Shown piece after piece: positions 1 through 64,000 of a stretch of 64,000 bases of DNA. A program made the translations under genes and the position numbers. How positions within the stretch are numbered: position 1 is the first letter of the stretch; each line of letters starts with the position of its first letter. The DNA comes from Weissella diestrammenae (GTDB taxonomy: Bacteria > Bacillota > Bacilli > Lactobacillales > Lactobacillaceae): the NCBI RefSeq assembly GCF_014397255.1, contig NZ_CP060724.1, positions 1,426,001 to 1,490,000 on the forward strand, given 5' to 3'. The notes under the pieces are model-generated. The model saw nothing but the letters and a program-made list of their open reading frames with translations, ran no database searches and was not told where the DNA came from.

Positions 1-1
1 T

Positions 2-241
2 CTTTCCGTTGCAGATAAGGTTGACTTACTTTATGAAGCTTTTGGTGAATTACAAAAGGGCAATCCTGAGCCAGTATTTATGGAAATATATAAGGAAAGT
101 CTGGAAACAATTTACGCCTTTCGTGATATGCCGAGCTCGGCATATTTTATCCGTCAGGTGCTACCAGAAATGTTAGCAGAGGAATTTCCGGGATCAGAAC
201 GGTTGCAACGCATTTATATTGCCATTTTTAATGCTGAATAG
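2..241 (+). CDS. 3' end of an unidentified protein gene (partial)
   Basis: An open frame enters from the left edge and stops at TAG 239-241, giving the last 79 residues of a protein whose start is outside the window. The visible part is mostly helical and acidic (it contains LLYEAFGEL and ends IYIAIFNAE), with no membrane segment and no motif I recognise. A terminator hairpin follows directly, so it is the last gene of its transcript. No function can be assigned from the tail alone. Confidence 0.6.
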   Translation, partial: LSVADKVDLLYEAFGELQKGNPEPVFMEIYKESLETIYAFRDMPSSAYFIRQVLPEMLAEEFPGSERLQRIYIAIFNAE

Positions 242-242
242 C

Positions 243-269
243 AAAAGGAGCTAGCGATAGCTCTTTTTT
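243..269 (+). terminator. Rho-independent terminator
   Basis: Stem GAGCTA/TAGCTC (248-253 with 258-263) and loop GCGA, preceded by A residues and followed by six T. It ends the transcript of the partial gene and separates it from the MarR promoter. Confidence 0.85.
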
Positions 270-285
270 AATAAATATTTACTTT

Positions 286-354
286 GTTTTATGTTGACAA
301 AACTAACTAAACGTTTTAATATTTATTTTGTTTGAAAGTTATAAAACAAAATAA
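286..354 (+). promoter_or_regulatory. MarR promoter with two inverted repeats (candidate operators)
   Basis: TTGACA at 294-299, a 17-base spacer and TAATAT at 317-322 form a near-consensus promoter for the MarR/ABC pair. Downstream of the -10, TTATTTTGTTT (323-333) and AAACAAAATAA (344-354) are perfect 11-base inverted arms 10 bases apart. A weaker repeat, GTTTT (286-290) and AAAAC (299-303), spans the -35. MarR proteins often bind such sites in their own promoters, so autorepression is inferred. Confidence 0.75.
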
Positions 355-369
355 AAAGGGTGGTTTATT

Positions 370-984
370 ATGGAAAATCAAGAATTATTTGATCAAATTT
401 TGCGATTAACCCGTCAACCTAGCATTTGGTTTACCGCCATGATTAATAATCTGGGGCGAGATGAGTTTAGTCGGCCTGACAATAGTCGGCGTCTATTGCG
501 GATATTGAGTACGTCAGCGCAACCCATCAGTGCCGGTACCATCGCTGACATTTTAGCTATTCGGCCAGCGTCGGTGACGCAATTGATTAAAAAATTAGTG
601 ACTGATGAGTATGTTGAACGCATAAAGGATGCGCATGATGCCAGAATTGTACTAGTACAAATTACTGATCTTGGTCGGCAATATTTAGAAGAACGAGATG
701 CAGAGCGTGAAGATTTTGAACGTGACTTATTCAGCGTTTTTGATGCAAAAGAACGGGAGCAATTCACTAAAAGTTTGGTCAAACTGAATGAACATGTAGG
801 TTCTGAAAGTTTTATCAAAGCGATGACTCAGCATATGGATCCGAGGCAACGGCAATTATTTGCACATTTGCAAAAGAATAATCGGCGGATGAATGTGCAT
901 ATGGCTCGAGGTATGCAACATGCAAGGCGACACATGGGACACGATGAACCATGGCATGATTTTTTTAATGATAATTTAAAATAG
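370..984 (+). CDS. MarR-family regulator with His/Met-rich C-terminal tail
   Basis: A winged-helix MarR core covers about residues 1-145. The recognition region reads IADILAIRPASVTQLIKKLV, followed by a wing with DAHDARIVLVQITDLG. At 204 residues it is some 50-60 longer than most MarR proteins. The extra tail (about 150-204) is rich in His, Met and Arg, including ARGMQHARRHMGH, which could bind metal or another ligand; that is inference. The gene lies 15 bases before the exporter gene and has inverted repeats in its promoter, so it probably represses both genes until an effector binds. Family assignment is secure; the effector is unknown. Confidence 0.9.
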   Translation: MENQELFDQILRLTRQPSIWFTAMINNLGRDEFSRPDNSRRLLRILSTSAQPISAGTIADILAIRPASVTQLIKKLVTDEYVERIKDAHDARIVLVQITDLGRQYLEERDAEREDFERDLFSVFDAKEREQFTKSLVKLNEHVGSESFIKAMTQHMDPRQRQLFAHLQKNNRRMNVHMARGMQHARRHMGHDEPWHDFFNDNLK

Positions 985-999
985 GTGAGGTAATCAAGT

Positions 1000-2769
1000 A
1001 TGGCAAGACAACATGGCGTTAGCCGAACAGATCGAAATGAACCGAAGGCCAGTGCGGCTGGTTTGTGGCATATCATTAAATTAGCGCACCCTAAATTTAG
1101 TTTAATGATTCCGGGTTTTTTACTGGCCATTAGTGGTGTGATTTTAAATTTATTTGCGCCTAAGTTTTCAGGTCAATTAATTAATTCTTTCTCCAGCGGA
1201 CATCAACTCAATCAACGATTAATTGTGATTGTTTTAATGCTATTTGTCGGTGGGGCAATTGTATCAGCAATTGGAAGTTTTTTAACAGGTGTTGCGGGTG
1301 AACAGCTCGTTCGGAATTTACGACGCATCGTATGGGATAAGTTAGTTGTTTTTAAGGTGAGTTATTTTGACCAAGTTAAATCTGGTGAAACCACCTCGCG
1401 TTTGACAAATGATACAAATCAGGTCAAGACATTAGTCGCCAATGCTTTACCTGGTTTCTTGACAAGCTCAATTCAAATGGTGGGTGCAGTTGTTCTGATG
1501 TTTGCAACTGATTGGCATCTCGCTCTTTGGATTGTGATTGCAGTTCCGATTACGGCCGCATTGGTGACACCAGTCATGATTTTTGCTGCAAAGGTGGGGC
1601 ATGGTACCCAAGATGCCATGGCCGAATTCACTGGTTCTTCTCAAGAAACGCTTTCTGAAATGCGCTTAGTAAAATCATCAGGTGCTGAAAGTTATGTCCT
1701 TAAACATGGTCAGAGCTTAATTGATAATTTATTTAAATTTGGTAAGCGTGAGGCGATTGTTGATGGTGTCATTGGCCCAATTATGACGCTTGTGATGATG
1801 AGTTTATTTGTCCTGATTTTGGTTGTTGGTGCCTTGCGCGTATCACGTGGCGAATCAAGCATGGGAACGTTATTTAGTTTTATTATGTATCTCTTTCAGA
1901 TTATGCCGGCGTTAGCTACAGTTGGTACATTTGCAACAACTTTCTCAAAGACTCAAGGGGCAACGCAACGTTTAATTACCTTGTTAGACGAACCAGTGGA
2001 AGATTTGGCAGCTGGAGAGGACATTAATATTGAAGGTCAAACATTAGTCGCAAATCAGATTGACTTTAAATATCAAGATGATCAATCGATATTATCGCAA
2101 GTTTCATTTGAGGCAAAGCCTAATACAGTGGTTGCATTCGTTGGTCCTTCTGGCGGTGGAAAATCGACCATTTTTCAATTATTAGAACGTTTTTATCACC
2201 CCACAAATGGAGAGATATTATTGGGTGAAAAATCAATTGATACAATTTCACTCAAAGCTTGGCGGCGCCAAATTGGTTTTGTTTCACAAGATTCTGCGAT
2301 TATGGCAGGCACCATTCGTGATAACCTCACTTATGGTCTAACTGGTCACTATTCAGATCAGCAACTGTGGGATGTCTTAGAAATGGCCTATGCGGATGAA
2401 TTCGTGCAGGCGATGAGCGACGGACTGGACACGCAAGTCGGTGAACGTGGGGTCAAAGTTTCAGGCGGTCAACGGCAACGTTTAGCTATCGCACGGGCAT
2501 TCCTTCGTGATCCTAAGTTATTGATGTTAGATGAAGCTACGGCATCTTTGGATTCAGAATCTGAAGCCATGGTTCAAAAAGCATTAGAAAAACTCATGAA
2601 AAACCGGACGACTTTGGTAATTGCACACCGTTTGTCAACTATTGTTGATGCAGATCAAATTTATTTTGTGGCACATGGTCAAATTACTGGTCAAGGCACA
2701 CATCAAGAATTGTTAGCAACGCATGAATTATATGCTGAATATGTCAATGAACAAATCGTGACACAATAG
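1000..2769 (+). CDS. ABC exporter, BmrA/LmrA-like multidrug half-transporter
   Basis: This is a fused half-transporter: six membrane segments in about residues 30-310, then a nucleotide-binding domain. Walker A is GPSGGGKST (about 382-390), the signature is SGGQRQRL (about 487) and Walker B is LLMLDEA (about 506), followed by the H-loop IAHRLST. The 589-residue length and the sequence resemble B. subtilis BmrA and L. lactis LmrA, homodimers that pump amphiphilic drugs from the membrane. The start has a good site (GGTGAGG) just upstream. It is translated with the MarR gene, which argues for drug- or stress-induced export. The substrate cannot be read from sequence. Confidence 0.9.
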   Translation: MARQHGVSRTDRNEPKASAAGLWHIIKLAHPKFSLMIPGFLLAISGVILNLFAPKFSGQLINSFSSGHQLNQRLIVIVLMLFVGGAIVSAIGSFLTGVAGEQLVRNLRRIVWDKLVVFKVSYFDQVKSGETTSRLTNDTNQVKTLVANALPGFLTSSIQMVGAVVLMFATDWHLALWIVIAVPITAALVTPVMIFAAKVGHGTQDAMAEFTGSSQETLSEMRLVKSSGAESYVLKHGQSLIDNLFKFGKREAIVDGVIGPIMTLVMMSLFVLILVVGALRVSRGESSMGTLFSFIMYLFQIMPALATVGTFATTFSKTQGATQRLITLLDEPVEDLAAGEDINIEGQTLVANQIDFKYQDDQSILSQVSFEAKPNTVVAFVGPSGGGKSTIFQLLERFYHPTNGEILLGEKSIDTISLKAWRRQIGFVSQDSAIMAGTIRDNLTYGLTGHYSDQQLWDVLEMAYADEFVQAMSDGLDTQVGERGVKVSGGQRQRLAIARAFLRDPKLLMLDEATASLDSESEAMVQKALEKLMKNRTTLVIAHRLSTIVDADQIYFVAHGQITGQGTHQELLATHELYAEYVNEQIVTQ

Positions 2770-2805
2770 TGCGTTTTGTTAGTTTAAACTTAATGTAATG
2801 TAGCG

Positions 2806-2838
2806 TATAATGGACGATAGTCAATATCGTCCATTTTT
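2806..2838 (+). terminator. Hairpin with T-run, overlapping a TATAAT box before uvrB
   Basis: AATGGACGATA (2809-2819) and TATCGTCCATT (2825-2835) form a perfect 11-base-pair stem with a 5-base loop, followed by a T-rich run. It fits a terminator for the MarR-exporter transcript. A TATAAT (2806-2811) overlaps its left foot and has a weak TTTAAA 17 bases upstream. If that promoter is used, the hairpin would fall near the start of the uvrB leader. Confidence 0.7.
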
Positions 2839-2857
2839 ATATTTCGAGGAAAAGGCA

Positions 2858-4870
2858 ATGATAACAAAAAAAGAAGACCGGTCATTTGAAATTGTTTCAA
2901 AATATCAACCAACCGGCGATCAACCTAAAGCAATTGAAAAATTAGTCACAGGGTTGAAAAATGGTATCAAAGAACAAGTTTTGCTTGGAGCAACTGGTAC
3001 GGGTAAAACATTTACAATTTCAGAAGTCATTGCAAAAGCCAATAAACCGGTTTTAGTGTTGTCACATAATAAGACGCTAGCTGGTCAACTTTATGGTGAG
3101 TTTAAAGAGTTTTTTCCAAATAATGCGGTAGAGTACTTTGTCTCGTATTATGATTACTATCAGCCAGAGGCTTATGTGCCTTCATCCGATACTTATATTG
3201 AAAAAGATTCATCCATTAATGACGAAATCGATAAATTACGAAATTCGGCTACTTCTTCTTTGCTATCACGCAATGACACAATTGTTGTGGCATCAGTGTC
3301 ATCGATTTTTGGATTAGGAGATCCACATCAATATCGGGATCATGTCATTAATATTCGAGTCGGTGATGAATTAGAGCGAAATCATTTGATGCGTGATTTA
3401 ATCGATATTCAATTCCAGAGAAATGATATTGATTTTCAACGTGGGCGTTTTAGGGTTCGAGGCGATGTTGTTGAAATCTTCCCAGCTTCATCTGATGCAA
3501 AGGCGCTTCGAATTGAATTCTTTGGAGATGAAGTAGACCGCATTCGTGAAATTGATAGTCTGACTGGTGAAATCGTTTCAGATCTTGATACAATTACTAT
3601 TTTCCCAGCGACACATTTTATGACGAATGAAATAATTCGGGAACGGGCCTTGGTGACCATTCAAGCTGAGTTGGATGAACAGCTGAAGCAGTTAGAGGAA
3701 AGTGGTAAGCTTCTTGAAGCCCAACGACTTAAACAACGTACTGAATATGACATCGAAATGATTCGAGAAATGGGCTTTACAAGTGGCATTGAGAATTATT
3801 CCCGCCATATGGATGGGCGGAAGCCAGGGGAACCACCATTCACGCTGTTAGACTTTTTCCCAGATGATTTTTTAATCATTGTTGATGAATCGCATGTGAC
3901 TATGCCACAAGTACGTGGTATGTATAATGGTGATCGGGCGCGGAAACAAACGTTGATTGATTTTGGTTTTAGACTGCCATCGGCGTTAGATAATCGACCA
4001 TTGCGTCTCGAAGAATTTGAAAAGCATGTTCATCAAATTATTTATATGTCGGCAACCCCAGGTGATTATGAAACGGACCGGGTGCCTGAATCTGCAGTAG
4101 CGCAGCAAATCATTCGACCAACTGGCTTACTGGATCCAGAAGTAGAGGTTAGACCAGTTAATGGTCAGATTGATGATTTATTGAATGAAATTAATAAACG
4201 CGCCGCTCGGGATGAACGTGTATTCGTAACGACTTTAACTAAGAAAATGTCGGAAGATTTAACTGATTACTTAGAGGATGTTGGCGTCAAGGTCAAGTAT
4301 TTACATTCAGATATTAAAACCTTGGAACGAACAGAAATCATTCGTGACTTACGTTTGGGTAAATTTGATGTGCTCGTTGGAATTAACCTTTTGCGAGAGG
4401 GAATCGATGTGCCAGAGGTATCATTGGTCGCTATTTTAGATGCCGACAAGGAAGGGTTCCTCAGAAATACGCGGTCATTGATTCAGACCATTGGACGTGC
4501 GGCACGAAATGAGAATGGGCATGTGATATTGTATGCAGACCATGTCACTGCTTCAATGCAAGCCGCAATGGACGAAACAGCGCGTCGACGAGCAACGCAA
4601 ATTGCATATAACCGAGCACATGATATTACGCCACATACGATTAAGAAAGAAATTCGTGACTTGATTGCTGTGACACATGAAGTGAGTGATAAAGACAGTC
4701 AGACTTCATTTACGGAAGTAGCATTTAAAGATATGGCACGTGCTGATCAAGATGCCATGTTAGCTAATCTAGAAGAACAAATGCGCGCAGCTGCAAAACG
4801 ACTTGATTTTGAAGACGCTGCTAATTTACGAGATGCTGTGATGGAACTCAAGTTACAAATCGGCAAGTAA
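2858..4870 (+). CDS. uvrB: UvrABC excinuclease subunit B
   Basis: UvrB is the damage-verifying helicase-like subunit of nucleotide excision repair; it is loaded by UvrA and recruits UvrC. Seen here are Walker A GATGTGKT (about 44), the [12 protein letters not shown] beta-hairpin, DESH (about 342), the helicase C-terminal motifs [13 protein letters not shown] and QTIGRAARN, and a C-terminal UVR motif. I chose ATG 2858 (670 residues, the usual length) over an upstream ATG at 2810, because 2858 has GAGGA in place and the longer form would begin inside the hairpin. No uvrA gene adjoins it, and I see no CGAAC-N4-GTTCG box upstream. Confidence 0.97.
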
Positions 4871-4896
4871 TTATCTGATGTAAACATTTATGGCAC

Positions 4897-4942
4897 AAAA
4901 AAAGCTAGTCCAACGGGCGTTTGACCGTTGGATTAGCTTTTT
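4897..4942. terminator. Bidirectional terminator between uvrB and the leftward small gene
   Basis: Long stem with arms AGCTAGTCCAACGG and CCGTTGGATTAGCT, flanked by an A-run on the left and a T-run on the right. It can stop uvrB rightward and the hit/small-gene transcript leftward. Confidence 0.85.
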
Positions 4943-5018
4943 ATATTTAAATACAATAGACCATTAAATGTACAATTGATGTTGCATTTAGAATGAGTAT
5001 GTAGCCATCACATTGGCA

Positions 5019-5270
5019 TTATTTTTTGTGCAACGTTTGTTGTAAATGCGTCATGGTTTCAGTCATTCGTTGCAAATGTGGTTGATTTTTAGTTTGCATG
5101 ATTTTTAAATTGACTGTCAAATCTTGCATTGCATTCTGTGCATCAATAGTAGTTTGTTCTAGCCGATTTTTAGCATGTCCCAAATTGTGCAATGTGTTTT
5201 TCAGATTAATCAGTGATGTTTTAAAGGTTGTGAATTGCGTTTGCTTTTGTTGGAAGTAGTTATCATTCAT
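5019..5270 (-). CDS. Small coiled-coil protein downstream of hit
   Basis: Reads leftward from ATG 5270 (83 residues). The start is fixed by GGAGG (complement of 5280-5284) nine bases upstream; a longer reading would begin inside hit. The protein is polar, rich in Gln, Asn, Thr and Leu, and looks like one long helix or coiled coil (for example LINLKNTLHNLGHAKNRL). It has no signal peptide or membrane segment. It overlaps the end of hit by 8 bases, so the two are cotranslated. I do not recognise the family. Confidence 0.7.
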   Translation of the reverse strand: MNDNYFQQKQTQFTTFKTSLINLKNTLHNLGHAKNRLEQTTIDAQNAMQDLTVNLKIMQTKNQPHLQRMTETMTHLQQTLHKK

Positions 5271-5697
5271 TTGTATTTGCCTCCAGGTGCTGTCTAATTT
5301 TTTGAGCGAGTGCCTCATATTGTTCAGTTGAATATTGATCGGCATGATTAAATTCAGTAATTTTGAAGCCGTCATTTCGATAACGTGGAATCAAGTGAAA
5401 ATGAGAATGCATTACAATTTGACCAGCGCCAGAGCCATTATTAGAGACGATGTTCAACCCAACGATTTCAGGATTGCTGGCTTTAATCGCACGGGCAACA
5501 CGTGGCAATTTTGACAGCACTTTTGCGGCATCTGCTTCGTTGTAATCAAAAATGTCGGTGAGGTCTGCCTTAGGGATAACTAAAGTGTGTCCGGGCGTGA
5601 TTTGTGATATATCTAAGAATGCAAGTACGTCTTGATCTTCATAAATTTTAAAAGCAGGGATGTCACCGATTAAAATTTTGTCAAATATGTCTGCCAT
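5263..5697 (-). CDS. hit: HIT-family nucleotide-binding hydrolase (Hint-like)
   Basis: Histidine-triad proteins hydrolyse nucleoside phosphoramidates or other nucleotide conjugates. The triad HSHFHLIPR lies at about residues 97-105, and CDIF-type N-terminal features appear as MADIFDKILIGDIPAF. Length (144) is normal for the family. It is transcribed away from ecsA, the same divergent arrangement as B. subtilis hit-ecsAB. A TATAAT on the reverse strand (5735-5730) may be its -10. Confidence 0.93.
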   Translation of the reverse strand: MADIFDKILIGDIPAFKIYEDQDVLAFLDISQITPGHTLVIPKADLTDIFDYNEADAAKVLSKLPRVARAIKASNPEIVGLNIVSNNGSGAGQIVMHSHFHLIPRYRNDGFKITEFNHADQYSTEQYEALAQKIRQHLEANTNE

Positions 5698-5830
5698 GTG
5701 TATTTCTCCTAGATTTTTAATTAACTCTAATTATAACGCAAATTTTTGGCGACTATTGTAAAATCTGAAATTGTAGTTGAAATAGTGTAAAATTGAAAGA
5801 TAAACTGTATTCAGAAAGGTCGTACAAGAG

Positions 5831-6526
5831 ATGACATTACAAGTTGAACACGTATCAGGTGGGTATGGTCAATTGAACGTTTTAAAAGACGTTACATTTT
5901 CTGTCGCAGCTGGCCAACTAACGGCACTCGTTGGGCTGAATGGCTCTGGTAAATCAACAACGATCAATCATATTATTGGGTTACTTGCACCGAAATCAGG
6001 TAACATTACCTTAAATAATTATCAATTGAAAAAAGACCCAGTTGCTTATAAGGCACAAATTGCATACATTCCTGAACAACCAGTTTTATATCCTGAATTA
6101 ACATTGAGAGAGCATCTTGATGTGACGATTAATAGTTATCGGCTAAATCAACAAAGCGCCTGGGAAAATGCCCAAAAACTGTTAAAAATATTTCGACTAG
6201 ATAATAAATTAGATTGGTTTCCAGTTCATTTTTCAAAAGGCATGCGACAAAAAGTCATGATTATTATGGCTTTCATTACTGATGCTAAACTTTTTATTAT
6301 TGATGAGCCTTTTCTAGGATTAGATGTGGTTGCGGTTAAGGACTTATTACAATTGATTGATGAACGCAAAAATAATGGGACGGCCTTTTTGATAACGACC
6401 CATGTTATTGCAACTTTAGCTGATCATGCTGATCAATTTGTTTATTTAAAAGATGGACAGGTGGCTGCACAAGGCCCAATGAATCAATTTCAACAATCAG
6501 TGCCAGAATTAGTGAGTGAGGGCTAA
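5831..6526 (+). CDS. ecsA: ABC transporter ATP-binding protein EcsA
   Basis: ATPase of the EcsAB transporter, which in Bacillus affects intramembrane proteolysis, protein secretion and competence. Walker A GLNGSGKST (about 35-43), a signature-like FSKGMRQK (about 135) and Walker B LFIIDEP (about 155) are present. The signature is the atypical SKGM form known for EcsA-type ATPases. It lies two bases before ecsB and opposite hit, which supports the assignment. 231 residues is slightly short but complete. Confidence 0.9.
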   Translation: MTLQVEHVSGGYGQLNVLKDVTFSVAAGQLTALVGLNGSGKSTTINHIIGLLAPKSGNITLNNYQLKKDPVAYKAQIAYIPEQPVLYPELTLREHLDVTINSYRLNQQSAWENAQKLLKIFRLDNKLDWFPVHFSKGMRQKVMIIMAFITDAKLFIIDEPFLGLDVVAVKDLLQLIDERKNNGTAFLITTHVIATLADHADQFVYLKDGQVAAQGPMNQFQQSVPELVSEG

Positions 6527-6528
6527 CA

Positions 6529-7596
6529 ATGAATTCTTTTTTCAGAAGCCGACTTTCAAAACAGTGGCAACGATATTTCATGTTAGGTCGATATGTGTTT
6601 AATGACCATGCAATTTTAGCCATGTTAATTGCATTAGGTGGTGCGGCAATGGCGTACCAACGGCTATTAACAACGTTAGCAGTCAATGGCTGGACACAAA
6701 GCCTGTTCGCAGTTGTATTGGGATTGACACTATTAGTTAACCGTCAACCGGCTAATTTTTTGTTACCAGCTGACCCAATTTATTTACTCGCTGATGAACA
6801 AAAAATTCGCGATTTAGTTCGACAGGGCACACGCTACTCGTTGTTTATTGCAGGTATTGTTGAATTCTTTTTACTCCTGTTACTATGGCCGATGATGATG
6901 CATCTCTATGCTTTTTCTACTCTGGTTTGCCTTGCTTTTTCAGGCGGAATAGTGCTGATAAAAGTTTATTTAATGTGGCAACGTGCCGTCCATCTGATGC
7001 AATTTGGTCAAGGTCGAGATGGGGCGGAAAATTTAGTCAATTGGTCAAGTCTAGTTGAATCTGAAAATAATCGTCGAGCGACAGTTGACTCATTTTTTAA
7101 CGCCTTCATTGATTTACATGGTGCGGGTAATCAAATTAAACAACGGCAATGGTTAGAAAAAATAATTCGGCCTCAACGAGGAAATCTGTTACAATTAACC
7201 TTTCTAAGACATGTCGTCTTTTTGAATGTTTGGGCGACAATCTCAAGTGTAAGTTTGCTATTAGCAATTCTGACGCAACATTGGGTTCGTTTTGGACTCT
7301 TGACGGTTTTTATTTATTTGTTGGCCATTCAATTGATTCCAATAGCCCGGCAGCATGATCAGATTGTCTTTCAAAGATTGTATCCGACGACGTCAAAAGA
7401 ACGAGAACGACAATATATTCGGACAACAGCACCGTGGTTGTGGGCAATTGCCTTGCTAGACATCATTGTGATGATTTTTACTCATGGGGCGTTGTTAGAA
7501 TTGATCGCGTTAGTAGTTGTGACTATCGTATTAAGTCTGCTATATCCAAAATATCAGTTAAACAGAAGGAGAAATATAAATGCGCTTAAGAAATAA
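6529..7596 (+). CDS. ecsB: ABC transporter permease EcsB
   Basis: Membrane partner of EcsA. The 355-residue protein has a cytosolic basic N-terminus, then several hydrophobic segments (around residues 20-65, 100-145, 230-270 and 300-340) separated by a long soluble stretch in the middle, as in EcsB. It starts just after ecsA and its end overlaps trmB by 17 bases. No ecsC gene follows. Confidence 0.88.
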   Translation: MNSFFRSRLSKQWQRYFMLGRYVFNDHAILAMLIALGGAAMAYQRLLTTLAVNGWTQSLFAVVLGLTLLVNRQPANFLLPADPIYLLADEQKIRDLVRQGTRYSLFIAGIVEFFLLLLLWPMMMHLYAFSTLVCLAFSGGIVLIKVYLMWQRAVHLMQFGQGRDGAENLVNWSSLVESENNRRATVDSFFNAFIDLHGAGNQIKQRQWLEKIIRPQRGNLLQLTFLRHVVFLNVWATISSVSLLLAILTQHWVRFGLLTVFIYLLAIQLIPIARQHDQIVFQRLYPTTSKERERQYIRTTAPWLWAIALLDIIVMIFTHGALLELIALVVVTIVLSLLYPKYQLNRRRNINALKK

Positions 7597-8242
7597 AAAA
7601 TGGGCGAGTAGTTGGTTAGATGAGCATGATGAATTAGTCATTACTCAAGATCGAGCAACTGGCTTACAGGGAAATTGGCAGTCCATCTTTTCTAATGAAG
7701 CACCGATTCAAGTAGAAATTGGGACTGGTAAGGGTCAATTTATTATTGGCATGGCTAAAAAATATCCCGAAATTAATTTTATTGGGATGGAAATTCAAGA
7801 ATCAGCTGTGGCAGTTGCTGCGCGTAAAGCATTCGAGGATGAGCATGAACTACCTAATTTAAAATTTATTTTTGGCGATGGTGCAGGCGTAGAGACGTAC
7901 TTTAGTAATGGTGAAATCAGCAAGATTTACCTTAATTTTTCTGATCCGTGGCCCAAAACACGGCATGAAACGCGTCGTTTAACATATCGGTCATTTCTAT
8001 CGGGCTATCAGACGGTATTACCAAGCGGTGGTGAGTTGGCATTTAAAACCGACAATCGTGGTTTATTTGAATATTCATTGTATAGTTTTGCTAATTTCGG
8101 TGTTAAATTTGTTGCTCAAGGAATTTCACTTGATTTACATGCAGATGAAGAAAAAATGCAAGATAATGTGGCAACTGAATATGAAGAAAAATTCTCAACG
8201 GCCGGCTTCCCTATCTATCAATTTATTGGTCAATTTGAATAA
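7580..8242 (+). CDS. trmB: tRNA (guanine-N7-)-methyltransferase
   Basis: Methylates N7 of G46 in the tRNA variable loop using S-adenosylmethionine. The SAM-binding motif EIGTGKGQFI lies at about residue 46, and the family hallmark NFSDPWPK at about 118-125, followed by KTRHETRRLTY. Length (220) is typical. The start overlaps the end of ecsB and has AGAAGGAG upstream, so the three genes form one operon. Confidence 0.95.
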   Translation: MRLRNKKWASSWLDEHDELVITQDRATGLQGNWQSIFSNEAPIQVEIGTGKGQFIIGMAKKYPEINFIGMEIQESAVAVAARKAFEDEHELPNLKFIFGDGAGVETYFSNGEISKIYLNFSDPWPKTRHETRRLTYRSFLSGYQTVLPSGGELAFKTDNRGLFEYSLYSFANFGVKFVAQGISLDLHADEEKMQDNVATEYEEKFSTAGFPIYQFIGQFE

Positions 8243-8603
8243 AATAATAAGTTGATGTTTGCCTAATTTTTTACTATTTTTATGATAAAACTTAATTCTG
8301 GGTGCTGGCAATCATCCTTGAAATTTGAAAATAAAAGATTGAATAACTTGGACAGAATAACAACAGACTTGGTGTAATCCTTAGTCTGTTTTTTATTACT
8401 TTGTGCTGTTAAATGGCAATTAATGGTATTTTAATTGCAACATCAAGCATAATTTACTAACAAGTTGAAAAATTATGGCTTGGTGTGGTTTGATTTAATC
8501 AATTAACTTGTGAGTTGCGAAAAAGTTGTTAAAAAGTTATAGTAAATTTTAGATTCACATTATATAGTAGGAAAATACAAAATTATGAAATGAGGTTGAG
8601 TGC
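8243..8603. other. Intergenic stretch between trmB and topA
   Basis: About 360 AT-rich bases. It holds one terminator-like hairpin (8362-8394) and, near its right end, the AT-rich region that must carry the topA promoter. I see no convincing open frame with a ribosome site, and no RNA family I can name. Confidence 0.6.
8362..8394 (+). terminator. Rho-independent terminator after trmB
   Basis: AACAGACT (8362-8369) pairs with AGTCTGTT (8383-8390) and is followed by TTTT. It lies 120 bases after trmB, so the operon would have a long 3' tail. Confidence 0.8.
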
Positions 8604-10751
8604 GTGGTGACAGAAAAAGTAAAAAAAACGCCAACCAAAAAGCGGTCGGCAACAAAGAAACAAAAAAATTTAGTCATTGTTGAATCGCCTTCAAAAGCAA
8701 AAACGATTGAAAAGTATTTAGGAACAAATTACAAGGTTGTTGCTAGTATTGGTCATATTCGAGATTTACCAAAGTCACAAATGGGTGTTGACACTGAGCA
8801 TGATTACGATCCGAAATACATTAATATTCGGGGTAAAGGTGATATCATCAAAGGCTTAAAGAAAGAAGCCAAGGCAGCAAAACATGTTTATTTAGCTTCC
8901 GACCCGGATCGAGAAGGAGAGTCAATCGCTTGGCATCTGGCACATATTCTTGACCTTGATATTTCATCTGATGAAAATCGAGTTGTATTCAACGAGATTA
9001 CAAAAGACAAGGTTAAGGATGCCTTTACACGGCCACGGAAAATCAATATGGATTTGGTGGATGCACAGCAAGCACGCCGTATTTTGGATCGATTGGTCGG
9101 TTATTCTATTTCGCCATTACTATGGAAGAAAATCAAAAAAGGCTTGAGTGCAGGGCGTGTTCAGTCAGTGGCATTGGGATTAATTATCGATCGTGAAAAT
9201 GAAATCCAAGCATTTCAACCAGAAGAATATTGGGAAATACCAACGGAATTTAAAAAAGCGCGTAAGAAATTCAAGGCTGGTTTCTTTGGCCTAAATGGTA
9301 AAAAGGTTGCAAAAATTCCAGATAATGCCACCGTTCAGCAGATTATGCGACGGATTGATCAAAACGCCGATTTCAATGTTGATGATGTTGTAAAAAGTGA
9401 AGGGAAGAACAATCCAAGCCCCGCCTTTACGACGTCAACATTACAACAAGCGGCGAATACGCAATTAAACTTTCAAACCCGGCGAACAATGTCGACTGCC
9501 CAGCAATTGTATGAAGGAATTAATTTAGGTGGTAAAGAAGGCACCGTCGGCTTGATTACGTATATGCGAACGGATTCAACTCGAATTTCATCAATTGCCA
9601 AGAATGATGCCGCTCATTTTATTCACACTGAATATGGGAGTGAGTATGCAGCTACGAAACCAGTCCAAGGTAAATTACCTGAAGGTGCACAAGATGCCCA
9701 TGAAGCGGTAAGACCAACATCTGTCTTTCGAACGCCGGCGTCAATTAAAGACAAGTTAACAAATGATCAATTTAAGTTGTATCAATTAATTTGGTCACGT
9801 TTTGTTGCATCGCAAATGACGCCAGAAATTATTGACCGTGTTCGAGTCACAATCTCTCAAAATGGGGTTATGTTCAGAGCCAATGGTGCAACGACCAAGT
9901 TTGCTGGGTATACAAAAGCTTATCCGGCAGCCAAGGCTAAAGATAATGTTTTACCAGAAATGGCAGTTGGTGATACAGTGACTTTGGCGACTATTAATCC
10001 AGAACAAAAATTTACGCAACCAAAACCTCGTTACACAGAAGCGGCTTTAGTTAAGGCTTTAGAGGAAGCTGGAGTTGGTCGGCCATCAACATATGCTGCA
10101 ACAATTGAAACGATTAAAGCTCGGGGATATGTGCGTCTGGATGCAAAAAAGTTTATTCCAACAGAGATTGGGAAAATGGTTCAAGACGCGGTACGGGCTT
10201 ATTTTCCAGATGTTGCCGATTTGAAATTCACTGCTAAAATTGAAGGTGAACTAGACAATGTTGAAACTGGTACAGAAAATTGGGTGAAGGTCGTTGATGA
10301 ATTTTATCAACCATTCCAAGTAGAACTCGGCAAAGCCGAAATTGAAATGGAGAAAATGGTTGTAAAGGATAAATTAGCCGGAGAAAATTGTGAGATTTGT
10401 GGCGCACCAATGTTAGAGCGGTTAGGACGTTACGGTAAATTCTTTGCTTGCTCACGTTTCCCAGACTGTCGGAATACGAAAACAATTGTTAAAGAAATCG
10501 GGTTACTTTGCCCTAAATGTCATCAAGGACAAATTATTGAGCGAAAAACTAAGCGTGGTCGAACTTTCTATGGGTGCTCACGTTATCCAGATTGTGATTT
10601 CACGTCTTGGGATAAGCCAAACGAGAATACATTAGCAGACGGTACAACACCAAAGGCAGGAAATGCGGATCAAACTGCAAAGAAAACAGCCGTAGCAAAA
10701 AAAAGCACCTCTCGTAAGCGTTCGACCAAGAAAGCTGTTGCTAAGAAATGA
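8604..10751 (+). CDS. topA: DNA topoisomerase I
   Basis: Type IA topoisomerase that relaxes negative supercoils. The N-terminal Toprim domain shows [17 protein letters not shown] and [14 protein letters not shown]; the active tyrosine lies in [14 protein letters not shown] (about residue 320). Two C-terminal zinc ribbons follow, CEICG...CSRFPDC (about 595) and CPKCH...CSRYPDC (about 635), then a Lys-rich tail. I read the start as GTG 8604 with TGAGG upstream; a second GTG follows directly. It overlaps xerC by ATGA. The dprA and trmFO genes that often flank topA in Firmicutes are absent here. Confidence 0.97.
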
Positions 10752-11650
10752 TTCAAGATAGTCTAACGTTATATTTACAATATCTAAAAGCAGAACGTCA
10801 GTATTCAGCTGACACAATCCGTGCTTATCGGTCAGATATTCAAGAATTGCACCATTTTTTGCAAACAACACGGCAAGAAAAGCAGCTTGAAGCTGTAACC
10901 GAATTAGATATCCGTATATTTTTAACGTATTTGTATGATCGTGGCGATGAAGACAGAACTATTGCACGTAAAGTGAGTGCGTTGCGCAGTTTTTATGAGT
11001 TTTTAGTTTCAAATCAAATTGTAAAAGAAAATCCATTACAAAGCGTCCAATTGCATAAAACGGGGAAGCATCTCCCACGCTATTTTTATGAACAAGAATT
11101 GAAACAGCTATTTGAAACAGCACAATCTGATCAGACGGCATTAGGCGTTCGTAATCAGTTGTTGTTAGAAATTTTATACGGTACGGGTGCGCGTGTATCG
11201 GAAACAGCTCACTTGCAGCTATCAGATATCGATACAGGGCCACGAGTCGTGCATATTACTGGTAAAGGTAATAAAATGCGCATTGTGCCGTACGGTAAAT
11301 ACATGGCGCAAGCACTGACAAAATATTTAGACTCCGTACGACCAATGTTTTTAACAAAGGCATCCACACCACATATTGTTTTACTGGTCAATCAAAAGGG
11401 TAATCCATTATCAGTTAGCGGTATTGAATATATCTTGAAGCAATTAGGAAAAAAAGCAGGAGTGACGCAAAATGTCACTGCACATATGTTTCGGCATACA
11501 TTTGCAACTGATTTACTTAATAATGGGGCGGATTTACGTCATGTACAAGCCTTATTGGGACATAGTAGTCTTAGTACAACCCAAATTTATACGCACGTTA
11601 GTCGCGAACGGCTACAAGAAAGTTATCGGCATTATTTTCCGCGCGCTTAA
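10748..11650 (+). CDS. xerC: Tyrosine recombinase XerC
   Basis: Resolves chromosome dimers at dif together with a partner recombinase. An N-terminal SAM-like DNA-binding domain (about 1-90) precedes the catalytic domain, with Arg in GTGARVSE (about 149), [12 protein letters not shown] (about 244-255), GHSS, and the nucleophile Tyr in TQIYTHVS (about 281). The 300-residue length is normal. It is coupled to topA by a 4-base overlap, matching the topA-xerC/codV order of other Firmicutes. A different Xer-type recombinase (XerD, XerS) cannot be fully excluded. Confidence 0.9.
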
Positions 11651-11745
11651 CATTTGTATGATGGATTTTGGCATGGCAAATTGGAAAGAAATAACGTTTG
11701 TCGAGGTATCCTGAACCTCAAAAATTGAAATTGAATTTAAGAGTT

Positions 11746-11800
11746 AAACTGGTTGGAAAGATTTCGGTATTGTATCGGAGTTTTCCGGCCAGTTTTGTTT
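11746..11800 (+). terminator. Long terminator-like hairpin after xerC
   Basis: Bases 11746-11759 and 11782-11795 form a 14-pair stem (two G-T pairs) with a 22-base loop; TGTTT follows. It is a strong structure with a modest T-run, about 95 bases after the xerC stop. Confidence 0.65.
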
Positions 11801-11925
11801 AATGCGCTTATTATGGAAAAAATGGAGTTAATGTATACCAAACTGAGCAGGTTAGATATGTCATTTGGTTCATTTTTTGGTACACTATAACTATATCTGA
11901 AAGCGATTTCACGGAGGCGAGAATT

Positions 11926-12807
11926 GTGACAATAAGTATTGAAAATGGACACTTAAAAGCAACAATTAATGAGCATGGTGCTGAATTAATTAGCGTTATT
12001 AATCAACAAACTAAAATTGAATATATGTGGCAGGCGGATGCCAAAATTTGGGGTCGCCATGCACCTAATCTGTTTCCAATTGTTGGTCGGTTAAAAGATA
12101 ACCAGTATGAATACAAGCAGCGGACGTATCATTTGAATCAACATGGTTTTGCACGTGATTCTGAATTTACCGTAGTTAATAGAACACCTAGTCAAGTGCG
12201 ATTACGGTTGCAGGCTTCAGAAGCTTCATTGGCTGTTTACCCATTTGAGTTTCAGTTCGATGTGATTTTTGAGCTACTGGCAACGGATATTATCAATATT
12301 CAGTATCTAGTGACTAACACCGATGTCAAAATTTTGCCATTTTCTTTTGGTGGACATCCTGGATTCAATGTACCATTGCAATCTGGTGAGACATTTGAAG
12401 ACTATCAAATAACTATCAAGCCTAATAAAATATACGAACGACAGGTGCTAAATGGGCCATTTGTTGATCCAAAACGTTTGACTTCTTTGGACACACATCA
12501 GTCACTTCCTGTTAAACGCTCGGATTATTTAAATGACGCAATTATTATCACTTTGAATGAGCAGCCAGTTCAAATTGAAATCATGCATCCAACGCACCAT
12601 CACGGTATTTCTATGAACATTGATAATGCAAAATATGCTGGTATTTGGACGAAGGCTGATGTGTCGGCGCCATTTCTATGCTTGGAACCATGGTGGGGAA
12701 TAGCAGACACAATTGATGCGACAGGCAATATTGAAAATAAGATGGCAATTAATAAAATTAATCCGGGCGAGACACAACGAGGTTCGTATTCAATTCGCTT
12801 CTTCTAG
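11926..12807 (+). CDS. Aldose 1-epimerase family protein (LacX-like)
   Basis: Galactose-mutarotase-fold protein that would interconvert sugar anomers. Residues near 48-58 (GRHAPNLFPIVGRL) and FGGHPGFNVPL (about 142) match the LacX/aldose epimerase subgroup, and the length (293) fits. It starts at GTG 11926 with GGAGG upstream. It stands alone between two terminators, with no sugar pathway genes beside it, so its substrate is unknown. Confidence 0.88.
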   Translation: MTISIENGHLKATINEHGAELISVINQQTKIEYMWQADAKIWGRHAPNLFPIVGRLKDNQYEYKQRTYHLNQHGFARDSEFTVVNRTPSQVRLRLQASEASLAVYPFEFQFDVIFELLATDIINIQYLVTNTDVKILPFSFGGHPGFNVPLQSGETFEDYQITIKPNKIYERQVLNGPFVDPKRLTSLDTHQSLPVKRSDYLNDAIIITLNEQPVQIEIMHPTHHHGISMNIDNAKYAGIWTKADVSAPFLCLEPWWGIADTIDATGNIENKMAINKINPGETQRGSYSIRFF

Positions 12808-12820
12808 ATTTACTGATACG

Positions 12821-12848
12821 GGTAGTTGATCATATTGACTGCCTTTTT
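12821..12848 (+). terminator. Rho-independent terminator after the epimerase gene
   Basis: GGTAGTTGA pairs with TTGACTGCC (with G-T pairs), with a 5-base loop and five T after it. Confidence 0.75.
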
Positions 12849-13045
12849 ATTTTGCTGTAACTCGTGACGTTGATATTGATTAGGTAGTCTGCAATCACTA
12901 TGGTCATTGCATGTATAAATGGTAAAATATAAACAAGAATCATGAAGTAATAGTCAGTTGCCGCACGACAGGATATAGACGCAAATATAAATGAATTAAG
13001 CCGTGCAGAATAACAAACGCAGCCTTGATGATTAAGGAGGATATC

Positions 13046-13870
13046 ATGCCAGAATTGCCAGAAGTTGAGACCGTTAGGCGAGGCCTCACACAATTAGTCG
13101 TGGGGCATATCATTGAAAGTGTCGAAGTTCGTTGGGAAAAGATTGTTGGGTTAGATACGGCGGCTTTTAATCAACAGATAGCTGGGCGAACAATTGAAAA
13201 AATTGATCGTCGTGGTAAGTACTTGCTGTTTCGTTTAAGTGGCGAGAAGACGTTAGTCTCACATTTGAGAATGGAAGGGGCGTACTATACTGTTCCGGCC
13301 GGCACGCAGCCGGGGAAACATGATTTAGTGACTTTTCATTTGGACCAAGCTGTTGACCTGTTTTATCGTGATACGCGAAAATTTGGACGCATGAAACTAG
13401 TGGCTAATTCAGATGTGATGCGGGTGGCCGGGTTAGCAACAATCGGTCCTGAACCAACAGCCGATACTTTATCGCTTGAATACATGCAAAAAGAATTTTT
13501 ACATAAAACGGCGATTAAGCCCTTTTTGCTAGATCAAAGTCATATTGCTGGCTTAGGAAATATTTATGTTGATGAAACGCTGTGGCAGGCAAAAATTCAC
13601 CCATTACAACCAGCTAATTCGCTCAATATAGAACAATTAGAAACGTTAAGAATGTGCATTATTCAAGAGTTGGCACGCGCAACGGATCATCATGGAACGA
13701 CGGTTCATTCCTTTACTACCGCGTTTGGACACGCTGGAGAATTTCAAAATGAATTGCAGGTGTATGGCCGAGTTGGACAGCCGTGCTACCGCTGTGGTGC
13801 AACGTTAGTTAAAATAAAAGTGGCGCAACGCGGGACAACTTTTTGCCCAGTATGTCAAATACTTCATTAG
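13046..13870 (+). CDS. mutM: Formamidopyrimidine-DNA glycosylase
   Basis: Removes 8-oxoguanine and ring-opened purines and nicks the abasic site. The start must be ATG 13046, because the mature protein needs Pro2 and Glu3 (MPELPEVETVRRG) as catalytic residues, and AAGGAGG sits correctly before it; a longer frame from 13025 would bury Pro2. The helix-two-turn-helix region (LGNIYVDE) and a C-terminal zinc finger (CYRCG...CPVCQ, about 246-271) are intact. First gene of mutM-coaE-dnaB-dnaI. Confidence 0.97.
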   Translation: MPELPEVETVRRGLTQLVVGHIIESVEVRWEKIVGLDTAAFNQQIAGRTIEKIDRRGKYLLFRLSGEKTLVSHLRMEGAYYTVPAGTQPGKHDLVTFHLDQAVDLFYRDTRKFGRMKLVANSDVMRVAGLATIGPEPTADTLSLEYMQKEFLHKTAIKPFLLDQSHIAGLGNIYVDETLWQAKIHPLQPANSLNIEQLETLRMCIIQELARATDHHGTTVHSFTTAFGHAGEFQNELQVYGRVGQPCYRCGATLVKIKVAQRGTTFCPVCQILH

Positions 13871-13887
13871 TTAAATAGGAGTGATAA

Positions 13888-14478
13888 ATGATTAAGCTAG
13901 GATTAACCGGCGGGATTGCGACAGGTAAGTCAACCATTGCAAATTATTTACGCCAAAAAGGAATTTTAGTCATTGATGCTGATCAAGTCGCACGAGATGT
14001 CGTTGCACAAGGTATGCCAGCATTACAGGAAATTGTGCAAAAATTTGGTGCTGACGTGTTGATGGCAGATGGTACATTGGACCGGAAGAAACTTGGTGAA
14101 ATTGTCTTTAACGATGCCAATCGGTTAGCCGAACTCAATCAAATCATTCATCCAAGGGTTCATCAAATGATGCAAGAAAAGGCGAAAAAAGCAGAAATGA
14201 ATGGGGCGCAATTGATTGTTTTTGAAGTACCATTGCTATTTGAGACGCATAATGCCTTAAATGCTTCGCCTGTCATTGTTGTCACGACGCCAATTGATAC
14301 GCAGATTAAACGATTGATGTTACGGGATGGGTTGAGTCGGATTGATGCGCAAAAGAGATTAGATGCACAAATGCCAATGCAGGAGAAAATGGCATTGGCT
14401 GATTATGTGATTGATAATGGACAGACTGTGTCAGAGACATACCAGCGCATTGATGAAATTTTACATGAACTTGAATAA
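13888..14478 (+). CDS. coaE: Dephospho-CoA kinase
   Basis: Catalyses the last step of coenzyme A synthesis, phosphorylating the 3'-hydroxyl of dephospho-CoA. P-loop GGIATGKST lies at residues 8-16, with DADQVARDVV and a lid region with RLMLRDGLSRIDAQKRL. The length (196) is standard. It follows mutM by 17 bases, the same neighbourhood as in Bacillus. Confidence 0.96.
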   Translation: MIKLGLTGGIATGKSTIANYLRQKGILVIDADQVARDVVAQGMPALQEIVQKFGADVLMADGTLDRKKLGEIVFNDANRLAELNQIIHPRVHQMMQEKAKKAEMNGAQLIVFEVPLLFETHNALNASPVIVVTTPIDTQIKRLMLRDGLSRIDAQKRLDAQMPMQEKMALADYVIDNGQTVSETYQRIDEILHELE

Positions 14479-14493
14479 GAGAGGACGTGCCTT

Positions 14494-15813
14494 ATGCCGT
14501 TTGACATGAAACAAAAATATCGAATAATCAGTCAAAGCCGACTTGAAAATGAGCAGGTGCAAGTATTAACAAATCTATATTTGCCACTCATTGGTATGGA
14601 AGCATTGACGCTGTATCTGACGCTGTTGGGCACACTTGGTACAGATTCAGAATTACATGAACATACCGCGTTGATTGACCAGATGAATTTATCCGCCCCC
14701 AAATTTTTACAAGCACGGAGTAAATTAGAGGGCTATGGGCTGATAAAAACTTTTGCCCAAGAACTAACGACGACAGTGCAGTGGGTGTATATGATTTTTT
14801 CACCACTGTCAGCGGCAAATTTTTTAAATGATCGGTTACTCGTGCAATTATTGCGCTCATATCTAGGGGCAGAAACATTTGATCGGTTATCTGACACCAT
14901 GTTAATTAAACCACCAGAAGTGACGGGTAAAGATGTGTCAAAAGGTTTTTTTGATGTGGTCAATGAGGAAAATTTCAGCTCTGATTTTAAGATGAAGCCA
15001 ATAGAGCAACAACCAACAGGTTTTGAATTGGCAAAAGACATTAATCGGCCCCAAATTGATATTGATTTATTGACGAATCTATTACAAAGTTTTGGTGTCA
15101 GTCGGACTGAACTGAAAAAGTATGAATCAGAACTAATGCTCATGCAACAATTGTATAATTTAGATGATATGATGTTGGCTCGTATTATTCAGGCACATGT
15201 GACTTCGAACCAAACGATTGATATAGCTGGCATGACACGTCAGTTAGCGGTAGATTTCCAGCAAAAGCAGATGACTAATGAAACGGCTCATTCAATTGAA
15301 GCTGTGGAGACGTCTGAACCCCAAAAAGCAAAGCCATCTACCAATAATCGACTGATTGATCAAGCAAATCAGATGAGCCCGTTAGAATTCCTAGCAGACA
15401 TTCGTGAACAGATGGGCGGTATTGTAACGGCAAGCGAACAACATGCCATTGAACAGTTGATGCGATATGATAAATTACCAAAATCAGTAATCAATATGGA
15501 ACTGTATGTATTAGCTGTCAAGGAGAAACGGACCAGTTTATCCAAGGCATTATTAGAGGCAACCTACACGGATTGGGCGCAAGCTAAGTTGAAATCACCA
15601 ATTGATGTGATTAAATATATTCAGCAACGCGATAAAAATCAACGCCATCAAAGAACAACAGGGTCAACACGCCAACGTCAGGTACCAGTTCGGGAAACAA
15701 CACCAGATTGGGCGCATCAACCAACTGTTGAAATATCTCAATCAGAACAAGTTGACTTAAATCGGATGTTAGCCAATATGGCAGCCAAGCGCAAAGAAAA
15801 AGAGGGCAAATAA
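14494..15813 (+). CDS. dnaB: Replication initiation/membrane attachment protein DnaB
   Basis: Gram-positive DnaB helps DnaI load the replicative helicase at oriC and at restarting forks; it is not the E. coli helicase of the same name. The N-terminal half resembles DnaB/DnaD winged-helix domains. A C-terminal DnaB_2-type domain (about 290-380) contains MSPLEFLADIREQMGG and a YDKLPKSVINMELYV segment. The tail is basic and disordered. Position between coaE and dnaI supports it. The nrdR gene found before dnaB in Bacillus is missing here. Confidence 0.9.
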   Translation: MPFDMKQKYRIISQSRLENEQVQVLTNLYLPLIGMEALTLYLTLLGTLGTDSELHEHTALIDQMNLSAPKFLQARSKLEGYGLIKTFAQELTTTVQWVYMIFSPLSAANFLNDRLLVQLLRSYLGAETFDRLSDTMLIKPPEVTGKDVSKGFFDVVNEENFSSDFKMKPIEQQPTGFELAKDINRPQIDIDLLTNLLQSFGVSRTELKKYESELMLMQQLYNLDDMMLARIIQAHVTSNQTIDIAGMTRQLAVDFQQKQMTNETAHSIEAVETSEPQKAKPSTNNRLIDQANQMSPLEFLADIREQMGGIVTASEQHAIEQLMRYDKLPKSVINMELYVLAVKEKRTSLSKALLEATYTDWAQAKLKSPIDVIKYIQQRDKNQRHQRTTGSTRQRQVPVRETTPDWAHQPTVEISQSEQVDLNRMLANMAAKRKEKEGK

Positions 15814-16788
15814 GTGTCAGAGAAAAAAATACCATTCCCCAAAACTGCAAACGATGTTGGGCAAGCCATGCAAGACATTATGCAACAGCCTAAGATGCAG
15901 GCTGAATATTCAAAGATTAAATCGGAAATTCTATCAGACAACGAAATCAGCGCTTTTATTAAAGCGCATCAACCTGAATTGTCATCTGATATTTTTGAAC
16001 GTGATTTAGCGACAATTTATGAATATTACTTACAACGTCAAAAAAGTAAAACGGGCCAATCAGACGTTCATCCGGGTTATACACCAGAATTGTTATTTGT
16101 TGAAGGGCAAGTTGTCGTTCAGTATCGTGCGACGGAAGCTACGATTAATCTGCATAAAAAATTACGTGCTGCAAGTCGTGTGCAATCCATTGGGATGCCC
16201 AAGCAACTGAAAAACGCACAGATGGATGATTTTAGTCAAAGTGATGCGGGTATGACAGCCGCTGTGATGGCAGTCGCACAATTTATTCAAGCTTATGTTG
16301 AAAATCCTAAAGATTTTCATCAAGGACTATATTTGCAAGGACCGTATGGTGTTGGAAAAACCTATTTGATTGGTGCAATGGCAAATCAATTGTCGTTTGA
16401 TGATATCCAAGTTATGTTGATTCACTATCCAACATTTGCAGCCAATATGAAAGAGGCTATAAATGACCCTAGTAAGAAGATGGACGATGTACGTTCAGAT
16501 ATGAGAACTGCGGAAATATTAGTCTTAGATGATATTGGCGCTGAAACGGATGGCTCTGGATGGATTCGAGATGATGTGTTAGGTGTTGTATTGGACTATC
16601 GCATGCAAAATGGGTTAACAACGTTCTTCACCTCTAATTTTTCAATGAAACAATTAGAGGAAGAACATTTTGCGATGTCTAACAAAGGGGTGGAACCTGT
16701 TAAGGCTGCCCGTTTGATGCAGCGAATTATGTATCTATCAAAGGAAGTGCCGGTCAATGGACCAAATCGTCGACTTGAAGCTAAATAA
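15814..16788 (+). CDS. dnaI: Primosomal helicase-loader protein DnaI
   Basis: AAA+ loader of the replicative helicase. Walker A GPYGVGKT (about 177) and Walker B ILVLDDIGAE (about 236) are seen, with the sensor-type TTFFTSNFSM after it, and an N-terminal helicase-binding domain of about 130 residues. The start is GTG 15814, directly after the dnaB stop. 324 residues, as usual. Its last 32 bases overlap the next gene. Confidence 0.95.
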   Translation: MSEKKIPFPKTANDVGQAMQDIMQQPKMQAEYSKIKSEILSDNEISAFIKAHQPELSSDIFERDLATIYEYYLQRQKSKTGQSDVHPGYTPELLFVEGQVVVQYRATEATINLHKKLRAASRVQSIGMPKQLKNAQMDDFSQSDAGMTAAVMAVAQFIQAYVENPKDFHQGLYLQGPYGVGKTYLIGAMANQLSFDDIQVMLIHYPTFAANMKEAINDPSKKMDDVRSDMRTAEILVLDDIGAETDGSGWIRDDVLGVVLDYRMQNGLTTFFTSNFSMKQLEEEHFAMSNKGVEPVKAARLMQRIMYLSKEVPVNGPNRRLEAK

Positions 16789-17893
16789 GAATAAAATCAT
16801 TCACCGTCTTATACCTTGGTTGATACTGGGTGTGGTAGTGCTAGGCGCTTATTTTGCCCTACGTTCAGATGCGTGGTTTTATCAAAAACCTGTCGGACAG
16901 GTTATTAGTGTCAAAAAAATAGCACAAAATCATACGACGGATACGTATGACAATCATGCCACTGTGACTGATCAGCAAGTATTAGTGAAAATATTAAATC
17001 GGCGCCATCAATCACAAATAACGATATCAAATACGTATGACACGAGTCAGGTATTAAATCAACAACTCAAAGTTGGCATGCAAATATTTTTAGACCATCA
17101 AAGTCATCAAGCATGGGGGTTCAAAAGTGTAAAGCGTGATGCGACATGGCTACCTTTTTTGGCTTTTATTTTTGGTGCCTTAATGATTCTCATGCGCCGT
17201 GCTGGTCGGCTGACAATTCTATCGGTTTTGCTGAATACTATCATCTTTAGTTTAACGATTTGGTTTGATGTTAATTTTGGTTCGGGTGCGATTGTGATTT
17301 TGTTTCTGGGCTTTGCGATTTTTGTAGCTATTTTAACGCTTGGTTTAGTAATGGGATTTAGAAATCGACAAACTTGGGTTATCTTTGCAACGGTAATGAC
17401 AGCAACGCTTGCGGCATTGGGCCTTGCTATGCTCGTTTTTTGGATTACTGGCAAGCATGGTCTTCATTTGGAACTACTTGAATTTATCACGCAATTACCG
17501 GGACCGATGTTCTTTGCAATGACCTTAGTGGGTGTCTTGGGTGCGGTTATGGACGAATCGACCGATATGATTGCGACATTGTTTACGCTAAAAAAAGAAA
17601 CGCCTAATGTGACTTCGACAACCTTGATTCAGGCTGGCCGAAATGTTGGTCAGGAAATATTTGGTGCGTTGATTAATGTGTTATTATTAATTTTTATTGC
17701 AGCACAGATTCCAATGGCCATTTTATATCTTCGGAATGGCAATAACATTGGGTACACGTATGACATGAATATGGCGTTAGGGATGACACAAACATTAATT
17801 AGTGCCATTGGAATTGTTTTAACTGTTCCAGCAGGTATTTTATGGGTGTTGATTGATAACTGGTTTGCACGACGAGTGAGGGAAAATAAATGA
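16757..17893 (+). CDS. YibE/F family membrane protein (first of a pair)
   Basis: A basic N-terminus and one membrane segment (about 15-33) precede an extracellular stretch of about 90 residues. Six or seven further membrane segments follow (about 130-370), with the conserved loop GAVMDESTDMIATL. This architecture matches YibE/F proteins, whose function is unknown. The start overlaps dnaI by 32 bases and has AAAGGAAG upstream. It is coupled to the next gene by ATGA, so the two probably form one membrane complex. Confidence 0.82.
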   Translation: MDQIVDLKLNKNKIIHRLIPWLILGVVVLGAYFALRSDAWFYQKPVGQVISVKKIAQNHTTDTYDNHATVTDQQVLVKILNRRHQSQITISNTYDTSQVLNQQLKVGMQIFLDHQSHQAWGFKSVKRDATWLPFLAFIFGALMILMRRAGRLTILSVLLNTIIFSLTIWFDVNFGSGAIVILFLGFAIFVAILTLGLVMGFRNRQTWVIFATVMTATLAALGLAMLVFWITGKHGLHLELLEFITQLPGPMFFAMTLVGVLGAVMDESTDMIATLFTLKKETPNVTSTTLIQAGRNVGQEIFGALINVLLLIFIAAQIPMAILYLRNGNNIGYTYDMNMALGMTQTLISAIGIVLTVPAGILWVLIDNWFARRVRENK

Positions 17894-18651
17894 CAGTTAA
17901 TTTGCTTTTAGCTTTGATTTTATTGAGCTTGATGGTGCTAATTGGTGGGTTAAAAGGCGCAGGCGCGTTTTTGAGCCTATGGATTAACTTCGGTGTTTTG
18001 TTTGTCATGATCATTTTGATTAATTGGGGCTTCAATATTTTTGTGGTCTTAATGACTTGTAGTATTATCGTTTTAATGGTGACAATTTTAAGTACCGGCG
18101 CGGATGAGGAAACGATTTTAACGGCCGTACAAACCAGTATTATTGTGATGGTTATTTTGATGGTGATTATTATTCCGATGCAAAGTCTTAATGAGGTACA
18201 AGGGTTTGCCGTTGAAAATTCAGAAGAATTAGAAGGGCTAACACTACAGGTAGCAGTGAGTTTTGTTAAAATTGGTATGGCAGCGGCACTGCTAGCAACC
18301 TTGGGGGCAATTGCTGAAGCTGCTGTTGCAATCGCTTCTGGGTTCTTTGAATTAACCAAACATCATCCCGATATGCCAATAAAAAAACAATTACAAATGG
18401 GACAGCATTTAGGAGAACAGATTATTGGGACAGCAGTGAATACAGTTCTTTTTGGATTTATGGCCGATTTTTTAAGTTTGGGAATCATGTTTGTTAAGTT
18501 GAATTATAGTTTTGCGGATGTGATTAATAATAAACTGTTCGTCGCGACAATGCTGTCGATGCTGTACGCATTTTTAGGTATCATCTTAGTTTTACCAATT
18601 ACGCTGATACTCATTCGGCTTAAATATAAAAAAACAGACAAAAATAATTAA
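17890..18651 (+). CDS. YibE/F family membrane protein (second of a pair)
   Basis: 253 residues with about six membrane segments and no large soluble domain; it corresponds to the membrane half of YibE/F. Internal conserved stretches include GAIAEAAVAIASGF and GEQIIGTAVNTVLFG, similar in kind to the first partner's DESTDMIATL and GQEIFGALINVLL. Overlaps its partner by 4 bases. No transport substrate is known for the family. Confidence 0.82.
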   Translation: MTVNLLLALILLSLMVLIGGLKGAGAFLSLWINFGVLFVMIILINWGFNIFVVLMTCSIIVLMVTILSTGADEETILTAVQTSIIVMVILMVIIIPMQSLNEVQGFAVENSEELEGLTLQVAVSFVKIGMAAALLATLGAIAEAAVAIASGFFELTKHHPDMPIKKQLQMGQHLGEQIIGTAVNTVLFGFMADFLSLGIMFVKLNYSFADVINNKLFVATMLSMLYAFLGIILVLPITLILIRLKYKKTDKNN

Positions 18652-18810
18652 TTTATATATTTTGTGTTTTTTTGGTAGATGCGGCACGATTATGAAATTA
18701 ATCGCAATTTTACGCCATTTAAATATTAAAAACATGAGATTTTGATGTCCAAATTGACTGTAATAAATGCGGATGTTAAGAAATAAAAAGTCGATAATAT
18801 CGGGATATCC

Positions 18811-18840
18811 TTGATAAAAATTAGAATTTTATGCTAGAAT
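18811..18840 (+). promoter_or_regulatory. Promoter of the two-component system
   Basis: TTGATA (18811-18816), an 18-base spacer and TAGAAT (18835-18840), with TGC just before the -10. It lies 60 bases before the response-regulator start. Confidence 0.65.
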
Positions 18841-18899
18841 GAGTAAGTTACTAAATTTGAAGATTTAAACAGAATACTAAAGTTAGGTGGGAGACTAGT

Positions 18900-19589
18900 A
18901 TGAGTAGGATCCTTGTGATTGAAGATGAAGTAAATTTGGCACGTTTTGTTGAGCTAGAATTACAACATGAAGGTTATGAGACATTTACTGCAGATAACGG
19001 CCGTACAGGACTAGAAGCGGCACTACAGGAGGACTTTGATTTAATCCTGTTAGACTTGATGTTGCCTGAATTAAGCGGTTTGGAAGTTGCTCGCCGGTTA
19101 CGTGAGGCTAAAAATACACCAATTATTATGATGACAGCTCGTGATTCTGTCATTGATCGGGTATCTGGGTTGGATTATGGCGCTGACGATTATGTCGTTA
19201 AGCCGTTTGCGATTGAAGAATTGCTGGCCCGTATTCGAGCATTACTACGGCGAATTAATATTGAAACCGAGGAACATGCGAGCCATCAAAGCGTTGTTAA
19301 ATATCGTGACCTTGTCGTTGAGAAGGAAAATCGCATTGCACGTCGAGGCGATGAAATTATCAACCTGACAAAGCGGGAATACGAATTATTGTTGATTTTG
19401 ATGGAAAACATTAATGTGGTTCAATCACGTGAAGATTTACTTGCCAAAGTTTGGGGATATGATGATAACGTTGAAACCAATGTTGTCGATGTTTATATTC
19501 GTTATCTGAGAAACAAGATTGACCAAAATGATTCACGAGCATCATACATTCAGACCGTTCGTGGTACTGGTTATGTAATGCGTCAGTAA
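18900..19589 (+). CDS. OmpR-family response regulator (CovR/ArlR-like)
   Basis: The N-terminal receiver domain has the acidic pocket EDE (9-11), the phosphoacceptor Asp52 in LLDLMLP and the conserved Lys in DYVVKPF (about 102). The C-terminal winged-helix domain ends YIRYLRNKIDQ and VRGTGYVMR. Overall it resembles streptococcal CovR/CsrR and staphylococcal ArlR most closely, regulators of surface and virulence-type genes. The target genes here are unknown. It is followed 17 bases later by its histidine kinase. Confidence 0.93.
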   Translation: MSRILVIEDEVNLARFVELELQHEGYETFTADNGRTGLEAALQEDFDLILLDLMLPELSGLEVARRLREAKNTPIIMMTARDSVIDRVSGLDYGADDYVVKPFAIEELLARIRALLRRINIETEEHASHQSVVKYRDLVVEKENRIARRGDEIINLTKREYELLLILMENINVVQSREDLLAKVWGYDDNVETNVVDVYIRYLRNKIDQNDSRASYIQTVRGTGYVMRQ

Positions 19590-19606
19590 ATGTGAGGAAT
19601 AATTCA

Positions 19607-21076
19607 ATGGATAGACTAACCATTGTTGAAGAAACACCAAAGCAAGTTAAAGGGATGTCACTAAAGTGGAAGTGGGCTCTTGGCTCGGCTGTTGGTGTTT
19701 TTTTAATTTTTATTGCTTTTAGTTATATGATTGTGATTGCTTTTTCAAAGCAAATGTTACTAGATGAAAGAAATGAAGTGCGACAGTCATTGCAATTAGT
19801 CGAGCGGCGACTAGAGAATTTATCGGAAGATGAATTGTTGCCAGCAACGATTGATGCAGCATTACGGCCTCAGGGGCGCATTGACGAAATAGGGAATGAT
19901 ACAGGATTTGCATCACTGGTGCGGCCTGATTTTAATGTTAGTGTATTTAACAAAAATGATGCTCGAGTTTATCCCATTGATGGCAAACAAATTAAAGCAC
20001 AGGCAGTTGGCAAACAATCAGTTCAGCAAAAAGTAATTGCTGGTAAAGTGATGCTGATTGGCCGCGTACCGTTGTATGATCATAACGGTGACACCATGGG
20101 AACGGTAGTCATAGAGAATCATTTAATCGGCTTCAACACGCTCTTCAAGCATATTTATTTAATTATCATATTAATGATGTTGCTCGGATTAATCTTTATT
20201 GCATTGTGGGGCTATTGGCTGGCAGATTATCTGTTGCGACCAGTCGAAAGTATTCGAGCTGTCGTCAACGCCATGCAGGCTGATCCGCAATCGCAAAAAC
20301 GAATTGAGAGCGAGGGTCGTCGACATGATGAGTTGACCGACTTAGCGGAATTAGTTAATCAAACGTTGGATCGAATGCAACGTTTTATCTTGGCTCAACA
20401 TCAATTTGTGGAAGATGTCTCACATGAGTTACGTACGCCAGTGGCAATTGTTAAAGGTCATATGGAATTGTTGAATCGTTGGGGGAAGGATGATCCTAAG
20501 GTGTTGGACGAGTCCATTGCTGCATCATTAACAGAAATGACACGCATGCAAGGTTTAGTTCAAGAAATGTTGGATTTAACTCGTGCTGATCAGGTTGAGT
20601 TATCTTTTAAAGATGGCGATACTGATGTCAAGCAAGTCGTGACAACCGTCTTTAATAATTTTAAGATGATTCATGGTGATTTCTTATTTATGCTTGATGA
20701 TGATTTGAAGCAACGTACCATCGTTAATATGTCGCGAGATCATTTAGAACAAATTATGATTATTCTTTCTGATAATGCGGTTAAATATTCACAGATGCGA
20801 AAAGAGATACATTATTCAATCTCAAGAACACCTGCTCAAGTGCAAATTGCGGTACAAGATTTTGGTGAGGGAATTAGTCAAGCGGATGCTGATCATGTTT
20901 TTGATCGTTTTTACCGCGTTGATAAGGCTCGTTCCCGCAAGCAAGGTGGCAACGGCTTAGGGTTGAGTATTGCACAAAAATTAATTGAGGGATATGGTGG
21001 GAAAATCGTACTTGAATCGGCTTTAGGACATGGTTCTGTGTTTAGAATTACGCTACCAATCAAAGAAAATAAATAA
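19607..21076 (+). CDS. Membrane sensor histidine kinase (CovS/ArlS-like)
   Basis: Two membrane segments (about 25-45 and 180-205) flank an extracellular sensor region of about 130 residues; a HAMP-like linker follows. The phospho-acceptor His lies in VSHELRTPVAI (about 274). The ATPase domain shows ILSDNAVKYS (N box), DFGEGI (G1) and GNGLGLSIAQ (G2). I chose ATG 19607 because TGAGG sits at the right distance; an in-frame start 15 bases earlier lies inside that site. It would phosphorylate the preceding regulator. Confidence 0.93.
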   Translation: MDRLTIVEETPKQVKGMSLKWKWALGSAVGVFLIFIAFSYMIVIAFSKQMLLDERNEVRQSLQLVERRLENLSEDELLPATIDAALRPQGRIDEIGNDTGFASLVRPDFNVSVFNKNDARVYPIDGKQIKAQAVGKQSVQQKVIAGKVMLIGRVPLYDHNGDTMGTVVIENHLIGFNTLFKHIYLIIILMMLLGLIFIALWGYWLADYLLRPVESIRAVVNAMQADPQSQKRIESEGRRHDELTDLAELVNQTLDRMQRFILAQHQFVEDVSHELRTPVAIVKGHMELLNRWGKDDPKVLDESIAASLTEMTRMQGLVQEMLDLTRADQVELSFKDGDTDVKQVVTTVFNNFKMIHGDFLFMLDDDLKQRTIVNMSRDHLEQIMIILSDNAVKYSQMRKEIHYSISRTPAQVQIAVQDFGEGISQADADHVFDRFYRVDKARSRKQGGNGLGLSIAQKLIEGYGGKIVLESALGHGSVFRITLPIKENK

Positions 21077-21084
21077 GAATTCAA

Positions 21085-21191
21085 TCAAAACGCTTACAAA
21101 ATGTCAATTACTTTCAATTAGTGAGTAAAAATAATGTTAATTGTTTCACTTACGTTGTATAATGTAGTCATACGCAATGTAAGCGTTTTAT
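21085..21191 (+). promoter_or_regulatory. nox promoter between two inverted cre-like sites
   Basis: AAAACGCTTACA (21087-21098) and TGTAAGCGTTTT (21178-21189) are perfect 12-base inverted copies. Each, extended to 14 bases, is close to the CcpA site TGWNANCGNTNWCA (13/14 for the left on the reverse strand, 12/14 for the right). A TATAAT (21158-21163) lies between them with no good -35, so the right site would sit just after the transcription start. CcpA control is inferred. Confidence 0.6.
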
Positions 21192-21212
21192 TATACTTTG
21201 GAGGCCTTAATT

Positions 21213-22547
21213 ATGAAAGTTGCAGTTATTGGATGTACACATGCTGGTATTTTTTCTTCACGTGAAATTCTGAAGAATAATCCTGATGCAGAGATTACAG
21301 TGTTTGAACGTAATGATACTGTGTCATTCTTGTCTTGTGGAATTGCTTTGTGGGTAGGTAATCACGTGTCATCTTCTGAGAAGATGTTTTACGACTCAGT
21401 TGCAGCAATGCAAGCTGATGGCATTCAAATGAAGATGCAACATGATGTGACAGCCGTCGATTTGGCAACTAAGACGTTGACAGCTGTTGATCTGAAAACA
21501 AATGAATCGAAAACTGAGACGTTTGATAAGATTGTGATCACAACTGGGTCAAAGCCTGTTATGCCACCAATTCCTGGTATTGATGGGGCAAATGTTTACA
21601 AGTGCAAAAACTGGGATGACGCTAAGGCAATTAAAGAAGCTGCCAAGTCAGCTAAAAGTGCCATTGTGATTGGTGCTGGTTATATCGGTGCCGAATTGGC
21701 TGAACAATTCTCTGTTAATAATATCAAGACGACATTGATTGATGGATTAGACCGTGTGTTAGCTAAAAACTTCGATAAAGATATTACTGATGAAGTTGAA
21801 GCACAATATCAGGCACACGGAGTGACATTGGCTTTGGGACAAATGGTTAAAAGTTTTGAAGAAACTGAAACTGGTGTTAAGGTCACAACAGACAAGGGCG
21901 TATATGAGGCTGATATCGCAGTCTTAGGGATTGGATTCTTGCCACGTACTGATTTGTTTACTGGACAAGTTGATATGATAAAAAATGGTGCGATTATTGT
22001 TGATAAGTATATGCAAACATCTGTCAAAGATGTCTATGCAGCTGGTGATTCAGCTACTGTTTTCTATAATCCAACACAAAAGGATGATTACATTCCACTT
22101 GCCACTAATGCTATCCGTCAGGGGATTTTAGTTGGAAAGAACATCAATACCCCACAAGTGGCTTATTTAGGAACACAATCAACTTCAGCTGTTGAATTGT
22201 ACGGTTATGCGATGGCTGCTTCTGGATTGAATCAACAATTAGCTGAGGCACGTGGTATTACTGGAATTAAAGAAATCACGATTGAACAAGACTATCGGCC
22301 TGATTTCATGTTGACAACGACACCTGTTCGCGCCACGTTGACTTGGGATGAAAAGACGCGTCAAGTTCTTGGTGGGTCATTCTACTCAAAGCATGATATT
22401 TCACAAACAGCTAATGCTTTGTCACTTGCAATCCAAAATAAGATGACGATTGATGATTTGGCAATGTCTGACTTCTTATTCCAACCAAACTTCAGCCAAC
22501 CAATTAATTTCTTGGGTGCCGTGGCAATGGCTGCTGCAGCTGAATAA
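21213..22547 (+). CDS. nox: NADH oxidase (water-forming type, FAD-dependent)
   Basis: Flavoprotein of the NADH oxidase/CoA-disulfide reductase family; it oxidises NADH with oxygen and so restores NAD+. The single redox cysteine is Cys42 (SFLSCGIALW), as in water-forming Nox. An N-terminal FAD site, a second dinucleotide fold VIGAGYIGAEL (about 155) and the FAD-binding AAGDSATV are present. Start ATG 21213 has GGAGG eight bases upstream; the frame extends 15 bases further without a site. In heterofermenters this enzyme diverts NADH from ethanol formation and so pairs with acetate kinase (58.4 kb). Confidence 0.93.
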   Translation: MKVAVIGCTHAGIFSSREILKNNPDAEITVFERNDTVSFLSCGIALWVGNHVSSSEKMFYDSVAAMQADGIQMKMQHDVTAVDLATKTLTAVDLKTNESKTETFDKIVITTGSKPVMPPIPGIDGANVYKCKNWDDAKAIKEAAKSAKSAIVIGAGYIGAELAEQFSVNNIKTTLIDGLDRVLAKNFDKDITDEVEAQYQAHGVTLALGQMVKSFEETETGVKVTTDKGVYEADIAVLGIGFLPRTDLFTGQVDMIKNGAIIVDKYMQTSVKDVYAAGDSATVFYNPTQKDDYIPLATNAIRQGILVGKNINTPQVAYLGTQSTSAVELYGYAMAASGLNQQLAEARGITGIKEITIEQDYRPDFMLTTTPVRATLTWDEKTRQVLGGSFYSKHDISQTANALSLAIQNKMTIDDLAMSDFLFQPNFSQPINFLGAVAMAAAAE

Positions 22548-22604
22548 GGAAAACATTGAGTGACTAATCAAAGAGGCTTTAGGCGTTGTTGAGTCATTTA
22601 AATT

Positions 22605-22646
22605 AAAAAAGCTTGTTAGTCTCATTCGAGATTGACAGGCTTTTTT
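22605..22646 (+). terminator. Rho-independent terminator after nox
   Basis: Stem of GCTTGTTAGTCTC against GAGATTGACAGGC with an ATTC loop, between an A-run and six T. Confidence 0.88.
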
Positions 22647-22919
22647 GATTGTCTAAAATGAAATGAGGTTATATATGAGTAACCGTTTAGTTGTCATATT
22701 AACGTCGTACATATGTCAAACAAATTCTGTCAATGCGAATGAATTGGTATGACACGATTTATTGACTGTAGATCAATTTTTCTGGTGGAGCTAAGCACAG
22801 GATACTGAAATTTTAAAATGAGTCAAATTGAGACAAGATATATTTAATTTCTTCACAAAAATGAAATTGAAACGCGGTATGATTGTATATACTAATAATA
22901 TAAAAATAGGGGCGAATTA
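22647..22919. other. Spacer before the suf operon
   Basis: With the nox terminator this makes a gene-free stretch of about 370 bases. It must hold the suf promoter; TTGAAA near 22868 with TATACT 15 bases downstream is a possible but imperfect pair. A 25-codon frame at 22675-22752 has a GAGG site but no supporting similarity. TGTCATA (about 22692) and TATGACA (about 22749) are short inverted copies of no clear role. Confidence 0.4.
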
Positions 22920-23699
22920 ATGGGTGAATTAAAAATTGAGAATTTGCATGTCGCAATTGATAATCAAGAAATCTTAAAAGGTGTGAATTTAATTTTGAAA
23001 ACAGGGGAAGTTCATGCAATTATGGGACCAAATGGGACAGGAAAATCTACTTTGTCACAAGTCATTATGGGGTACCCAAATTATGAAATTACGGCTGGAA
23101 CAATGAGCTTGGATGGGCAAGATATCACACAAATGACAATCGACGAACGTGCACGAGCAGGTCTTTTTTTGGCTATGCAATATCCGGTTGAAGTACCTGG
23201 GGTGACTAGTTCGGATTTTATTCGAGCCGCTATAAATGCACGGCGACCAGTTGACCAGCCAATTAGTATTATGGCGTTTATAACAGAATTAGCAAAAAAA
23301 AGTGAATTGTTGGGAATGACGTCTGACATGACTGAACGTTATTTGAATGAGGGCTTTTCTGGTGGTGAAAAGAAACGAAATGAGATACTACAAATGTTGA
23401 TGATTGCACCTGAATTTGCAATTCTCGATGAAATTGATTCTGGGTTAGATATTGATGCGTTAAAAGTGGTCGCAAAGGGTGTTAATCATATGCGAAAGAC
23501 AACTTTTGGTGCACTGATGATTACCCATTATCAGCGACTCCTTGATTACGTTGTACCTGATTTTGTTCATATCATGATGGATGGACGCATTGTAACAACT
23601 GGTGATGCGGATTTAGCAAAGGCATTAGAAGCAAGTGGTTATGCAGGATTACGTGATCAATTGGGTCTAGATATCATTTTGACTGATGAGGATATTTAA
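22920..23699 (+). CDS. sufC: Fe-S assembly ATPase SufC
   Basis: ABC-type ATPase of the SufBCD scaffold, which builds and passes on Fe-S clusters. Walker A GPNGTGKST (about 39), the Suf-type signature FSGGEKKRNEILQM (about 144) and Walker B FAILDEIDSGLD (about 166) are present; the last is diagnostic of SufC. Length 259. First gene of the suf operon, abutting sufD with no gap. Confidence 0.97.
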   Translation: MGELKIENLHVAIDNQEILKGVNLILKTGEVHAIMGPNGTGKSTLSQVIMGYPNYEITAGTMSLDGQDITQMTIDERARAGLFLAMQYPVEVPGVTSSDFIRAAINARRPVDQPISIMAFITELAKKSELLGMTSDMTERYLNEGFSGGEKKRNEILQMLMIAPEFAILDEIDSGLDIDALKVVAKGVNHMRKTTFGALMITHYQRLLDYVVPDFVHIMMDGRIVTTGDADLAKALEASGYAGLRDQLGLDIILTDEDI

Positions 23700-24494
23700 A
23701 TGGCAGAGCAAGCATTTTTTTCAGATGAAAGTATACAGCAACAACAAGTTGCGGTGCTATCAGCTGCAAATTCAGAATTGGTCGTGTCATCAGATTCGAA
23801 TCGACCAATGCGTATTAACATCAAACAAACTGACGAACAAAGCATAAAGGTCACTATTGGGCAGCGTGTTAAACGTGACCTCATCATGTATTATCAAGGT
23901 GATGGCACGCAACAATTAACAATTGATGTTACAATCGCTGCAGATAGCCAAGTTAATATGCTATTGCTTGTTTTAGGAACCGCACATGTTGGCATTAATA
24001 TGACAACCCATTTAGCTGGTGAAGGTGCGCAGACGAATGCGTCAGTGATTGGTGTGGTTAAACAAAATCAATACCTTAAAATAACGAATCAAGTGATTAA
24101 TGATGCGCGGCATACTATCGGTCATATTCAACAGCGAGGGATTGCGATGGACACAGCTAAAATTACATTTAATGGTATTGGTCATGTGAAAAAAGGTGCC
24201 GCAGGTTCTGATGCGCAGCAAGCATCAAGGCTGTTAATGCTTGATACATTGGCCACCGGAGAAGTTAATCCGATTCTATTAATCGATGAAGATGATGTTA
24301 TGGCAGGCCATGCAGCTTCAGTAGGTCAAGTCAACCAAGACCAGGTCAATTACTTATTGAGCCGTGGTATTCCGCTTGATGACGCACAGCGACTGGTGAC
24401 ACGCGGCTTCATCACTCAGACAATTAATCATTTGCCACAAGGCTGGCAAAATGAGATTTACACTGAAATTGAAAGGCAGTTGAATCATGAATGA
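23700..24494 (+). CDS. sufD: Fe-S assembly scaffold protein SufD, short form
   Basis: Partner of SufB and SufC. The C-terminal part has the conserved SufB/SufD block DEDDVMAGHAASVGQVNQDQ followed by YLLSRGIPLDDA and the LVTRGFI helix. The protein has only 264 residues, whereas SufD proteins I know have around 420-440; the missing part is the N-terminal helical region. The start is real: ATG directly follows the sufC stop and GAGGAT lies 9 bases upstream, and no broken coding sequence precedes it. It overlaps sufS by 8 bases. Confidence 0.85.
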   Translation: MAEQAFFSDESIQQQQVAVLSAANSELVVSSDSNRPMRINIKQTDEQSIKVTIGQRVKRDLIMYYQGDGTQQLTIDVTIAADSQVNMLLLVLGTAHVGINMTTHLAGEGAQTNASVIGVVKQNQYLKITNQVINDARHTIGHIQQRGIAMDTAKITFNGIGHVKKGAAGSDAQQASRLLMLDTLATGEVNPILLIDEDDVMAGHAASVGQVNQDQVNYLLSRGIPLDDAQRLVTRGFITQTINHLPQGWQNEIYTEIERQLNHE

Positions 24495-25716
24495 AGATGC
24501 GTTTTTTTTAGCCATTCGGGATGATTTTCCAACGTTGCATCAGATGATTAATGATGAACCATTAGTGTATCTTGACAATGCGGCAACAACACAAAAACCG
24601 AAAGCGGTCATTAATGCGTTGGTTGATTTTTATACTAATGATAATAGTAATATTCATCGCGGTATTCATACTTTATCAGAGCGGGCAACACATGCTTATG
24701 AATTAGCTCGACATCAAGTGCAACAATTAATCCATGCCCATTCAATCGATGAAGTTGTTTTTACAAAAGGGACAACTGAAGGAATAAATTGGTTAGCAAG
24801 TAACGATGGCCCATTACATATTGAACCAGGTGATGAAATAATTGTGTCGATTTTAGAACATCATGCCAATTTCTTACCATGGCAACGTTTGGCAAAAAAA
24901 AGTGGTGCTATTCTGCGAGTTGTTGACGTGGATAAAAACGGTCATTTAGATTTAGATGCGTATGAACAACTATTGTCGCCTCAGACGAAAATTGTCGCCA
25001 TGACAATGATGTCAAATGTGACTGGGCAATGTCCAGATATGAAACAAATTATAACTCTTGCGCATCAATATGGTGCACTGGTAATCGGTGATGCAGCTCA
25101 AGCAATTGCTCATTTTCCAATTGATGTTGAAGCGCTAGATATTGATTTTATGGTCTTTTCAGGGCATAAGCTTTATGCGCCACTTGGCATTGGTATTCTG
25201 TACGGTAAACGAGATTTGTTGGATCAGTTTGCACCGTTTGAAGTTGGGGGCGGCATTGTCAGTGAAGTGCGATTAAATCAGACAAAATTTTTAGCATTAC
25301 CTTGGCGTTTGGAGGCGGGGACACCTGATATTGCTGCGGCAATCGGATTAGGGACTGCCATTTCTTACCTGCAGCATTTGGACCTCACACGTATTATGCA
25401 ATATGAGCAGCGATTGACACATTATTTGCGTCAGGAATTAGCCAAGATACCAGTAATTAGTGTCATTGGCACAACGGGAACAAGCATTGTATCATTCAAT
25501 TTTAATAATATTCATCCGCATGATGCTGCAACGGCATTTGATCAGTTAGGAATTGCGGTTCGAGCAGGGAATCACTGTGCACAACCCCTGATGACGGCTT
25601 TGAATTTGAATGGTACGTTGAGGGTGAGCTTGGCCTTCTATAATTCAGTAGCAGATATTGATCGATTAATCATTGGTATTAAGGAAGTTGAGGCATACTT
25701 TAATGGCACTCACTAA
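24487..25716 (+). CDS. sufS: Cysteine desulfurase SufS
   Basis: PLP enzyme that takes sulfur from cysteine as a persulfide and hands it to SufU. The PLP lysine is in FSGHKLYAPLG (about 227) and the catalytic cysteine in RAGNHCAQPL (about 363); YLDNAATTQKP at the N-terminus is typical. Length 409. Overlaps sufD by 8 bases and sufU by 14, so translation is coupled. Confidence 0.97.
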   Translation: MNEDAFFLAIRDDFPTLHQMINDEPLVYLDNAATTQKPKAVINALVDFYTNDNSNIHRGIHTLSERATHAYELARHQVQQLIHAHSIDEVVFTKGTTEGINWLASNDGPLHIEPGDEIIVSILEHHANFLPWQRLAKKSGAILRVVDVDKNGHLDLDAYEQLLSPQTKIVAMTMMSNVTGQCPDMKQIITLAHQYGALVIGDAAQAIAHFPIDVEALDIDFMVFSGHKLYAPLGIGILYGKRDLLDQFAPFEVGGGIVSEVRLNQTKFLALPWRLEAGTPDIAAAIGLGTAISYLQHLDLTRIMQYEQRLTHYLRQELAKIPVISVIGTTGTSIVSFNFNNIHPHDAATAFDQLGIAVRAGNHCAQPLMTALNLNGTLRVSLAFYNSVADIDRLIIGIKEVEAYFNGTH

Positions 25717-26131
25717 ATTAGATCAACTTTATCGGCAAGTGCTGTTGACACACAGTCGCTATCCGCAGAACAAAGGTGAATTAACCACATTTACATGTTC
25801 TCAGTCAGGTAGTAATCCAAGTTGTGGTGATCAGATATCAGTTCAGGTGATGGTGAAAGAGGGTGTGATTAGTCAAATTGCTTGGCAGGGTAGTGGTTGT
25901 ACGATTAGTCAGGCGTCAGCATCGATTATGACAACATTAGTGATTGGAAAATCAGTACAGGATACAAAAGCATTATGTCAATCGTTTTTTGATTTAGTGA
26001 CGGGAGAAGAATGGGCACAACAAAATAGCCATTTATTAGGTGATGCCCAAGTTTTTTCAAGTGTGAAGAATTTTCCAGCGCGAATTAAATGTGCCACGTT
26101 AGCCTGGCATACGCTCAGTGCTTGTTTATAA
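25703..26131 (+). CDS. sufU: Sulfur-transfer protein SufU
   Basis: Zinc-containing partner that accepts sulfur from SufS in Gram-positive bacteria. The three conserved cysteines lie in NPSCGDQ (about 40), GSGCTIS (about 66) and IKCATLAW (about 129), with the usual Asp two residues after the first. I chose ATG 25703 (142 residues), preceded by TTGAGG, over an earlier start inside sufS; this matches the family N-terminus [18 protein letters not shown]. Confidence 0.95.
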
Positions 26132-26154
26132 AATTAATATGGAGGTTAATTGAT

Positions 26155-27588
26155 ATGGCAGAAATTGAACGAACAGCTGAGTTGTCAGCTACTAGGCAAG
26201 CAATTCAAAAAAAAGCAGCAGATGAGTTACAATATGCGGATGACATTGAACCAGTATTTTCAACTGGGAAGGGCCTGTCTGTTGAAGTGATCAAAGCTAT
26301 TTCTGCGGCAAAAAACGAGCCTGAATGGATGCTTGAGTACCGTTTAGTGGCATATGAACAATTTTTAAAAATGCCAATGCCAGCCTTTGGTCCAGATTTG
26401 TCGGCTTTAAATTTTGATGAAATATATTATTACAATAAACCTGCTAGGGATAAGTACCGAGATTGGAATGATGTACCAGAAGCAATGAAAACCACCTTTG
26501 AGCGACTGGGCGTGCCAGAGGCAGAACGCCAGTGGCTTGCGGGTTCATCCGCTCAGTATGAATCAGAAGTTGTTTATTCACGAATGAAGGCTGAATTTGA
26601 AGCTCTAGGTATTATTTTTATGGACACCGATTCTGCACTCCAGCAATATCCTGAATTAGTGCGTGAATACTTTGGTACGATTGTTAAAATAGCTGATAAT
26701 AAGATGACAGCACTGAATGCTGCAGTTTGGTCAGGGGGGACGTTTATTTACGTTCCTAAGGGCGTTCATGTTAATGTGCCTATCCAGTCATATTTTAGAA
26801 TTAACACAACGAATGAAGGTCAATTTGAACGAACGTTAATCATTGTTGATGAAGGCGCACATGTGGATTACGTTGAGGGGTGTTCAGCACCAATGTATTC
26901 AGGCGATGCACTCCATGCTGCAGTGGTAGAAGTGGTCGTCAAAAAAGATGCTTATTGTCGATATACAACCATTCAAAATTGGTCAGATAATGTTTATTCG
27001 TTGGAAACAAAACGAGCGTATGCGTATCGCAATGCAACGATGGAATGGATTGACGGTAATTTTGGATCGAAGGTAACGATGAAATATCCAGCAGTCTATT
27101 TGCAAGAAAGTGGTGCTCGGGGCACAATGTTATCAATTGCTGTGGCTGGTGCAGGAATTCATCTTGACTCTGGCGCACGAATGATACATAATGCGCCGAA
27201 TACATCGTCATCAATTATTTCTAAATCAATTGCTCACGATGGTGGTAAGACAGATTATCGAGGTGATGTTCGTTTTGTTGAAGATGCGATTGGTGCCACT
27301 GCCCATGTTGAATGTGATACCATTCTAATGGACGCGCAATCAGCCGCTGATACAATTCCTTATAATCAGGTGAATAACGGGCAAGTGACATTGGAACACG
27401 AAGCGAAAGTGTCACGCTTATCAGCTGAGCAACTTAATTATTTCATGAGTCGTGGTATTTCTGAGCGCGATGCAACCGCGATGATTATTATGGGATTTGC
27501 AGAGCCGTTTATTAAGGAGTTACCAATGGAATATGCAGTGGAACTGAATCGGTTGATGCAATTTGAAATGGCCGGCAGTGTCGGATAG
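26155..27588 (+). CDS. sufB: Fe-S assembly scaffold protein SufB
   Basis: Main scaffold subunit on which the cluster is built. 477 residues from ATG 26155, with GGAGG upstream; a longer frame begins inside sufU and is rejected. Conserved SufB segments include [19 protein letters not shown] and the C-terminal block [21 protein letters not shown]. Last of the five linked suf genes; the order C-D-S-U-B is the usual one in Firmicutes. Confidence 0.97.
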
Positions 27589-27633
27589 ACTTTGAAAGTG
27601 AGCGAGTTCTTTTATAACTGAGAAAGTAGGCAC

Positions 27634-27936
27634 ATGAACGAGATAGAAAATAATATTTGGCATGCTTTAACTATGGTTGAAGATCCAGAATTACGTTGTG
27701 ATATTGTTAATTTAGGTTTGATTTATGGAGTGAAAGTATCCGAAAATGCGGTTATGATTACGATGACTTGGACAATGATGGGGTGCCCTTTGAGTGATTT
27801 ATTAGAAAAACGAATCCGGCGTGCCGTATTAAATGTACCAGGAATCAAGAGCGTTGATTTGCATGTTGTTTTTGAACCAGCGTGGTCGAAAGATCGGATG
27901 ACGCCATATGCAAGGCTGCTGTTAGGGATCCATTGA
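27634..27936 (+). CDS. sufT: MIP18/DUF59-family Fe-S maturation protein (SufT-like)
   Basis: Small (100-residue) DUF59 protein. VEDPELRCDIVNLGLIYGV and TMMGCPLSDLL hold the conserved acidic pair and the single Cys of this family, which helps deliver Fe-S clusters to target enzymes. It follows sufB by 45 bases with its own GTAGG site, so it likely belongs to the suf transcript. A role beside the Suf machinery is inferred from family and position. Confidence 0.85.
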   Translation: MNEIENNIWHALTMVEDPELRCDIVNLGLIYGVKVSENAVMITMTWTMMGCPLSDLLEKRIRRAVLNVPGIKSVDLHVVFEPAWSKDRMTPYARLLLGIH

Positions 27937-28261
27937 CTATATCCTATTTATCGGAAAAATCTTATTTTTAGGATGTTTTAGATAGAATAAATGACCAAAA
28001 ATTAAATAGTTTGTTAGTTAATTATGAATTCTATATTTTTATGACAGAATCCTTTTACAATATTGATATGGGAGCAAAAGCTTCTATACCCAATCCTTTT
28101 TCTCAGCGTTGCATTCAAATTTGAATGCAACGTTTTTTTAAAGTTTTTGTTGAATCTTAAGACGTTTTTTGAATGAATTGTGAAAAAGCTAAATGTCGAT
28201 TATGGATTTGTTATGATTGAAGCAATAGTTTAATGAATCTGAAAGGCAGACTAGCAGACTA
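27937..28261. other. Intergenic stretch after the suf operon
   Basis: About 325 AT-rich bases with a strong terminator (28107-28139) about 170 bases after the last suf gene. No open frame with a ribosome site is convincing. Either the suf mRNA has a long 3' tail or a small RNA ends at the hairpin. Confidence 0.5.
28107..28139 (+). terminator. Strong terminator with a 26-base palindromic stem
   Basis: Bases 28107-28132 are a perfect palindrome (arm CGTTGCATTCAAA), followed by seven T. Confidence 0.9.
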
Positions 28262-28861
28262 ATGGAAGATTTACGAGCAATTTTTGGTGGTTTAGCCATG
28301 CTTGCGATTATTTATCGTAATGTACCGGCTTTGAAGGCCTTAAAGCGAGGCGAATTTCAACCAAATTCGCCAACTTTTTTCTTGTGGGCATTAATTTCCT
28401 TGATTGAAGTGATTATCATTTTACGACATCATGGTGGTTTTGGGGCAACTTCAATGGTTTTTACGGTTGTATTTTGTACATATTTTGGGATCAAAGGATT
28501 AAAAACGAGTCGTGAAAATGGTTTAGATTGGCCCTTTATTATCCTGATGATGTCAGGAATTGCAGGGCCAGTAATTCTTACTGGTTTAGGATTAATGAGC
28601 GAGAGCGTTTTGCTCGTTATCTTAGCAGTAATTGAGGCGCTCGCAATTATTCCGACATTTAGAAAGATTAAAGTGTCACCTTATTCTGAAAGCATTGCAT
28701 TTTATGTTTGGAATGATATTTCGATGTTATTAAGTTGTTTTGCGGCTAGTTCGGTTACATTTAACACAGTCTTTGTACCTGTCATCTGGGTAATAATCAT
28801 GACGGGCGCTATCATATATATTTTGATTTGCCGAAAAAAAGTTCCACAGGTAGAGATGTAA
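28262..28861 (+). CDS. Uncharacterised membrane protein, possibly PQ-loop-like
   Basis: 199 residues with six or seven likely membrane segments. Two stretches are alike: near the N-terminus YRNVPALKALKRGEFQPNSP and at about residues 128-145 IIPTFRKIKVSPYSES, each a Pro-containing turn with basic residues between helices. This recalls the duplicated PQ-loop/SWEET fold, but the match is weak. It starts at ATG 28262, with AAAGG about 14 bases upstream, so a different start is possible. It stands alone; function unknown. Confidence 0.6.
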   Translation: MEDLRAIFGGLAMLAIIYRNVPALKALKRGEFQPNSPTFFLWALISLIEVIIILRHHGGFGATSMVFTVVFCTYFGIKGLKTSRENGLDWPFIILMMSGIAGPVILTGLGLMSESVLLVILAVIEALAIIPTFRKIKVSPYSESIAFYVWNDISMLLSCFAASSVTFNTVFVPVIWVIIMTGAIIYILICRKKVPQVEM

Positions 28862-28934
28862 ACGGTATTTAAGGATATATATCAATCAATCGCGCATACG
28901 TATTTTTAAAAATAGGCGAAATTAACCATGAACG

Positions 28935-28974
28935 TATTAATTTAGTATAATTAAGAAAAGAAACTAAATTAATA
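28935..28974 (+). promoter_or_regulatory. Promoter and inverted-repeat operator of the second MarR gene
   Basis: TATTAATTTAGT (28935-28946) and ACTAAATTAATA (28963-28974) are perfect 12-base inverted arms 16 bases apart. A TATAAT (28946-28951) starts at the last base of the left arm, so a protein on this site would block the promoter. The MarR gene starts 40 bases further on; autoregulation is inferred. Confidence 0.72.
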
Positions 28975-29013
28975 TTCTGAGTTTTGCCTAGTGAGTAGCG
29001 AAAGGAATCTAAA

Positions 29014-29430
29014 ATGAAACCGATTTTAGAAGCGTTGAGAGATACTGATAAATCCTATCAGCAAGTACTAAAAAAAATCACAATGGCACAAAATGTGACC
29101 ATAGCGGAGTGGCAATTGTTGGCAAATGTTGCCCAACAGTTTGACACGCAGGATAAACTGAGCTTGGAAACCCATTTAGACAATTCAACATTGTCCCGTC
29201 AATTGAATTCGTTAGTAAAAAAAGAATTAGTTAATCATGTTGCTGTCGGACATGATCGGCGGCAGCTCATCTACGAAGTAACTGATCAAGGCGAAGCGGT
29301 GTTATCTAACGTTCAATCAGCATATGATAACCTAGAAAAACAGGTTTTTTCTCTGTGGGCGACCGAGGAAAAGTCGATGCTACAGATTCTATTGAATCGT
29401 TTGGATAAATCGGTCACTAAATTAAAGTAG
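29014..29430 (+). CDS. MarR-family regulator
   Basis: 138 residues, the standard MarR size. The recognition region reads LDNSTLSRQLNSLVKKELV and the wing GHDRRQLIYEVTDQGEAVL. Start ATG 29014 has GAAAGGA upstream. It is followed 22 bases later by a phosphodiesterase gene and preceded by a long inverted repeat at its promoter, so it probably controls this two-gene unit. Effector unknown. Confidence 0.88.
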   Translation: MKPILEALRDTDKSYQQVLKKITMAQNVTIAEWQLLANVAQQFDTQDKLSLETHLDNSTLSRQLNSLVKKELVNHVAVGHDRRQLIYEVTDQGEAVLSNVQSAYDNLEKQVFSLWATEEKSMLQILLNRLDKSVTKLK

Positions 29431-29452
29431 GGTGTCTACAAAAGGGGTTATC

Positions 29453-30745
29453 ATGGCCAAACATGTGGTTGTTATTTCATTAGATGCACTTGGTTTTTCG
29501 GATGTAAAAAACCGATTACAGTTTTTGCCAAATTTGGCTGCTTTGATCAATCGTGGCACTTGGGTTCGAAAAGTTCAGGGTGTTTATCCCAGTGTGACTT
29601 ATCCATCGCATACCTCAATTATTACAGGTACTTATCCTAAAAAACATGGCATTATCGATGCGACGTTGAAACAGACTGAACGTATTTCGCCAGATTGGTT
29701 TTGGTACGCTAAACAAATTAAGGTACCAACGGTCTACGATTTAGCGCGCGAGGCAGGCCTAACGACGGCTGCTTTTCTGTGGCCAGTAACTGCTGGAGCA
29801 AAAATTAATTGGCATATTGCAGAGATATTTCCGAATCGGATTTGGACGAACCAATATCTAACATCGTTTAAGGCGAGTACCCCTTTGTTTCTATTGGGTA
29901 TGGAACGAAAATATGGTCATTTAAGACGTGGTATTCAGCAGCCTGAGTTGGATCAATTTGTGACCGCAGTTGCCGCTGATACACTGATTAATCATCGGCC
30001 TAATTTGACCCTTATTCATCTTGTTGACTTAGATGCCCATCGCCATCGCTATGGTGTGCGATCACAACAGGCAATCGACGCCTTAGATCGATTAGATCAA
30101 CATGTTGGGACGCTAGTGGCGGCAACGAAAAAGGCAAATATTTTCGATGAAACTGATTTTATGGTCGTTGGGGATCATTACCAAATGAATGTTGATCAAA
30201 TGATTCATTTGAATATGTGTTTTGAAGCCATGGGATGGTTACAAGGAACGAACAATGGTCGCGTGCGACGTAATTGGCAAGTTTTGGCGAAGCATGTTGA
30301 TGGCGCAAGTTATATTTATATTAAAGATGGGACCTTATTAGATGTGGTGCGCCATACAATCAAAACTGTCCCAGGTATTCGTTTGATTATTGAACATGCG
30401 GAATTAGTTGAATTAGGTGCTGATCCACAGGCTAGCTTGATGGTTGAGGCGGCGGACGGATATTACTTCACCGATGAAACACATCGTCCAGCAATTGTGG
30501 AAGAAGTGACAAACGATATGCTATTGGCGGGTGAACCTGATCGTTATAAAGCGACGCATGGTTATTTACCAACGCATGCAGATTATGCGACAACTGCTAT
30601 TTTTGCAGGTCCAGATATCAAGGCCCAGCAAAGATTAGATTTAGATGTTGATTTAACTGATGAAGGGCCGACAATGGCCGCAATGCTTGGATTAAAGTTT
30701 ACAAATAGCATTGATGGGCACGTGATTTCGGAAATTTTCAAGTAA
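29453..30745 (+). CDS. Type I phosphodiesterase/nucleotide pyrophosphatase family protein
   Basis: Alkaline-phosphatase-superfamily hydrolase. The first metal ligand lies in VVISLDALGF (about residue 9), the nucleophile Thr in YPSVTYPSHTSIITGTYP (about 45-60), and further metal ligands in VDLDAHRHRYG, GDHYQM and ATHGYLPTHADYA. The usual SDHGM motif is changed to GDHYQM. Start ATG 29453 has AAAAGGGG upstream; the frame reaches 21 bases further without a site. No signal peptide, so it acts in the cytoplasm. Substrate unknown; it may remove a compound sensed by the MarR gene before it. Confidence 0.85.
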   Translation: MAKHVVVISLDALGFSDVKNRLQFLPNLAALINRGTWVRKVQGVYPSVTYPSHTSIITGTYPKKHGIIDATLKQTERISPDWFWYAKQIKVPTVYDLAREAGLTTAAFLWPVTAGAKINWHIAEIFPNRIWTNQYLTSFKASTPLFLLGMERKYGHLRRGIQQPELDQFVTAVAADTLINHRPNLTLIHLVDLDAHRHRYGVRSQQAIDALDRLDQHVGTLVAATKKANIFDETDFMVVGDHYQMNVDQMIHLNMCFEAMGWLQGTNNGRVRRNWQVLAKHVDGASYIYIKDGTLLDVVRHTIKTVPGIRLIIEHAELVELGADPQASLMVEAADGYYFTDETHRPAIVEEVTNDMLLAGEPDRYKATHGYLPTHADYATTAIFAGPDIKAQQRLDLDVDLTDEGPTMAAMLGLKFTNSIDGHVISEIFK

Positions 30746-31034
30746 GTGTGATGATTGTGGTATGCTTATCATTGTATGTCTATTTTGGGACAATCGCATT
30801 TTTGTAATTTTTGGCAGATAGTTGTCACGTATTTCAAGTTGACTTTCTTCATTGTTTCGTTTGTTTAGAATGCTGCTGATAAAAGGTTTTATATTGCATG
30901 GAGAGAGGCAATTGTAAAAAATATTGATTTTCTGTCTATGAACTAATAATAGATAAGCGTATAATATTATTATGAATAATTAGATTATATGTCTTAAATA
31001 GACGTGTTTTAGATAGAAAGTGAATTAATTGACT

Positions 31035-31901
31035 ATGAAAATTGCGATTGTGACGGATTCAACGGCAACAATTACAAAAGAAGAAGCAGCACAATATGGA
31101 ATCAAGGTGATTCCAATTCCAATTATCTTGGATGGTAAAGTGTACAAAGAGGGGCAAGATCTTACTACGAAACAGTTTTACGATATGCTCAAGACATCGG
31201 AATCATTTCCTTCAACGTCACAGCCAGCAATTGGTGAATTACTTGAGATGTATGAATCATTGAAGGCTGATGGTTATGACCAGGTATTGTCGATTCATCT
31301 GGCATCAACAATTTCTGGATTTGTGAATAACATTAAGTCAATCGATGATAAAATTGAGGGCTTAGAGGTCATTCCGTATGATTCTAAAATTACAGTTAGA
31401 TTAATGGGATGGCAGGTGTTAAAAGCTGCTAAAATGGCACAAGAGGGACATTCTGTCGCAGATATCATTGATGTGCTTGATCAATTAAGTGCATCAATTG
31501 ATGAATATTTTGTGGTTGATGATTTAAATAATCTAGTACGCGGCGGACGCCTATCAAATGCTGGTGCGGTTATTGGTACAATGCTGAAAGTAAAGCCAAT
31601 TTTAACCTTTGATGACGAATCAAATTACATCGTACCGTTTGAAAAAGTACGTTCAATGAAAAAAGCACAAAAACGCGTTGAAGAATTATTTAATCAGGCC
31701 CTATTGGCAGCGGATTATCCAATCATACCTTTGGTTATTCATGGCAATGATCCAGTTGCCGGTGAAAAATGGCGTCAAGAATTAGAAGAAAAATATCCTG
31801 AACTAGAATTTGAACTTTCGTATTTTAGTCCCGTTATTGGGACACACCTAGGTCAAGGTGCTTTAGCACTCGCATGGATGCGCGATCCAGAGAGTTTGTA
31901 A
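31035..31901 (+). CDS. DegV family fatty-acid-binding protein (first copy)
   Basis: DegV/FakB proteins bind a fatty acid and present it to the kinase FakA. The hallmark N-terminus IVTDSTATITKE, the STSQPAIGE loop (the S/T-S-Q-P motif) and GGRLSNAGAVIGTMLKVKPIL are present. 288 residues from ATG 31035; a TTG six bases earlier is an alternative start. Twenty-one bases separate it from a second DegV gene, so the pair may handle different chain types. A TATAAT at 30960-30965 could be the -10. Confidence 0.92.
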   Translation: MKIAIVTDSTATITKEEAAQYGIKVIPIPIILDGKVYKEGQDLTTKQFYDMLKTSESFPSTSQPAIGELLEMYESLKADGYDQVLSIHLASTISGFVNNIKSIDDKIEGLEVIPYDSKITVRLMGWQVLKAAKMAQEGHSVADIIDVLDQLSASIDEYFVVDDLNNLVRGGRLSNAGAVIGTMLKVKPILTFDDESNYIVPFEKVRSMKKAQKRVEELFNQALLAADYPIIPLVIHGNDPVAGEKWRQELEEKYPELEFELSYFSPVIGTHLGQGALALAWMRDPESL

Positions 31902-31922
31902 ACAAAGGAGTAAATTGAGACG

Positions 31923-32771
31923 ATGTCAAAAGTGAAAATTGTAACGGATTCAACCGCAGTATTAACGACTGATGAAATTGAAGCATTAGAAATTACAGTT
32001 GTGCCATTGACGGTTATGATTGATGATGTGATGTATGAAGATGGTGTCACCATTACTAGAGAAGATTTTATGGATAAAATGGCGGTTGCTAAGAATTTAC
32101 CCAAAACATCAACCCCTTCAATTGGTGTGTTCACGGATGAATACGAGCGTTTATTAGATGATGATAGTGAAATTATCAGCATTCATTTGACACCTGGTCT
32201 ATCAGGTACCTTTAATACAGCTCAACAGGCCGCACAATTGGTGCATAGTGAGCGTATTCACCCCGTTGATTCTAAATTCATTGATCGGGCCCAAAGCTTC
32301 CAAGTCATTCGAGCAGCTCGGATGGCACAAGCCGGGGCTAGTGTGGCTGAAATTCTAGCTGATATTGAACAAACAAGCGAAAATACTGAACTTTATTTAA
32401 CGTTAAGTTCACTAGATAATCTAACTGCAGGTGGCCGAATTTCAAAAGCAACCGGGTTCATTGGTGGTTTATTGAATATTAAAATTGGCGCACATGTTGT
32501 AGATGGTGAAATTGAAGCTGAAGTCAAAGGGCGTGGTTCAAAGACAACCAAGAATTATTTAGATAAAATCTTGAACCAAATGCATGATACAGATGGTATT
32601 CAAATGATTGGTTTGTCGCATGCAGGTATTCCAGATGAAGCTGAAGCATTTGCTAAACGCTTGCGCGAAGAATTTCCTGATGCCGAATTGATGGTGCAAC
32701 AGACAACACCAACGGTAGCGACACATACAGGGGTTGGGGCGTTTGGCTTTAGCTATTTAAAAGCATTTTAA
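31923..32771 (+). CDS. DegV family fatty-acid-binding protein (second copy)
   Basis: Paralogue of the preceding gene: IVTDSTAVLTTDE at the N-terminus, KTSTPSIGVF in place of STSQPAIGE, and GGRISKATGFIGGLLNIK. The Gln of the fatty-acid loop is Thr here, and its other loops also differ, so its ligand may not be the same. AAAGGAG upstream fixes ATG 31923. A terminator follows immediately. FakB-type function is inferred; no kinase gene lies nearby. Confidence 0.92.
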   Translation: MSKVKIVTDSTAVLTTDEIEALEITVVPLTVMIDDVMYEDGVTITREDFMDKMAVAKNLPKTSTPSIGVFTDEYERLLDDDSEIISIHLTPGLSGTFNTAQQAAQLVHSERIHPVDSKFIDRAQSFQVIRAARMAQAGASVAEILADIEQTSENTELYLTLSSLDNLTAGGRISKATGFIGGLLNIKIGAHVVDGEIEAEVKGRGSKTTKNYLDKILNQMHDTDGIQMIGLSHAGIPDEAEAFAKRLREEFPDAELMVQQTTPTVATHTGVGAFGFSYLKAF

Positions 32772-32780
32772 ATAATCAAT

Positions 32781-32807
32781 GACTAGTGGAAACAACTAGT
32801 CTTTTTT
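32781..32807 (+). terminator. Rho-independent terminator after the DegV pair
   Basis: GACTAGT (32781-32787) and ACTAGTC (32795-32801), 7-base loop, six T. Confidence 0.9.
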
Positions 32808-32892
32808 ATTACTGATGAGATGACAAGGTTTTAATATCTCGATTGGGATTTCTGATATAATTGAAACCATTAGATTAATGAAGGAGGCATTC

Positions 32893-33762
32893 ATGAAAAA
32901 AAGAGTTGTTTTTTTGATGACCATATTACTTATGGGTTTGGTGGCACCAAATGTTGCCGCTAAAGCAAAGCAAAAAACACAAATTAACCTTGTAACAATT
33001 GGCGATTCACTAACTGAGGGTGTGGGTGATACAACTAATCAGGGCGGTTATGAAAAAAGAACGGCTAAATTATTGCAACAAACGTATCATTTGTCAGTTA
33101 AAACGACTAACTATGGTAAAGCTGGTGATCGTTCAGATCAGATTTTAAAACGTATTAAAAATAATCCAAGTGCAATTAGGGTGATAAAAAAAGCGGATGT
33201 AATCGTGATGACAGCAGGTGGCAATGATTTACAACAAGCATTGTTTCAATTAATGAAAACGAAAAAACAGACTGATGTTTTAACACAACTTTCTGATAAT
33301 CAAAGTGATTATCAAAAACAACTTACGAAATTAACTGATTTTGTTCGGGAAACTAATCGGCATGCACCACTATTTCTATTCGGTAATTACAATCCACTAT
33401 ATGTTTACTTGGCAAATCGTAGTGATTTAAATCAGGCTGTGCAGTTGTACAATGGCATTAATCAAAAAGTAATCACTAATATGAAAGATGCTTATTACGT
33501 GTCAATTTATCAGACCTTAACATTTGGTCAGTACCAGAATAAAAAGGCACAGAAGAAGCTCGTACAAGAAGCAGATTTGGCATTCCAAGGGTCAACTAAG
33601 AATAAAGTCGTTGAAAAGACGCTGAGTTCACCTGAAAAAGAAAAAAATCAATATATTACTGAAGAAGATCATTATCATCCAAATGATAAGGGCTATGACA
33701 AAATGAGCCAAGCACTTGTTAGAAAGATGCTTGCACATAAGAAAGATTGGTTATATCAATAA
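32893..33762 (+). CDS. Exported SGNH/GDSL hydrolase (YpmR-like)
   Basis: A signal peptide or anchor (MKKRVVFLMTILLMGLVAPN, then a possible cleavage after AAKA) leads an SGNH esterase. Block I is TIGDSLTEGVGD, block III is TAGGNDLQQ, and block V is DHYHPNDKGY with the catalytic Asp/His. Start ATG 32893 has AAGGAGG upstream. It is followed by YpmS- and YozE-like genes, the same order as ypmR-ypmS in Bacillus. It would act outside the membrane on an acyl or acetyl ester; substrate unknown. Confidence 0.9.
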   Translation: MKKRVVFLMTILLMGLVAPNVAAKAKQKTQINLVTIGDSLTEGVGDTTNQGGYEKRTAKLLQQTYHLSVKTTNYGKAGDRSDQILKRIKNNPSAIRVIKKADVIVMTAGGNDLQQALFQLMKTKKQTDVLTQLSDNQSDYQKQLTKLTDFVRETNRHAPLFLFGNYNPLYVYLANRSDLNQAVQLYNGINQKVITNMKDAYYVSIYQTLTFGQYQNKKAQKKLVQEADLAFQGSTKNKVVEKTLSSPEKEKNQYITEEDHYHPNDKGYDKMSQALVRKMLAHKKDWLYQ

Positions 33763-34361
33763 TGCGTCATCAATTTACAAAAGAACAAAAACAAATTAGA
33801 AATCAAGGCCTTCTTTGGGGGATTGGTGGGACTCTGATTGCAGTGGTTTTGCTTTCAATCGTATTGTTACTCTTGCCACAGAATCAAGCAGGCACCAAGG
33901 ATGTTAAGCCAAATATTGCTGATGCTGCAATGGAAGTTAGAATGACTAAAACAAATTTAAATGCTTGGTTAAATCAGTATCTAAATAATGACCCTGATTT
34001 AAAAGGTAAATTTAGATTTGAGATGGCTGAAAAATCAATGATGGTTTATGGTACTGAAAGGTTATTAGGACAACACGTTGACTATGGGATGAAAATGACT
34101 CCGAGTGTGACTAAAAATGGTAATTTATTATTACATGCTGATTCTGTTGCAGTGGGCCAGTTACCGTTACCCGTTAAATATGTCATGAGTGCTTTAGGTG
34201 ACCATTTAGACTTACCAAAATGGGTGACGGTCAATGCGCATGACCAGACGATTCGAATTAATTTAAATCAGATACCAAATCAATCAGGTCTGAAATTTAA
34301 GATAGAAAAAATAAACATGGAAAAAAATCAGTTTATTTTTAGAGCGGGGTTATCAAACTAA
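33762..34361 (+). CDS. YpmS-like membrane-anchored protein (DUF2140)
   Basis: 199 residues with one N-terminal membrane segment (about 20-42), then an extracellular beta-rich domain. Conserved DUF2140 features include NAWLNQYL and a KNGNLLLHADSVAVGQLPLPVKYVM region. ATG 33762 overlaps the stop of the hydrolase gene by one base (TAATG). Probably works with the preceding esterase at the cell surface; function unknown. Confidence 0.85.
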   Translation: MRHQFTKEQKQIRNQGLLWGIGGTLIAVVLLSIVLLLLPQNQAGTKDVKPNIADAAMEVRMTKTNLNAWLNQYLNNDPDLKGKFRFEMAEKSMMVYGTERLLGQHVDYGMKMTPSVTKNGNLLLHADSVAVGQLPLPVKYVMSALGDHLDLPKWVTVNAHDQTIRINLNQIPNQSGLKFKIEKINMEKNQFIFRAGLSN

Positions 34362-34582
34362 TGCGACGATCGTTTTATCAATGGTTAATGACACAGCGCG
34401 ATCCAGTTACTCATGATGAAGTGAAACAATTTGCAAACAACGCATTTTATGATCAAGCGTTTCCAAAGCAAAGTGATGATTTTGATAGTCTCTCACGTTA
34501 TTTAGAGGAAAATGGGAATTACTTATTGTCAATGGACATATTTGACGCGGCATGGCGTCTTTATTTGGCATCAGAAGAATAG
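34361..34582 (+). CDS. YozE-like small protein (UPF0346)
   Basis: 73 residues, all helical. SFYQWLMTQRDP, then FANNAFYDQAFPKQSDDFD and a YLEENGNY segment, are the hallmarks of the YozE SAM-like family. ATG 34361 overlaps the YpmS-like stop by one base, so three genes are translated in a chain. Function unknown. Confidence 0.9.
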   Translation: MRRSFYQWLMTQRDPVTHDEVKQFANNAFYDQAFPKQSDDFDSLSRYLEENGNYLLSMDIFDAAWRLYLASEE

Positions 34583-34596
34583 AAAGGCAGGAAAAT

Positions 34597-35475
34597 ATGG
34601 GACAAATTATTCAATGGTATCCTGGTCATATGGCTAAAGCATTTCGTTTGATGCGGGATAATATGAAATATGTCGATATTGTTTTTGAGTTGGTTGACGC
34701 AAGAATTCCGTTGTCATCACGGAATCCTGAGCTCAATGATGTATTGGGTGATAAACCACGATTGCTGGTTATGACAAAAACTGACTTGGCTGATCCAGCA
34801 CGAACAAGTGCATGGATTAATTATTTTAAAAGTCAGGGACTAGCAGTTGTCGCATTGGATTCACGTGATCGAAAAACACCGCAAATTATCACCAAGGCTG
34901 CGCGTGAAGTCTTAGCAGAAAAATGGCAGCGACTTGCTGACAAAGGTGTACAAGACAAGGCCATTCGTGCGTTGGTTGCTGGCATTCCAAATGTTGGTAA
35001 ATCAACATTGTTAAATCACTTGGTGATGAAAAATGTGGCAATTACAGGCGATCGGCCAGGCGTGACGAAAAAATTGCAATGGTTAAAAACGCCGACTAAT
35101 TTAGAACTCTTGGATACGCCGGGTGTATTATGGCCAAAATTTGATGATCAGCGTGTTGGACAGCACCTCGCGATTACGGGTGCAATCAAAGATCAATTAA
35201 TTAACGTGGATGATATTGCTTTAGTGATGCTGAAATTTATGCGTACGTATAACCCAACGGCTATTACCGAACGTTATAAATTACCAGCGGATATATGGAC
35301 GCAACAATCAGATGTTGACATATTATTAACGATCACCAAAAAGCTTGGTTTTAAAGATGATTATAATCGTGGTGGTGAGCGGCTATTACTTGAATTGCGA
35401 CGTGGTAAATTAGGTCCTTATACGATTGAGATGCCAGCTGACAATATCGGTATTGTGCAAGATGAACAAAAATAA
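34597..35475 (+). CDS. rbgA: Ribosome biogenesis GTPase RbgA (YlqF)
   Basis: Circularly permuted GTPase needed for late 50S assembly. The motifs come in the permuted order: G4 MTKTDL (about 58), then G1 GIPNVGKSTL (about 130), G3 LDTPGVLWP (about 172). The N-terminus IQWYPGHMAKA is the YlqF signature, including the catalytic His. Start ATG 34597 has AGGCAGGA; an earlier frame start lies inside the YozE gene. It overlaps rnhB by 14 bases, the usual rbgA-rnhB pair. Confidence 0.96.
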   Translation: MGQIIQWYPGHMAKAFRLMRDNMKYVDIVFELVDARIPLSSRNPELNDVLGDKPRLLVMTKTDLADPARTSAWINYFKSQGLAVVALDSRDRKTPQIITKAAREVLAEKWQRLADKGVQDKAIRALVAGIPNVGKSTLLNHLVMKNVAITGDRPGVTKKLQWLKTPTNLELLDTPGVLWPKFDDQRVGQHLAITGAIKDQLINVDDIALVMLKFMRTYNPTAITERYKLPADIWTQQSDVDILLTITKKLGFKDDYNRGGERLLLELRRGKLGPYTIEMPADNIGIVQDEQK

Positions 35476-36223
35476 AACAATTGTTGAAATCAAACAAATC
35501 TTAAATCAGAATCCAAGTCAAAAACAATTAGCTGAGTTTGCAATTGACAATCGTCAGGGAGTACAGCAGCTATTAACACGTTATTATCGACAAGTGGAAC
35601 GACAAGCAATTGCACAGGGGAAATTTGATGAACGTTTGAAGTTTGAAAAACAAGCTTGGCAAGTTGGCCAGACATTGGTCGGTGTTGATGAAGTTGGTAG
35701 AGGACCATTGGCTGGACCAGTTGTCGCAGCAGCCGTCATTATTGATCCAAATTTTGATTTACTTGAGGTGCATGATTCAAAGCAACTTTCGAGACAAAAA
35801 AGAGCGTTACTCGCACCAAAAATTAAAGTACAGGCTGTGGATTTTGCATATGGGATTGTCGATGCTGAGGTAATTGACGACATCAACATCTATGAAGCGT
35901 CACGGTTAGCAATGGTTCAGGCAGTTAATCATTTATCTCAGCCTATTGATGGTTTATTAGTTGATGCAATGTCGTTACCATTTGATATACCGCAGGAAAG
36001 TTTAATTAAGGGTGATGACCGCAGTATTAGTATTGGTGCGGCCAGTATTCTAGCAAAGGTATACCGTGACGAATTAATGGCACAATATGATCTGAGCTAT
36101 CCAGGTTATGATTTTGCGCAAAATGCAGGTTATGGTACACGAGAACATTTGGTTGCTTTGACAGAATTGGGAATTACACCTATTCATCGGAAAACTTTTG
36201 CACCGGTTAAAAAAATAATGTAA
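35462..36223 (+). CDS. rnhB: Ribonuclease HII
   Basis: Cuts RNA in RNA-DNA hybrids and removes misinserted ribonucleotides. The core VGVDEVGRGPLAGPVVAAAV (about 75) holds the first catalytic Asp and Glu; VDAMSLP and SIGAASILAKVYRD carry the others. An N-terminal extension of about 70 residues is normal for Firmicute RNase HII. ATG 35462 lies inside the end of rbgA with only a weak site, suggesting coupled translation. Confidence 0.95.
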   Translation: MNKNKTIVEIKQILNQNPSQKQLAEFAIDNRQGVQQLLTRYYRQVERQAIAQGKFDERLKFEKQAWQVGQTLVGVDEVGRGPLAGPVVAAAVIIDPNFDLLEVHDSKQLSRQKRALLAPKIKVQAVDFAYGIVDAEVIDDINIYEASRLAMVQAVNHLSQPIDGLLVDAMSLPFDIPQESLIKGDDRSISIGAASILAKVYRDELMAQYDLSYPGYDFAQNAGYGTREHLVALTELGITPIHRKTFAPVKKIM

Positions 36224-36270
36224 CAAATCACGTTGTGGCGGTTCCTTATTTAGTAGGAGGAATACTTGTT

Positions 36271-37146
36271 ATGAAACAACGTGATTTTTTATTGTGGTTA
36301 ATGTTGGTTCCGGGTTTGAATATTGAATCAAGATTTTTAATCTATTTACATATTCAATCGATGCTAGAAATTCCAGAGCATGAAATGTTGAATGTGATTT
36401 TCTCAGCTGGGAAATATACGCCAAAGCGAATCCATCAAATCAAGCAGTGGTCTCAGCAAAACGACGGCATGGCGTTCACAAAATTGAAGCGGCATGCTGC
36501 TGTGGTAATTTGTGATGCCATTTATCCAGAGGCTTTACGGGAAAGTGATATACCACCAATTGTATTATTTTACAGAGGGGATATCTCATTATTGAATACC
36601 CCAATATTAGGTATTGTTGGCACAAGAAACGCGTCTAAGTATGGGGAACAGGTTGTTCGTTCATGGGTACCTGATTTAGCCAGTGCAGGTTTGACAATTA
36701 TTTCAGGTTTAGCGTTAGGAATTGACGGATTAACACACGCGTGTACACTAGCACATCGTGGCAAAACCATTGCAGTGATCGGTACTGGTCTTAATCAATA
36801 TTACCCCAGACAACATGTCGCACTGCAAAAAGCGATTGCGCAAAATGGTTTGATTTTAAGTGAATACTTACCTGAAATGGGCTGTCGAAAGCATCATTTC
36901 CCACAAAGAAATCGAATTATCGCCGCTTTGTCGAAAAACCTATTAGTGGTTGAAGCAAAGGCAAAATCAGGTTCCTTAATTACTGCCGCGCTGGCGTTGA
37001 AAGAAAACAAAAGTATTATGGCCGTGCCTGGTCGTATTACTGATAGTCACTCTCAAGGCTGTAATGAGTTGATTGTGGCGGGGGCCCAACCAGTCTTATC
37101 TGTTTCTGATGTCATGGTAGTTATGGCAGGCACAGTATGGTTGTAG
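36271..37146 (+). CDS. dprA: DNA processing protein DprA (Smf)
   Basis: Binds incoming single-stranded DNA in transformation and loads RecA. The Rossmann-like core shows GTRNASKYGEQVV (about 115), GLALGIDGLTHA, AVIGTGLNQYYP, FPQRNRIIAALS and KSGSLITAALAL. Start ATG 36271 has AGGAGG; an earlier GTG at 36235 has none. 291 residues. With the comG operon at 53.8 kb it indicates that DNA uptake may be functional. In many Firmicutes dprA sits before topA; here it follows rnhB. Confidence 0.95.
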   Translation: MKQRDFLLWLMLVPGLNIESRFLIYLHIQSMLEIPEHEMLNVIFSAGKYTPKRIHQIKQWSQQNDGMAFTKLKRHAAVVICDAIYPEALRESDIPPIVLFYRGDISLLNTPILGIVGTRNASKYGEQVVRSWVPDLASAGLTIISGLALGIDGLTHACTLAHRGKTIAVIGTGLNQYYPRQHVALQKAIAQNGLILSEYLPEMGCRKHHFPQRNRIIAALSKNLLVVEAKAKSGSLITAALALKENKSIMAVPGRITDSHSQGCNELIVAGAQPVLSVSDVMVVMAGTVWL

Positions 37147-37547
37147 ACATGTGCTTATTAGCTAAATATCTAAGAAACAAGACAGTGTATTAATCAAGAG
37201 AAATCGAAAGAGAGAGTTTTTGTTTGACATTCTGTCAGCGATGCTAAGTTGTTGGAATTGATTAGTTAACGTCAGTATGTCCAGCATCATTTTTTGAAAG
37301 CATCTATGCCTGTATTTTTGAAGCTCAGAGATGTGAGTACTAGATTTGGGTTGATTTTTGTCAGATTTAGTCAGTGAATTATCGGTAGTCATCTTTTGAG
37401 CTTGTTGGTTACACATGTTAATAAAACATTATTTATGAAGTATAATGAAAGCATTTTATTATTTACCACGGAACATGTTAAACTGAAATGTAACATTCAA
37501 AAAAAGAATGTTTTATATTAGTTTAAAACGGAAAAGTGAGTTGTAAT
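37147..37547. other. AT-rich intergenic stretch after dprA
   Basis: About 400 bases. A leftward 84-codon frame (37162-37416) has no ribosome site and no family resemblance, so I do not call it. A hairpin AACATTC/GAATGTT (37492-37512, loop of seven A) with TTAT after it lies just before the next gene and may end the dprA transcript or lie in the leader of the following one. Confidence 0.5.
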
Positions 37548-39065
37548 ATGATAAAGAGTCAATATGAGATGCGTGAACATAGTTGGTGGACTAAAATTTT
37601 AGTCTGGTGTGTCTTAATATTAGTTGGAATAATTCTAGTCTCGACAATGTTATCTGGAAATCTTATATCGTATAATTATGCTTTTAATGGGACAAAATTA
37701 GCATCTGGATTGTCGGTTATTATCATCAGTGGTGTGTTATCCTTACTAATTTTTTTAGGCAACAAAATTAGTATTTTTAATCAGAGGTGGATAACTATAC
37801 TTTTGGTATTAGGTATTCTATGCGTAACTATATATGTTAGTTTTCATTTAAGAATTGCGCCAGTTTTTGATGGCAAAGTGGTTACTAGTCAAGCATACGA
37901 TTTGTTCAATCATTTACCTTGGCGAAATTATTTTCATCAATTTGTAAATAACATTAATATTGTAACATTGACGTATATCATCACTAGTCCATTTATGACG
38001 ATGGATTTAATTCATAATTTAAATGATTTTGAAATGCTTTGTAATTTAATTGGCAATATACTGCTAATTATGACTATTATAATGACGACGTATTTATTAT
38101 TGAAATTAGTTAGTCGAAAAGGTGTCAATATTTTTCTTTTAATCACATTAATGATGACTCCAATGCTATCAGTTTTCTTTAGCGAATTATATACGCAACA
38201 AATTGCAATCACTACGTTGGTTGGTTCCTTTGTCGCATTTTATCAATTGACAAGTGGGAAAAATAGATGGGTTCATGGCGGACTATTTTTATTCTTATTA
38301 GCGTTCACCATTGTGGCACGGCCGAATATGTTTATCCCATATTTTATTTTAATAGGAATAATGGTGGTGGTTTATCGTACAAAATTTTTAAAGTTAATCA
38401 TTTGGTCGACATTGGCAATTGCGATGTTATTTGCATTTAATGCGGGATTAAAATTAGTGTCTGAGCATACGGGATACCAAAGTAATTCAACGTTGACGGA
38501 AAAATATCAGTTACCTATTTCGTCGTGGTTTTTTTTAGCGTATAATTACCAAGCACCTGGTAGAAATACACCACAAGCAAGAGACGTTTTGTATTACAAG
38601 CAGACTAAACAAGAAAAAAATGCCTATCTAAAGAAACAGACAATCAAGGCAATAAAAAATGCCGGATTGTATAAGACGTTACATTTATATTTTGATAAGG
38701 TAAATACGCTATATGGTTGGCGGTCGGATTTCAGTTTGGGTTACTTTAGACAACGTATTGGTCGTGAAACATCGACTAAATACAATATGTTCGTCACAGT
38801 GGCATCGTTATTAGCAAGTAGTTCTTTTTTGGTAATTCTTGTTATCAATCTAGTAATTGCGTTAAGATCGTTGAAAAACAACGTGATAAATATGCCCTGG
38901 TTGTTCTTTAATCTGTCATCGCTTGCATTAACATTGTTTTATGTTTTAATTTGGGAGGTTCAAGAAAGTTATGCGTTACCTTCCATTATGTTGTTTTCGA
39001 TGACAGTTGCTTTTGTTCTGAATTCTAAGTCTGACAAAGTTGCCAGTGTAACAAACGAATACTGA
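37548..39065 (+). CDS. Polytopic membrane protein, probable GT-C-type glycosyltransferase
   Basis: 505 residues with about 11-12 membrane segments. The C-terminal loop WEVQESYALPS resembles the E-x-R-x-R-Y-x-L-P element in many GT-C enzymes of the Gram-positive envelope, and FTIVARPNMFIPY fits the same fold. No soluble catalytic domain is fused. I chose ATG 37548; the frame opens at GTG 37536. It stands alone, with very AT-rich DNA on both sides and no other polysaccharide gene, so a recent acquisition is possible. Target sugar or polymer unknown. Confidence 0.65.
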   Translation: MIKSQYEMREHSWWTKILVWCVLILVGIILVSTMLSGNLISYNYAFNGTKLASGLSVIIISGVLSLLIFLGNKISIFNQRWITILLVLGILCVTIYVSFHLRIAPVFDGKVVTSQAYDLFNHLPWRNYFHQFVNNINIVTLTYIITSPFMTMDLIHNLNDFEMLCNLIGNILLIMTIIMTTYLLLKLVSRKGVNIFLLITLMMTPMLSVFFSELYTQQIAITTLVGSFVAFYQLTSGKNRWVHGGLFLFLLAFTIVARPNMFIPYFILIGIMVVVYRTKFLKLIIWSTLAIAMLFAFNAGLKLVSEHTGYQSNSTLTEKYQLPISSWFFLAYNYQAPGRNTPQARDVLYYKQTKQEKNAYLKKQTIKAIKNAGLYKTLHLYFDKVNTLYGWRSDFSLGYFRQRIGRETSTKYNMFVTVASLLASSSFLVILVINLVIALRSLKNNVINMPWLFFNLSSLALTLFYVLIWEVQESYALPSIMLFSMTVAFVLNSKSDKVASVTNEY

Positions 39066-39104
39066 TGGTATTTTGTTGGGATTAAACTTATTTGTTGTTT
39101 TAGG

Positions 39105-39333
39105 TTGACAGAATAGTATCTTGCTTGTAAACTTACAAATATTAAGTAGGGCAATGTATTATACGTAAGAGAAGCCACGGTTGCTGTGAGTGGTGCAGGT
39201 ATATTGACTGAAATATTAACAACTCAATAGCTAAAGAGGTTCACGTTTTTGGCGTGAATAAATTTGGGTGGTACCACGAAGCTGATTTTTCGTCCCAACT
39301 GTGTTCGGTTTAGAACGCAGTTGGGACTTTTTT
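39105..39333 (+). ncRNA. T-box leader (tRNA-sensing riboswitch) before the antiporter gene
   Basis: TTGACA (39105-39110), 17 bases, TAAACT (39128-39133) is a good promoter. In the leader, AGTA (39145-39148) and GAA (39210-39212) form the loop-E of the specifier loop, closed by CAATGTAT/GTATATTG; GCCAC/GTGGT (39174-39178, 39190-39194) is the tip of stem I; TTCACG/CGTGAA is stem III; GGGTGGTACCACG (39266-39278) is the T-box. The UGGT bulge fits a tRNA with discriminator A. After GAA the bases read ATATT, so the specifier is ATA (Ile) or TAT (Tyr) depending on register. A 15-pair terminator (39292-39327) plus six T follows. Confidence 0.9.
39292..39333 (+). terminator. T-box-controlled terminator
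   Basis: GTCCCAACTGTGTTC pairs with GAACGCAGTTGGGAC (one G-T), 6-base loop, six T. Its left arm competes with the T-box antiterminator, so uncharged tRNA would allow readthrough. Confidence 0.93.
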
Positions 39334-39350
39334 ATTTAGGATTATGGGAA

Positions 39351-40712
39351 ATGATTATGGAAAATAAACAGATACCAAAATTAAGTTGGGCGATTGGGTT
39401 ATTGGCGTTATTAATTGTTATTTTTAGTGGTGGAATTATTGGCTTAGGTTTGTCACCAATTGTGCCACTTGTCACAAGTCTCTTAGTTGTGGTCATTTTT
39501 AGTAAAATGCGCCGAATTTCTTGGCAGGCAATACAAAATGACATTTTGTCTGGCCTCAAAACGGGGCTTGCGCCACTCTTTTTATTCTTATTGATTGGGA
39601 TGTTGATTGGATTGTGGATGGCAACGAATGTCATTCCAACAATGCTGTGGATTGGTTTTAAAATTTCTAATGCGGCTTGGTTTTTGCCTAGTGCACTATT
39701 AGTAACTGCTTTGGTAGGATCAATGATTGGCTCAGCTTTTACAACTCTAGCAACTGTTGGGGTGGCCTTGATGGGTGTTGGTATCGCGTTGGGCTTTAAT
39801 CCAGCTGTAGTTGCTGGGGCAGTTTTGTCAGGTGCCATTTTTGGAGATAAGTCTTCACCATTGTCAGATTCAACTAACTTGGCAGCGTCCATCGCTGAGG
39901 AAGATTTGTTTGCACACATTAAAAATCTAATGTGGACAACATTACCAGCGTTATTAGGAACATTTATTATTTTCTTGTTGATGGGATTTAATCATCAAGG
40001 TGGGAGTGTGTCCAAATTAACTGGTCTAGCGAACTTGTTGCATCCAACATGGTGGGCAATTATACCTTTGGGATTATTGATGATTATGGCATGGCTAAAA
40101 ATCCCGGCTATTCCAACGTTGTTAGTCAATATCGGAGTCTCGGGTATAGCATTTATGACAACGCATCATGCGGCTGATTTGAGTCAGACGTTATTAGAAG
40201 GCTTTAAGACATCATCACATAATCCAACGCTGATGGCATTGCTAAATCGTGGCGGGATGATGTCAATGATGCCAACGGTCATCATTATTATGTTAGCGCT
40301 GGCGTTAGGTGGCTTATTAACAGAACAAAAAATATTAGAAGCTGTGATGGCACCAATTGTTAAGCATATAAAAAGTGGCGCAGGTGTCGTAACTGGTACG
40401 GTCATTACAGGAATTACTGCGAACTTTATGATTGGTGAGCAATACCTCGCAACGATTCTACCAGGTCAATTATGGAAAACGGCATATGATCGCGTTGGTT
40501 TGTCAAGGTTAGCTTTGGGACGAGCGCTTGAAGATTCAGGCACCGTTATCAATTACTTAGTGCCTTGGGGTGTTGCTGGTAGTTTTGCTGCACAAACGCT
40601 CGGCGTTTCAGTTTCATCGTTTGCACCATATGTTTTCTTTGCGCTCCTTTCGCCAATATTCTCATTACTTTCGGCATGGACAGGCATTGGCTTGAAAAAG
40701 AATAAAGATTAA
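39351..40712 (+). CDS. NhaC-family Na+/H+ antiporter-like transporter
   Basis: 453 residues with about 11-12 membrane segments and the NhaC-family stretches GDKSSPLSDSTNLAAS (about 170) and EDSGTVINYLVPWGVAG near the C-terminus. I take the start at ATG 39351 or 39357; the frame continues upstream into the T-box and terminator and cannot be coding there. Control by a tRNA sensor argues that the substrate is an amino acid, not merely Na+. From memory, NhaC-type YheL genes with tyrosine T-boxes have been predicted as tyrosine transporters; that would fit. Confidence 0.85.
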   Translation: MIMENKQIPKLSWAIGLLALLIVIFSGGIIGLGLSPIVPLVTSLLVVVIFSKMRRISWQAIQNDILSGLKTGLAPLFLFLLIGMLIGLWMATNVIPTMLWIGFKISNAAWFLPSALLVTALVGSMIGSAFTTLATVGVALMGVGIALGFNPAVVAGAVLSGAIFGDKSSPLSDSTNLAASIAEEDLFAHIKNLMWTTLPALLGTFIIFLLMGFNHQGGSVSKLTGLANLLHPTWWAIIPLGLLMIMAWLKIPAIPTLLVNIGVSGIAFMTTHHAADLSQTLLEGFKTSSHNPTLMALLNRGGMMSMMPTVIIIMLALALGGLLTEQKILEAVMAPIVKHIKSGAGVVTGTVITGITANFMIGEQYLATILPGQLWKTAYDRVGLSRLALGRALEDSGTVINYLVPWGVAGSFAAQTLGVSVSSFAPYVFFALLSPIFSLLSAWTGIGLKKNKD

Positions 40713-40716
40713 TGGC

Positions 40717-40745
40717 AAAAGGCGGTTAAATGACCGCCTTTTTGC
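40717..40745 (+). terminator. Rho-independent terminator after the antiporter gene
   Basis: AAAAGGCGGT and ACCGCCTTTTT pair around TAAATG. A TATAAT (40746-40751) directly follows and is the likely -10 of the ruvA transcript. Confidence 0.92.
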
Positions 40746-40782
40746 TATAATTAGAGAAGTTATTTCTAGATGAGGTGTTTAA

Positions 40783-41376
40783 ATGTATGAATATCTAAAA
40801 GGTGTTATCACAACCATTGCACCAAAGTTTATTGTACTTGATGTATCAGGCATTGGTTATCGGGTGGTTGTTTCAAATCCATATTCATTTGTCATTGGTC
40901 AAACGGAGCAGGTTTTTATTGAACAGATTGTTAGGCAAGATGACATCACATTATATGGATTTAAGAAGTCCGATGAGAAAGTATTATTCCAAAAATTATT
41001 AGATGTATCAGGAATTGGGCCAAAGAGTGCATTGGCAATTCTCGTCAATGCTGATCATTCAGGACTGATTAAAGCGATTATTAATGGCGATGTGGCTTAT
41101 TTAGTTAAGTTTCCGGGCATTGGTAAAAAGACGGCCCAACAAATTGTATTGGATTTACAAAATAATATAGCAAAGCTGCCATTTGACCTGACAGGAATTG
41201 ATGAACCGATTGTTGCACCTAAGGAAGATAATTTAGCATTATCGGATGCGTTAGAAGCATTACAAGCATTAGGCTATGGGCAACGTGAAGTTGAAAAAAT
41301 TGAGAAAAAACTGATTGGACAGCCTGATTTGACGACAGCAGAATATGTTTCGGCAGGGTTAAAGTTACTAGTTTAA
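40783..41376 (+). CDS. ruvA: Holliday junction protein RuvA
   Basis: Tetrameric junction-binding subunit of RuvAB. An OB-fold N-terminus (MYEYLKGVITTIAPKFIVLD) is followed by two helix-hairpin-helix motifs (LLDVSGIGPKSALAIL, LVKFPGIGKKTAQQIVLDL) and a C-terminal RuvB-binding domain. 197 residues. Start of the ruvA-ruvB-queA-tgt-yajC operon. No LexA-type box is visible in front. Confidence 0.97.
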   Translation: MYEYLKGVITTIAPKFIVLDVSGIGYRVVVSNPYSFVIGQTEQVFIEQIVRQDDITLYGFKKSDEKVLFQKLLDVSGIGPKSALAILVNADHSGLIKAIINGDVAYLVKFPGIGKKTAQQIVLDLQNNIAKLPFDLTGIDEPIVAPKEDNLALSDALEALQALGYGQREVEKIEKKLIGQPDLTTAEYVSAGLKLLV

Positions 41377-41388
41377 GGACGGGAGTAA

Positions 41389-42408
41389 ATGATGAATGAT
41401 GATGTCTTAAATCATGACATACTTGATAGTGATGAAATTCAACTTGAACAGTCATTACGTCCGACACAGTTAGACCAATATATTGGGCAAACACAGTTGA
41501 AAGCGCGATTATCAGTTTATATTCAAGCTGCCAAACAACGAGAAGAACCACTTGATCATGTTTTACTTTATGGACCACCAGGCTTGGGAAAAACGACTCT
41601 GGCAGCAGTTATCGCTAATGAGATGGTGGTCAATTTCCGAACGACAACTGGCCCAGTGATTGAAAAGCAAGGGGACCTGCTTGCGATTTTAAATGAGCTA
41701 GCGCCAGGAGATGTCTTATTCATTGATGAAATTCATCGTTTGCCACGCAATGTGGAAGAAATGCTATATTCGGCGATGGAGGATTATTATGTCGACATTA
41801 TTGTTGGTGATGGTGAGTCATCGCGACCTGTTCGTTTTCCTTTGCCACCTTTTACATTAATTGGTGCCACTACGCGTGGGGGTATGTTATCTCAACCATT
41901 GCGTGATCGTTTTGGCATAGTTGAACATATGAATTATTATACTGAGCAAGAATTAGCTGATATTATTAAGCGTTCAGCTAAAATTTTTGCGATGACAATA
42001 ACAGATACTGGCGCGATTGAACTCGCGCGTCGATCACATGGCACACCACGGATTGCAAATCGTCTATTACGTCGAGTGAGAGACTTCGCAATGGTACAGA
42101 ATAAAGACGTAGTTGATATTGATTTAGTTAACTACGCTTTGAATTTACTGAAAATTGATAGTGCAGGTTTGGATCAAGTTGATCAAAAAATATTATTAAC
42201 GATGATTAATTACTACCACGGTGGTCCAGTTGGAGTGAAAACCATGGCAGCAAATATTGGTGAAGAAATTGATACAATTGAATCAATGTATGAGCCTTAT
42301 CTGTTACAAATTGGATTTTTACAACGAACGCCGCGTGGCCGCGTTGTGACCCCAGCCGCATATCAACATTTACAAATACCTATCGATAAGGAAGAAGGGG
42401 AAAAATGA
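41389..42408 (+). CDS. ruvB: Holliday junction helicase RuvB
   Basis: AAA+ motor for branch migration. Walker [12 protein letters not shown] (about 64), Walker [12 protein letters not shown] (about 112), sensor [19 protein letters not shown] and a C-terminal winged helix with TPRGRVVTP. 339 residues. ATG 41389 and ATG 41392 are both possible. Overlaps queA by ATGA. Confidence 0.98.
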
Positions 42409-43451
42409 CTACACCACACTATACGTTGGAAGATTTTGATTATGACTTACCACATGAGTTGATTGCACAGACACCACTTGAGAAACGCGATACATCACGT
42501 TTGTTAACGTTAAATGCAACGACTGGCGAGATGACTGATCGTCATTTCTTCAATATTATTGATTATTTAGAACCTGGTGATGCAGTTGTTATGAATAATT
42601 CAAGAGTTTTGCCAGCACGGTTACATGGTATTCGTCCAGAGACAGGCGGTCATGTTGAGGTACTCATGTTGAGACAAGATCATGGGGATGTTTGGGAAAC
42701 ATTGGTCAAGCCATCACGAAAGTATCCGGTCGGTGCCGAAATTTCATTTGGGAATGGTGAATTAATGGCGACTGTGGTTGGTGAGCTAGAACATGGTGGT
42801 CGCATGATTGAGTTCCATTATGATGGTATTTTTCTTGAAATATTAGAAGCTTTAGGTGAAATGCCATTGCCACCGTATATCAAAGAAAAATTGGAAGATC
42901 AAGAACGATATCAAACGGTCTATTCAAAGGTTAATGGTTCGGCTGCTGCACCAACAGCTGGTTTACATTGGACACCGGAGTTATTGAAGGCGGTTTCTGA
43001 TAAGGGTGTCAAGCTAGTTGAATTAACCCTGCATGTTGGTTTGGGAACTTTTCGTCCAGTTGAAGAAGACGATATTGATGCACATAAAATGCATTCAGAG
43101 TTCTATCAATTGACGTCTGAGGCAGCTGCGACATTGAATGAAGTCCATGCCAATGGTGGAAAAATTGTTGCAACTGGAACGACATCAATCCGTACGCTAG
43201 AAACAATCGGCTCAAAATTTAATGGCAAATTAGAAGCGGACTCAGGTTGGACAGATATTTTTATTAAACCGGGTTATCAATGGACGACTGTTGATGCATT
43301 CATTACCAATTTCCACTTACCAAAATCAACGCTTGTGATGTTAGTTGCAGCCTTTACTGGTCGTGAGACAATCCTAAATGCGTATCAACATGCGATTGAA
43401 GAAAAATATCGTTTCTTTTCATTTGGAGATGCGATGTATGTCCATCATTAA
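42405..43451 (+). CDS. queA: S-adenosylmethionine:tRNA ribosyltransferase-isomerase
   Basis: Converts preQ1 in tRNA to epoxyqueuosine, using the ribosyl group of SAM; it acts after Tgt. The N-terminus [21 protein letters not shown] and the blocks [15 protein letters not shown] and VGLGTFRPV are family hallmarks. 348 residues, complete. Coupled to ruvB by a 4-base overlap and followed by tgt 9 bases later. Confidence 0.97.
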
Positions 43452-43460
43452 GGAGAAAAT

Positions 43461-44675
43461 ATGCGGCAAATTAGTGAATTTGATCAATTCTTAATTGATC
43501 AGTACCCTTTAAAAGAAGAATATTTGCATGACCCTAAACGACCGGTTATTTATGAACTTTTACATGTTGAAAAGCATACAGGTGCTCGTTTGGGTCGGAT
43601 TTATACGCGTCATGGCGTTGTACATACGCCAATGTTTATGCCAGTTGGGACGCAGGCATCTGTCAAAAACGTATCGCCACGTGATTTAGATGAAATTAAC
43701 GCACAGTTCATTTTGTCTAACACATATCATTTATGGGTACGTCCAGGAGATGATTTAATTGCTAAGGCGGGTGGCTTACACAAGTTTATGCAATGGGATG
43801 GTCCAATATTAACCGATTCGGGTGGGTTTCAAGTTTGGTCACTCTCAAATAATAATAAAATATCAGAAGAGGGTGTTGATTTTAGGAATCACGTTGATGG
43901 CTCACCAATGTTTTTGTCACCAGAGGTTGCGATGCGTATTCAGAACAATTTGGGCTCTGATGTTATGATGCAACTTGATGAAGCAATTCCATATTTTGAG
44001 TCTTATGATTACGTGAAAAACTCGGTTGAACGAACAACACGATGGGCGGCGCGTGCAAAAATAGCACACCAACGGCCTGAAGAACAAGCACTATTTGGTA
44101 TTGTCCAAGGTGCAGGGTTTAAGGCATTACGTCAGTTGTCTGCGGAAGGATTGGTTGATCTGGATTTGCCGGGATATGCTGTCGGTGGCTTATCAGTTGG
44201 CGAAACAAAGGAGGAGATGAATCGTGTCTTAGATTTCACAATGCCTTGGTTACCAAAAGATAAGCCTCGGTATCTAATGGGGGTTGCTGCACCAGATTCG
44301 TTGATTGACTCAGCTATTCGTGGTATCGATATGTTTGATTCCGTGTTACCAACCCGGATTGGTCGGAATGGTACACTAATGACAAAACAGGGTAGAATCG
44401 TTATTACAAATGGTAAATATAAAGATGATTTTAGTTTGATTGATGAAGAAACTGAAGATTTTGGTTCACAACACTTTACCAAAGCATACCTACATCACTT
44501 ATTTAAAGCCAATGAGTTGTACGGTCAAAATATTGCATCTGTTCACAATCTTCGTTATCTGTTAAAGTTAATGGAGGATATGCGTCGGGCAATTTATGAT
44601 GATAACTTGTTGGACTTCCGCCAAGACGTGCTTGAAAATTACGGGTATAATAAACCCAATGCACGATTATTTTAA
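43461..44675 (+). CDS. tgt: Queuine tRNA-ribosyltransferase (TGT) lacking the zinc cysteines
   Basis: Exchanges G34 for preQ1 in tRNAs with GUN anticodons. The catalytic core is intact: [11 protein letters not shown] (about 118), [12 protein letters not shown], and [14 protein letters not shown] with the second catalytic Asp. The zinc site is changed. Where other TGTs have C-x-C-x2-C and a His 26 residues on, this protein has Thr331, Asp333, Ser336 and His362: same spacing, no Cys. The N-terminus is about 25 residues longer than usual; the start is firm (AAGGAG at the right distance). Neighbours queA and yajC are as expected. Confidence 0.93.
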
Positions 44676-44695
44676 TATTAAAGGGGTTCTAAACC

Positions 44696-45034
44696 ATGAA
44701 TGGACAAACTATTTTAATTTTCATCGCTTTCATCGCATTGATGTACTTTATGATGATTCGACCACAACAAAAAGCAGCAAAGGCACGTCAAGAGTTGCTA
44801 AATTCAGTTCAAAAAGGGTCTGAAATTGTGACCATTGGTGGATTACATGGTGTGATTGATCAATTAGATGAGAAGACGTTCACACTTGATGCAGATGGCG
44901 TTTTCTTAACATTTGACCGTTCAGCTATTCGGACTGTTGTGACTAAACAAAACGTGACAACACCAGCTGAAAATGTAGATGCGCCAGTGAATGATGAGCA
45001 AGAAACATCAGCTGCTGATAAGGATGCTGAGTAA
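44696..45034 (+). CDS. yajC: Preprotein translocase subunit YajC
   Basis: Small SecDF-associated membrane protein. One membrane segment at the N-terminus (ILIFIAFIALMYFMMIRPQ, ending in the hallmark RPQ-K) precedes a cytosolic domain with GSEIVTIGGLHGVI. The acidic tail (about 85-112) is low-complexity. 112 residues. ATG 44696 has AAGGGG upstream. Ends the queA-tgt operon, as in many bacteria. Confidence 0.95.
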   Translation: MNGQTILIFIAFIALMYFMMIRPQQKAAKARQELLNSVQKGSEIVTIGGLHGVIDQLDEKTFTLDADGVFLTFDRSAIRTVVTKQNVTTPAENVDAPVNDEQETSAADKDAE

Positions 45035-45041
45035 TTAAAAT

Positions 45042-45068
45042 GAGGCTGAGAAAATCTCGGCCTCTTTT
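45042..45068 (+). terminator. Rho-independent terminator after yajC
   Basis: GAGGCTGAGA pairs with TCTCGGCCTC (one G-T), AAA loop, then TTTTATTTT. Confidence 0.88.
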
Positions 45069-45092
45069 ATTTTGAGTAGGACGTGGTACAAA

Positions 45093-46214
45093 ATGGCAGA
45101 TTTATTAAAAATTTCACTTCAATTGAATACGAATCGGCAGATAATTCATGTTGATATGGATGCTTTTTATGCACAAATTGAAATGCGTGATCACCCAGAT
45201 TATGAAGGTCAGGCGATTATTCTAGCCAGTGATCCTCGCAGAAATGGTGGTAGGGGTGTTGTGGCAACAGCCAACTACCAGGCGCGTGAATTGGGAGTTC
45301 ATTCAGCTATGAGCGCAGCCGAGGCACTAAAGCTTGCACCCAATGCACGTTTTATTCGACCAAATTTTGAAATTTACCGAGCTGTGTCAAAGCAAGTCCA
45401 TGCGATTTTTCATCGATATACTGACATGGTAGAACCGATCGCCTTTGATGAAGCGTATCTTGATGTGACACACAGCAAGCTGTTTTTTCCTTCAAGCATC
45501 GCATTAGCACATCATTTACAACAGTCAATTTACAATGAATTACACCTGACATGCTCAGTCGGTATTTCCTTTAATAAATTTTTGGCGAAGTTAGGATCTG
45601 AACACAATAAGCCTGCGGGCTTGACGATGATCTTACCTGATGATATTCGACAATTCTTAGATCCCTTACCTGTGAAAGATATTAGAGGCATTGGGGCCAA
45701 GACAGCGCCTAAAATGTATGAGTTAGGCATTCAAACTGGATATGATTTATTTCAGATGGATCAAAGTGCATTGATGGATCATTTTGGAAAAATGGGGTAT
45801 GAATTTTATCGTCGGATTCGGGGTGTAGACGACTCAGAAGTAGCATGGCAGCGTGAAAGAAAATCGATTGGTAACGAACGAACGTATGCACCGTTTTTAA
45901 ATTCTGAAGAGAGTGTCTTTGACCGGTTACAGGAGTTATCAAGTATGTTAGTGCATAGTTTAGAAAAACAACAGATGCATGGCAAGACGATTGTCTTAAA
46001 GGTGCGAGATGAGTCATTTACAACTGAAACAAGGCGTGAAACATTACCGGAGTTCATTCAAAATGATGCAACGACGTATTTTGAATTGGCTGAATCACTT
46101 TGGGAGGCTCTAGGTGGTTATGAACAGCCCATTAGATTATTAGGATTGACCATGACTTCGCTGGCACCCATGACATTTGATAATTTAACATTAGACCTTT
46201 ATGGCACTGATTAG
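45093..46214 (+). CDS. dinB: DNA polymerase IV (Y family)
   Basis: Error-prone translesion polymerase. The palm carries IIHVDMDAFYAQIEMRDHP (metal ligands) and EPIAFDEAYLDVT; the thumb has GIGAKTAPKMYELGI, and the little-finger domain follows. 373 residues from ATG 45093; an earlier TTG has no site. Normally SOS-induced in some hosts, but no LexA-type box is seen in front here. Its own transcript follows the yajC terminator. Confidence 0.94.
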   Translation: MADLLKISLQLNTNRQIIHVDMDAFYAQIEMRDHPDYEGQAIILASDPRRNGGRGVVATANYQARELGVHSAMSAAEALKLAPNARFIRPNFEIYRAVSKQVHAIFHRYTDMVEPIAFDEAYLDVTHSKLFFPSSIALAHHLQQSIYNELHLTCSVGISFNKFLAKLGSEHNKPAGLTMILPDDIRQFLDPLPVKDIRGIGAKTAPKMYELGIQTGYDLFQMDQSALMDHFGKMGYEFYRRIRGVDDSEVAWQRERKSIGNERTYAPFLNSEESVFDRLQELSSMLVHSLEKQQMHGKTIVLKVRDESFTTETRRETLPEFIQNDATTYFELAESLWEALGGYEQPIRLLGLTMTSLAPMTFDNLTLDLYGTD

Positions 46215-46292
46215 TGAACTTATTGTGTGCTATAATTTACCTAATGATGTGCAGCAAATGGGCACCGAAATAAAAGAGAATTGAGATAGAAT

Positions 46293-47234
46293 ATGACGGC
46301 TCAAACGAGCATTCTTGCGGAAATTAAAAAACATAATAAAATCATCATTCATCGACACCAAAGACCTGATCCTGATGCATTTGGATCGCAATTTGGACTT
46401 GCTGAGTTAATTAAGACATCTTTTCCAGAAAAAGATGTTCGACTTGTTGGTAAGATGAAACTAAGTGCTGAATGGATGGGTGCTATGAACGAAGTCCCTG
46501 ATGAAGACTATCAGAATGCACTTGTTATTGTAACCGATACGGCAAATTCACCTCGAATTGATGATCAACGTTGGCATCAGGGCGATTCAGTGATAAAAAT
46601 CGATCATCATCCAAATGAAGAACCATACGGTGACTTTAATTGGGTGATTGAAGGTGCATCATCGACGTCAGCTATGATTTTTTCATTTTATCAAACCTTT
46701 AAAAACGAATTAAAATTATCGGATTCTGGCGCTGCATTCCTTTATAACGGTATCGTCGGAGATACTGGCCGTTTCCTTTATGCGACTAATAGTCAAACCA
46801 TGGCCATTGTATCTGAATTAATGACGTTTAATTTTGATTGGTCTCAAATCAATCAACAAATGGATACCATTTCGATTGAAGCTGCTCGCATGTCAGGCTA
46901 TGTTTTTGAAAATATGACACTATCAGAAAGTGGATTGAACTATATTATTTTAAAGCATGATACCGTTGAAAAATTTAACCTGGGTGATTTTGGAACGGCT
47001 TTTGTCGTACCACTTTTGGGTAAAATTAACACGGCAAAGGCTTGGATTGTGTTTGAAGAACAAGAAGAAGGTTTCTTCCGAGTACGGCTGCGTTCGCGTC
47101 AAACAGTCATCAATCAAGTAGCGGCACGGCATGGTGGTGGCGGTCATCCATTTGCTTCAGGTGCACTTGCTCAAGATGAAAATGAAATACAAACTATAAT
47201 CGCGGAAGTGGATGCGATATTAAAGAAAGAATAA
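46293..47234 (+). CDS. DHH/DHHA1 phosphoesterase (NrnA-like)
   Basis: Resembles NrnA, which degrades short RNA oligomers and 3'-phosphoadenosine 5'-phosphate. Motif I HRHQRPDPDAFGS (about 18-30), the DHH-type KIDHHPNEEP (about 101) and the DHHA1 GGGGHPFASG (about 284) are clear. 313 residues. Nine bases before a DEAD-box helicase gene, which suggests a joint role in RNA turnover (inference). Confidence 0.9.
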   Translation: MTAQTSILAEIKKHNKIIIHRHQRPDPDAFGSQFGLAELIKTSFPEKDVRLVGKMKLSAEWMGAMNEVPDEDYQNALVIVTDTANSPRIDDQRWHQGDSVIKIDHHPNEEPYGDFNWVIEGASSTSAMIFSFYQTFKNELKLSDSGAAFLYNGIVGDTGRFLYATNSQTMAIVSELMTFNFDWSQINQQMDTISIEAARMSGYVFENMTLSESGLNYIILKHDTVEKFNLGDFGTAFVVPLLGKINTAKAWIVFEEQEEGFFRVRLRSRQTVINQVAARHGGGGHPFASGALAQDENEIQTIIAEVDAILKKE

Positions 47235-47243
47235 GGTTAACTA

Positions 47244-48614
47244 ATGGCGAAATTTACTGATTACAATTTGCGACCAGAAATTTATCAAGCACTTAAGGCA
47301 ATTCATTTTAATCAACCAACTCCAGTGCAAGAAAGAATGATTCCTGTGATCTTACAAGGTCGTTCCGTGGTTGGACAGTCTCAAACAGGTTCTGGAAAAA
47401 CGCATGCGTTTCTAATTCCAATCTTTGAGAAAATTAATGTTGAAAGTTCAACTGTTCAAACGATCATTACTACACCATCGCGAGAATTAGCGATGCAAAT
47501 TCAACTGGCTGCGAAGCAAATTGCGCAACAATTTCCAGAAGATCATCAACCAAAGATTGGCTATTATGTTGGTGGAACTGATAAAAGTCGTCAAGCTTCT
47601 CAATTGGAACATGGCCAACCACAACTCGTGATTGGAACGCCTGGTCGAATTTTAGACTTATATAAAAACGGTGCTTTAAACATTCATACTGCCCATAGTT
47701 TGGTTATTGATGAAGCGGATATGACGCTTGACGGTGGCTTTTTGCCTGATGTTGATGCCATTGCTGGTGCGTTACCGGCCGACTTACAAATGATGGTGTT
47801 TTCAGCCACGATTCCGCAAAAATTACAGCCGTTTTTAAAGAAATATTTGAATAATCCAATTGTGGAAGAGATTCCCAGTCAGACGGTAATTGCTAATACC
47901 ATTGAGAATCTTTTAGTAGGTACAAAAGGTAAAAGTAAAGACGAAGTCGTGTATAATTTATTAACCATGGGAAATCCGTATATGGCCTTGGTATTTACTA
48001 ACACCAAGGAACGTGCGAAGGAATTGGCAGGTTACTTGCGAAAACAAGGGCTTAAGGTTGCTGAAATTCACGGAAATATTCAACCTCGTGAACGAAAGCG
48101 TACAATGGCGGCAATTCAACGTCTAGACTATCAATACGTGGTTGCAACTGATTTAGCAGCACGTGGTATTGATATTCCGGGTGTTGACCTAGTGATTAAT
48201 GATGGTATTCCTTCAGAGCTAGAATTCTTTGTGCATCGTGTCGGACGGACGGGTCGGAATGGACAGCCAGGGACAGCCATTACAATTTACAATCCTGACG
48301 AAGAAGACCGAGTAGCAGCTGTTGAAAAAATGGGGATTGAATTTCAACCTCGAAACTATAGTCAAGGTGAGTTAAAAGAAGGTATTGATCGTCGTCGTCG
48401 TGTTCAGCGAAATCGTTCAACAGTTAAACTCGATCCAACAATGATTGGAATGGTTAAGAAAAAAAAGAAGCATGTTAAGCCTGGGTATAAACGTCAAATT
48501 AAAAAGGCGATTGCTAAAGATGCACGTTTTAAAAAGCGCGTAGCAGATCGTGAAGAATTACGGGCAAATCGAAAGGCAAAGAAGCAAGCTGCTGATAAGG
48601 TACGTGGAAAATAA
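47244..48614 (+). CDS. DEAD-box RNA helicase (CshB-like)
   Basis: ATP-dependent RNA helicase with the Q motif (FNQPTPVQERMIP), Walker A SQTGSGKTHAFL (about 48), DEAD (VIDEADM, about 154), SAT (FSATIP) and HRVGRTGRNG (about 330). The C-terminal 80 residues are highly basic (RNRSTVKLDP, then KKKKKHVKPGYKRQIKK), as in cold-shock helicase CshB. 456 residues. Likely coupled to the DHH gene before it. Confidence 0.93.
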   Translation: MAKFTDYNLRPEIYQALKAIHFNQPTPVQERMIPVILQGRSVVGQSQTGSGKTHAFLIPIFEKINVESSTVQTIITTPSRELAMQIQLAAKQIAQQFPEDHQPKIGYYVGGTDKSRQASQLEHGQPQLVIGTPGRILDLYKNGALNIHTAHSLVIDEADMTLDGGFLPDVDAIAGALPADLQMMVFSATIPQKLQPFLKKYLNNPIVEEIPSQTVIANTIENLLVGTKGKSKDEVVYNLLTMGNPYMALVFTNTKERAKELAGYLRKQGLKVAEIHGNIQPRERKRTMAAIQRLDYQYVVATDLAARGIDIPGVDLVINDGIPSELEFFVHRVGRTGRNGQPGTAITIYNPDEEDRVAAVEKMGIEFQPRNYSQGELKEGIDRRRRVQRNRSTVKLDPTMIGMVKKKKKHVKPGYKRQIKKAIAKDARFKKRVADREELRANRKAKKQAADKVRGK

Positions 48615-48639
48615 TAAATATTTGGGGAGGTAAGGTTGC

Positions 48640-49563
48640 GTGAACTTTACACGAATTAAAAATTACGCTGTGCTTATCGGCGGATTTATATTAGGTGCAT
48701 TTTTAATTGCGATTGCAATGAATTTCTTTTTCATTCCCAATAAGATTTTCTCTGCTGGATTTAATGGAATTGCCCAGCTACTTAGTTTATTCTTTGGTGT
48801 ATTTCATATTAACGTTGAAGTTGGAACAATGATTTTGCTGTTTAATATTCCGATTGCTTTGGTGGGTTGGTTTTGGGCAGGTCGTCGTTTCGTTATTATT
48901 AGTTTTCTAAATAATTTATTAGCTTCCGTTATTCAAATTGTTTTGCCTAAAGTGAGTGTTGTTAATCATGAGCCCATTCTTGCAGCATTATTTGGTGGTG
49001 TTTTAGTGGGTGTCTCGATGGGGATCACTTTCAAGCTTGGCTTTTCGACTGGTGGTATGGATGTGGTTGCTGCAATTGTTCAAAAAAGAACAGGTAAGTC
49101 AATCGGCTTTGTGAGCATGTTTATCAATGGTGTGATTGTCATTATTGCTGGATTCTTTATTGGTTGGCAAAATGCGATGTATACTATCATTGGTATTTAC
49201 GCCACATCACTAGCTGTGGATAGCATTTATACAAAACATCAAAAATTGACCGCACTAATCGTGACTAAGAAACCAGATCAAGTGATAGAAAATTTGCAAG
49301 CTAATGTGGTCCGTGGCATCACCATTTTGGATTCTGTTGGGGCATACACGAAGAGACCTTCAAAAACACTCATGATGGTACTTTCTCGTTATGAACTTAA
49401 TGATACGCAACGATTAGCCAAAGAGGCTGACCCGGATGCATTCATTAATATTTTAAATACGATTAATGTATCAAATAACTTTGTTAATGAGGATTTGCAA
49501 CATCAAATTAGAATGGAAAAGTTAGCAGCACAAAGCCATTTATCTGATAATTTGCATAATTAA
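48640..49563 (+). CDS. YitT-family membrane protein
   Basis: Five or six membrane segments (about 10-185, DUF161/YitT) followed by a cytosolic DUF2179 domain with RGITILDSVGAYTKRPSKTL. GFSTGGMDVVAAIVQK is a family hallmark. Start is GTG 48640 with GGGGAGG upstream. 307 residues. Function of the family is not settled. Confidence 0.9.
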   Translation: MNFTRIKNYAVLIGGFILGAFLIAIAMNFFFIPNKIFSAGFNGIAQLLSLFFGVFHINVEVGTMILLFNIPIALVGWFWAGRRFVIISFLNNLLASVIQIVLPKVSVVNHEPILAALFGGVLVGVSMGITFKLGFSTGGMDVVAAIVQKRTGKSIGFVSMFINGVIVIIAGFFIGWQNAMYTIIGIYATSLAVDSIYTKHQKLTALIVTKKPDQVIENLQANVVRGITILDSVGAYTKRPSKTLMMVLSRYELNDTQRLAKEADPDAFINILNTINVSNNFVNEDLQHQIRMEKLAAQSHLSDNLHN

Positions 49564-49610
49564 TGATAGGTAATAGTTAAAATTTAAGTTTATTTATAAG
49601 GAGAATTAAA

Positions 49611-49799
49611 ATGCCATTTATTCATGTTGAATTAGTAGAAGGGCGCTCAAATGCGCAATTGAAGGCAATGATGACGGAAATCACTGATGCAGTAGAAAAG
49701 AACACAGGTGCACCACGTGATGCTATTAAAGTGATTGTTAATGAGATGAAAAAGGATCGCTATATGGATGGTGGTATTTTAAAGTCTGACGCCAAATAA
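49611..49799 (+). CDS. 4-oxalocrotonate tautomerase family protein
   Basis: 62 residues. The catalytic Pro follows the initiator Met ([13 protein letters not shown]), and [14 protein letters not shown] matches the family. AAGGAG precedes the ATG. A general keto-enol tautomerase; no catabolic pathway genes are nearby, so the physiological substrate is unknown. A terminator follows. Confidence 0.9.
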
Positions 49800-49810
49800 T
49801 TTTAGGACTA

Positions 49811-49838
49811 GAAGACTGAGTTTTACTCAGCCTTTTTT
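49811..49838 (+). terminator. Rho-independent terminator after the tautomerase gene
   Basis: CTGAG/CTCAG stem extended by AAG/CTT across a mismatch, loop TTTTA, seven T. It lies only about 20 bases before the glpK start. Confidence 0.85.
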
Positions 49839-49860
49839 TATGACATGAAAAGAGAAGCAA

Positions 49861-51351
49861 ATGGAAAACCAATACGTGATGGTCATTGATCAGGGGACAA
49901 CAAGTACGCGAGTTGTTTTGTATGACCATGAAGGAATGATAGTTGAAATATCTCAGTTAGCTTGTCCCACAATTAGAAGACATACAGGTTGGGTGGAACA
50001 TGATGCTAATCAAATTTGGCAGGATACAAAATGGTTGATGCAAGATGTGTTAACGCGAGCTGAGATTCAAGCTAATGCTATTAAAGCAATCGGTATCACT
50101 AATCAGCGTGAAACAACAGTTATTTGGGATAAAGAAACCGGGCAACCTGTTTCTTTTGCAATTGGTTGGCAGTCGACCCAGTCTGAAAAAATCACTCAAA
50201 AAATAAAGCAACGAAATATCACTGAATTATTGCATACAAAAACAGGGCTTTGGTTGGATTCTTACTTCTCTGCAACAAAAGTTTTATGGGCGTTTGACGA
50301 GATAGAAGATTTAAGATTAAAGGCAGCCAATGGACAGGTACTATTTGGTACCATGGATACATGGCTTTTATGGCAGTTAACAAAGGGACAAGTTCATGGA
50401 ACAGATGTATCAAATGCATCACGGACGATGATGTTCAATATTCATACGTTACAATGGGACGATGATGTCCTTGAACAACTTAAAATTCCACGACAAATAT
50501 TACCTGACGTTTATAATTCTGCAGATGATTTTGGTTGCACTGAATTGAATGGGGTAAAAATTCCGATTACCGCAATTGCTGGGGATCAACAAGCAGCGTT
50601 GTTTGGGCACCAAGCATTTGAGGTTGGGGCTGTGAAAAGCACCTACGGAACTGGCGCATTTATGATGATGAATACAGGGAAGACAGCGCAAGAGTCAAAG
50701 CATGGTCTTTTAACAACAATTGCATATGGAATTCATGGTGAAGTGACTTATGCATTAGAGGGATCTATTTTTAGTGCAGGTTCGGCGATTCAATGGTTGA
50801 AAGATGAAATGCAATTGATTGATAATGCGCAGGCGTCATCTGATATGGCCTATCGATCAAGAGCTGCAGCACACCAACAAATTTATCTAGTACCAGCTTT
50901 TACCGGGTTGGGTGCACCACATTGGCAAGAATCGGCCCGGGGCGCTGCATTTGGTATTACTCGGATGACAAATGATGCTGATGTTGTACGGGCAACGGTT
51001 GAATCATTAGCATTTCAAACACGCGACATTCTAGAAGCAATGCAAAAAGATACTGGTATTGCTCTATCACAACTTGTGATAGACGGTGGTGTGTCAGCTA
51101 ATGATTATTTACACGAATTTTTAGCAGACTTACTTCAAATGAAGGTATCAAGGCCAATTAATTTAGAGATGACGTCCCTTGGGATTGCATTTTTAGCAGG
51201 ATTGCAAAGCGGGTATTGGCCTGCACAAAATGAACTACCGATTAATCAAGCAATGATTCACATCAAACAACATGCTGATTCTGAACATATGATGCAAAAA
51301 AACTATCTTGGATGGCAAAAAGCAGTAAAAACCGTAAGTGTGTTCCCCTAG
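49861..51351 (+). CDS. glpK: Glycerol kinase
   Basis: Phosphorylates glycerol to glycerol 3-phosphate with ATP. Phosphate site DQGTTSTRVV (about 10), GITNQRETT (about 77), AGDQQAALFGHQAF (about 240) and ATP site STYGTGAFMM (about 260) are clear. 496 residues. In the loop before AGDQQAAL, where many Gram-positive GlpKs carry the His phosphorylated by HPr, this protein reads DDFGCTELNGVKIPI with no His. glpF and glpO/glpD are not beside it. Confidence 0.95.
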   Translation: MENQYVMVIDQGTTSTRVVLYDHEGMIVEISQLACPTIRRHTGWVEHDANQIWQDTKWLMQDVLTRAEIQANAIKAIGITNQRETTVIWDKETGQPVSFAIGWQSTQSEKITQKIKQRNITELLHTKTGLWLDSYFSATKVLWAFDEIEDLRLKAANGQVLFGTMDTWLLWQLTKGQVHGTDVSNASRTMMFNIHTLQWDDDVLEQLKIPRQILPDVYNSADDFGCTELNGVKIPITAIAGDQQAALFGHQAFEVGAVKSTYGTGAFMMMNTGKTAQESKHGLLTTIAYGIHGEVTYALEGSIFSAGSAIQWLKDEMQLIDNAQASSDMAYRSRAAAHQQIYLVPAFTGLGAPHWQESARGAAFGITRMTNDADVVRATVESLAFQTRDILEAMQKDTGIALSQLVIDGGVSANDYLHEFLADLLQMKVSRPINLEMTSLGIAFLAGLQSGYWPAQNELPINQAMIHIKQHADSEHMMQKNYLGWQKAVKTVSVFP

Positions 51352-51679
51352 ATATAACTAAAAACGTTACGTTGGAGTTAATGGTTTATTACGTTTTCGT
51401 GACAACAAGAAACTTTTAAATATGCATTGATCTTGAATGAACAAATGGCTAACAAATGTAACGGGTGTAATCGGCAACTAATCACTACTAATTGAAAAAT
51501 TAAAAGAAAACGTCACATGTTAATTATTGATGGGATATATTTATGATTGTGAAATCAAACTATATTAATTTAGAGCGAACGTACGTTCGCTCTAAACGGC
51601 ACCATTTTGTTGTATGATTAGGATATTAAAAGTTAAGAAAAGTTTAAGCATGCTTAAATACACGAAAGAGGAACAAGAT
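51352..51679. promoter_or_regulatory. LysM/CAP gene upstream region with a 28-base palindrome
   Basis: Bases 51569-51596 are a perfect 28-base palindrome (arm TTTAGAGCGAACGT). Its core 51576-51589, CGAACGTACGTTCG, matches the Gram-positive LexA box CGAAC-N4-GTTCG. It starts 111 bases before the coding start. TATGAT (51613-51618) after it could be a -10, without a good -35. The rest of this 330-base stretch shows no gene. A TetR-type operator is an equally good reading. Confidence 0.65.
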
Positions 51680-52792
51680 ATGGCAGATAAGAAAAAAATT
51701 GCATTGGGTGTAGTTGGCGCATTAGGTGTTGCTGCAACAACTCAAATTCCAGCTGTTCAAGCAGCAATGGAGAATTTGACACAGTCAACCGATAATCAAG
51801 CGATCAACCAAGCAACGTCAACATCAGCGGTGAAGGAAACCACTTCAAAAGATAAGGGAATTAAAACGACTGAATCTGTTGTTCTGTCAACAGCTGCTAA
51901 GGCTGTGACAGCTGCTGTACAGATCGCTACATCAGAAGGAACGATTGTTGCAGCACCAGCTTCAGCTGTTAGCGACAGCGATTCTAGCGCACAAAGTGTT
52001 GCTTCATCTGAGGCCACACCATTAACGCCTGCAGAATCAGCAGCAGTCGAATCAGCACAACCTGCAGCATTGAAAGCTGGGGAAACAAAGTATACTGTAG
52101 CAGATGGGGACACATTAGGAAGTATTGCCGCCAGTTTTGGGTTATCTGTTGAAGATGTAATTGCTGTTAATCCTGACATTGACGCCACAGCGTTGCAAAT
52201 TGGGCAAGTTATTATGTTACCTGGTGCTAATTCATCATCAGCGCCAGCTCAATCATCATCAGCGCCAGCTCAATCATCGTCAGCACCAGCTGCGTCATCA
52301 TCAGCACCGGCTGCGTCATCATCAGCACCAGCTGCGTCATCATCAGCACCGGCTGCGTCATCATCAGCACCAGCTCAATCATCATCAGCACCGTCAACGA
52401 CAACACCGGCTGACGGATTATCTTCAGCTCAAAAAGCGACATTTGATGCATTAAATGTTTTACGTGCTTCTAAGGGCTTGAAGGCTGTGACTTGGGATGC
52501 AGGATTAGCTGCTACTGCGCAACAACGAGCAAATCTTGTTAACTCGACTGGTTCAATTCCAAATGATCACTGGAGTTGGGCTGCCGGTCCTGAAGTCATT
52601 GCCATTCAATGGGCTGCCGGTGCGCCAGTTATTAATGCCTGGAATATCGACGATGCATCTGTTGGTATGATTACAGATAATCTTGGACATCGACGTTGGC
52701 TTCTAAGTCCAGACACAACAAAAGTTGGCTTTGCCGTCAGTGGTGATGTTATTGTTGGTATTTCCAACGGTACTAATTTTTCAAATATCTAA
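51680..52792 (+). CDS. Secreted LysM cell-wall protein with CAP-like domain
   Basis: 370 residues from ATG 51680 (AGAGGA upstream). A basic N-terminus and hydrophobic ALGVVGALGVAATT segment with a likely cut after AVQA form the signal peptide. A Ser/Ala/Thr-rich stretch, one LysM domain (YTVADGDTLGSIAASFGLSV, about 137-182), a linker of SSSAPAx heptads (about 185-239) and a C-terminal CAP/SCP-like domain (NVLRASKGLKAVTWD, NDHWSWAAGPEV, LGHRRWLLSP) follow. It binds peptidoglycan outside the cell; enzymatic activity is not evident. Confidence 0.9.
   Translation: MADKKKIALGVVGALGVAATTQIPAVQAAMENLTQSTDNQAINQATSTSAVKETTSKDKGIKTTESVVLSTAAKAVTAAVQIATSEGTIVAAPASAVSDSDSSAQSVASSEATPLTPAESAAVESAQPAALKAGETKYTVADGDTLGSIAASFGLSVEDVIAVNPDIDATALQIGQVIMLPGANSSSAPAQSSSAPAQSSSAPAASSSAPAASSSAPAASSSAPAASSSAPAQSSSAPSTTTPADGLSSAQKATFDALNVLRASKGLKAVTWDAGLAATAQQRANLVNSTGSIPNDHWSWAAGPEVIAIQWAAGAPVINAWNIDDASVGMITDNLGHRRWLLSPDTTKVGFAVSGDVIVGISNGTNFSNI
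52232..52396 (+). repeat. 21-base tandem repeat in the LysM protein linker
   Basis: Seven full copies and one partial copy of a 21-base unit encoding SSSAPA(Q/A). Units 3-6 alternate CCA and CCG for Pro, giving a 42-base higher-order period, which suggests the array grew by duplicating a two-unit block. Copy number is expected to vary by slippage. Confidence 0.92.
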
Positions 52793-52796
52793 TGAT

Positions 52797-52826
52797 AAAA
52801 GTCTCGAAATATTTCGAGACTTTTTT
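52797..52826 (+). terminator. Rho-independent terminator after the LysM gene
   Basis: Perfect palindrome AAAAGTCTCGAAAT/ATTTCGAGACTTTT with six T in all. Confidence 0.93.
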
Positions 52827-52920
52827 GTACCTATTTATGATGATTAGCGTTGAAATTAATGCTTATTTGATTTATGATTAAATAATAAACTGTCAAAAAG
52901 ATTGAAAAGAGGTTTTTGAA

Positions 52921-53646
52921 ATGTCAGGACATAGTAAATGGCATAATATTCAAGGACGTAAAAACGCCCAAGATGCTAAACGTGGAAAGATCTTCCAGAA
53001 GTTATCACGTGATTTGTATACTGCTGCTAAAGCTGGTGGTGTTGATCCAGATGGTAACCCAGGCTTACGTTTGGTAATGGAAAAAGCTAAAGCGGCTAAT
53101 ATGCCAAAGGACAACGTTCAACGTGCCTTGGATAAAGCCTCTGGTGCAGGTGGTGCAAACTATCAAGAATTGACGTATGAGGGATACGGACCGGCTGGGA
53201 TTGCTGTATTAGTTGAAGCGTTAACTGATAATACCAATCGAACGGCTTCAAATATCCGGTCAGCATTTAAACATGCTGGTGGTGAATTGGGAACGTCAGG
53301 TTCTGTGTCTTTCCAATTTGAACGTAAAGGCTACTTGGAAATTTCTCGTGGTGAAGATGCGCCAGCAGTGGATGAAGATCAATTGTTTGAGGATATGCTT
53401 GAAGCTGGTGCTGATGATATGAAGACATATGAAGATCAATTTGAAATTTATACTGATCCGAAGTCGTTCCCAGCGGTTCGTGATGCTCTCGCTGAAAAAG
53501 GTTATGTCTTTGCTTCAGACGAAGTCACAATGGTTGCTGATAATCCAATGGAAGTACCTGCAGATAAGGCTGAGTCTTTGGTAAAGCTTGTTGATGAATT
53601 AGAAGCTGACGATGATGTGTCGGCAGTTTATACAACAGCTGAATAA
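52921..53646 (+). CDS. YebC/PmpR-family regulatory protein
   Basis: The N-terminus [20 protein letters not shown] is the family signature; [15 protein letters not shown]-like and [14 protein letters not shown] blocks follow. 241 residues, usual length. The family includes DNA-binding regulators and, for YebC2-type members, ribosome-acting translation factors; I cannot tell which this is. AAGAGG precedes the ATG. It stands alone between two terminators. Confidence 0.92.
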
Positions 53647-53662
53647 AATAATTGAAATAGAG

Positions 53663-53720
53663 AATCCTAAACAACAAAATCGGGTAGTTTAACTTGATAT
53701 TTGTTGCGAGGGATTTTTTT
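53663..53720 (+). terminator. Terminator-like hairpin after the yebC gene
   Basis: AATCC and CAACAAA pair with TTTGTTG and GGATT across a small internal loop, with seven T after. It isolates the comG operon. Confidence 0.7.
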
Positions 53721-53774
53721 GTGACATTTTACTGATTAACCTCTCTTTATTAGTATGCTAAAGGGGAGATGAAT

Positions 53775-54668
53775 ATGTCGATTGAGAAAGTTTTTTTGAA
53801 TATTATTGCACAGGCAATTGAATATAAAGCAAGTGATTTGTATATTATTCCTCGTCGTTTAGAATATCTGATTAATTGTTTTGTCACAGATAAAATAGAA
53901 ACGTTAATGGTGCTTGATTTTCCACAAGGGGAGCAGTTGATACGACATATAAAATTTCAAAGTCAGATGAATATCACTGAAACAAGACGACCACAAGCAA
54001 GTCGCATGGTATGTCAAATTGGTGAAGCTAAGTATAGCTGTCGGGTGTCGTGTGTCGGAGATTTTAAGGGGCATGAATCGGTGGTTGTACGTTTAATTTA
54101 TCAAACACATCAAATCGCAATTAATTGGGTAAATATGAATGGTCTTCAACAACTAAAAGCTCACATTCAAACCAGAAAATCCGGATTGATCTTGTTAAGC
54201 GGTAAAGTGGGAGCAGGTAAAACGACCACTTTGTATCATGCTGTCCAAGCGACAAGCGAGGGTAAATTTGTCATGACAATCGAAGATCCTGTTGAAATTG
54301 ACGCGCCTGATTTCCTTCAACTACAAGTGAATATGGGGGCTAATATGACATATGGTCAATTAATGAAATTAGCGTTACGGCATCATCCGGAAATATTGAT
54401 TATTGGCGAAATACGCGATAGAGAAACGGCGAAAGCAGTTGTTGAGGCAGCGCTTAGTGGACATTTGATTTTAAGCACAGTTCATGCCGATTCGGCAACA
54501 GGTGTCTGGCATCGAATGATTGAGCTGGGTGTTGAGAACGAAAATTTACGGTATGTATTAATCGGTATTGGCTATCAGAAATTACTAAGTTCGGTGATAC
54601 CTAGTCAAGCAATTGGTGACTTAGTATATCATGATGCGAGTGAAGTGATTCGAATGATTGAGAAGTGA
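53775..54668 (+). CDS. comGA: Competence pilus ATPase ComGA
   Basis: Type II/IV secretion ATPase that drives assembly of the transformation pilus. Walker A SGKVGAGKTTT (about 141), the Asp box TIEDPVEI (about 170), Walker B ILIIGEIRDRETA (about 207) and a His box STVHADSA (about 238) are all present. I chose ATG 53775, six bases after GGGGAG, over ATG 53769, which touches it. 297 residues. No TACGAATA-like ComX box is visible upstream. Confidence 0.95.
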   Translation: MSIEKVFLNIIAQAIEYKASDLYIIPRRLEYLINCFVTDKIETLMVLDFPQGEQLIRHIKFQSQMNITETRRPQASRMVCQIGEAKYSCRVSCVGDFKGHESVVVRLIYQTHQIAINWVNMNGLQQLKAHIQTRKSGLILLSGKVGAGKTTTLYHAVQATSEGKFVMTIEDPVEIDAPDFLQLQVNMGANMTYGQLMKLALRHHPEILIIGEIRDRETAKAVVEAALSGHLILSTVHADSATGVWHRMIELGVENENLRYVLIGIGYQKLLSSVIPSQAIGDLVYHDASEVIRMIEK

Positions 54669-55678
54669 TGACAATGTTTAAAAAACAATCACATAAATGG
54701 TCTAATAAACGGCAATTATTATTTTTTGAAACGCTAAATGATTTATTGCGTTCTGGCTATACCTTACCAGTGGCTTTATGTAGCGTTAGCGAATTATTAC
54801 CTAGTTATGACGCTGATATTCGGCAGATTATAGCGCTTATGAGATTAGGAAACACATTTGATATTGCGTTGTCAAATTACGTGAGTAAACAAATAAATTT
54901 ACAACTGAATTTTGTAAATTTACATGGTAATTTACAAGCATTAATAAATGAAATTAGCACACATGAATTTGAACAGCAGACGAAACAACAAAAGCTTAAA
55001 TCATTGTTAATTTACCCCTGTTGTCTTATTATTTTGGTTTTGATGATTGCGGGGGGATTCAGCGTGCTGTTTGCATTGAATTCAAAACATTGGTTATTTG
55101 GTCAATCGTCTCAAGCGATGGAATATTCATGTCTTATCTTTTGTGGCTTGTTGACGTTGGTAACCTATTTGGTAGTAGTAAAAATAAGATGTCAATCGCT
55201 GTTAAATCGATGGCTTTTTTTATTGAAAATGCCGATACTTAAAACCTATATTAAGTTAGTTCTTGATTATCATTTAACATTTAATTTAGGTATATTGCTG
55301 CAATCAGGTATATCAATTGCGCAAATCGTGCAAAACATTGGACAATCGAAGAATGATACCTTGCTAACATTAATTGGGGAAAGCGCACATCAACAATTAA
55401 AACAAGGTGCTACTGTCATTCAATGTGTTGATTCAATGCCACTGTTACCACATGAAGCAAAAACAATTTTGTCGTCTGGTAAATCTCAAATTCAGATAGG
55501 ACAGGATTTTTTGCGGTTGGCAAAAATTAAGAGAATGCAACTTAATAAATTAATAGAACGTTGTTTGGCATGCTTGCAACCGTTTTGTTTTATCTTGATA
55601 GGTGCTTGCATTCTTGTTTTATATCTTATCTACATCTTACCTATGTATGTACAAATGGGGGAAATAAGCAATTGGTAA
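54668..55678 (+). CDS. comGB: Competence pilus membrane protein ComGB
   Basis: GspF/PilC-like polytopic membrane platform of the pilus. 336 residues, with hydrophobic segments at about 118-142, 160-178 and 300-325 and the usual duplicated cytosolic helical domains (FFETLNDLLRSGYTLPVAL; LTFNLGILLQSGISIAQIV). ATG 54668 overlaps the comGA stop by one base; a GTG at 54665 is an alternative. Confidence 0.92.
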   Translation: MTMFKKQSHKWSNKRQLLFFETLNDLLRSGYTLPVALCSVSELLPSYDADIRQIIALMRLGNTFDIALSNYVSKQINLQLNFVNLHGNLQALINEISTHEFEQQTKQQKLKSLLIYPCCLIILVLMIAGGFSVLFALNSKHWLFGQSSQAMEYSCLIFCGLLTLVTYLVVVKIRCQSLLNRWLFLLKMPILKTYIKLVLDYHLTFNLGILLQSGISIAQIVQNIGQSKNDTLLTLIGESAHQQLKQGATVIQCVDSMPLLPHEAKTILSSGKSQIQIGQDFLRLAKIKRMQLNKLIERCLACLQPFCFILIGACILVLYLIYILPMYVQMGEISNW

Positions 55679-55995
55679 AAAAGTATCAAAAAGCGGGTTT
55701 TACGTTAATTGAAGTCGTAACAGCACTTTTTATTGTTGGGTTACTGATGTTATTGATGCTGCCAAATATTAATCGAATCAAAGCTATTGCAAATCAATAT
55801 CAAGCATCTGCCATGCAGCAAACGATTCGGGGACAAATTAATTTGTTCGAGCTTGCGCATCCTGATGATTTACCGGTGACAAAAGAAAAATTAATTGCTA
55901 GAGAATATTTAACCCAAGAGCAAGGCAAGCGTATGCTTGCCTTGAAATTAGAAATTGATGACAACGGTGATGTGAATACTCGTGAAAAAAAATAA
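55672..55995 (+). CDS. comGC: Major competence pilin ComGC
   Basis: Main subunit of the transformation pilus. The type IV prepilin site is AGFTLIEVVTALFIVG, cut after Gly and methylated by ComC. 107 residues. The start is TTG 55672, with GGGGGAA at good distance and overlapping comGB by 7 bases; the frame extends further upstream but only inside comGB. Followed by a GTG-started comGD. Confidence 0.92.
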   Translation: MVKKYQKAGFTLIEVVTALFIVGLLMLLMLPNINRIKAIANQYQASAMQQTIRGQINLFELAHPDDLPVTKEKLIAREYLTQEQGKRMLALKLEIDDNGDVNTREKK

Positions 55996-56395
55996 GATAT
56001 TGAAGAGAGCTGGCTTCACGCTGATCGAAACTATGGTTGTCTTGATTCTGGTCTCAGTTATGAGTGGTAGTATACTATTATTTTCAGTCAATCAATCAGG
56101 TCAAAATTGGTATCGTTTTTCCCAAGATTTGCGATTGGAAGTTGATCGCTTACGTTGGTGTGGTCGGCCACAGAAAATTTATTGTCGGCACAACAGTATA
56201 GAAGCCTATTTACGATCTACAGATGGTTTGACACGGATTCAATTGCCTACAGGTTGGGTATCAATTCGTGGTCAAATTAGTATCACTCATCAAGGATGGG
56301 TCAGTCCCGGGACAATGGTGTTTAGACATAGTAAAACAAATGAATACAAGAAAATCATTTTTTCGTTTGGATGGGGTGAATTTAGAATTGACTAG
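55982..56395 (+). CDS. comGD: Minor competence pilin ComGD
   Basis: 137 residues. Short basic leader, then prepilin site RAGFTLIETMVVLILVS. The start is GTG 55982, overlapping comGC by 14 bases. The C-terminal domain is beta-rich, as in minor pseudopilins that initiate the pilus. Confidence 0.88.
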   Translation: MKKNKILKRAGFTLIETMVVLILVSVMSGSILLFSVNQSGQNWYRFSQDLRLEVDRLRWCGRPQKIYCRHNSIEAYLRSTDGLTRIQLPTGWVSIRGQISITHQGWVSPGTMVFRHSKTNEYKKIIFSFGWGEFRID

Positions 56396-56585
56396 GCGAC
56401 ATGGTTATATATTATTAGATTGTATTGTTGCATTTGCTTGTATCTGTGGCAGTGTTGCTGTGTATTATGAAATAAATGAAATATATTTTACACGTCAAAA
56501 TCATCAAAATTTTGAGCGACGCCGTCTCCAAGAAAAACTCTGTGAAGCACGTTCAAAATGGATTATGCTGCATGTTGAAAAATAA
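56388..56585 (+). CDS. comGE: Probable minor pilin ComGE
   Basis: A short frame overlapping comGD. It has a prepilin-like start RRHGYILLDCIVAFACICGS, with Tyr in place of Phe after the Gly. No ATG is available; TTG 56388 (65 residues) has GGGG 12 bases upstream, and GTG 56376 is an alternative. Position between comGD and comGF supports the call. It is shorter than most ComGE proteins. Confidence 0.7.
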   Translation: MTRRHGYILLDCIVAFACICGSVAVYYEINEIYFTRQNHQNFERRRLQEKLCEARSKWIMLHVEK

Positions 56586-57081
56586 AAAAGCATTTACTTT
56601 GGTAGAATGCATGGCTGCATTATTGGTGATGGGTATCATCGGACATACAGTGATTATCCTAATGCGAAGTGTAAATCAGTTGACAACCAGAATTATGACA
56701 CAATTATCGACTGGAAGAGTTGATCGATTTGTCGATGATTTAAATGGCTTTATGTTTGATTTTGCATATGTTGATCAATCACAGAAACAATCGTTTGGTG
56801 AGGCTAAATTGTATTCTCTTGCAAAACGTCAGTATTATTATTTGGTAAATCGACCTAATGGCTTATCTCTAGTTAGTTCGGAAGGCGGGCATTTGCCAGT
56901 ATTGAACGGAATACATGTAACAAAGTGGACATATAATCAACAGACGCTAAAACATGATGTGATATTTAAATACCAAAGGCCAATTTTTAATCGATTAGAA
57001 ATGGGAAGGAATAAGCAATCTGATTTGTTATGCCAAGAAATACCACGGACATTTTCTTTACCAGTGGTGGCGGAAGACTAA
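56572..57081 (+). CDS. comGF: Minor competence pilin ComGF
   Basis: 169 residues from ATG 56572, inside the end of comGE, with only a weak site. Prepilin-like N-terminus KAFTLVECMAALLVMGIIGH, although the residue at the cut is Ala, not Gly. The C-terminal half with YLVNRPNGLSLVS resembles ComGF. Position fits. Confidence 0.82.
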   Translation: MLKNKKAFTLVECMAALLVMGIIGHTVIILMRSVNQLTTRIMTQLSTGRVDRFVDDLNGFMFDFAYVDQSQKQSFGEAKLYSLAKRQYYYLVNRPNGLSLVSSEGGHLPVLNGIHVTKWTYNQQTLKHDVIFKYQRPIFNRLEMGRNKQSDLLCQEIPRTFSLPVVAED

Positions 57082-57100
57082 AAAGAAAAGGAAAGGGTGT

Positions 57101-57295
57101 CTGAGTGCATCATTTTGTTTATTAATCGCCACACTACTTATACTAATTAGTATCTACGTTGGTTGGGAGCAAAAACAATATTATGCCAGTCAACAACGAT
57201 TGCGCGTTATGCAAAGTAATCTGAAAATTTATCAACAGTTGATACATGAGCATGAAATGGGACGTTGCTGGTATTGCTATAAACTAAAAAAATGA
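57101..57295 (+). CDS. ComGG-like reading frame with no ordinary start codon
   Basis: In a frame open from 56999 and ending at TGA 57293-57295 the sequence encodes a basic stretch WWRKTKKKRKG, one membrane segment CLLIATLLILISIYVGW and a Gln-rich tail. This is what the last comG gene should look like. But the frame has no ATG, GTG or TTG. CTG 57101, eight bases after AAAGGA, is the best placed candidate. It may start at a rare codon, or be a decayed gene. Its stop overlaps ATG 57292. Confidence 0.5.
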   Translation: MSASFCLLIATLLILISIYVGWEQKQYYASQQRLRVMQSNLKIYQQLIHEHEMGRCWYCYKLKK

Positions 57296-57333
57296 CTACA
57301 CTTATCTCTATGAGTTATCAAAGGAGAAATATT

Positions 57334-58338
57334 GTGTTTGAACAAATTGAAAATACAGTGAATTCACTGAAGTCATTACAAAAAACAATTGAAACGCGTT
57401 TGGATTTATCAGCTATTGATACATTGATCGTTATTTTTAGTCAAATGCTAGGGCAAGATGATGAAACATTGCAACTTTTAGACGCACAGGAACGACAAAC
57501 CCTTGTTAAAGAAATTACACATTCTGGATTTGAACAATTGAATGGGCAAGATAAAAGGCAAGTCTTGCAATTTTTAATCGTTGGTACAATGTTACGTGAT
57601 GAATTACAAGCTAATTATCAAATTACACCTGATTCAATTGGCATGTGGGTTGGCTTCTTTATCCAAGAATTGGTCCAAAAATCAAAGCAACAGCATCTAT
57701 TAGATATTGGTATCGGTTCGGGTAATTTAGTGGCTACAATTCAACAGGTGCTCGAAAATGAGACAACACAAATTGTCGGTGTTGATAATGACGACACGTT
57801 AATTACATTAGCCAGTGGTATGTCAGCATTGTTAGATCAAAAGTGGCAACTTAAATATGAAGATGTGGTTACCGCGACTGATGTTCATGACTTTGATATC
57901 GTCGTTGGTGATTTGCCTGTTGGATTTTATCCGCAATCGGTATCGTCGGATGACTTTCAAGTTGCTGTGGCGTCGGGCACATTAACATACAGCCACCATT
58001 TGATGATTGAAAAAGCTATCAAAAGTTTAAAGCCTGGTGGTTGGACATTTCTATTAGTACCTACCAATTTATTTGAGTCTGATCAGGCCTCAGAGCTATT
58101 GAAATGGTTACAAACAGATAATGTTTGGTTTCAAGCTTTCATTCAGTTTGCAGATAAACTCTTTGCAAATACAAGCAGTCAAAAAGCCTTGTTGGTACTG
58201 CAGAAACCAGGAGCGTTAGGACAACAGGCTCATCCTGCGTTACTAGCAAAAGTACCTGAATTGACTGATCGTTCAGGTAATGCTCGATTCATCACTGAAT
58301 TTAAGTCATGGGCACAAACTAATCAACAATCACAATAA
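57334..58338 (+). CDS. YtxK-like class I SAM-dependent methyltransferase
   Basis: Resembles B. subtilis YtxK, a DNA-methylase-like protein encoded between comG/similar genes and ackA. The SAM motif LLDIGIGSGNLVATI lies at about 124 and the target motif VVGDLPVGFYP (NPPY-type position altered to DLPV) at about 189. I favour GTG 57334 (334 residues), seven bases after AAGGAG, over ATG 57292, which has no site. Change of the NPPY motif suggests it may not methylate DNA; substrate unknown. Confidence 0.82.
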   Translation: MFEQIENTVNSLKSLQKTIETRLDLSAIDTLIVIFSQMLGQDDETLQLLDAQERQTLVKEITHSGFEQLNGQDKRQVLQFLIVGTMLRDELQANYQITPDSIGMWVGFFIQELVQKSKQQHLLDIGIGSGNLVATIQQVLENETTQIVGVDNDDTLITLASGMSALLDQKWQLKYEDVVTATDVHDFDIVVGDLPVGFYPQSVSSDDFQVAVASGTLTYSHHLMIEKAIKSLKPGGWTFLLVPTNLFESDQASELLKWLQTDNVWFQAFIQFADKLFANTSSQKALLVLQKPGALGQQAHPALLAKVPELTDRSGNARFITEFKSWAQTNQQSQ

Positions 58339-58384
58339 AACTTGAGTTATCATAGTTTAATCGTGGTAAAATAGAAAGAATATC

Positions 58385-58405
58385 AGGCAATCTTTGTGAT
58401 TGCCT
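58385..58405 (+). promoter_or_regulatory. Hairpin in the ackA leader
   Basis: AGGCAATC (58385-58392) and GATTGCCT (58398-58405), loop TTTGT, 36 bases before the ackA start. No T-run follows, so a terminator is doubtful; TAAAAT just upstream (about 58368) may be the -10. Confidence 0.45.
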
Positions 58406-58440
58406 TAAATTGTGCAGTAAATTAAAGGAGAATATGAAAT

Positions 58441-59631
58441 ATGGCTAAGACAATGGCAATTAATGCTGGCTCTTCATCATTGAAGTTCCAATTGATTGAA
58501 ATGCCTGAAGAAAAGGTGATTGCAAAAGGACAAATTGAACGGATAGGGTTAGGGGACTCTATTTTCACACTTAAGTTTAACGGTGAAAAGTTTGAAAATA
58601 TTCTTGATATTGCAGATCATGAAGCCGGAATTTCATACATGTTAACACAATTTGAAGCACACGGTGTGATTGCAGATTTGAATGAAATTAGTGGTGTTGG
58701 TCATCGTGTGGTTGCTGGTGGTGAATGGTACAATCATTCTGTGATTGTCGATGATGACGTGATGGCAAAGTTAGAAAAGTTAATTGATTATGCACCACTT
58801 CATGAACCGGCTAATATTGCTGGCATCAAGGTGTTCCAAAAATTGTTGCCTAATGCACTTGCAGTTGCCGTGTTTGACACAGCATTCCATCAAACAATGT
58901 CACAAGAAAATTATCTATATCCATTACCTTATGAGTACTATACGAAATATGGTGCGCGTAAATATGGGGCGCATGGGACATCACATCGATACATTTCGGC
59001 GCGTGCGGCTGAAATGGTTGGTAAACCACTAGAAGACTTGAAAATGATTACTTTGCATTTGGGTGCTGGTTCATCAATCACCGCGATTAAAGATGGTAAA
59101 TCATTTGACACATCAATGGGATTCACACCATTGGCAGGTGTGATGATGGCTACGCGAACTGGGGATGTTGATCCATCTTTGGTCTATTACATTCAAGAAC
59201 GTGAAGGCCTAACAAATGAGCAAATGTTAGATATATTGAACAAAAAGTCTGGTATGTTAGGTGTTTCAACGATTTCTGCAGATTTAAGAGACTTAAAGGC
59301 TGTTGCAGAGACGAATACCCATGCTAAATTAGCCATTGACATGTGGGAAAATCGTATTCTTCGATATATTGGTCAGTACATTGTTGAAATGGGTGGCGTT
59401 GATGCGATTGTTTTCGCAGGTGGTATTGGTGAAAACTCATTTGAACAACGTGCACACATCATCGAGAAGTTGAACTTCATGGGAATCAAGATTGATGAAT
59501 CTAAGAACCAGGTCTTCGGTGAAGAAACTGATTTGTCAGCGGCTGACTCTTCAGCAAAGGTTTTGATCGTGCCAACCAATGAAGAACTGATGATTGCTCG
59601 AGATGTTGAAGCATTGAAAACGCAACATTAA
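58441..59631 (+). CDS. ackA: Acetate kinase
   Basis: Converts acetyl phosphate and ADP to acetate and ATP. N-terminal INAGSSSLKFQLIE, catalytic Arg region GHRVVAGGEW (about 88), DTAFHQTM (about 146), GAHGTSHRYI (about 178), HLGAGSSI (about 205) and FAGGIGENS (about 323) are intact. 396 residues. AAAGGAG upstream. Follows the YtxK-like gene as in Bacillus. With NADH oxidase it lets the cell make acetate and extra ATP when oxygen is present. Confidence 0.97.
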   Translation: MAKTMAINAGSSSLKFQLIEMPEEKVIAKGQIERIGLGDSIFTLKFNGEKFENILDIADHEAGISYMLTQFEAHGVIADLNEISGVGHRVVAGGEWYNHSVIVDDDVMAKLEKLIDYAPLHEPANIAGIKVFQKLLPNALAVAVFDTAFHQTMSQENYLYPLPYEYYTKYGARKYGAHGTSHRYISARAAEMVGKPLEDLKMITLHLGAGSSITAIKDGKSFDTSMGFTPLAGVMMATRTGDVDPSLVYYIQEREGLTNEQMLDILNKKSGMLGVSTISADLRDLKAVAETNTHAKLAIDMWENRILRYIGQYIVEMGGVDAIVFAGGIGENSFEQRAHIIEKLNFMGIKIDESKNQVFGEETDLSAADSSAKVLIVPTNEELMIARDVEALKTQH

Positions 59632-59636
59632 TTAAA

Positions 59637-59670
59637 TTAAGAGCGGCAGGATTACCAGCCGTTCTTTTTT
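59637..59670 (+). terminator. Rho-independent terminator after ackA
   Basis: AAGAGCGGC and GCCGTTCTT pair around AGGATTACCA; the T-run follows. Confidence 0.88.
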
Positions 59671-59748
59671 GTTGATTTGTATCTGTTATAATATAACAAG
59701 TGAAAAATTCGAATTAACAAAATATTTATTAAAAGTGGAGGTGATTTG

Positions 59749-62166
59749 ATGCAAGTTGCAGAAATAGTCGTTGATGTGCCAACTATGCAAACAAATCGAC
59801 CATGGACCTATTTGATTCCCAAGTCGTTAATAAATATCTTGGTACCAGGTATGCGTGTTGTCGTGCCATTTGGAAACAGTAATCGACAAATTCAAGGCTT
59901 TGTTGTTACTGTGCATGAATCAACAGAAACGGCGCAATTAAAACCAGTCATTAGTGTGATTGAATTAAATCCAGTGTTAACACCCGAACTCATCCAACTT
60001 GGTAATGAATTAGCCAATCGAAATTTTGTATTCATGGTAAGTATGTATCAAGCCATGTTACCAAATGTTATGCGAGCAAAATACTCAAAACAACTTCGAC
60101 TTAATCAACCAGATGCTTTGAAACAACCTGAAGTGCAAGCTATGTTTGCTGATCGAGATTTGGTTGATTTTAATGCAGGTGATGTTGATATGGCATTACT
60201 ACCGGCATTAAAGGCTTATCAACAACAAGGTGTTTTAGATGTTGTTTATCAAGTTGACAATCGTGCCAAGGTCAAACTTGTGCGTATGATAACGCCCCTT
60301 CTGTCAACAAATGAGTATGATCAGTTACGACATGCGTTGCGGGCAACAGCAAAAAAACAAGCCCGATTGTTGACCTATTTGATGAAATTAGGTTCGAATC
60401 CTCAGTCTACGACACAGTTTGAAAAACAAGCGGGTGTGACTGCCAATGATATTAAAGTCGCAGCTCAAAAAGGTTGGGTAGAGATTGAGGAAGTTGAAGC
60501 GTATCGAATACCAAAGCTTGTTGAACCAATTAAACAGACGACCCCTTTGACGCTGAATTCTGAGCAGCAGGATGCATATGATCAAATCGTGGCGGCGGTC
60601 AATGGGCAGACTAACCACGTCTTTTTATTGGAAGGTGTGACGGGATCAGGTAAGACTGAAATATATCTACAAGTGATTGCACAAGTATTATCACAAAATC
60701 GAACGGCTCTGATGTTAGTTCCTGAAATCACTTTGACACCACAAATGGTGCACAGAGTTAAAGGGAGGTTTGGTTCAATGGTGGCCGTCATGCACTCTGG
60801 CTTATCAGATGGTGAACGATATGATGAGTGGCGACGAGTCAAACGGCATGAGGCTCAGGTTGTGATTGGTGCGCGTTCAGCAGTTTTTGCACCGCTTGAT
60901 AATATTGGAATTATTATTGTTGATGAGGAACATGAATCGTCATATAAACAAGAAGAAAATCCGCGGTATCATGCTAGAGATGTAGCGATTTTGCGGGCAA
61001 AATACCACAATGCAGTCGTGGTACTAGGTTCAGCAACGCCCTCATTGGAAAGCCGCGCGCGCGCGCAGCGTAATCGATACACTTTGCTACGTTTGACACA
61101 TCGGGCATTGGCTAACCCGTTACCGACGTCAGAAGTGGTCGACATGCGTGACGTGATTAAGCAGGGTGGTGACGATATCTTTTCAGATCAATTACTCAAA
61201 AAAATTGGGGATCGAATTGATAGAAATGAACAAAGTGTCTTAATGTTAAATCGTCGCGGATATGCCAATTTTTTGATGTGTCGGCAGTGTGGATTTGTTC
61301 CGATGTGTCCAAATTGTGATCTGGCCATGACGGTGCATCAAGATACGAAACGATTAGAATGCCACATTTGTGGTGCGAATCAGCCAATACCAAATGAATG
61401 TCCAATGTGTGGGTCAGATCGCATTCGGCCATATGGTACGGGCACTCAAAAAGTTGAAGAACAGCTACAAATTCGTTTTCCTAATGCTAGAATTATTCGA
61501 ATGGATGTTGATACGACACGAAAAAAAGGCGCCACAGATCGCTTGCTAACACAGTTTGGCCAAAAAAAAGCCGATATATTAGTCGGAACGCAGATGATAG
61601 CGAAAGGTTTAGATTTTCCAGATGTTACGTTAGTTGGTATTTTAAACGCGGATACAACACTTAATTTGCCTGATTTTAGGGCGAGTGAACGGACTTTTCA
61701 ATTAATCACCCAGGTTTCAGGACGCGCAGGTCGAGCCGATAAAAAAGGCGAAGTCGTCATTCAAACCTATAATCCGCAGCACTACGCGATTGCGCTTGCG
61801 AAACAACAGGATTATGAACGCTTCTTTAGTAAAGAAATGCAAATTCGCCATACTTGGCGCTATGCACCATATTATTATTCGGTTCAGATTAAAATATCGC
61901 ATCAATTTGAGAACCAAGTTGCTAAAGCCGCATATCAATTGGTTGAGTGGTTACGAAATAAAATAGCAGACGACACGATTATTTTTGGACCAGCGCCGAC
62001 TACTGTTCGTAGAATGAAGAACAGATATTATTATCAAATACTAATAAAATTTAAACATGATACAGGTTTAGAAAAAGCATTAACAGAACTGATGGCGGAT
62101 GCTCAAAATTTGTCAAAGGATGGTATTCAATTGGCGATTGATCGGGAACCTGTAAGTTTAATATGA
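59749..62166 (+). CDS. priA: Primosomal protein N' (replication restart helicase PriA)
   Basis: 3'-to-5' helicase that restarts stalled forks. N-terminal DNA-binding domain (about 1-200), Walker A GVTGSGKTEIY (about 296), Walker B IIVDEEHESSYK (about 388), the two zinc sites CRQCGFVPMCPNCD and CHICG...CPMCGSDRI (about 511-560), and motif VSGRAGRADKKG. 805 residues. ATG 59749 has a near-perfect GGAGGTGAT. First gene of priA-fmt-rsmB. Confidence 0.97.
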   Translation: MQVAEIVVDVPTMQTNRPWTYLIPKSLINILVPGMRVVVPFGNSNRQIQGFVVTVHESTETAQLKPVISVIELNPVLTPELIQLGNELANRNFVFMVSMYQAMLPNVMRAKYSKQLRLNQPDALKQPEVQAMFADRDLVDFNAGDVDMALLPALKAYQQQGVLDVVYQVDNRAKVKLVRMITPLLSTNEYDQLRHALRATAKKQARLLTYLMKLGSNPQSTTQFEKQAGVTANDIKVAAQKGWVEIEEVEAYRIPKLVEPIKQTTPLTLNSEQQDAYDQIVAAVNGQTNHVFLLEGVTGSGKTEIYLQVIAQVLSQNRTALMLVPEITLTPQMVHRVKGRFGSMVAVMHSGLSDGERYDEWRRVKRHEAQVVIGARSAVFAPLDNIGIIIVDEEHESSYKQEENPRYHARDVAILRAKYHNAVVVLGSATPSLESRARAQRNRYTLLRLTHRALANPLPTSEVVDMRDVIKQGGDDIFSDQLLKKIGDRIDRNEQSVLMLNRRGYANFLMCRQCGFVPMCPNCDLAMTVHQDTKRLECHICGANQPIPNECPMCGSDRIRPYGTGTQKVEEQLQIRFPNARIIRMDVDTTRKKGATDRLLTQFGQKKADILVGTQMIAKGLDFPDVTLVGILNADTTLNLPDFRASERTFQLITQVSGRAGRADKKGEVVIQTYNPQHYAIALAKQQDYERFFSKEMQIRHTWRYAPYYYSVQIKISHQFENQVAKAAYQLVEWLRNKIADDTIIFGPAPTTVRRMKNRYYYQILIKFKHDTGLEKALTELMADAQNLSKDGIQLAIDREPVSLI

Positions 62167-62175
62167 GGGAATATA

Positions 62176-63129
62176 ATGAAGACAAAAATAATTTTTATGG
62201 GGACACCGCAATTTTCAGTTGGTATCCTACAAGCACTAGTTGCACACAACGACTATGAAGTAATTGCTGTGTTAACGCAACCAGATCGGCCAGTGGGTCG
62301 GAAAAGAGTATTAAAGCCATCACCAGTGAAAGAAGCAGCGTTGGCTGCTAATATACCGGTATTTCAACCAGCTAAATTAAGTGGTTCTGATGAGTTGTTA
62401 CAAATGATCGCCCTTGAGCCTGATATTATTATTACGGCGGCTTATGGTCAGTTTTTACCAGCTAAACTATTAAATGCTGCAAAAATTGGCGCAATTAACG
62501 TTCACGCATCGCTACTACCAAAATATCGTGGTGGCGCACCCATTCAATATGCATTATTAAATGGGGATGCCAAGACTGGTGTATCAATTATGTATATGGT
62601 TAAGGAGATGGATGCTGGTGACGTGTTGGCACAGTCTGAACTACCGATCGAGCCTGAAGATAATACTGGGACATTATTTGAAAAGTTATCGGTGTTAGGT
62701 CGGGATTTACTGCTTAAAACGCTGCCCAGTTTGATCGACGGTACTAATGAAGCAGTGCCACAGGATATAACACAGGTAACTTTTTCGCCAACTATTCAAC
62801 CAAATGAAGAAATAATCGATTTTTCAAAATCAGCTAATCAAATTATCAATCAAGTTCGTGCGCTATATCCAGCACCAATTGCACATACTATGATCAAGAA
62901 TGTACGGACAAAAATTCAAAAAGCACATTTGATTGATGAAACCACGACACTTCCTGCAGGCAGTGTCGTAAAAAAAGATAAAAGGCAATTGTGGTTGGCA
63001 ACTGGTGATGGACACATTATTGCGATAGATGAAATTCAACCGGCCGGAAAAGCAAAAATGCCGATATCTGCCTATTTAAATGGCCATGCTAATTTTACTG
63101 AAGGTGAGCAAGTGATAACAAATGAGTAA
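62176..63129 (+). CDS. fmt: Methionyl-tRNA formyltransferase
   Basis: Formylates initiator Met-tRNA using 10-formyltetrahydrofolate. Core motifs IIFMGTPQFSVGIL (about 4-17) and INVHASLLPKYRGGAPIQ (about 107-124, with the catalytic Asn and His). C-terminal OB-like domain complete. 317 residues. Nine bases after priA; overlaps rsmB by 8 bases. Confidence 0.97.
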   Translation: MKTKIIFMGTPQFSVGILQALVAHNDYEVIAVLTQPDRPVGRKRVLKPSPVKEAALAANIPVFQPAKLSGSDELLQMIALEPDIIITAAYGQFLPAKLLNAAKIGAINVHASLLPKYRGGAPIQYALLNGDAKTGVSIMYMVKEMDAGDVLAQSELPIEPEDNTGTLFEKLSVLGRDLLLKTLPSLIDGTNEAVPQDITQVTFSPTIQPNEEIIDFSKSANQIINQVRALYPAPIAHTMIKNVRTKIQKAHLIDETTTLPAGSVVKKDKRQLWLATGDGHIIAIDEIQPAGKAKMPISAYLNGHANFTEGEQVITNE

Positions 63130-64000
63130 AGGGAATAATACAAAAATTGCAACTTGGGAGATGACTAACGCACGTGCAATGGCTATTCGCGCGTTAGAGA
63201 AAGTGCGTCAAGGTGCGTACTCAAATCTTCAATTGAATCAAGTGATTCAAACCGCAAAACTAGATGAACGGGACGTCCATTTATTAACAACGCTTGTTTA
63301 TGGCGTGATTCAACATCGTTTAACTTTAGAATACTGGTTGGCCCCATTTGTTCGGGGAAAAATTGATCCTTGGGTCAAAGAATTGTTGATGAGTGCAGTC
63401 TTTCAAATGGAATATTTGGATAAAGTGCCAACACATGCAATTTTTGATGAAGCAATTCAAATCGCAAAACGCCGTGGACATGATGGTGTTCGAAAATTTG
63501 TAACCGGTGTATTGCACGCAATTGAACGTCAAGGATTAGCTGATTTGAATGAAATTGAGGACCCAATTGAACGTTTATCAATTCAGGCGTCACTCCCAAT
63601 TTGGTTGATTAATCAATTGCAGTTAGAGCTTGGAATGGAAAAGACAGTTTCAATCACTGAGAAAATTAATCAAGCCCCTGCACAATCGGCTCGAGTCAAT
63701 TTGGCGCTTACAACACCAGAGTTGGCTACTGAGCAATTAAAAAAAGAGGGTTTTGAAGTAACACCATCTCAGGTCTCGCCTGATGCATTACGGTTAAATC
63801 ATGCTCACGTTGCATCTTCTCAAGCGTTTATTAATGGGTTAGTGACATTACAGGATGAATCGGCAATGTTGATGGTACCTAATTTAGGTTTGACACCTAA
63901 TTCGGTGGTTCTCGATGCGGCAGCTGCGCCTGGAGGAAAAACAACTCAAATTGCAACGTATTTATCAGCTGAGCTTGGTGGACGGGTTGATGCACTTGAT
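63122..64000 (+). CDS. rsmB: 16S rRNA (cytosine967-C5)-methyltransferase RsmB, 5' part
   Basis: Starts at ATG 63122 inside the end of fmt and is still open at the window edge (293 codons). The first 150 residues are the NusB-like RNA-binding domain (ARAMAIRALEKVRQGAYSN, LTTLVYGVIQHRLTLEYWL). SAM motif I VLDAAAAPGGKTTQIATYL appears at about 263, where one Cys/Pro position of the usual DACAAPGGK is Ala. The catalytic Cys motifs lie beyond the edge. priA-fmt-rsmB is the standard Firmicute order. Confidence 0.93.
   Translation, partial: MSKGNNTKIATWEMTNARAMAIRALEKVRQGAYSNLQLNQVIQTAKLDERDVHLLTTLVYGVIQHRLTLEYWLAPFVRGKIDPWVKELLMSAVFQMEYLDKVPTHAIFDEAIQIAKRRGHDGVRKFVTGVLHAIERQGLADLNEIEDPIERLSIQASLPIWLINQLQLELGMEKTVSITEKINQAPAQSARVNLALTTPELATEQLKKEGFEVTPSQVSPDALRLNHAHVASSQAFINGLVTLQDESAMLMVPNLGLTPNSVVLDAAAAPGGKTTQIATYLSAELGGRVDALD

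Follow-up and report, generated by a model that had tools for sequence, protein, structure and literature searches.

A tyrosine T-box leader with a reduced Stem I upstream of an nhaC-family gene in Weissella

How little of a T-box suffices for the switch to work? The leader of an nhaC-family gene in Weissella diestrammenae bears on this question. According to the 2020 review PMC7583486, every known T-box variety has its specifier codon either in an apical loop or in a side bulge, and function without a K-turn is listed there as an open question. We analysed the leader within a window of 64,000 nucleotides (contig NZ_CP060724.1, positions 1,426,001 to 1,490,000; coordinates below are those of the window, forward strand). 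A preliminary description of this DNA had proposed a full T-box in control of a transporter, had left the specifier as Ile or Tyr, and had remarked that the promoter leaves little room for the lower part of Stem I. Control of a transporter by a T-box is supported by the present sequence analysis, and the remark on room was correct and became our main point. The word "full" has to be withdrawn, as lower Stem I, K-turn and Stem II appear to be absent both from the Rfam fit and from the leaders of the whole genus.

For comparison, 110 nhaC loci were examined, comprising 71 distinct leaders, 19 repeats and 20 loci without a Tyr T-box under our search pattern. Most loci of the last group are from Fructobacillus and show no T-box motif; in six the motif is present, but GAA-N-TAY is not found at the allowed distance. 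The 71 leaders consist of 27 from Weissella and 44 from other Lactobacillaceae (Leuconostoc, Companilactobacillus, Apilactobacillus, Pediococcus, Secundilactobacillus, Limosilactobacillus and others). The pattern, [G/T]AA-N-TAY, presupposes a Tyr codon, and no Weissella locus was lost to it (27 of 27 loci in 27 genomes). A 28th genome of the genus (G004, 66% complete) has a partial transporter only and no leader.

Parts of the leader and the gene that follows

The promoter (39105–39133) consists of TTGACA at 39105–39110 and TAAACT at 39128–39133, separated by 17 nt, a layout found in all 27 Weissella leaders. The 5´ strand of loop E, AGTA (39145–39148), stands at the head of the inferred transcript with neither closing helix nor K-turn beneath it. 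Upper Stem I (39149–39209) carries two T-loops, AGAGA (39168–39172) and TGTGA (39185–39189), predicted binders of the tRNA elbow, and is supported by covariation. It is followed by the segment 39210–39217, made up of the 3´ strand of loop E, GAA (39210–39212), a spacer A, the codon TAT (39214–39216, Tyr) and a T. Stem III (39239–39259, GTTCACG ... CGTGAAT), found by the Rfam fit and by folding, begins 22 nt beyond the specifier. The antiterminator of the Rfam fit (39266–39296) has a TGGT bulge, within TGGTACC at 39269–39275, as the partner of the tRNA end ACCA, and competes with an intrinsic terminator and T-run (39292–39335) whose 15 pairs at 39292–39327 compare with a mean of 0.2 in shuffled sequences. 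The folding z-score of the leader is −3.98. Promoter, loop-E strands followed by ATATT, 15-pair terminator and TGGTACC had all been named in the preliminary description and were located in the sequence.

The covariance-model search proposed at that stage was run and gave a match to RF00230 at 39135–39300 with 63.1 bits (E 1.9e-13). With the gathering score set at 93, a plain Rfam scan of the window lists nothing. The genome contains 15 convincing T-boxes scoring from 34.5 to 120.6 bits, only five of which pass 93, and the ten that do not include the nhaC leader and several leaders of aminoacyl-tRNA synthetase genes; a 16th match, at 18.3 bits, is not convincing. The cut-off therefore reflects stringency in searching and does not define a T-box, and the nhaC leader is still classed as one. 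It was also compared with the traits of T-boxes in general and of transcriptional T-boxes with a long Stem I. The two T-loops on top of Stem I (AGAGA and UGxRA) and the UGGU bulge occur in 27 of 27 Weissella leaders, and a codon that fits the downstream function adjoins loop E (GAA-A-UAU, Tyr). No lower helix with a K-turn closes off a side bulge around the specifier, and Stem II and IIA/B are missing, as they are in glycine T-boxes.

The gene (39351–40712, with its start at 39351 or 39357) belongs to the NhaC family, as previously described (PF03553, 160.5 bits against a cut-off of 23, E 7.4e-47); its score with TIGR00931, 359 bits, is slightly under the equivalog cut-off of 370. NhaC-type carriers with Tyr T-boxes, which the preliminary description had mentioned as known predictions, are already published (PMC2494555), and the transporter is a member of this group; it is predicted to import tyrosine. 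Upstream of the promoter, at 37536–39065, lies a 509-aa membrane-like protein that has no match in Pfam or NCBIfam.

The specifier codon and the missing base of Stem I

The reading of the codon follows from the other T-boxes of the same genome, whose genes were named by reading their translations. One base separates the loop-E GAA from the codon in valS (GAA-T-GTA), pheS (GAA-T-TTC), tyrS (GAA-G-TAC), four Met genes (GAA-A/G-ATG) and a His-type ABC gene (GAA-C-CAC); the leaders of alaS, thrS, ileS, glyQS, hisS and one permease, which do not show this simple pattern, were left out of the rule. By this spacing GAA-A-TAT of nhaC reads Tyr. A position-matched Tyr codon is present in 27 of 27 Weissella leaders, as TAT in 25 and TAC in two, and in all 44 other leaders, always as TAC. 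The two Weissella species with TAC, W. muntiaci and W. oryzae, form a single clade nested within the genus in a midpoint-rooted tree of NhaC proteins. One tRNA-Tyr gene was found, with anticodon GUA and discriminator A, in agreement with the earlier point that the UGGU bulge calls for A73. TAT had been called unusual, and rightly so: TBDB (PMC7778990) gives UAU a share of 1% among Tyr specifiers. In 26 of 27 Weissella leaders the codon is followed by U in place of the stacking purine; in the other genera it is mostly C or A that follows.

A UAC within UUUACA, a hexamer complementary to the anticodon loop of tRNA-Tyr, follows shortly past the specifier in 10 of 26 aligned Weissella leaders as judged by eye (L018–L022, L024, L039, L040, L042 and L043). 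The window leader lacks UUUACA, which thus was ruled out as a general specifier.

The anatomy around the codon is reduced throughout Weissella. The Rfam fit deletes the positions of the lower Stem I helix and the K-turn and leaves the Stem II stretch nearly all empty. From the end of the −10 box to loop E there are 4–15 nt (mostly 10) in the 27 Weissella leaders, always with a 17-nt promoter spacer, and 20–45 nt in the other 44. With the −10 box so near loop E the transcript should begin at the specifier loop, and its start is placed at about 39139–39142, 3–6 nt before loop E. The distance from the specifier motif to the T-box is 59 nt in the window and 59–75 nt in Weissella, except for two leaders (86 and 110 nt), compared with 77–99 nt elsewhere. 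A canonical closing helix with a score of at least 9 was detected in 44 of 44 other leaders, 31 of which beat shuffled sequences at p<0.05, and ten Leuconostoc leaders have in common an invariant closing helix of 4 bp. Helices with this score occur in four of the 27 Weissella leaders, none at p<0.05, and their positions are in or just behind the −10 box. Loop E is also looser in Weissella, with AGTA in 18 of 27 leaders and GGTA, AATA, GATA or TGTA in the rest, compared with AGTA in all 44 others. The tyrS leader of this genome is an ordinary T-box that has kept TAC and a closing helix, so the reduction belongs to the nhaC leader.

What remains is well preserved. In an alignment of 26 of the 27 Weissella leaders (L035 was omitted), 13 of 28 predicted consensus pairs have changes on both sides, and all 13 are in upper Stem I; the consensus fold computed from this alignment does not contain Stem III. 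Terminator stems of differing sequence are found in all 27 leaders. In sum, sequence comparison indicates that leaders throughout the genus lack the lower part of Stem I, the K-turn and Stem II. We regard the leader as a new, reduced form of T-box that reads Tyr and belongs to a known regulon. No report of a truncated Weissella T-box was found in the open-access literature.

Proposed model: a promoter in place of the Stem I base

Building on the anatomy, the Tyr codon and their conservation, all read from the sequence, we infer transcript start, tRNA binding, switching and transported substrate as parts of one model, which we consider quite probable: a transcription-attenuating Tyr T-box in which the promoter replaces the base of Stem I, leaves the specifier on an open strand and controls the nhaC importer. 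Upon tyrosine starvation, the anticodon of uncharged tRNA-Tyr would pair with the UAU specifier, the elbow would stack on the T-loop pair of Stem I, and the ACCA end would pair with the UGGU bulge, stabilizing the antiterminator and letting transcription proceed into the gene of the nhaC-type tyrosine importer. When the tRNA is charged, the 15-pair terminator would form instead. As the promoter would occupy the former place of the missing Stem I base, the specifier strand would exit loop E directly toward Stem III, with no closed side bulge, K-turn or Stem II. The looser loop E and the U after the codon suggest that binding could be poor. The T-loops, the loss of which is reported to abolish read-through in ordinary T-boxes (PMC7583486), could supply most of it. 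At the third specifier position, U would face G34 or queuosine in a wobble pair. A preference for C at this position has been tied to the S-turn of Stem II (PMC7778990), and the loss of both Stem II and the third-position C in Weissella agrees with this link. Once Stem II was gone, UAC may have become UAU; Stem II would then have been lost before the codon changed, an order that the midpoint-rooted NhaC protein tree does not fix.

Other readings of the leader were weighed. An isoleucine T-box with the specifier ATA (39213–39215), the other half of the choice left by the preliminary description, would place the codon directly behind the loop-E GAA, and the argument that a tRNA with A73 suits UGGU applies to it too. 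This runs against the spacing of one base in the same genome and against the homologues, where the ATA frame varies among CTA, TTA and GTA and the TAY frame is kept by all 27 Weissella leaders; published NhaC T-boxes, moreover, are Tyr (PMC2494555). On codon spacing and the 71 distinct homologous leaders, the Tyr half of that choice stands, and the Ile specifier is rejected as highly improbable.

The missing helix could also be hidden rather than lost, if a promoter further upstream gave rise to a full Stem I whose specifier loop is shut by a lower helix. The W. confusa group indeed has 9 bp of complementarity to the stretch behind the specifier (CTATTCCGT / ACGGAATAG), and a few other leaders have weak helices, but the former sits inside the promoter, and the candidates vary by species, do not exceed shuffles at p<0.05 and, where they score at least 9, fall in or just behind the −10 box. 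Because the best promoter, with its 17-nt spacer, lies in nearly the same place in all 27 leaders, and given the shuffle tests, we rejected this reading as unlikely. Alternatively, the T-box may be decaying, with tRNA binding gone and a leaky terminator remaining. The loss of lower Stem I, K-turn, Stem II and part of loop E, together with the wobble codon, is what decay might leave behind; the covariation in Stem I and the fact that all 27 leaders retain the Tyr codon, the T-loop pair, UGGU and a terminator make it quite unlikely. The preferred reading remains the reduced Tyr T-box with an open specifier strand.

This T-box resembles several known ones in part. With the Tyr T-box/NhaC leaders described in PMC2494555 it shares gene family, amino acid, the top of Stem I, Stem III, antiterminator and terminator; it differs in having UAU instead of UAC, in lacking closing helix, K-turn and Stem II, and in a transcript that apparently starts from loop E. 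The glycine glyQS T-boxes, as described in PMC7583486, likewise have no Stem II and lead from Stem I through a linker to Stem III, but they have a closing helix, a K-turn and a strong GGC codon, compared with an A/U-only codon with wobble here. Stem I is also shortened in the short and ultrashort Stem I T-boxes of that review; those are without the top (T-loops), whereas the Weissella leader keeps the top and is without the base. The ileS T-box of Staphylococcus aureus, proposed to have no K-turn (cited in PMC7583486), is alike by its description in this one respect. The 27 natural leaders, seemingly with neither K-turn nor side bulge or apical loop, make K-turn-free function testable, and the near-constant UAU raises the question of how a T-box tolerates a wobble pair.

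Downstream of the gene with the UAU T-box, just past ruvA and ruvB, the window contains queA and tgt (42405–44675). Their products make the queuosine that tRNA-Tyr and some other tRNAs carry at position 34. One idea is that the UAU specifier reads queuosine-modified tRNA-Tyr.

A small GGxxRY reading frame in relatives

Between terminator and nhaC, 42 of the 71 leaders have a small ORF encoding GGxxRY or a near-form (20 of 27 Weissella, 22 of 44 others). Such an ORF is recorded for L019–L024, L028, L030–L034, L036–L043, L045 and 21 leaders within L092–L117, L131–L133, L135. The element was not found in the window species, its nearest relative L018, L025–L027, L029 or L035. It is therefore a neighbouring discovery and no part of the window leader. 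The strict motif is present in 40 of 71 leaders, compared with none on the antisense strand, none in upstream stretches of equal length and a mean of 0.05 in shuffles. The Weissella DNA pattern occurs once in 17 of 28 genomes (none in G000; none with reversed controls), and the Pro-type DNA pattern has 11 matches in 10 genomes, ten with the sequence seen at nhaC. In 18 aligned Weissella ORFs (L021 and L031, with NHY for RY, were omitted), the first two positions of the G, G, R and Y codons are invariant and the third positions of G, G and R vary; the corresponding alignment for the others holds 12 of 22. Over the 42 leaders, Gly uses all four third bases, Arg is CGT or CGA in 40 (CAT and CTT once each), and Tyr is TAT in all 42. 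The uniform TAT could partly be codon usage, TAT outnumbering TAC by 93 to 22 in nine ORFs of the window; in the Weissella nhaC genes the numbers are 17 TAT and 56 TAC. Nothing meaningful matched the peptides in PHROGs, NCBIfam or Pfam, no Rfam family was assigned at gathering score to the loci of eight relatives, and no report of the ORF was found in the open-access literature.

The segment from Arg-Tyr onward can pair with the segment around the nhaC ribosome-binding site. The Tyr codon falls within this hairpin or next to it, and the hairpin ends at that site. In a swap test of 29 representatives, hand-chosen from near-identical groups of 48 leaders (the 42 and six others), the mean was −9.7 kcal/mol within species and −6.2 kcal/mol between species. 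None of 20,000 permutations was as good, nor was any of 20,000 in Weissella (12) or the others (17) taken separately; pairing was weakest in L031, L107, L113 and L135. The swap test shows that the arms pair and does not cover repression. The nhaC Shine-Dalgarno sequence often lies beside the hairpin, not inside it, and its pairing is no better than in shuffles in 14 of 17 leaders (shuffle fraction at least 0.36), so we do not claim full masking. The simplest reading of ORF and hairpin would be a classical translational attenuator, in which the hairpin at the nhaC ribosome-binding site would stay open as long as a ribosome waits at the Tyr codon.

In 18 of the 20 Weissella ORFs (L019–L024, L030–L034, L036–L040, L042 and L043), the start with a well-placed Shine-Dalgarno sequence (7–9 nt) opens a mini-ORF, (A/T)TG-GG(G/A)-TA(T/C), that stops at most two codons on, and GGxxRY lies in the −1 frame of this start-Gly-Tyr. 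No start-like codon was found in the GGxxRY frame of L030, L032, L034 and L043 (within 60 nt or back to the nearest stop); the remaining 14 have one (ATG in five, otherwise TTG, CTG or ATT/ATC/ATA). The well-placed but out-of-frame start is suggestive of slippage by −1 on G-GGG under a shortage of Tyr-tRNA: with the third codon waiting for Tyr-tRNA, the Gly-tRNA would slip back one base and ribosomes would enter the sensing frame. Against such a slip counts that, according to a 2016 review of frameshifting (PMC5009743), a slow A-site matters more for +1 than for −1 shifts. Starvation-specific frameshift products at hungry codons are, by the same review, without a known example. That one mRNA has two tyrosine sensors, the T-box with the top of Stem I and an open 5´-end specifier and, in most relatives though not in the window, a translational GGxxRY sensor triggered by frameshifting in 18 Weissella leaders, is a tentative proposal that we hold to be somewhat doubtful. 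If confirmed, the small ORF would be an unrecognised Tyr sensor across Lactobacillales, and it is a bolder lead than the T-box itself.

Four of eight further Lactobacillales stretches contain the motif, and another two look similar by eye. One of the latter, L129 (genome G045), has no T-box motif that we could find; its small ORF, of like kind, has two neighbouring Tyr codons and precedes an nhaC relative. In L135 there are three consecutive Tyr codons.

Follow-up and report, generated by a model that had tools for sequence, protein, structure and literature searches.

Can a tRNA-guanine(34) transglycosylase (TGT) that has lost the ligands of its structural zinc still work? The question is raised by the tgt gene in a 64,000-nucleotide stretch of the Weissella diestrammenae chromosome (hereafter, the window). 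TGT is regarded as a zinc enzyme, and zinc has been reported as required for its activity (PMC9508795, citing Chong 1995); loss of the zinc site could therefore have meant inactivation. Judged from its sequence and its modeled structure, the window protein seems to be a functional TGT that inserts preQ1. Because TGT is strongly conserved alongside other genes of the queuosine pathway, these bacteria appear to run the enzyme without the metal. Features of the locus are collected in Table 1.

Table 1. Features of the tgt region, in window coordinates
Feature	Position	Strand	Remarks	Basis
queA	42405..43451	+	Next step of the queuosine pathway; directly upstream of tgt	Profile matches
tgt	43461..44675	+	tRNA-guanine(34) transglycosylase, 404 aa, 0 cysteines	Profile matches
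N-terminal extension	43461..43541	+	About residues 1-27, predicted helical (H6-14, H19-22)	AlphaFold, alignment
Asp119	43815..43817	+	Z. mobilis Asp102, general acid/base	Alignment
Asp173	43977..43979	+	Z. mobilis Asp156, base recognition; clade-fixed Ala175 (Z. mobilis Cys158) close after	Alignment
Asp293	44337..44339	+	Z. mobilis Asp280, nucleophile	Alignment
Former CxCxxC zinc loop	44451..44468	+	Now Thr331-x-Asp333-x-x-Ser336	HMMER alignment, codons
Phe339, Tyr343, His346	44475..44498	+	Z. mobilis dimer hot spot Trp326/Tyr330/His333	Alignment
His362	44544..44546	+	Sole zinc-ligand position kept	Invariant in zinc and zinc-less TGTs
yajC	44696..45034	+	Conserved downstream neighbor of tgt	Profile match, synteny

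Loss of the zinc cysteines

The tgt product matches TIGR00430 over its full length (505 bits, against a curated cut-off of 307) and PF01702 with 487 bits. In a HMMER alignment to solved TGTs, gap-free across the zinc region, residues Cys318, Cys320, Cys323 and His349 of the Z. mobilis enzyme fall on Thr331 (ACT, 44451-44453), Asp333 (GAT, 44457-44459), Ser336 (TCA, 44466-44468) and His362 (CAC, 44544-44546), with a spacing of 2, 3 and 26. The structural site CxCxxC...H is thus replaced by Thr/Asp/Ser/His, as a preliminary description of this DNA had read it, and the confidence which that description placed in the ligand spacing proves justified. Neither of the two objections that it foresaw applies. 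A sequencing error is ruled out by the identical loss in many independent assemblies, and a true cysteine cluster elsewhere in the protein by the lack of any cysteine in its 404 residues. A search of the same genome for a second TGT, carrying zinc, found none; this TGT is the only one there.

The window proteome as a whole is cysteine-poor (0.37%) and most of its long ORFs are cysteine-free, the exceptions being zinc proteins and an ORF of 336 aa that has 11 cysteines (starting MTMFKKQSHKWSNKRQ). A general purge of zinc sites is ruled out, as the zinc domains of PriA, Fpg and TopA, all encoded in the window, have been retained. Pressure against cysteine in general may nonetheless have helped the loss of the zinc site in TGT, even though other zinc sites survived.

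Extent and history of the loss

Every fetched TGT locus was read at the four ligand positions. The clade is represented by 81 records, with some genomes counted twice, from Weissella (the genus as recognized by its named members), genus g29, Leuconostoc, Fructobacillus, Convivina and related MAGs. None of them has the three zinc cysteines, and all have the histidine. Outside this clade, three batches of 78, 75 and 70 records (more than 200, almost all from Bacillota) read CCCH. These batches took in the lowest-scoring full-length matches among 151 class-sampled and 140 phylum-sampled genomes, and in both samples the lowest-scoring full-length TGT is that of the window. The only exceptions to CCCH outside the clade are divergent proteins of genus g6, which have lost catalytic residues too. 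Since the motif is missing from 81 of 81 clade records and present in all full-length catalytic outsiders, the loss goes beyond chance or error; and since the site fails clade-wide, the window protein was filed as a zinc-less variant rather than as a canonical zinc TGT.

A single change of state suffices on a maximum-likelihood tree of 69 TGTs, which groups the zinc-less proteins with a support of 100/100. The topology is not produced by the trait itself, because a 44-row tree built with the zinc-loop columns removed agrees with it (support 100/99). The sister of the zinc-less clade is the g19 lineage of the same family (68-70% identity), which has kept CCCH, and the stem branch of the clade is long (0.34 changes per column in the 69-TGT tree). 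The trees indicate that the zinc site was lost once, long ago, before Weissella and Leuconostoc split, a result new to this work, and one that bears on the question for which the preliminary description had proposed aligning TGTs from Weissella and related genera.

The zinc loop itself takes two forms. In Weissella and g29 its length is unchanged (T/L-x-D-x-x-S), and on the Leuconostoc side it is about 22 residues longer (SYYSxNPIR...FGN...NPFQ) and contains no Cys or His; the long loop is slightly shorter in the TGT of MAG Hm464. The zinc-less proteins contain on average 0.6 cysteines, compared to 6.3 in zinc-bearing ones, and the position of Z. mobilis Cys158 is Ala throughout the clade.

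It had been suggested that an N-terminal extension compensates for the missing zinc. The extension is real and conserved, but only in the subclade of W. kandleri, W. oryzae and W. muntiaci. W. confusa, W. viridescens, W. hellenica, g29, Leuconostoc and Fructobacillus have neither extension nor zinc site. Being confined to one Weissella subclade, the extension cannot be a general compensation.

Predicted structure and the former metal site

The AlphaFold model of the window TGT (pLDDT 91.5 overall and 94-98 over residues 331-350) consists of a TIM barrel plus C-terminal subdomain and fits Z. mobilis TGT with an rmsd of 1.2 Å and a TM score of 0.96; as AlphaFold does not model metals, the confident loop shows compatibility of the fold only, not a metal-free site. 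The model of the L. pseudomesenteroides TGT is equally good except in the inserted loop (pLDDT below 50 at residues 318-322). Published accounts give the zinc subdomain a part in the dimer contact and in the tRNA scaffold (PMC4425180; PMC6165067). Beside the zinc loop of Z. mobilis TGT lies a dimer hot spot, made up of Trp326, Tyr330 and His333 with the partner's Phe92 (PMC5395182); the last residue aligns with Phe109 of the window protein.

The site might still bind a metal (zinc, manganese or magnesium) by way of Asp333, His362 and Ser336/Thr331, or of the nearby His345/His346. In the Weissella rows Asp333, Ser336 and His362 do not vary, a possible sign of a residual metal site in that genus, and the whole clade has His345 at a position that is Arg in other Bacilli. 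However, solved TGTs that contain zinc also have a His aligned with His345. Furthermore, many members of Weissella and g29 have Leu at position 331, the Leuconostoc side has Tyr at 333 and a variable residue at 336, and its inserted loop offers neither Cys nor His. As all members share only His362, another metal, one of the options in the preliminary description, is unlikely across the clade, and we regard a surviving metal site as improbable.

Catalytic core, selection and pathway partners

The three Asp residues listed in Table 1 are invariant in a 58-row alignment, so that the core, including both catalytic Asp residues, is intact as initially stated. Residues 242-247 read GGLSVG, in agreement with the motif GGL(A/S)VG whose Val (here Val246) marks a preQ1-type pocket (PMC11570991). 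Selection on tgt is strongly purifying: between this and related Weissella species dN is 0.05-0.12, with dS saturated, and in the pairs compared tgt dN is similar to or below that of queA and below those of ruvB and yajC.

The preliminary description had drawn attention to queA next door, and the gene does lie directly upstream of tgt. Association with the pathway extends well beyond this locus. QueT, the preQ1 importer, is present in 51 of 52 genomes with TGT and in none of eight without it, a count that combines those genomes of the genus that were tested for both proteins (25 with TGT and one without) with genomes outside the genus. Among the latter, 26 of the 27 genomes with TGT also have QueT, the exception being a MAG of 68% completeness, and the seven without TGT all lack QueT. 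Within the genus, QueT and QueA are each present in 27 of 28 genomes. The one genome lacking both, from the Weissella group (G018), is also the one lacking TGT, tgt, queA and queT having been lost together. A tgt stub of 47 codons with stops is found there directly before yajC (L257:2951-3091).

A search for QueC in the 28 genus genomes gave no match in 24 and weak matches in four; since the gene is absent from the W. diestrammenae genome and only weakly matched in those four, preQ1 appears to be salvaged. That genome encodes QueT, QueA, TGT and QueG (G000:C1:1634072-1635073) and no QueC, the make-up of a preQ1-salvage pathway. QueG and QueH are both absent from 24 of the 27 Weissella genomes having QueT and QueA; in these 24, epoxyqueuosine may be the end product, or some other reductase may act. 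A search of the fetched queT region for the preQ1-I riboswitch gave matches passing the threshold in three relatives. Upstream from queT of W. diestrammenae (L169:1370-1439) lies a stretch that resembles a preQ1-I riboswitch but has a greatly lengthened loop, scoring below threshold (23.1 bits against 39 in Rfam).

These data bear on whether the clade protein is an active TGT at all, rather than one in decay or a pseudoenzyme. Inactivity would accord with the reported zinc requirement and has a parallel in g6, another genus of the family, whose tgt locus encodes a derivative of TGT from which the catalytic Asp residues are mostly gone. Against it stand the invariance of all catalytic residues in the clade, the strong purifying selection and the way in which presence of the protein tracks QueT and QueA, down to the triple loss. 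Decay as seen in the g6 proteins also looks different, and the window TGT has both Asp residues and an adjacent queA. An inactive protein is therefore very unlikely, and the enzyme is probably active, as first supposed. Equally hard to credit is an active transglycosylase with changed base or RNA specificity, of whose functional shift zinc loss would be part: the clade-fixed pocket changes F172L, C175A (Z. mobilis Cys158) and G276A and the long stem branch would suit it, but the protein retains Val246, the residue of preQ1 enzymes, and occurs together with QueA and QueT.

A proposed model for a probably zinc-free TGT

We consider it highly probable that the clade protein is a functional bacterial TGT, inserting preQ1, that has lost the structural zinc of its C-terminal subdomain and replaced it by protein packing. 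The substrate would be external: preQ1 would be imported by QueT and inserted by TGT, epoxyqueuosine then being built by QueA. Exchange of G34 of GUN tRNAs for preQ1 would follow the ordinary covalent mechanism, with Asp293 as nucleophile and Asp119 as acid/base. A single loss of the zinc site would date to the ancestor shared by Weissella, g29 and the Leuconostoc/Fructobacillus/Convivina group. In its place, side-chain packing alone would hold the helical subdomain at the dimer interface, through a loop of the same length in Weissella and one about 22 residues longer on the Leuconostoc side. We infer the absence of metal, the catalytic activity and this mode of stabilization from the ligand loss and its single origin, the conserved catalytic residues, the purifying selection, the predicted fold and the co-occurrence with QueT and QueA. 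The zinc-free fold anticipated in the preliminary description is probable, given that the ligands are gone clade-wide.

More tentatively, the clade might insert queuosine in an altogether metal-free manner, a scheme that we find possible while leaning against it. Import of preQ1 would spare the zinc and iron enzymes of synthesis, TGT would have shed its own zinc and the pathway may end at epoxyqueuosine; the subdomain would have been rebuilt in two ways, with the longer Leuconostoc loop making a new contact in the dimer or with tRNA.

A zinc-free TGT that is natural, ancient and shared by a whole clade would demonstrate that the enzyme can do without the metal. It would serve as a control for the role of zinc in folding, dimer formation and the tRNA scaffold, and would offer a cysteine-free scaffold to users of TGT as a labeling tool. 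The CxCxxC motif, for its part, is an unsafe guide for calling a TGT functional.

Comparison with known systems

Our search of open papers found no description of a zinc-less TGT. Among characterized enzymes, the window TGT resembles those of Z. mobilis and E. coli (TIGR00430, EC 2.4.2.29) in its catalytic Asp, base-recognition Asp and preQ1-pocket Val. It is 47% identical to the Z. mobilis protein, in addition to the close match in fold, and shares with it the Tyr and His of the dimer hot spot, the partner-side Phe and the zinc-ligand position His362. It differs from both in having no zinc cysteines, nor any cysteine, and in the change of Cys158 to Ala. The hot-spot position of Z. mobilis Trp326 is Phe in the window protein and Leu on the Leuconostoc side. 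The g19 TGT, like those of the clade, is paired with QueT where present; unlike them, it has a complete zinc site.

Genus g6 has no ordinary TGT. Between ruvB and yajC lies a syntenic, intact ORF, 25-30% identical to TGT (L181, L182, L184, L186, L187, L258 and L259). In its products Asp119 is mostly changed to K/L and Asp293 to E/I, both Asp residues being kept in one genome (G045). No queA lies beside these ORFs, and some copies keep the zinc cysteines. From its sequence, the g6 ORF is apparently a TGT-derived pseudoenzyme, the mirror image of the zinc-less TGT.

The human QTRT1/QTRT2 enzyme likewise combines a TIM barrel with a C-terminal subdomain for dimer contacts (PMC4425180; PMC6165067). 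Unlike the window TGT, it has zinc ligands in both subunits, even in the non-catalytic QTRT2. A precedent for the loss of structural zinc with function kept is provided by ribosomal proteins such as S4, L31 and L36, which exist in zinc (C+) and zinc-free (C-) forms (PMC3087516; PMC13343924). The zinc-less TGT differs from these proteins in being an enzyme.
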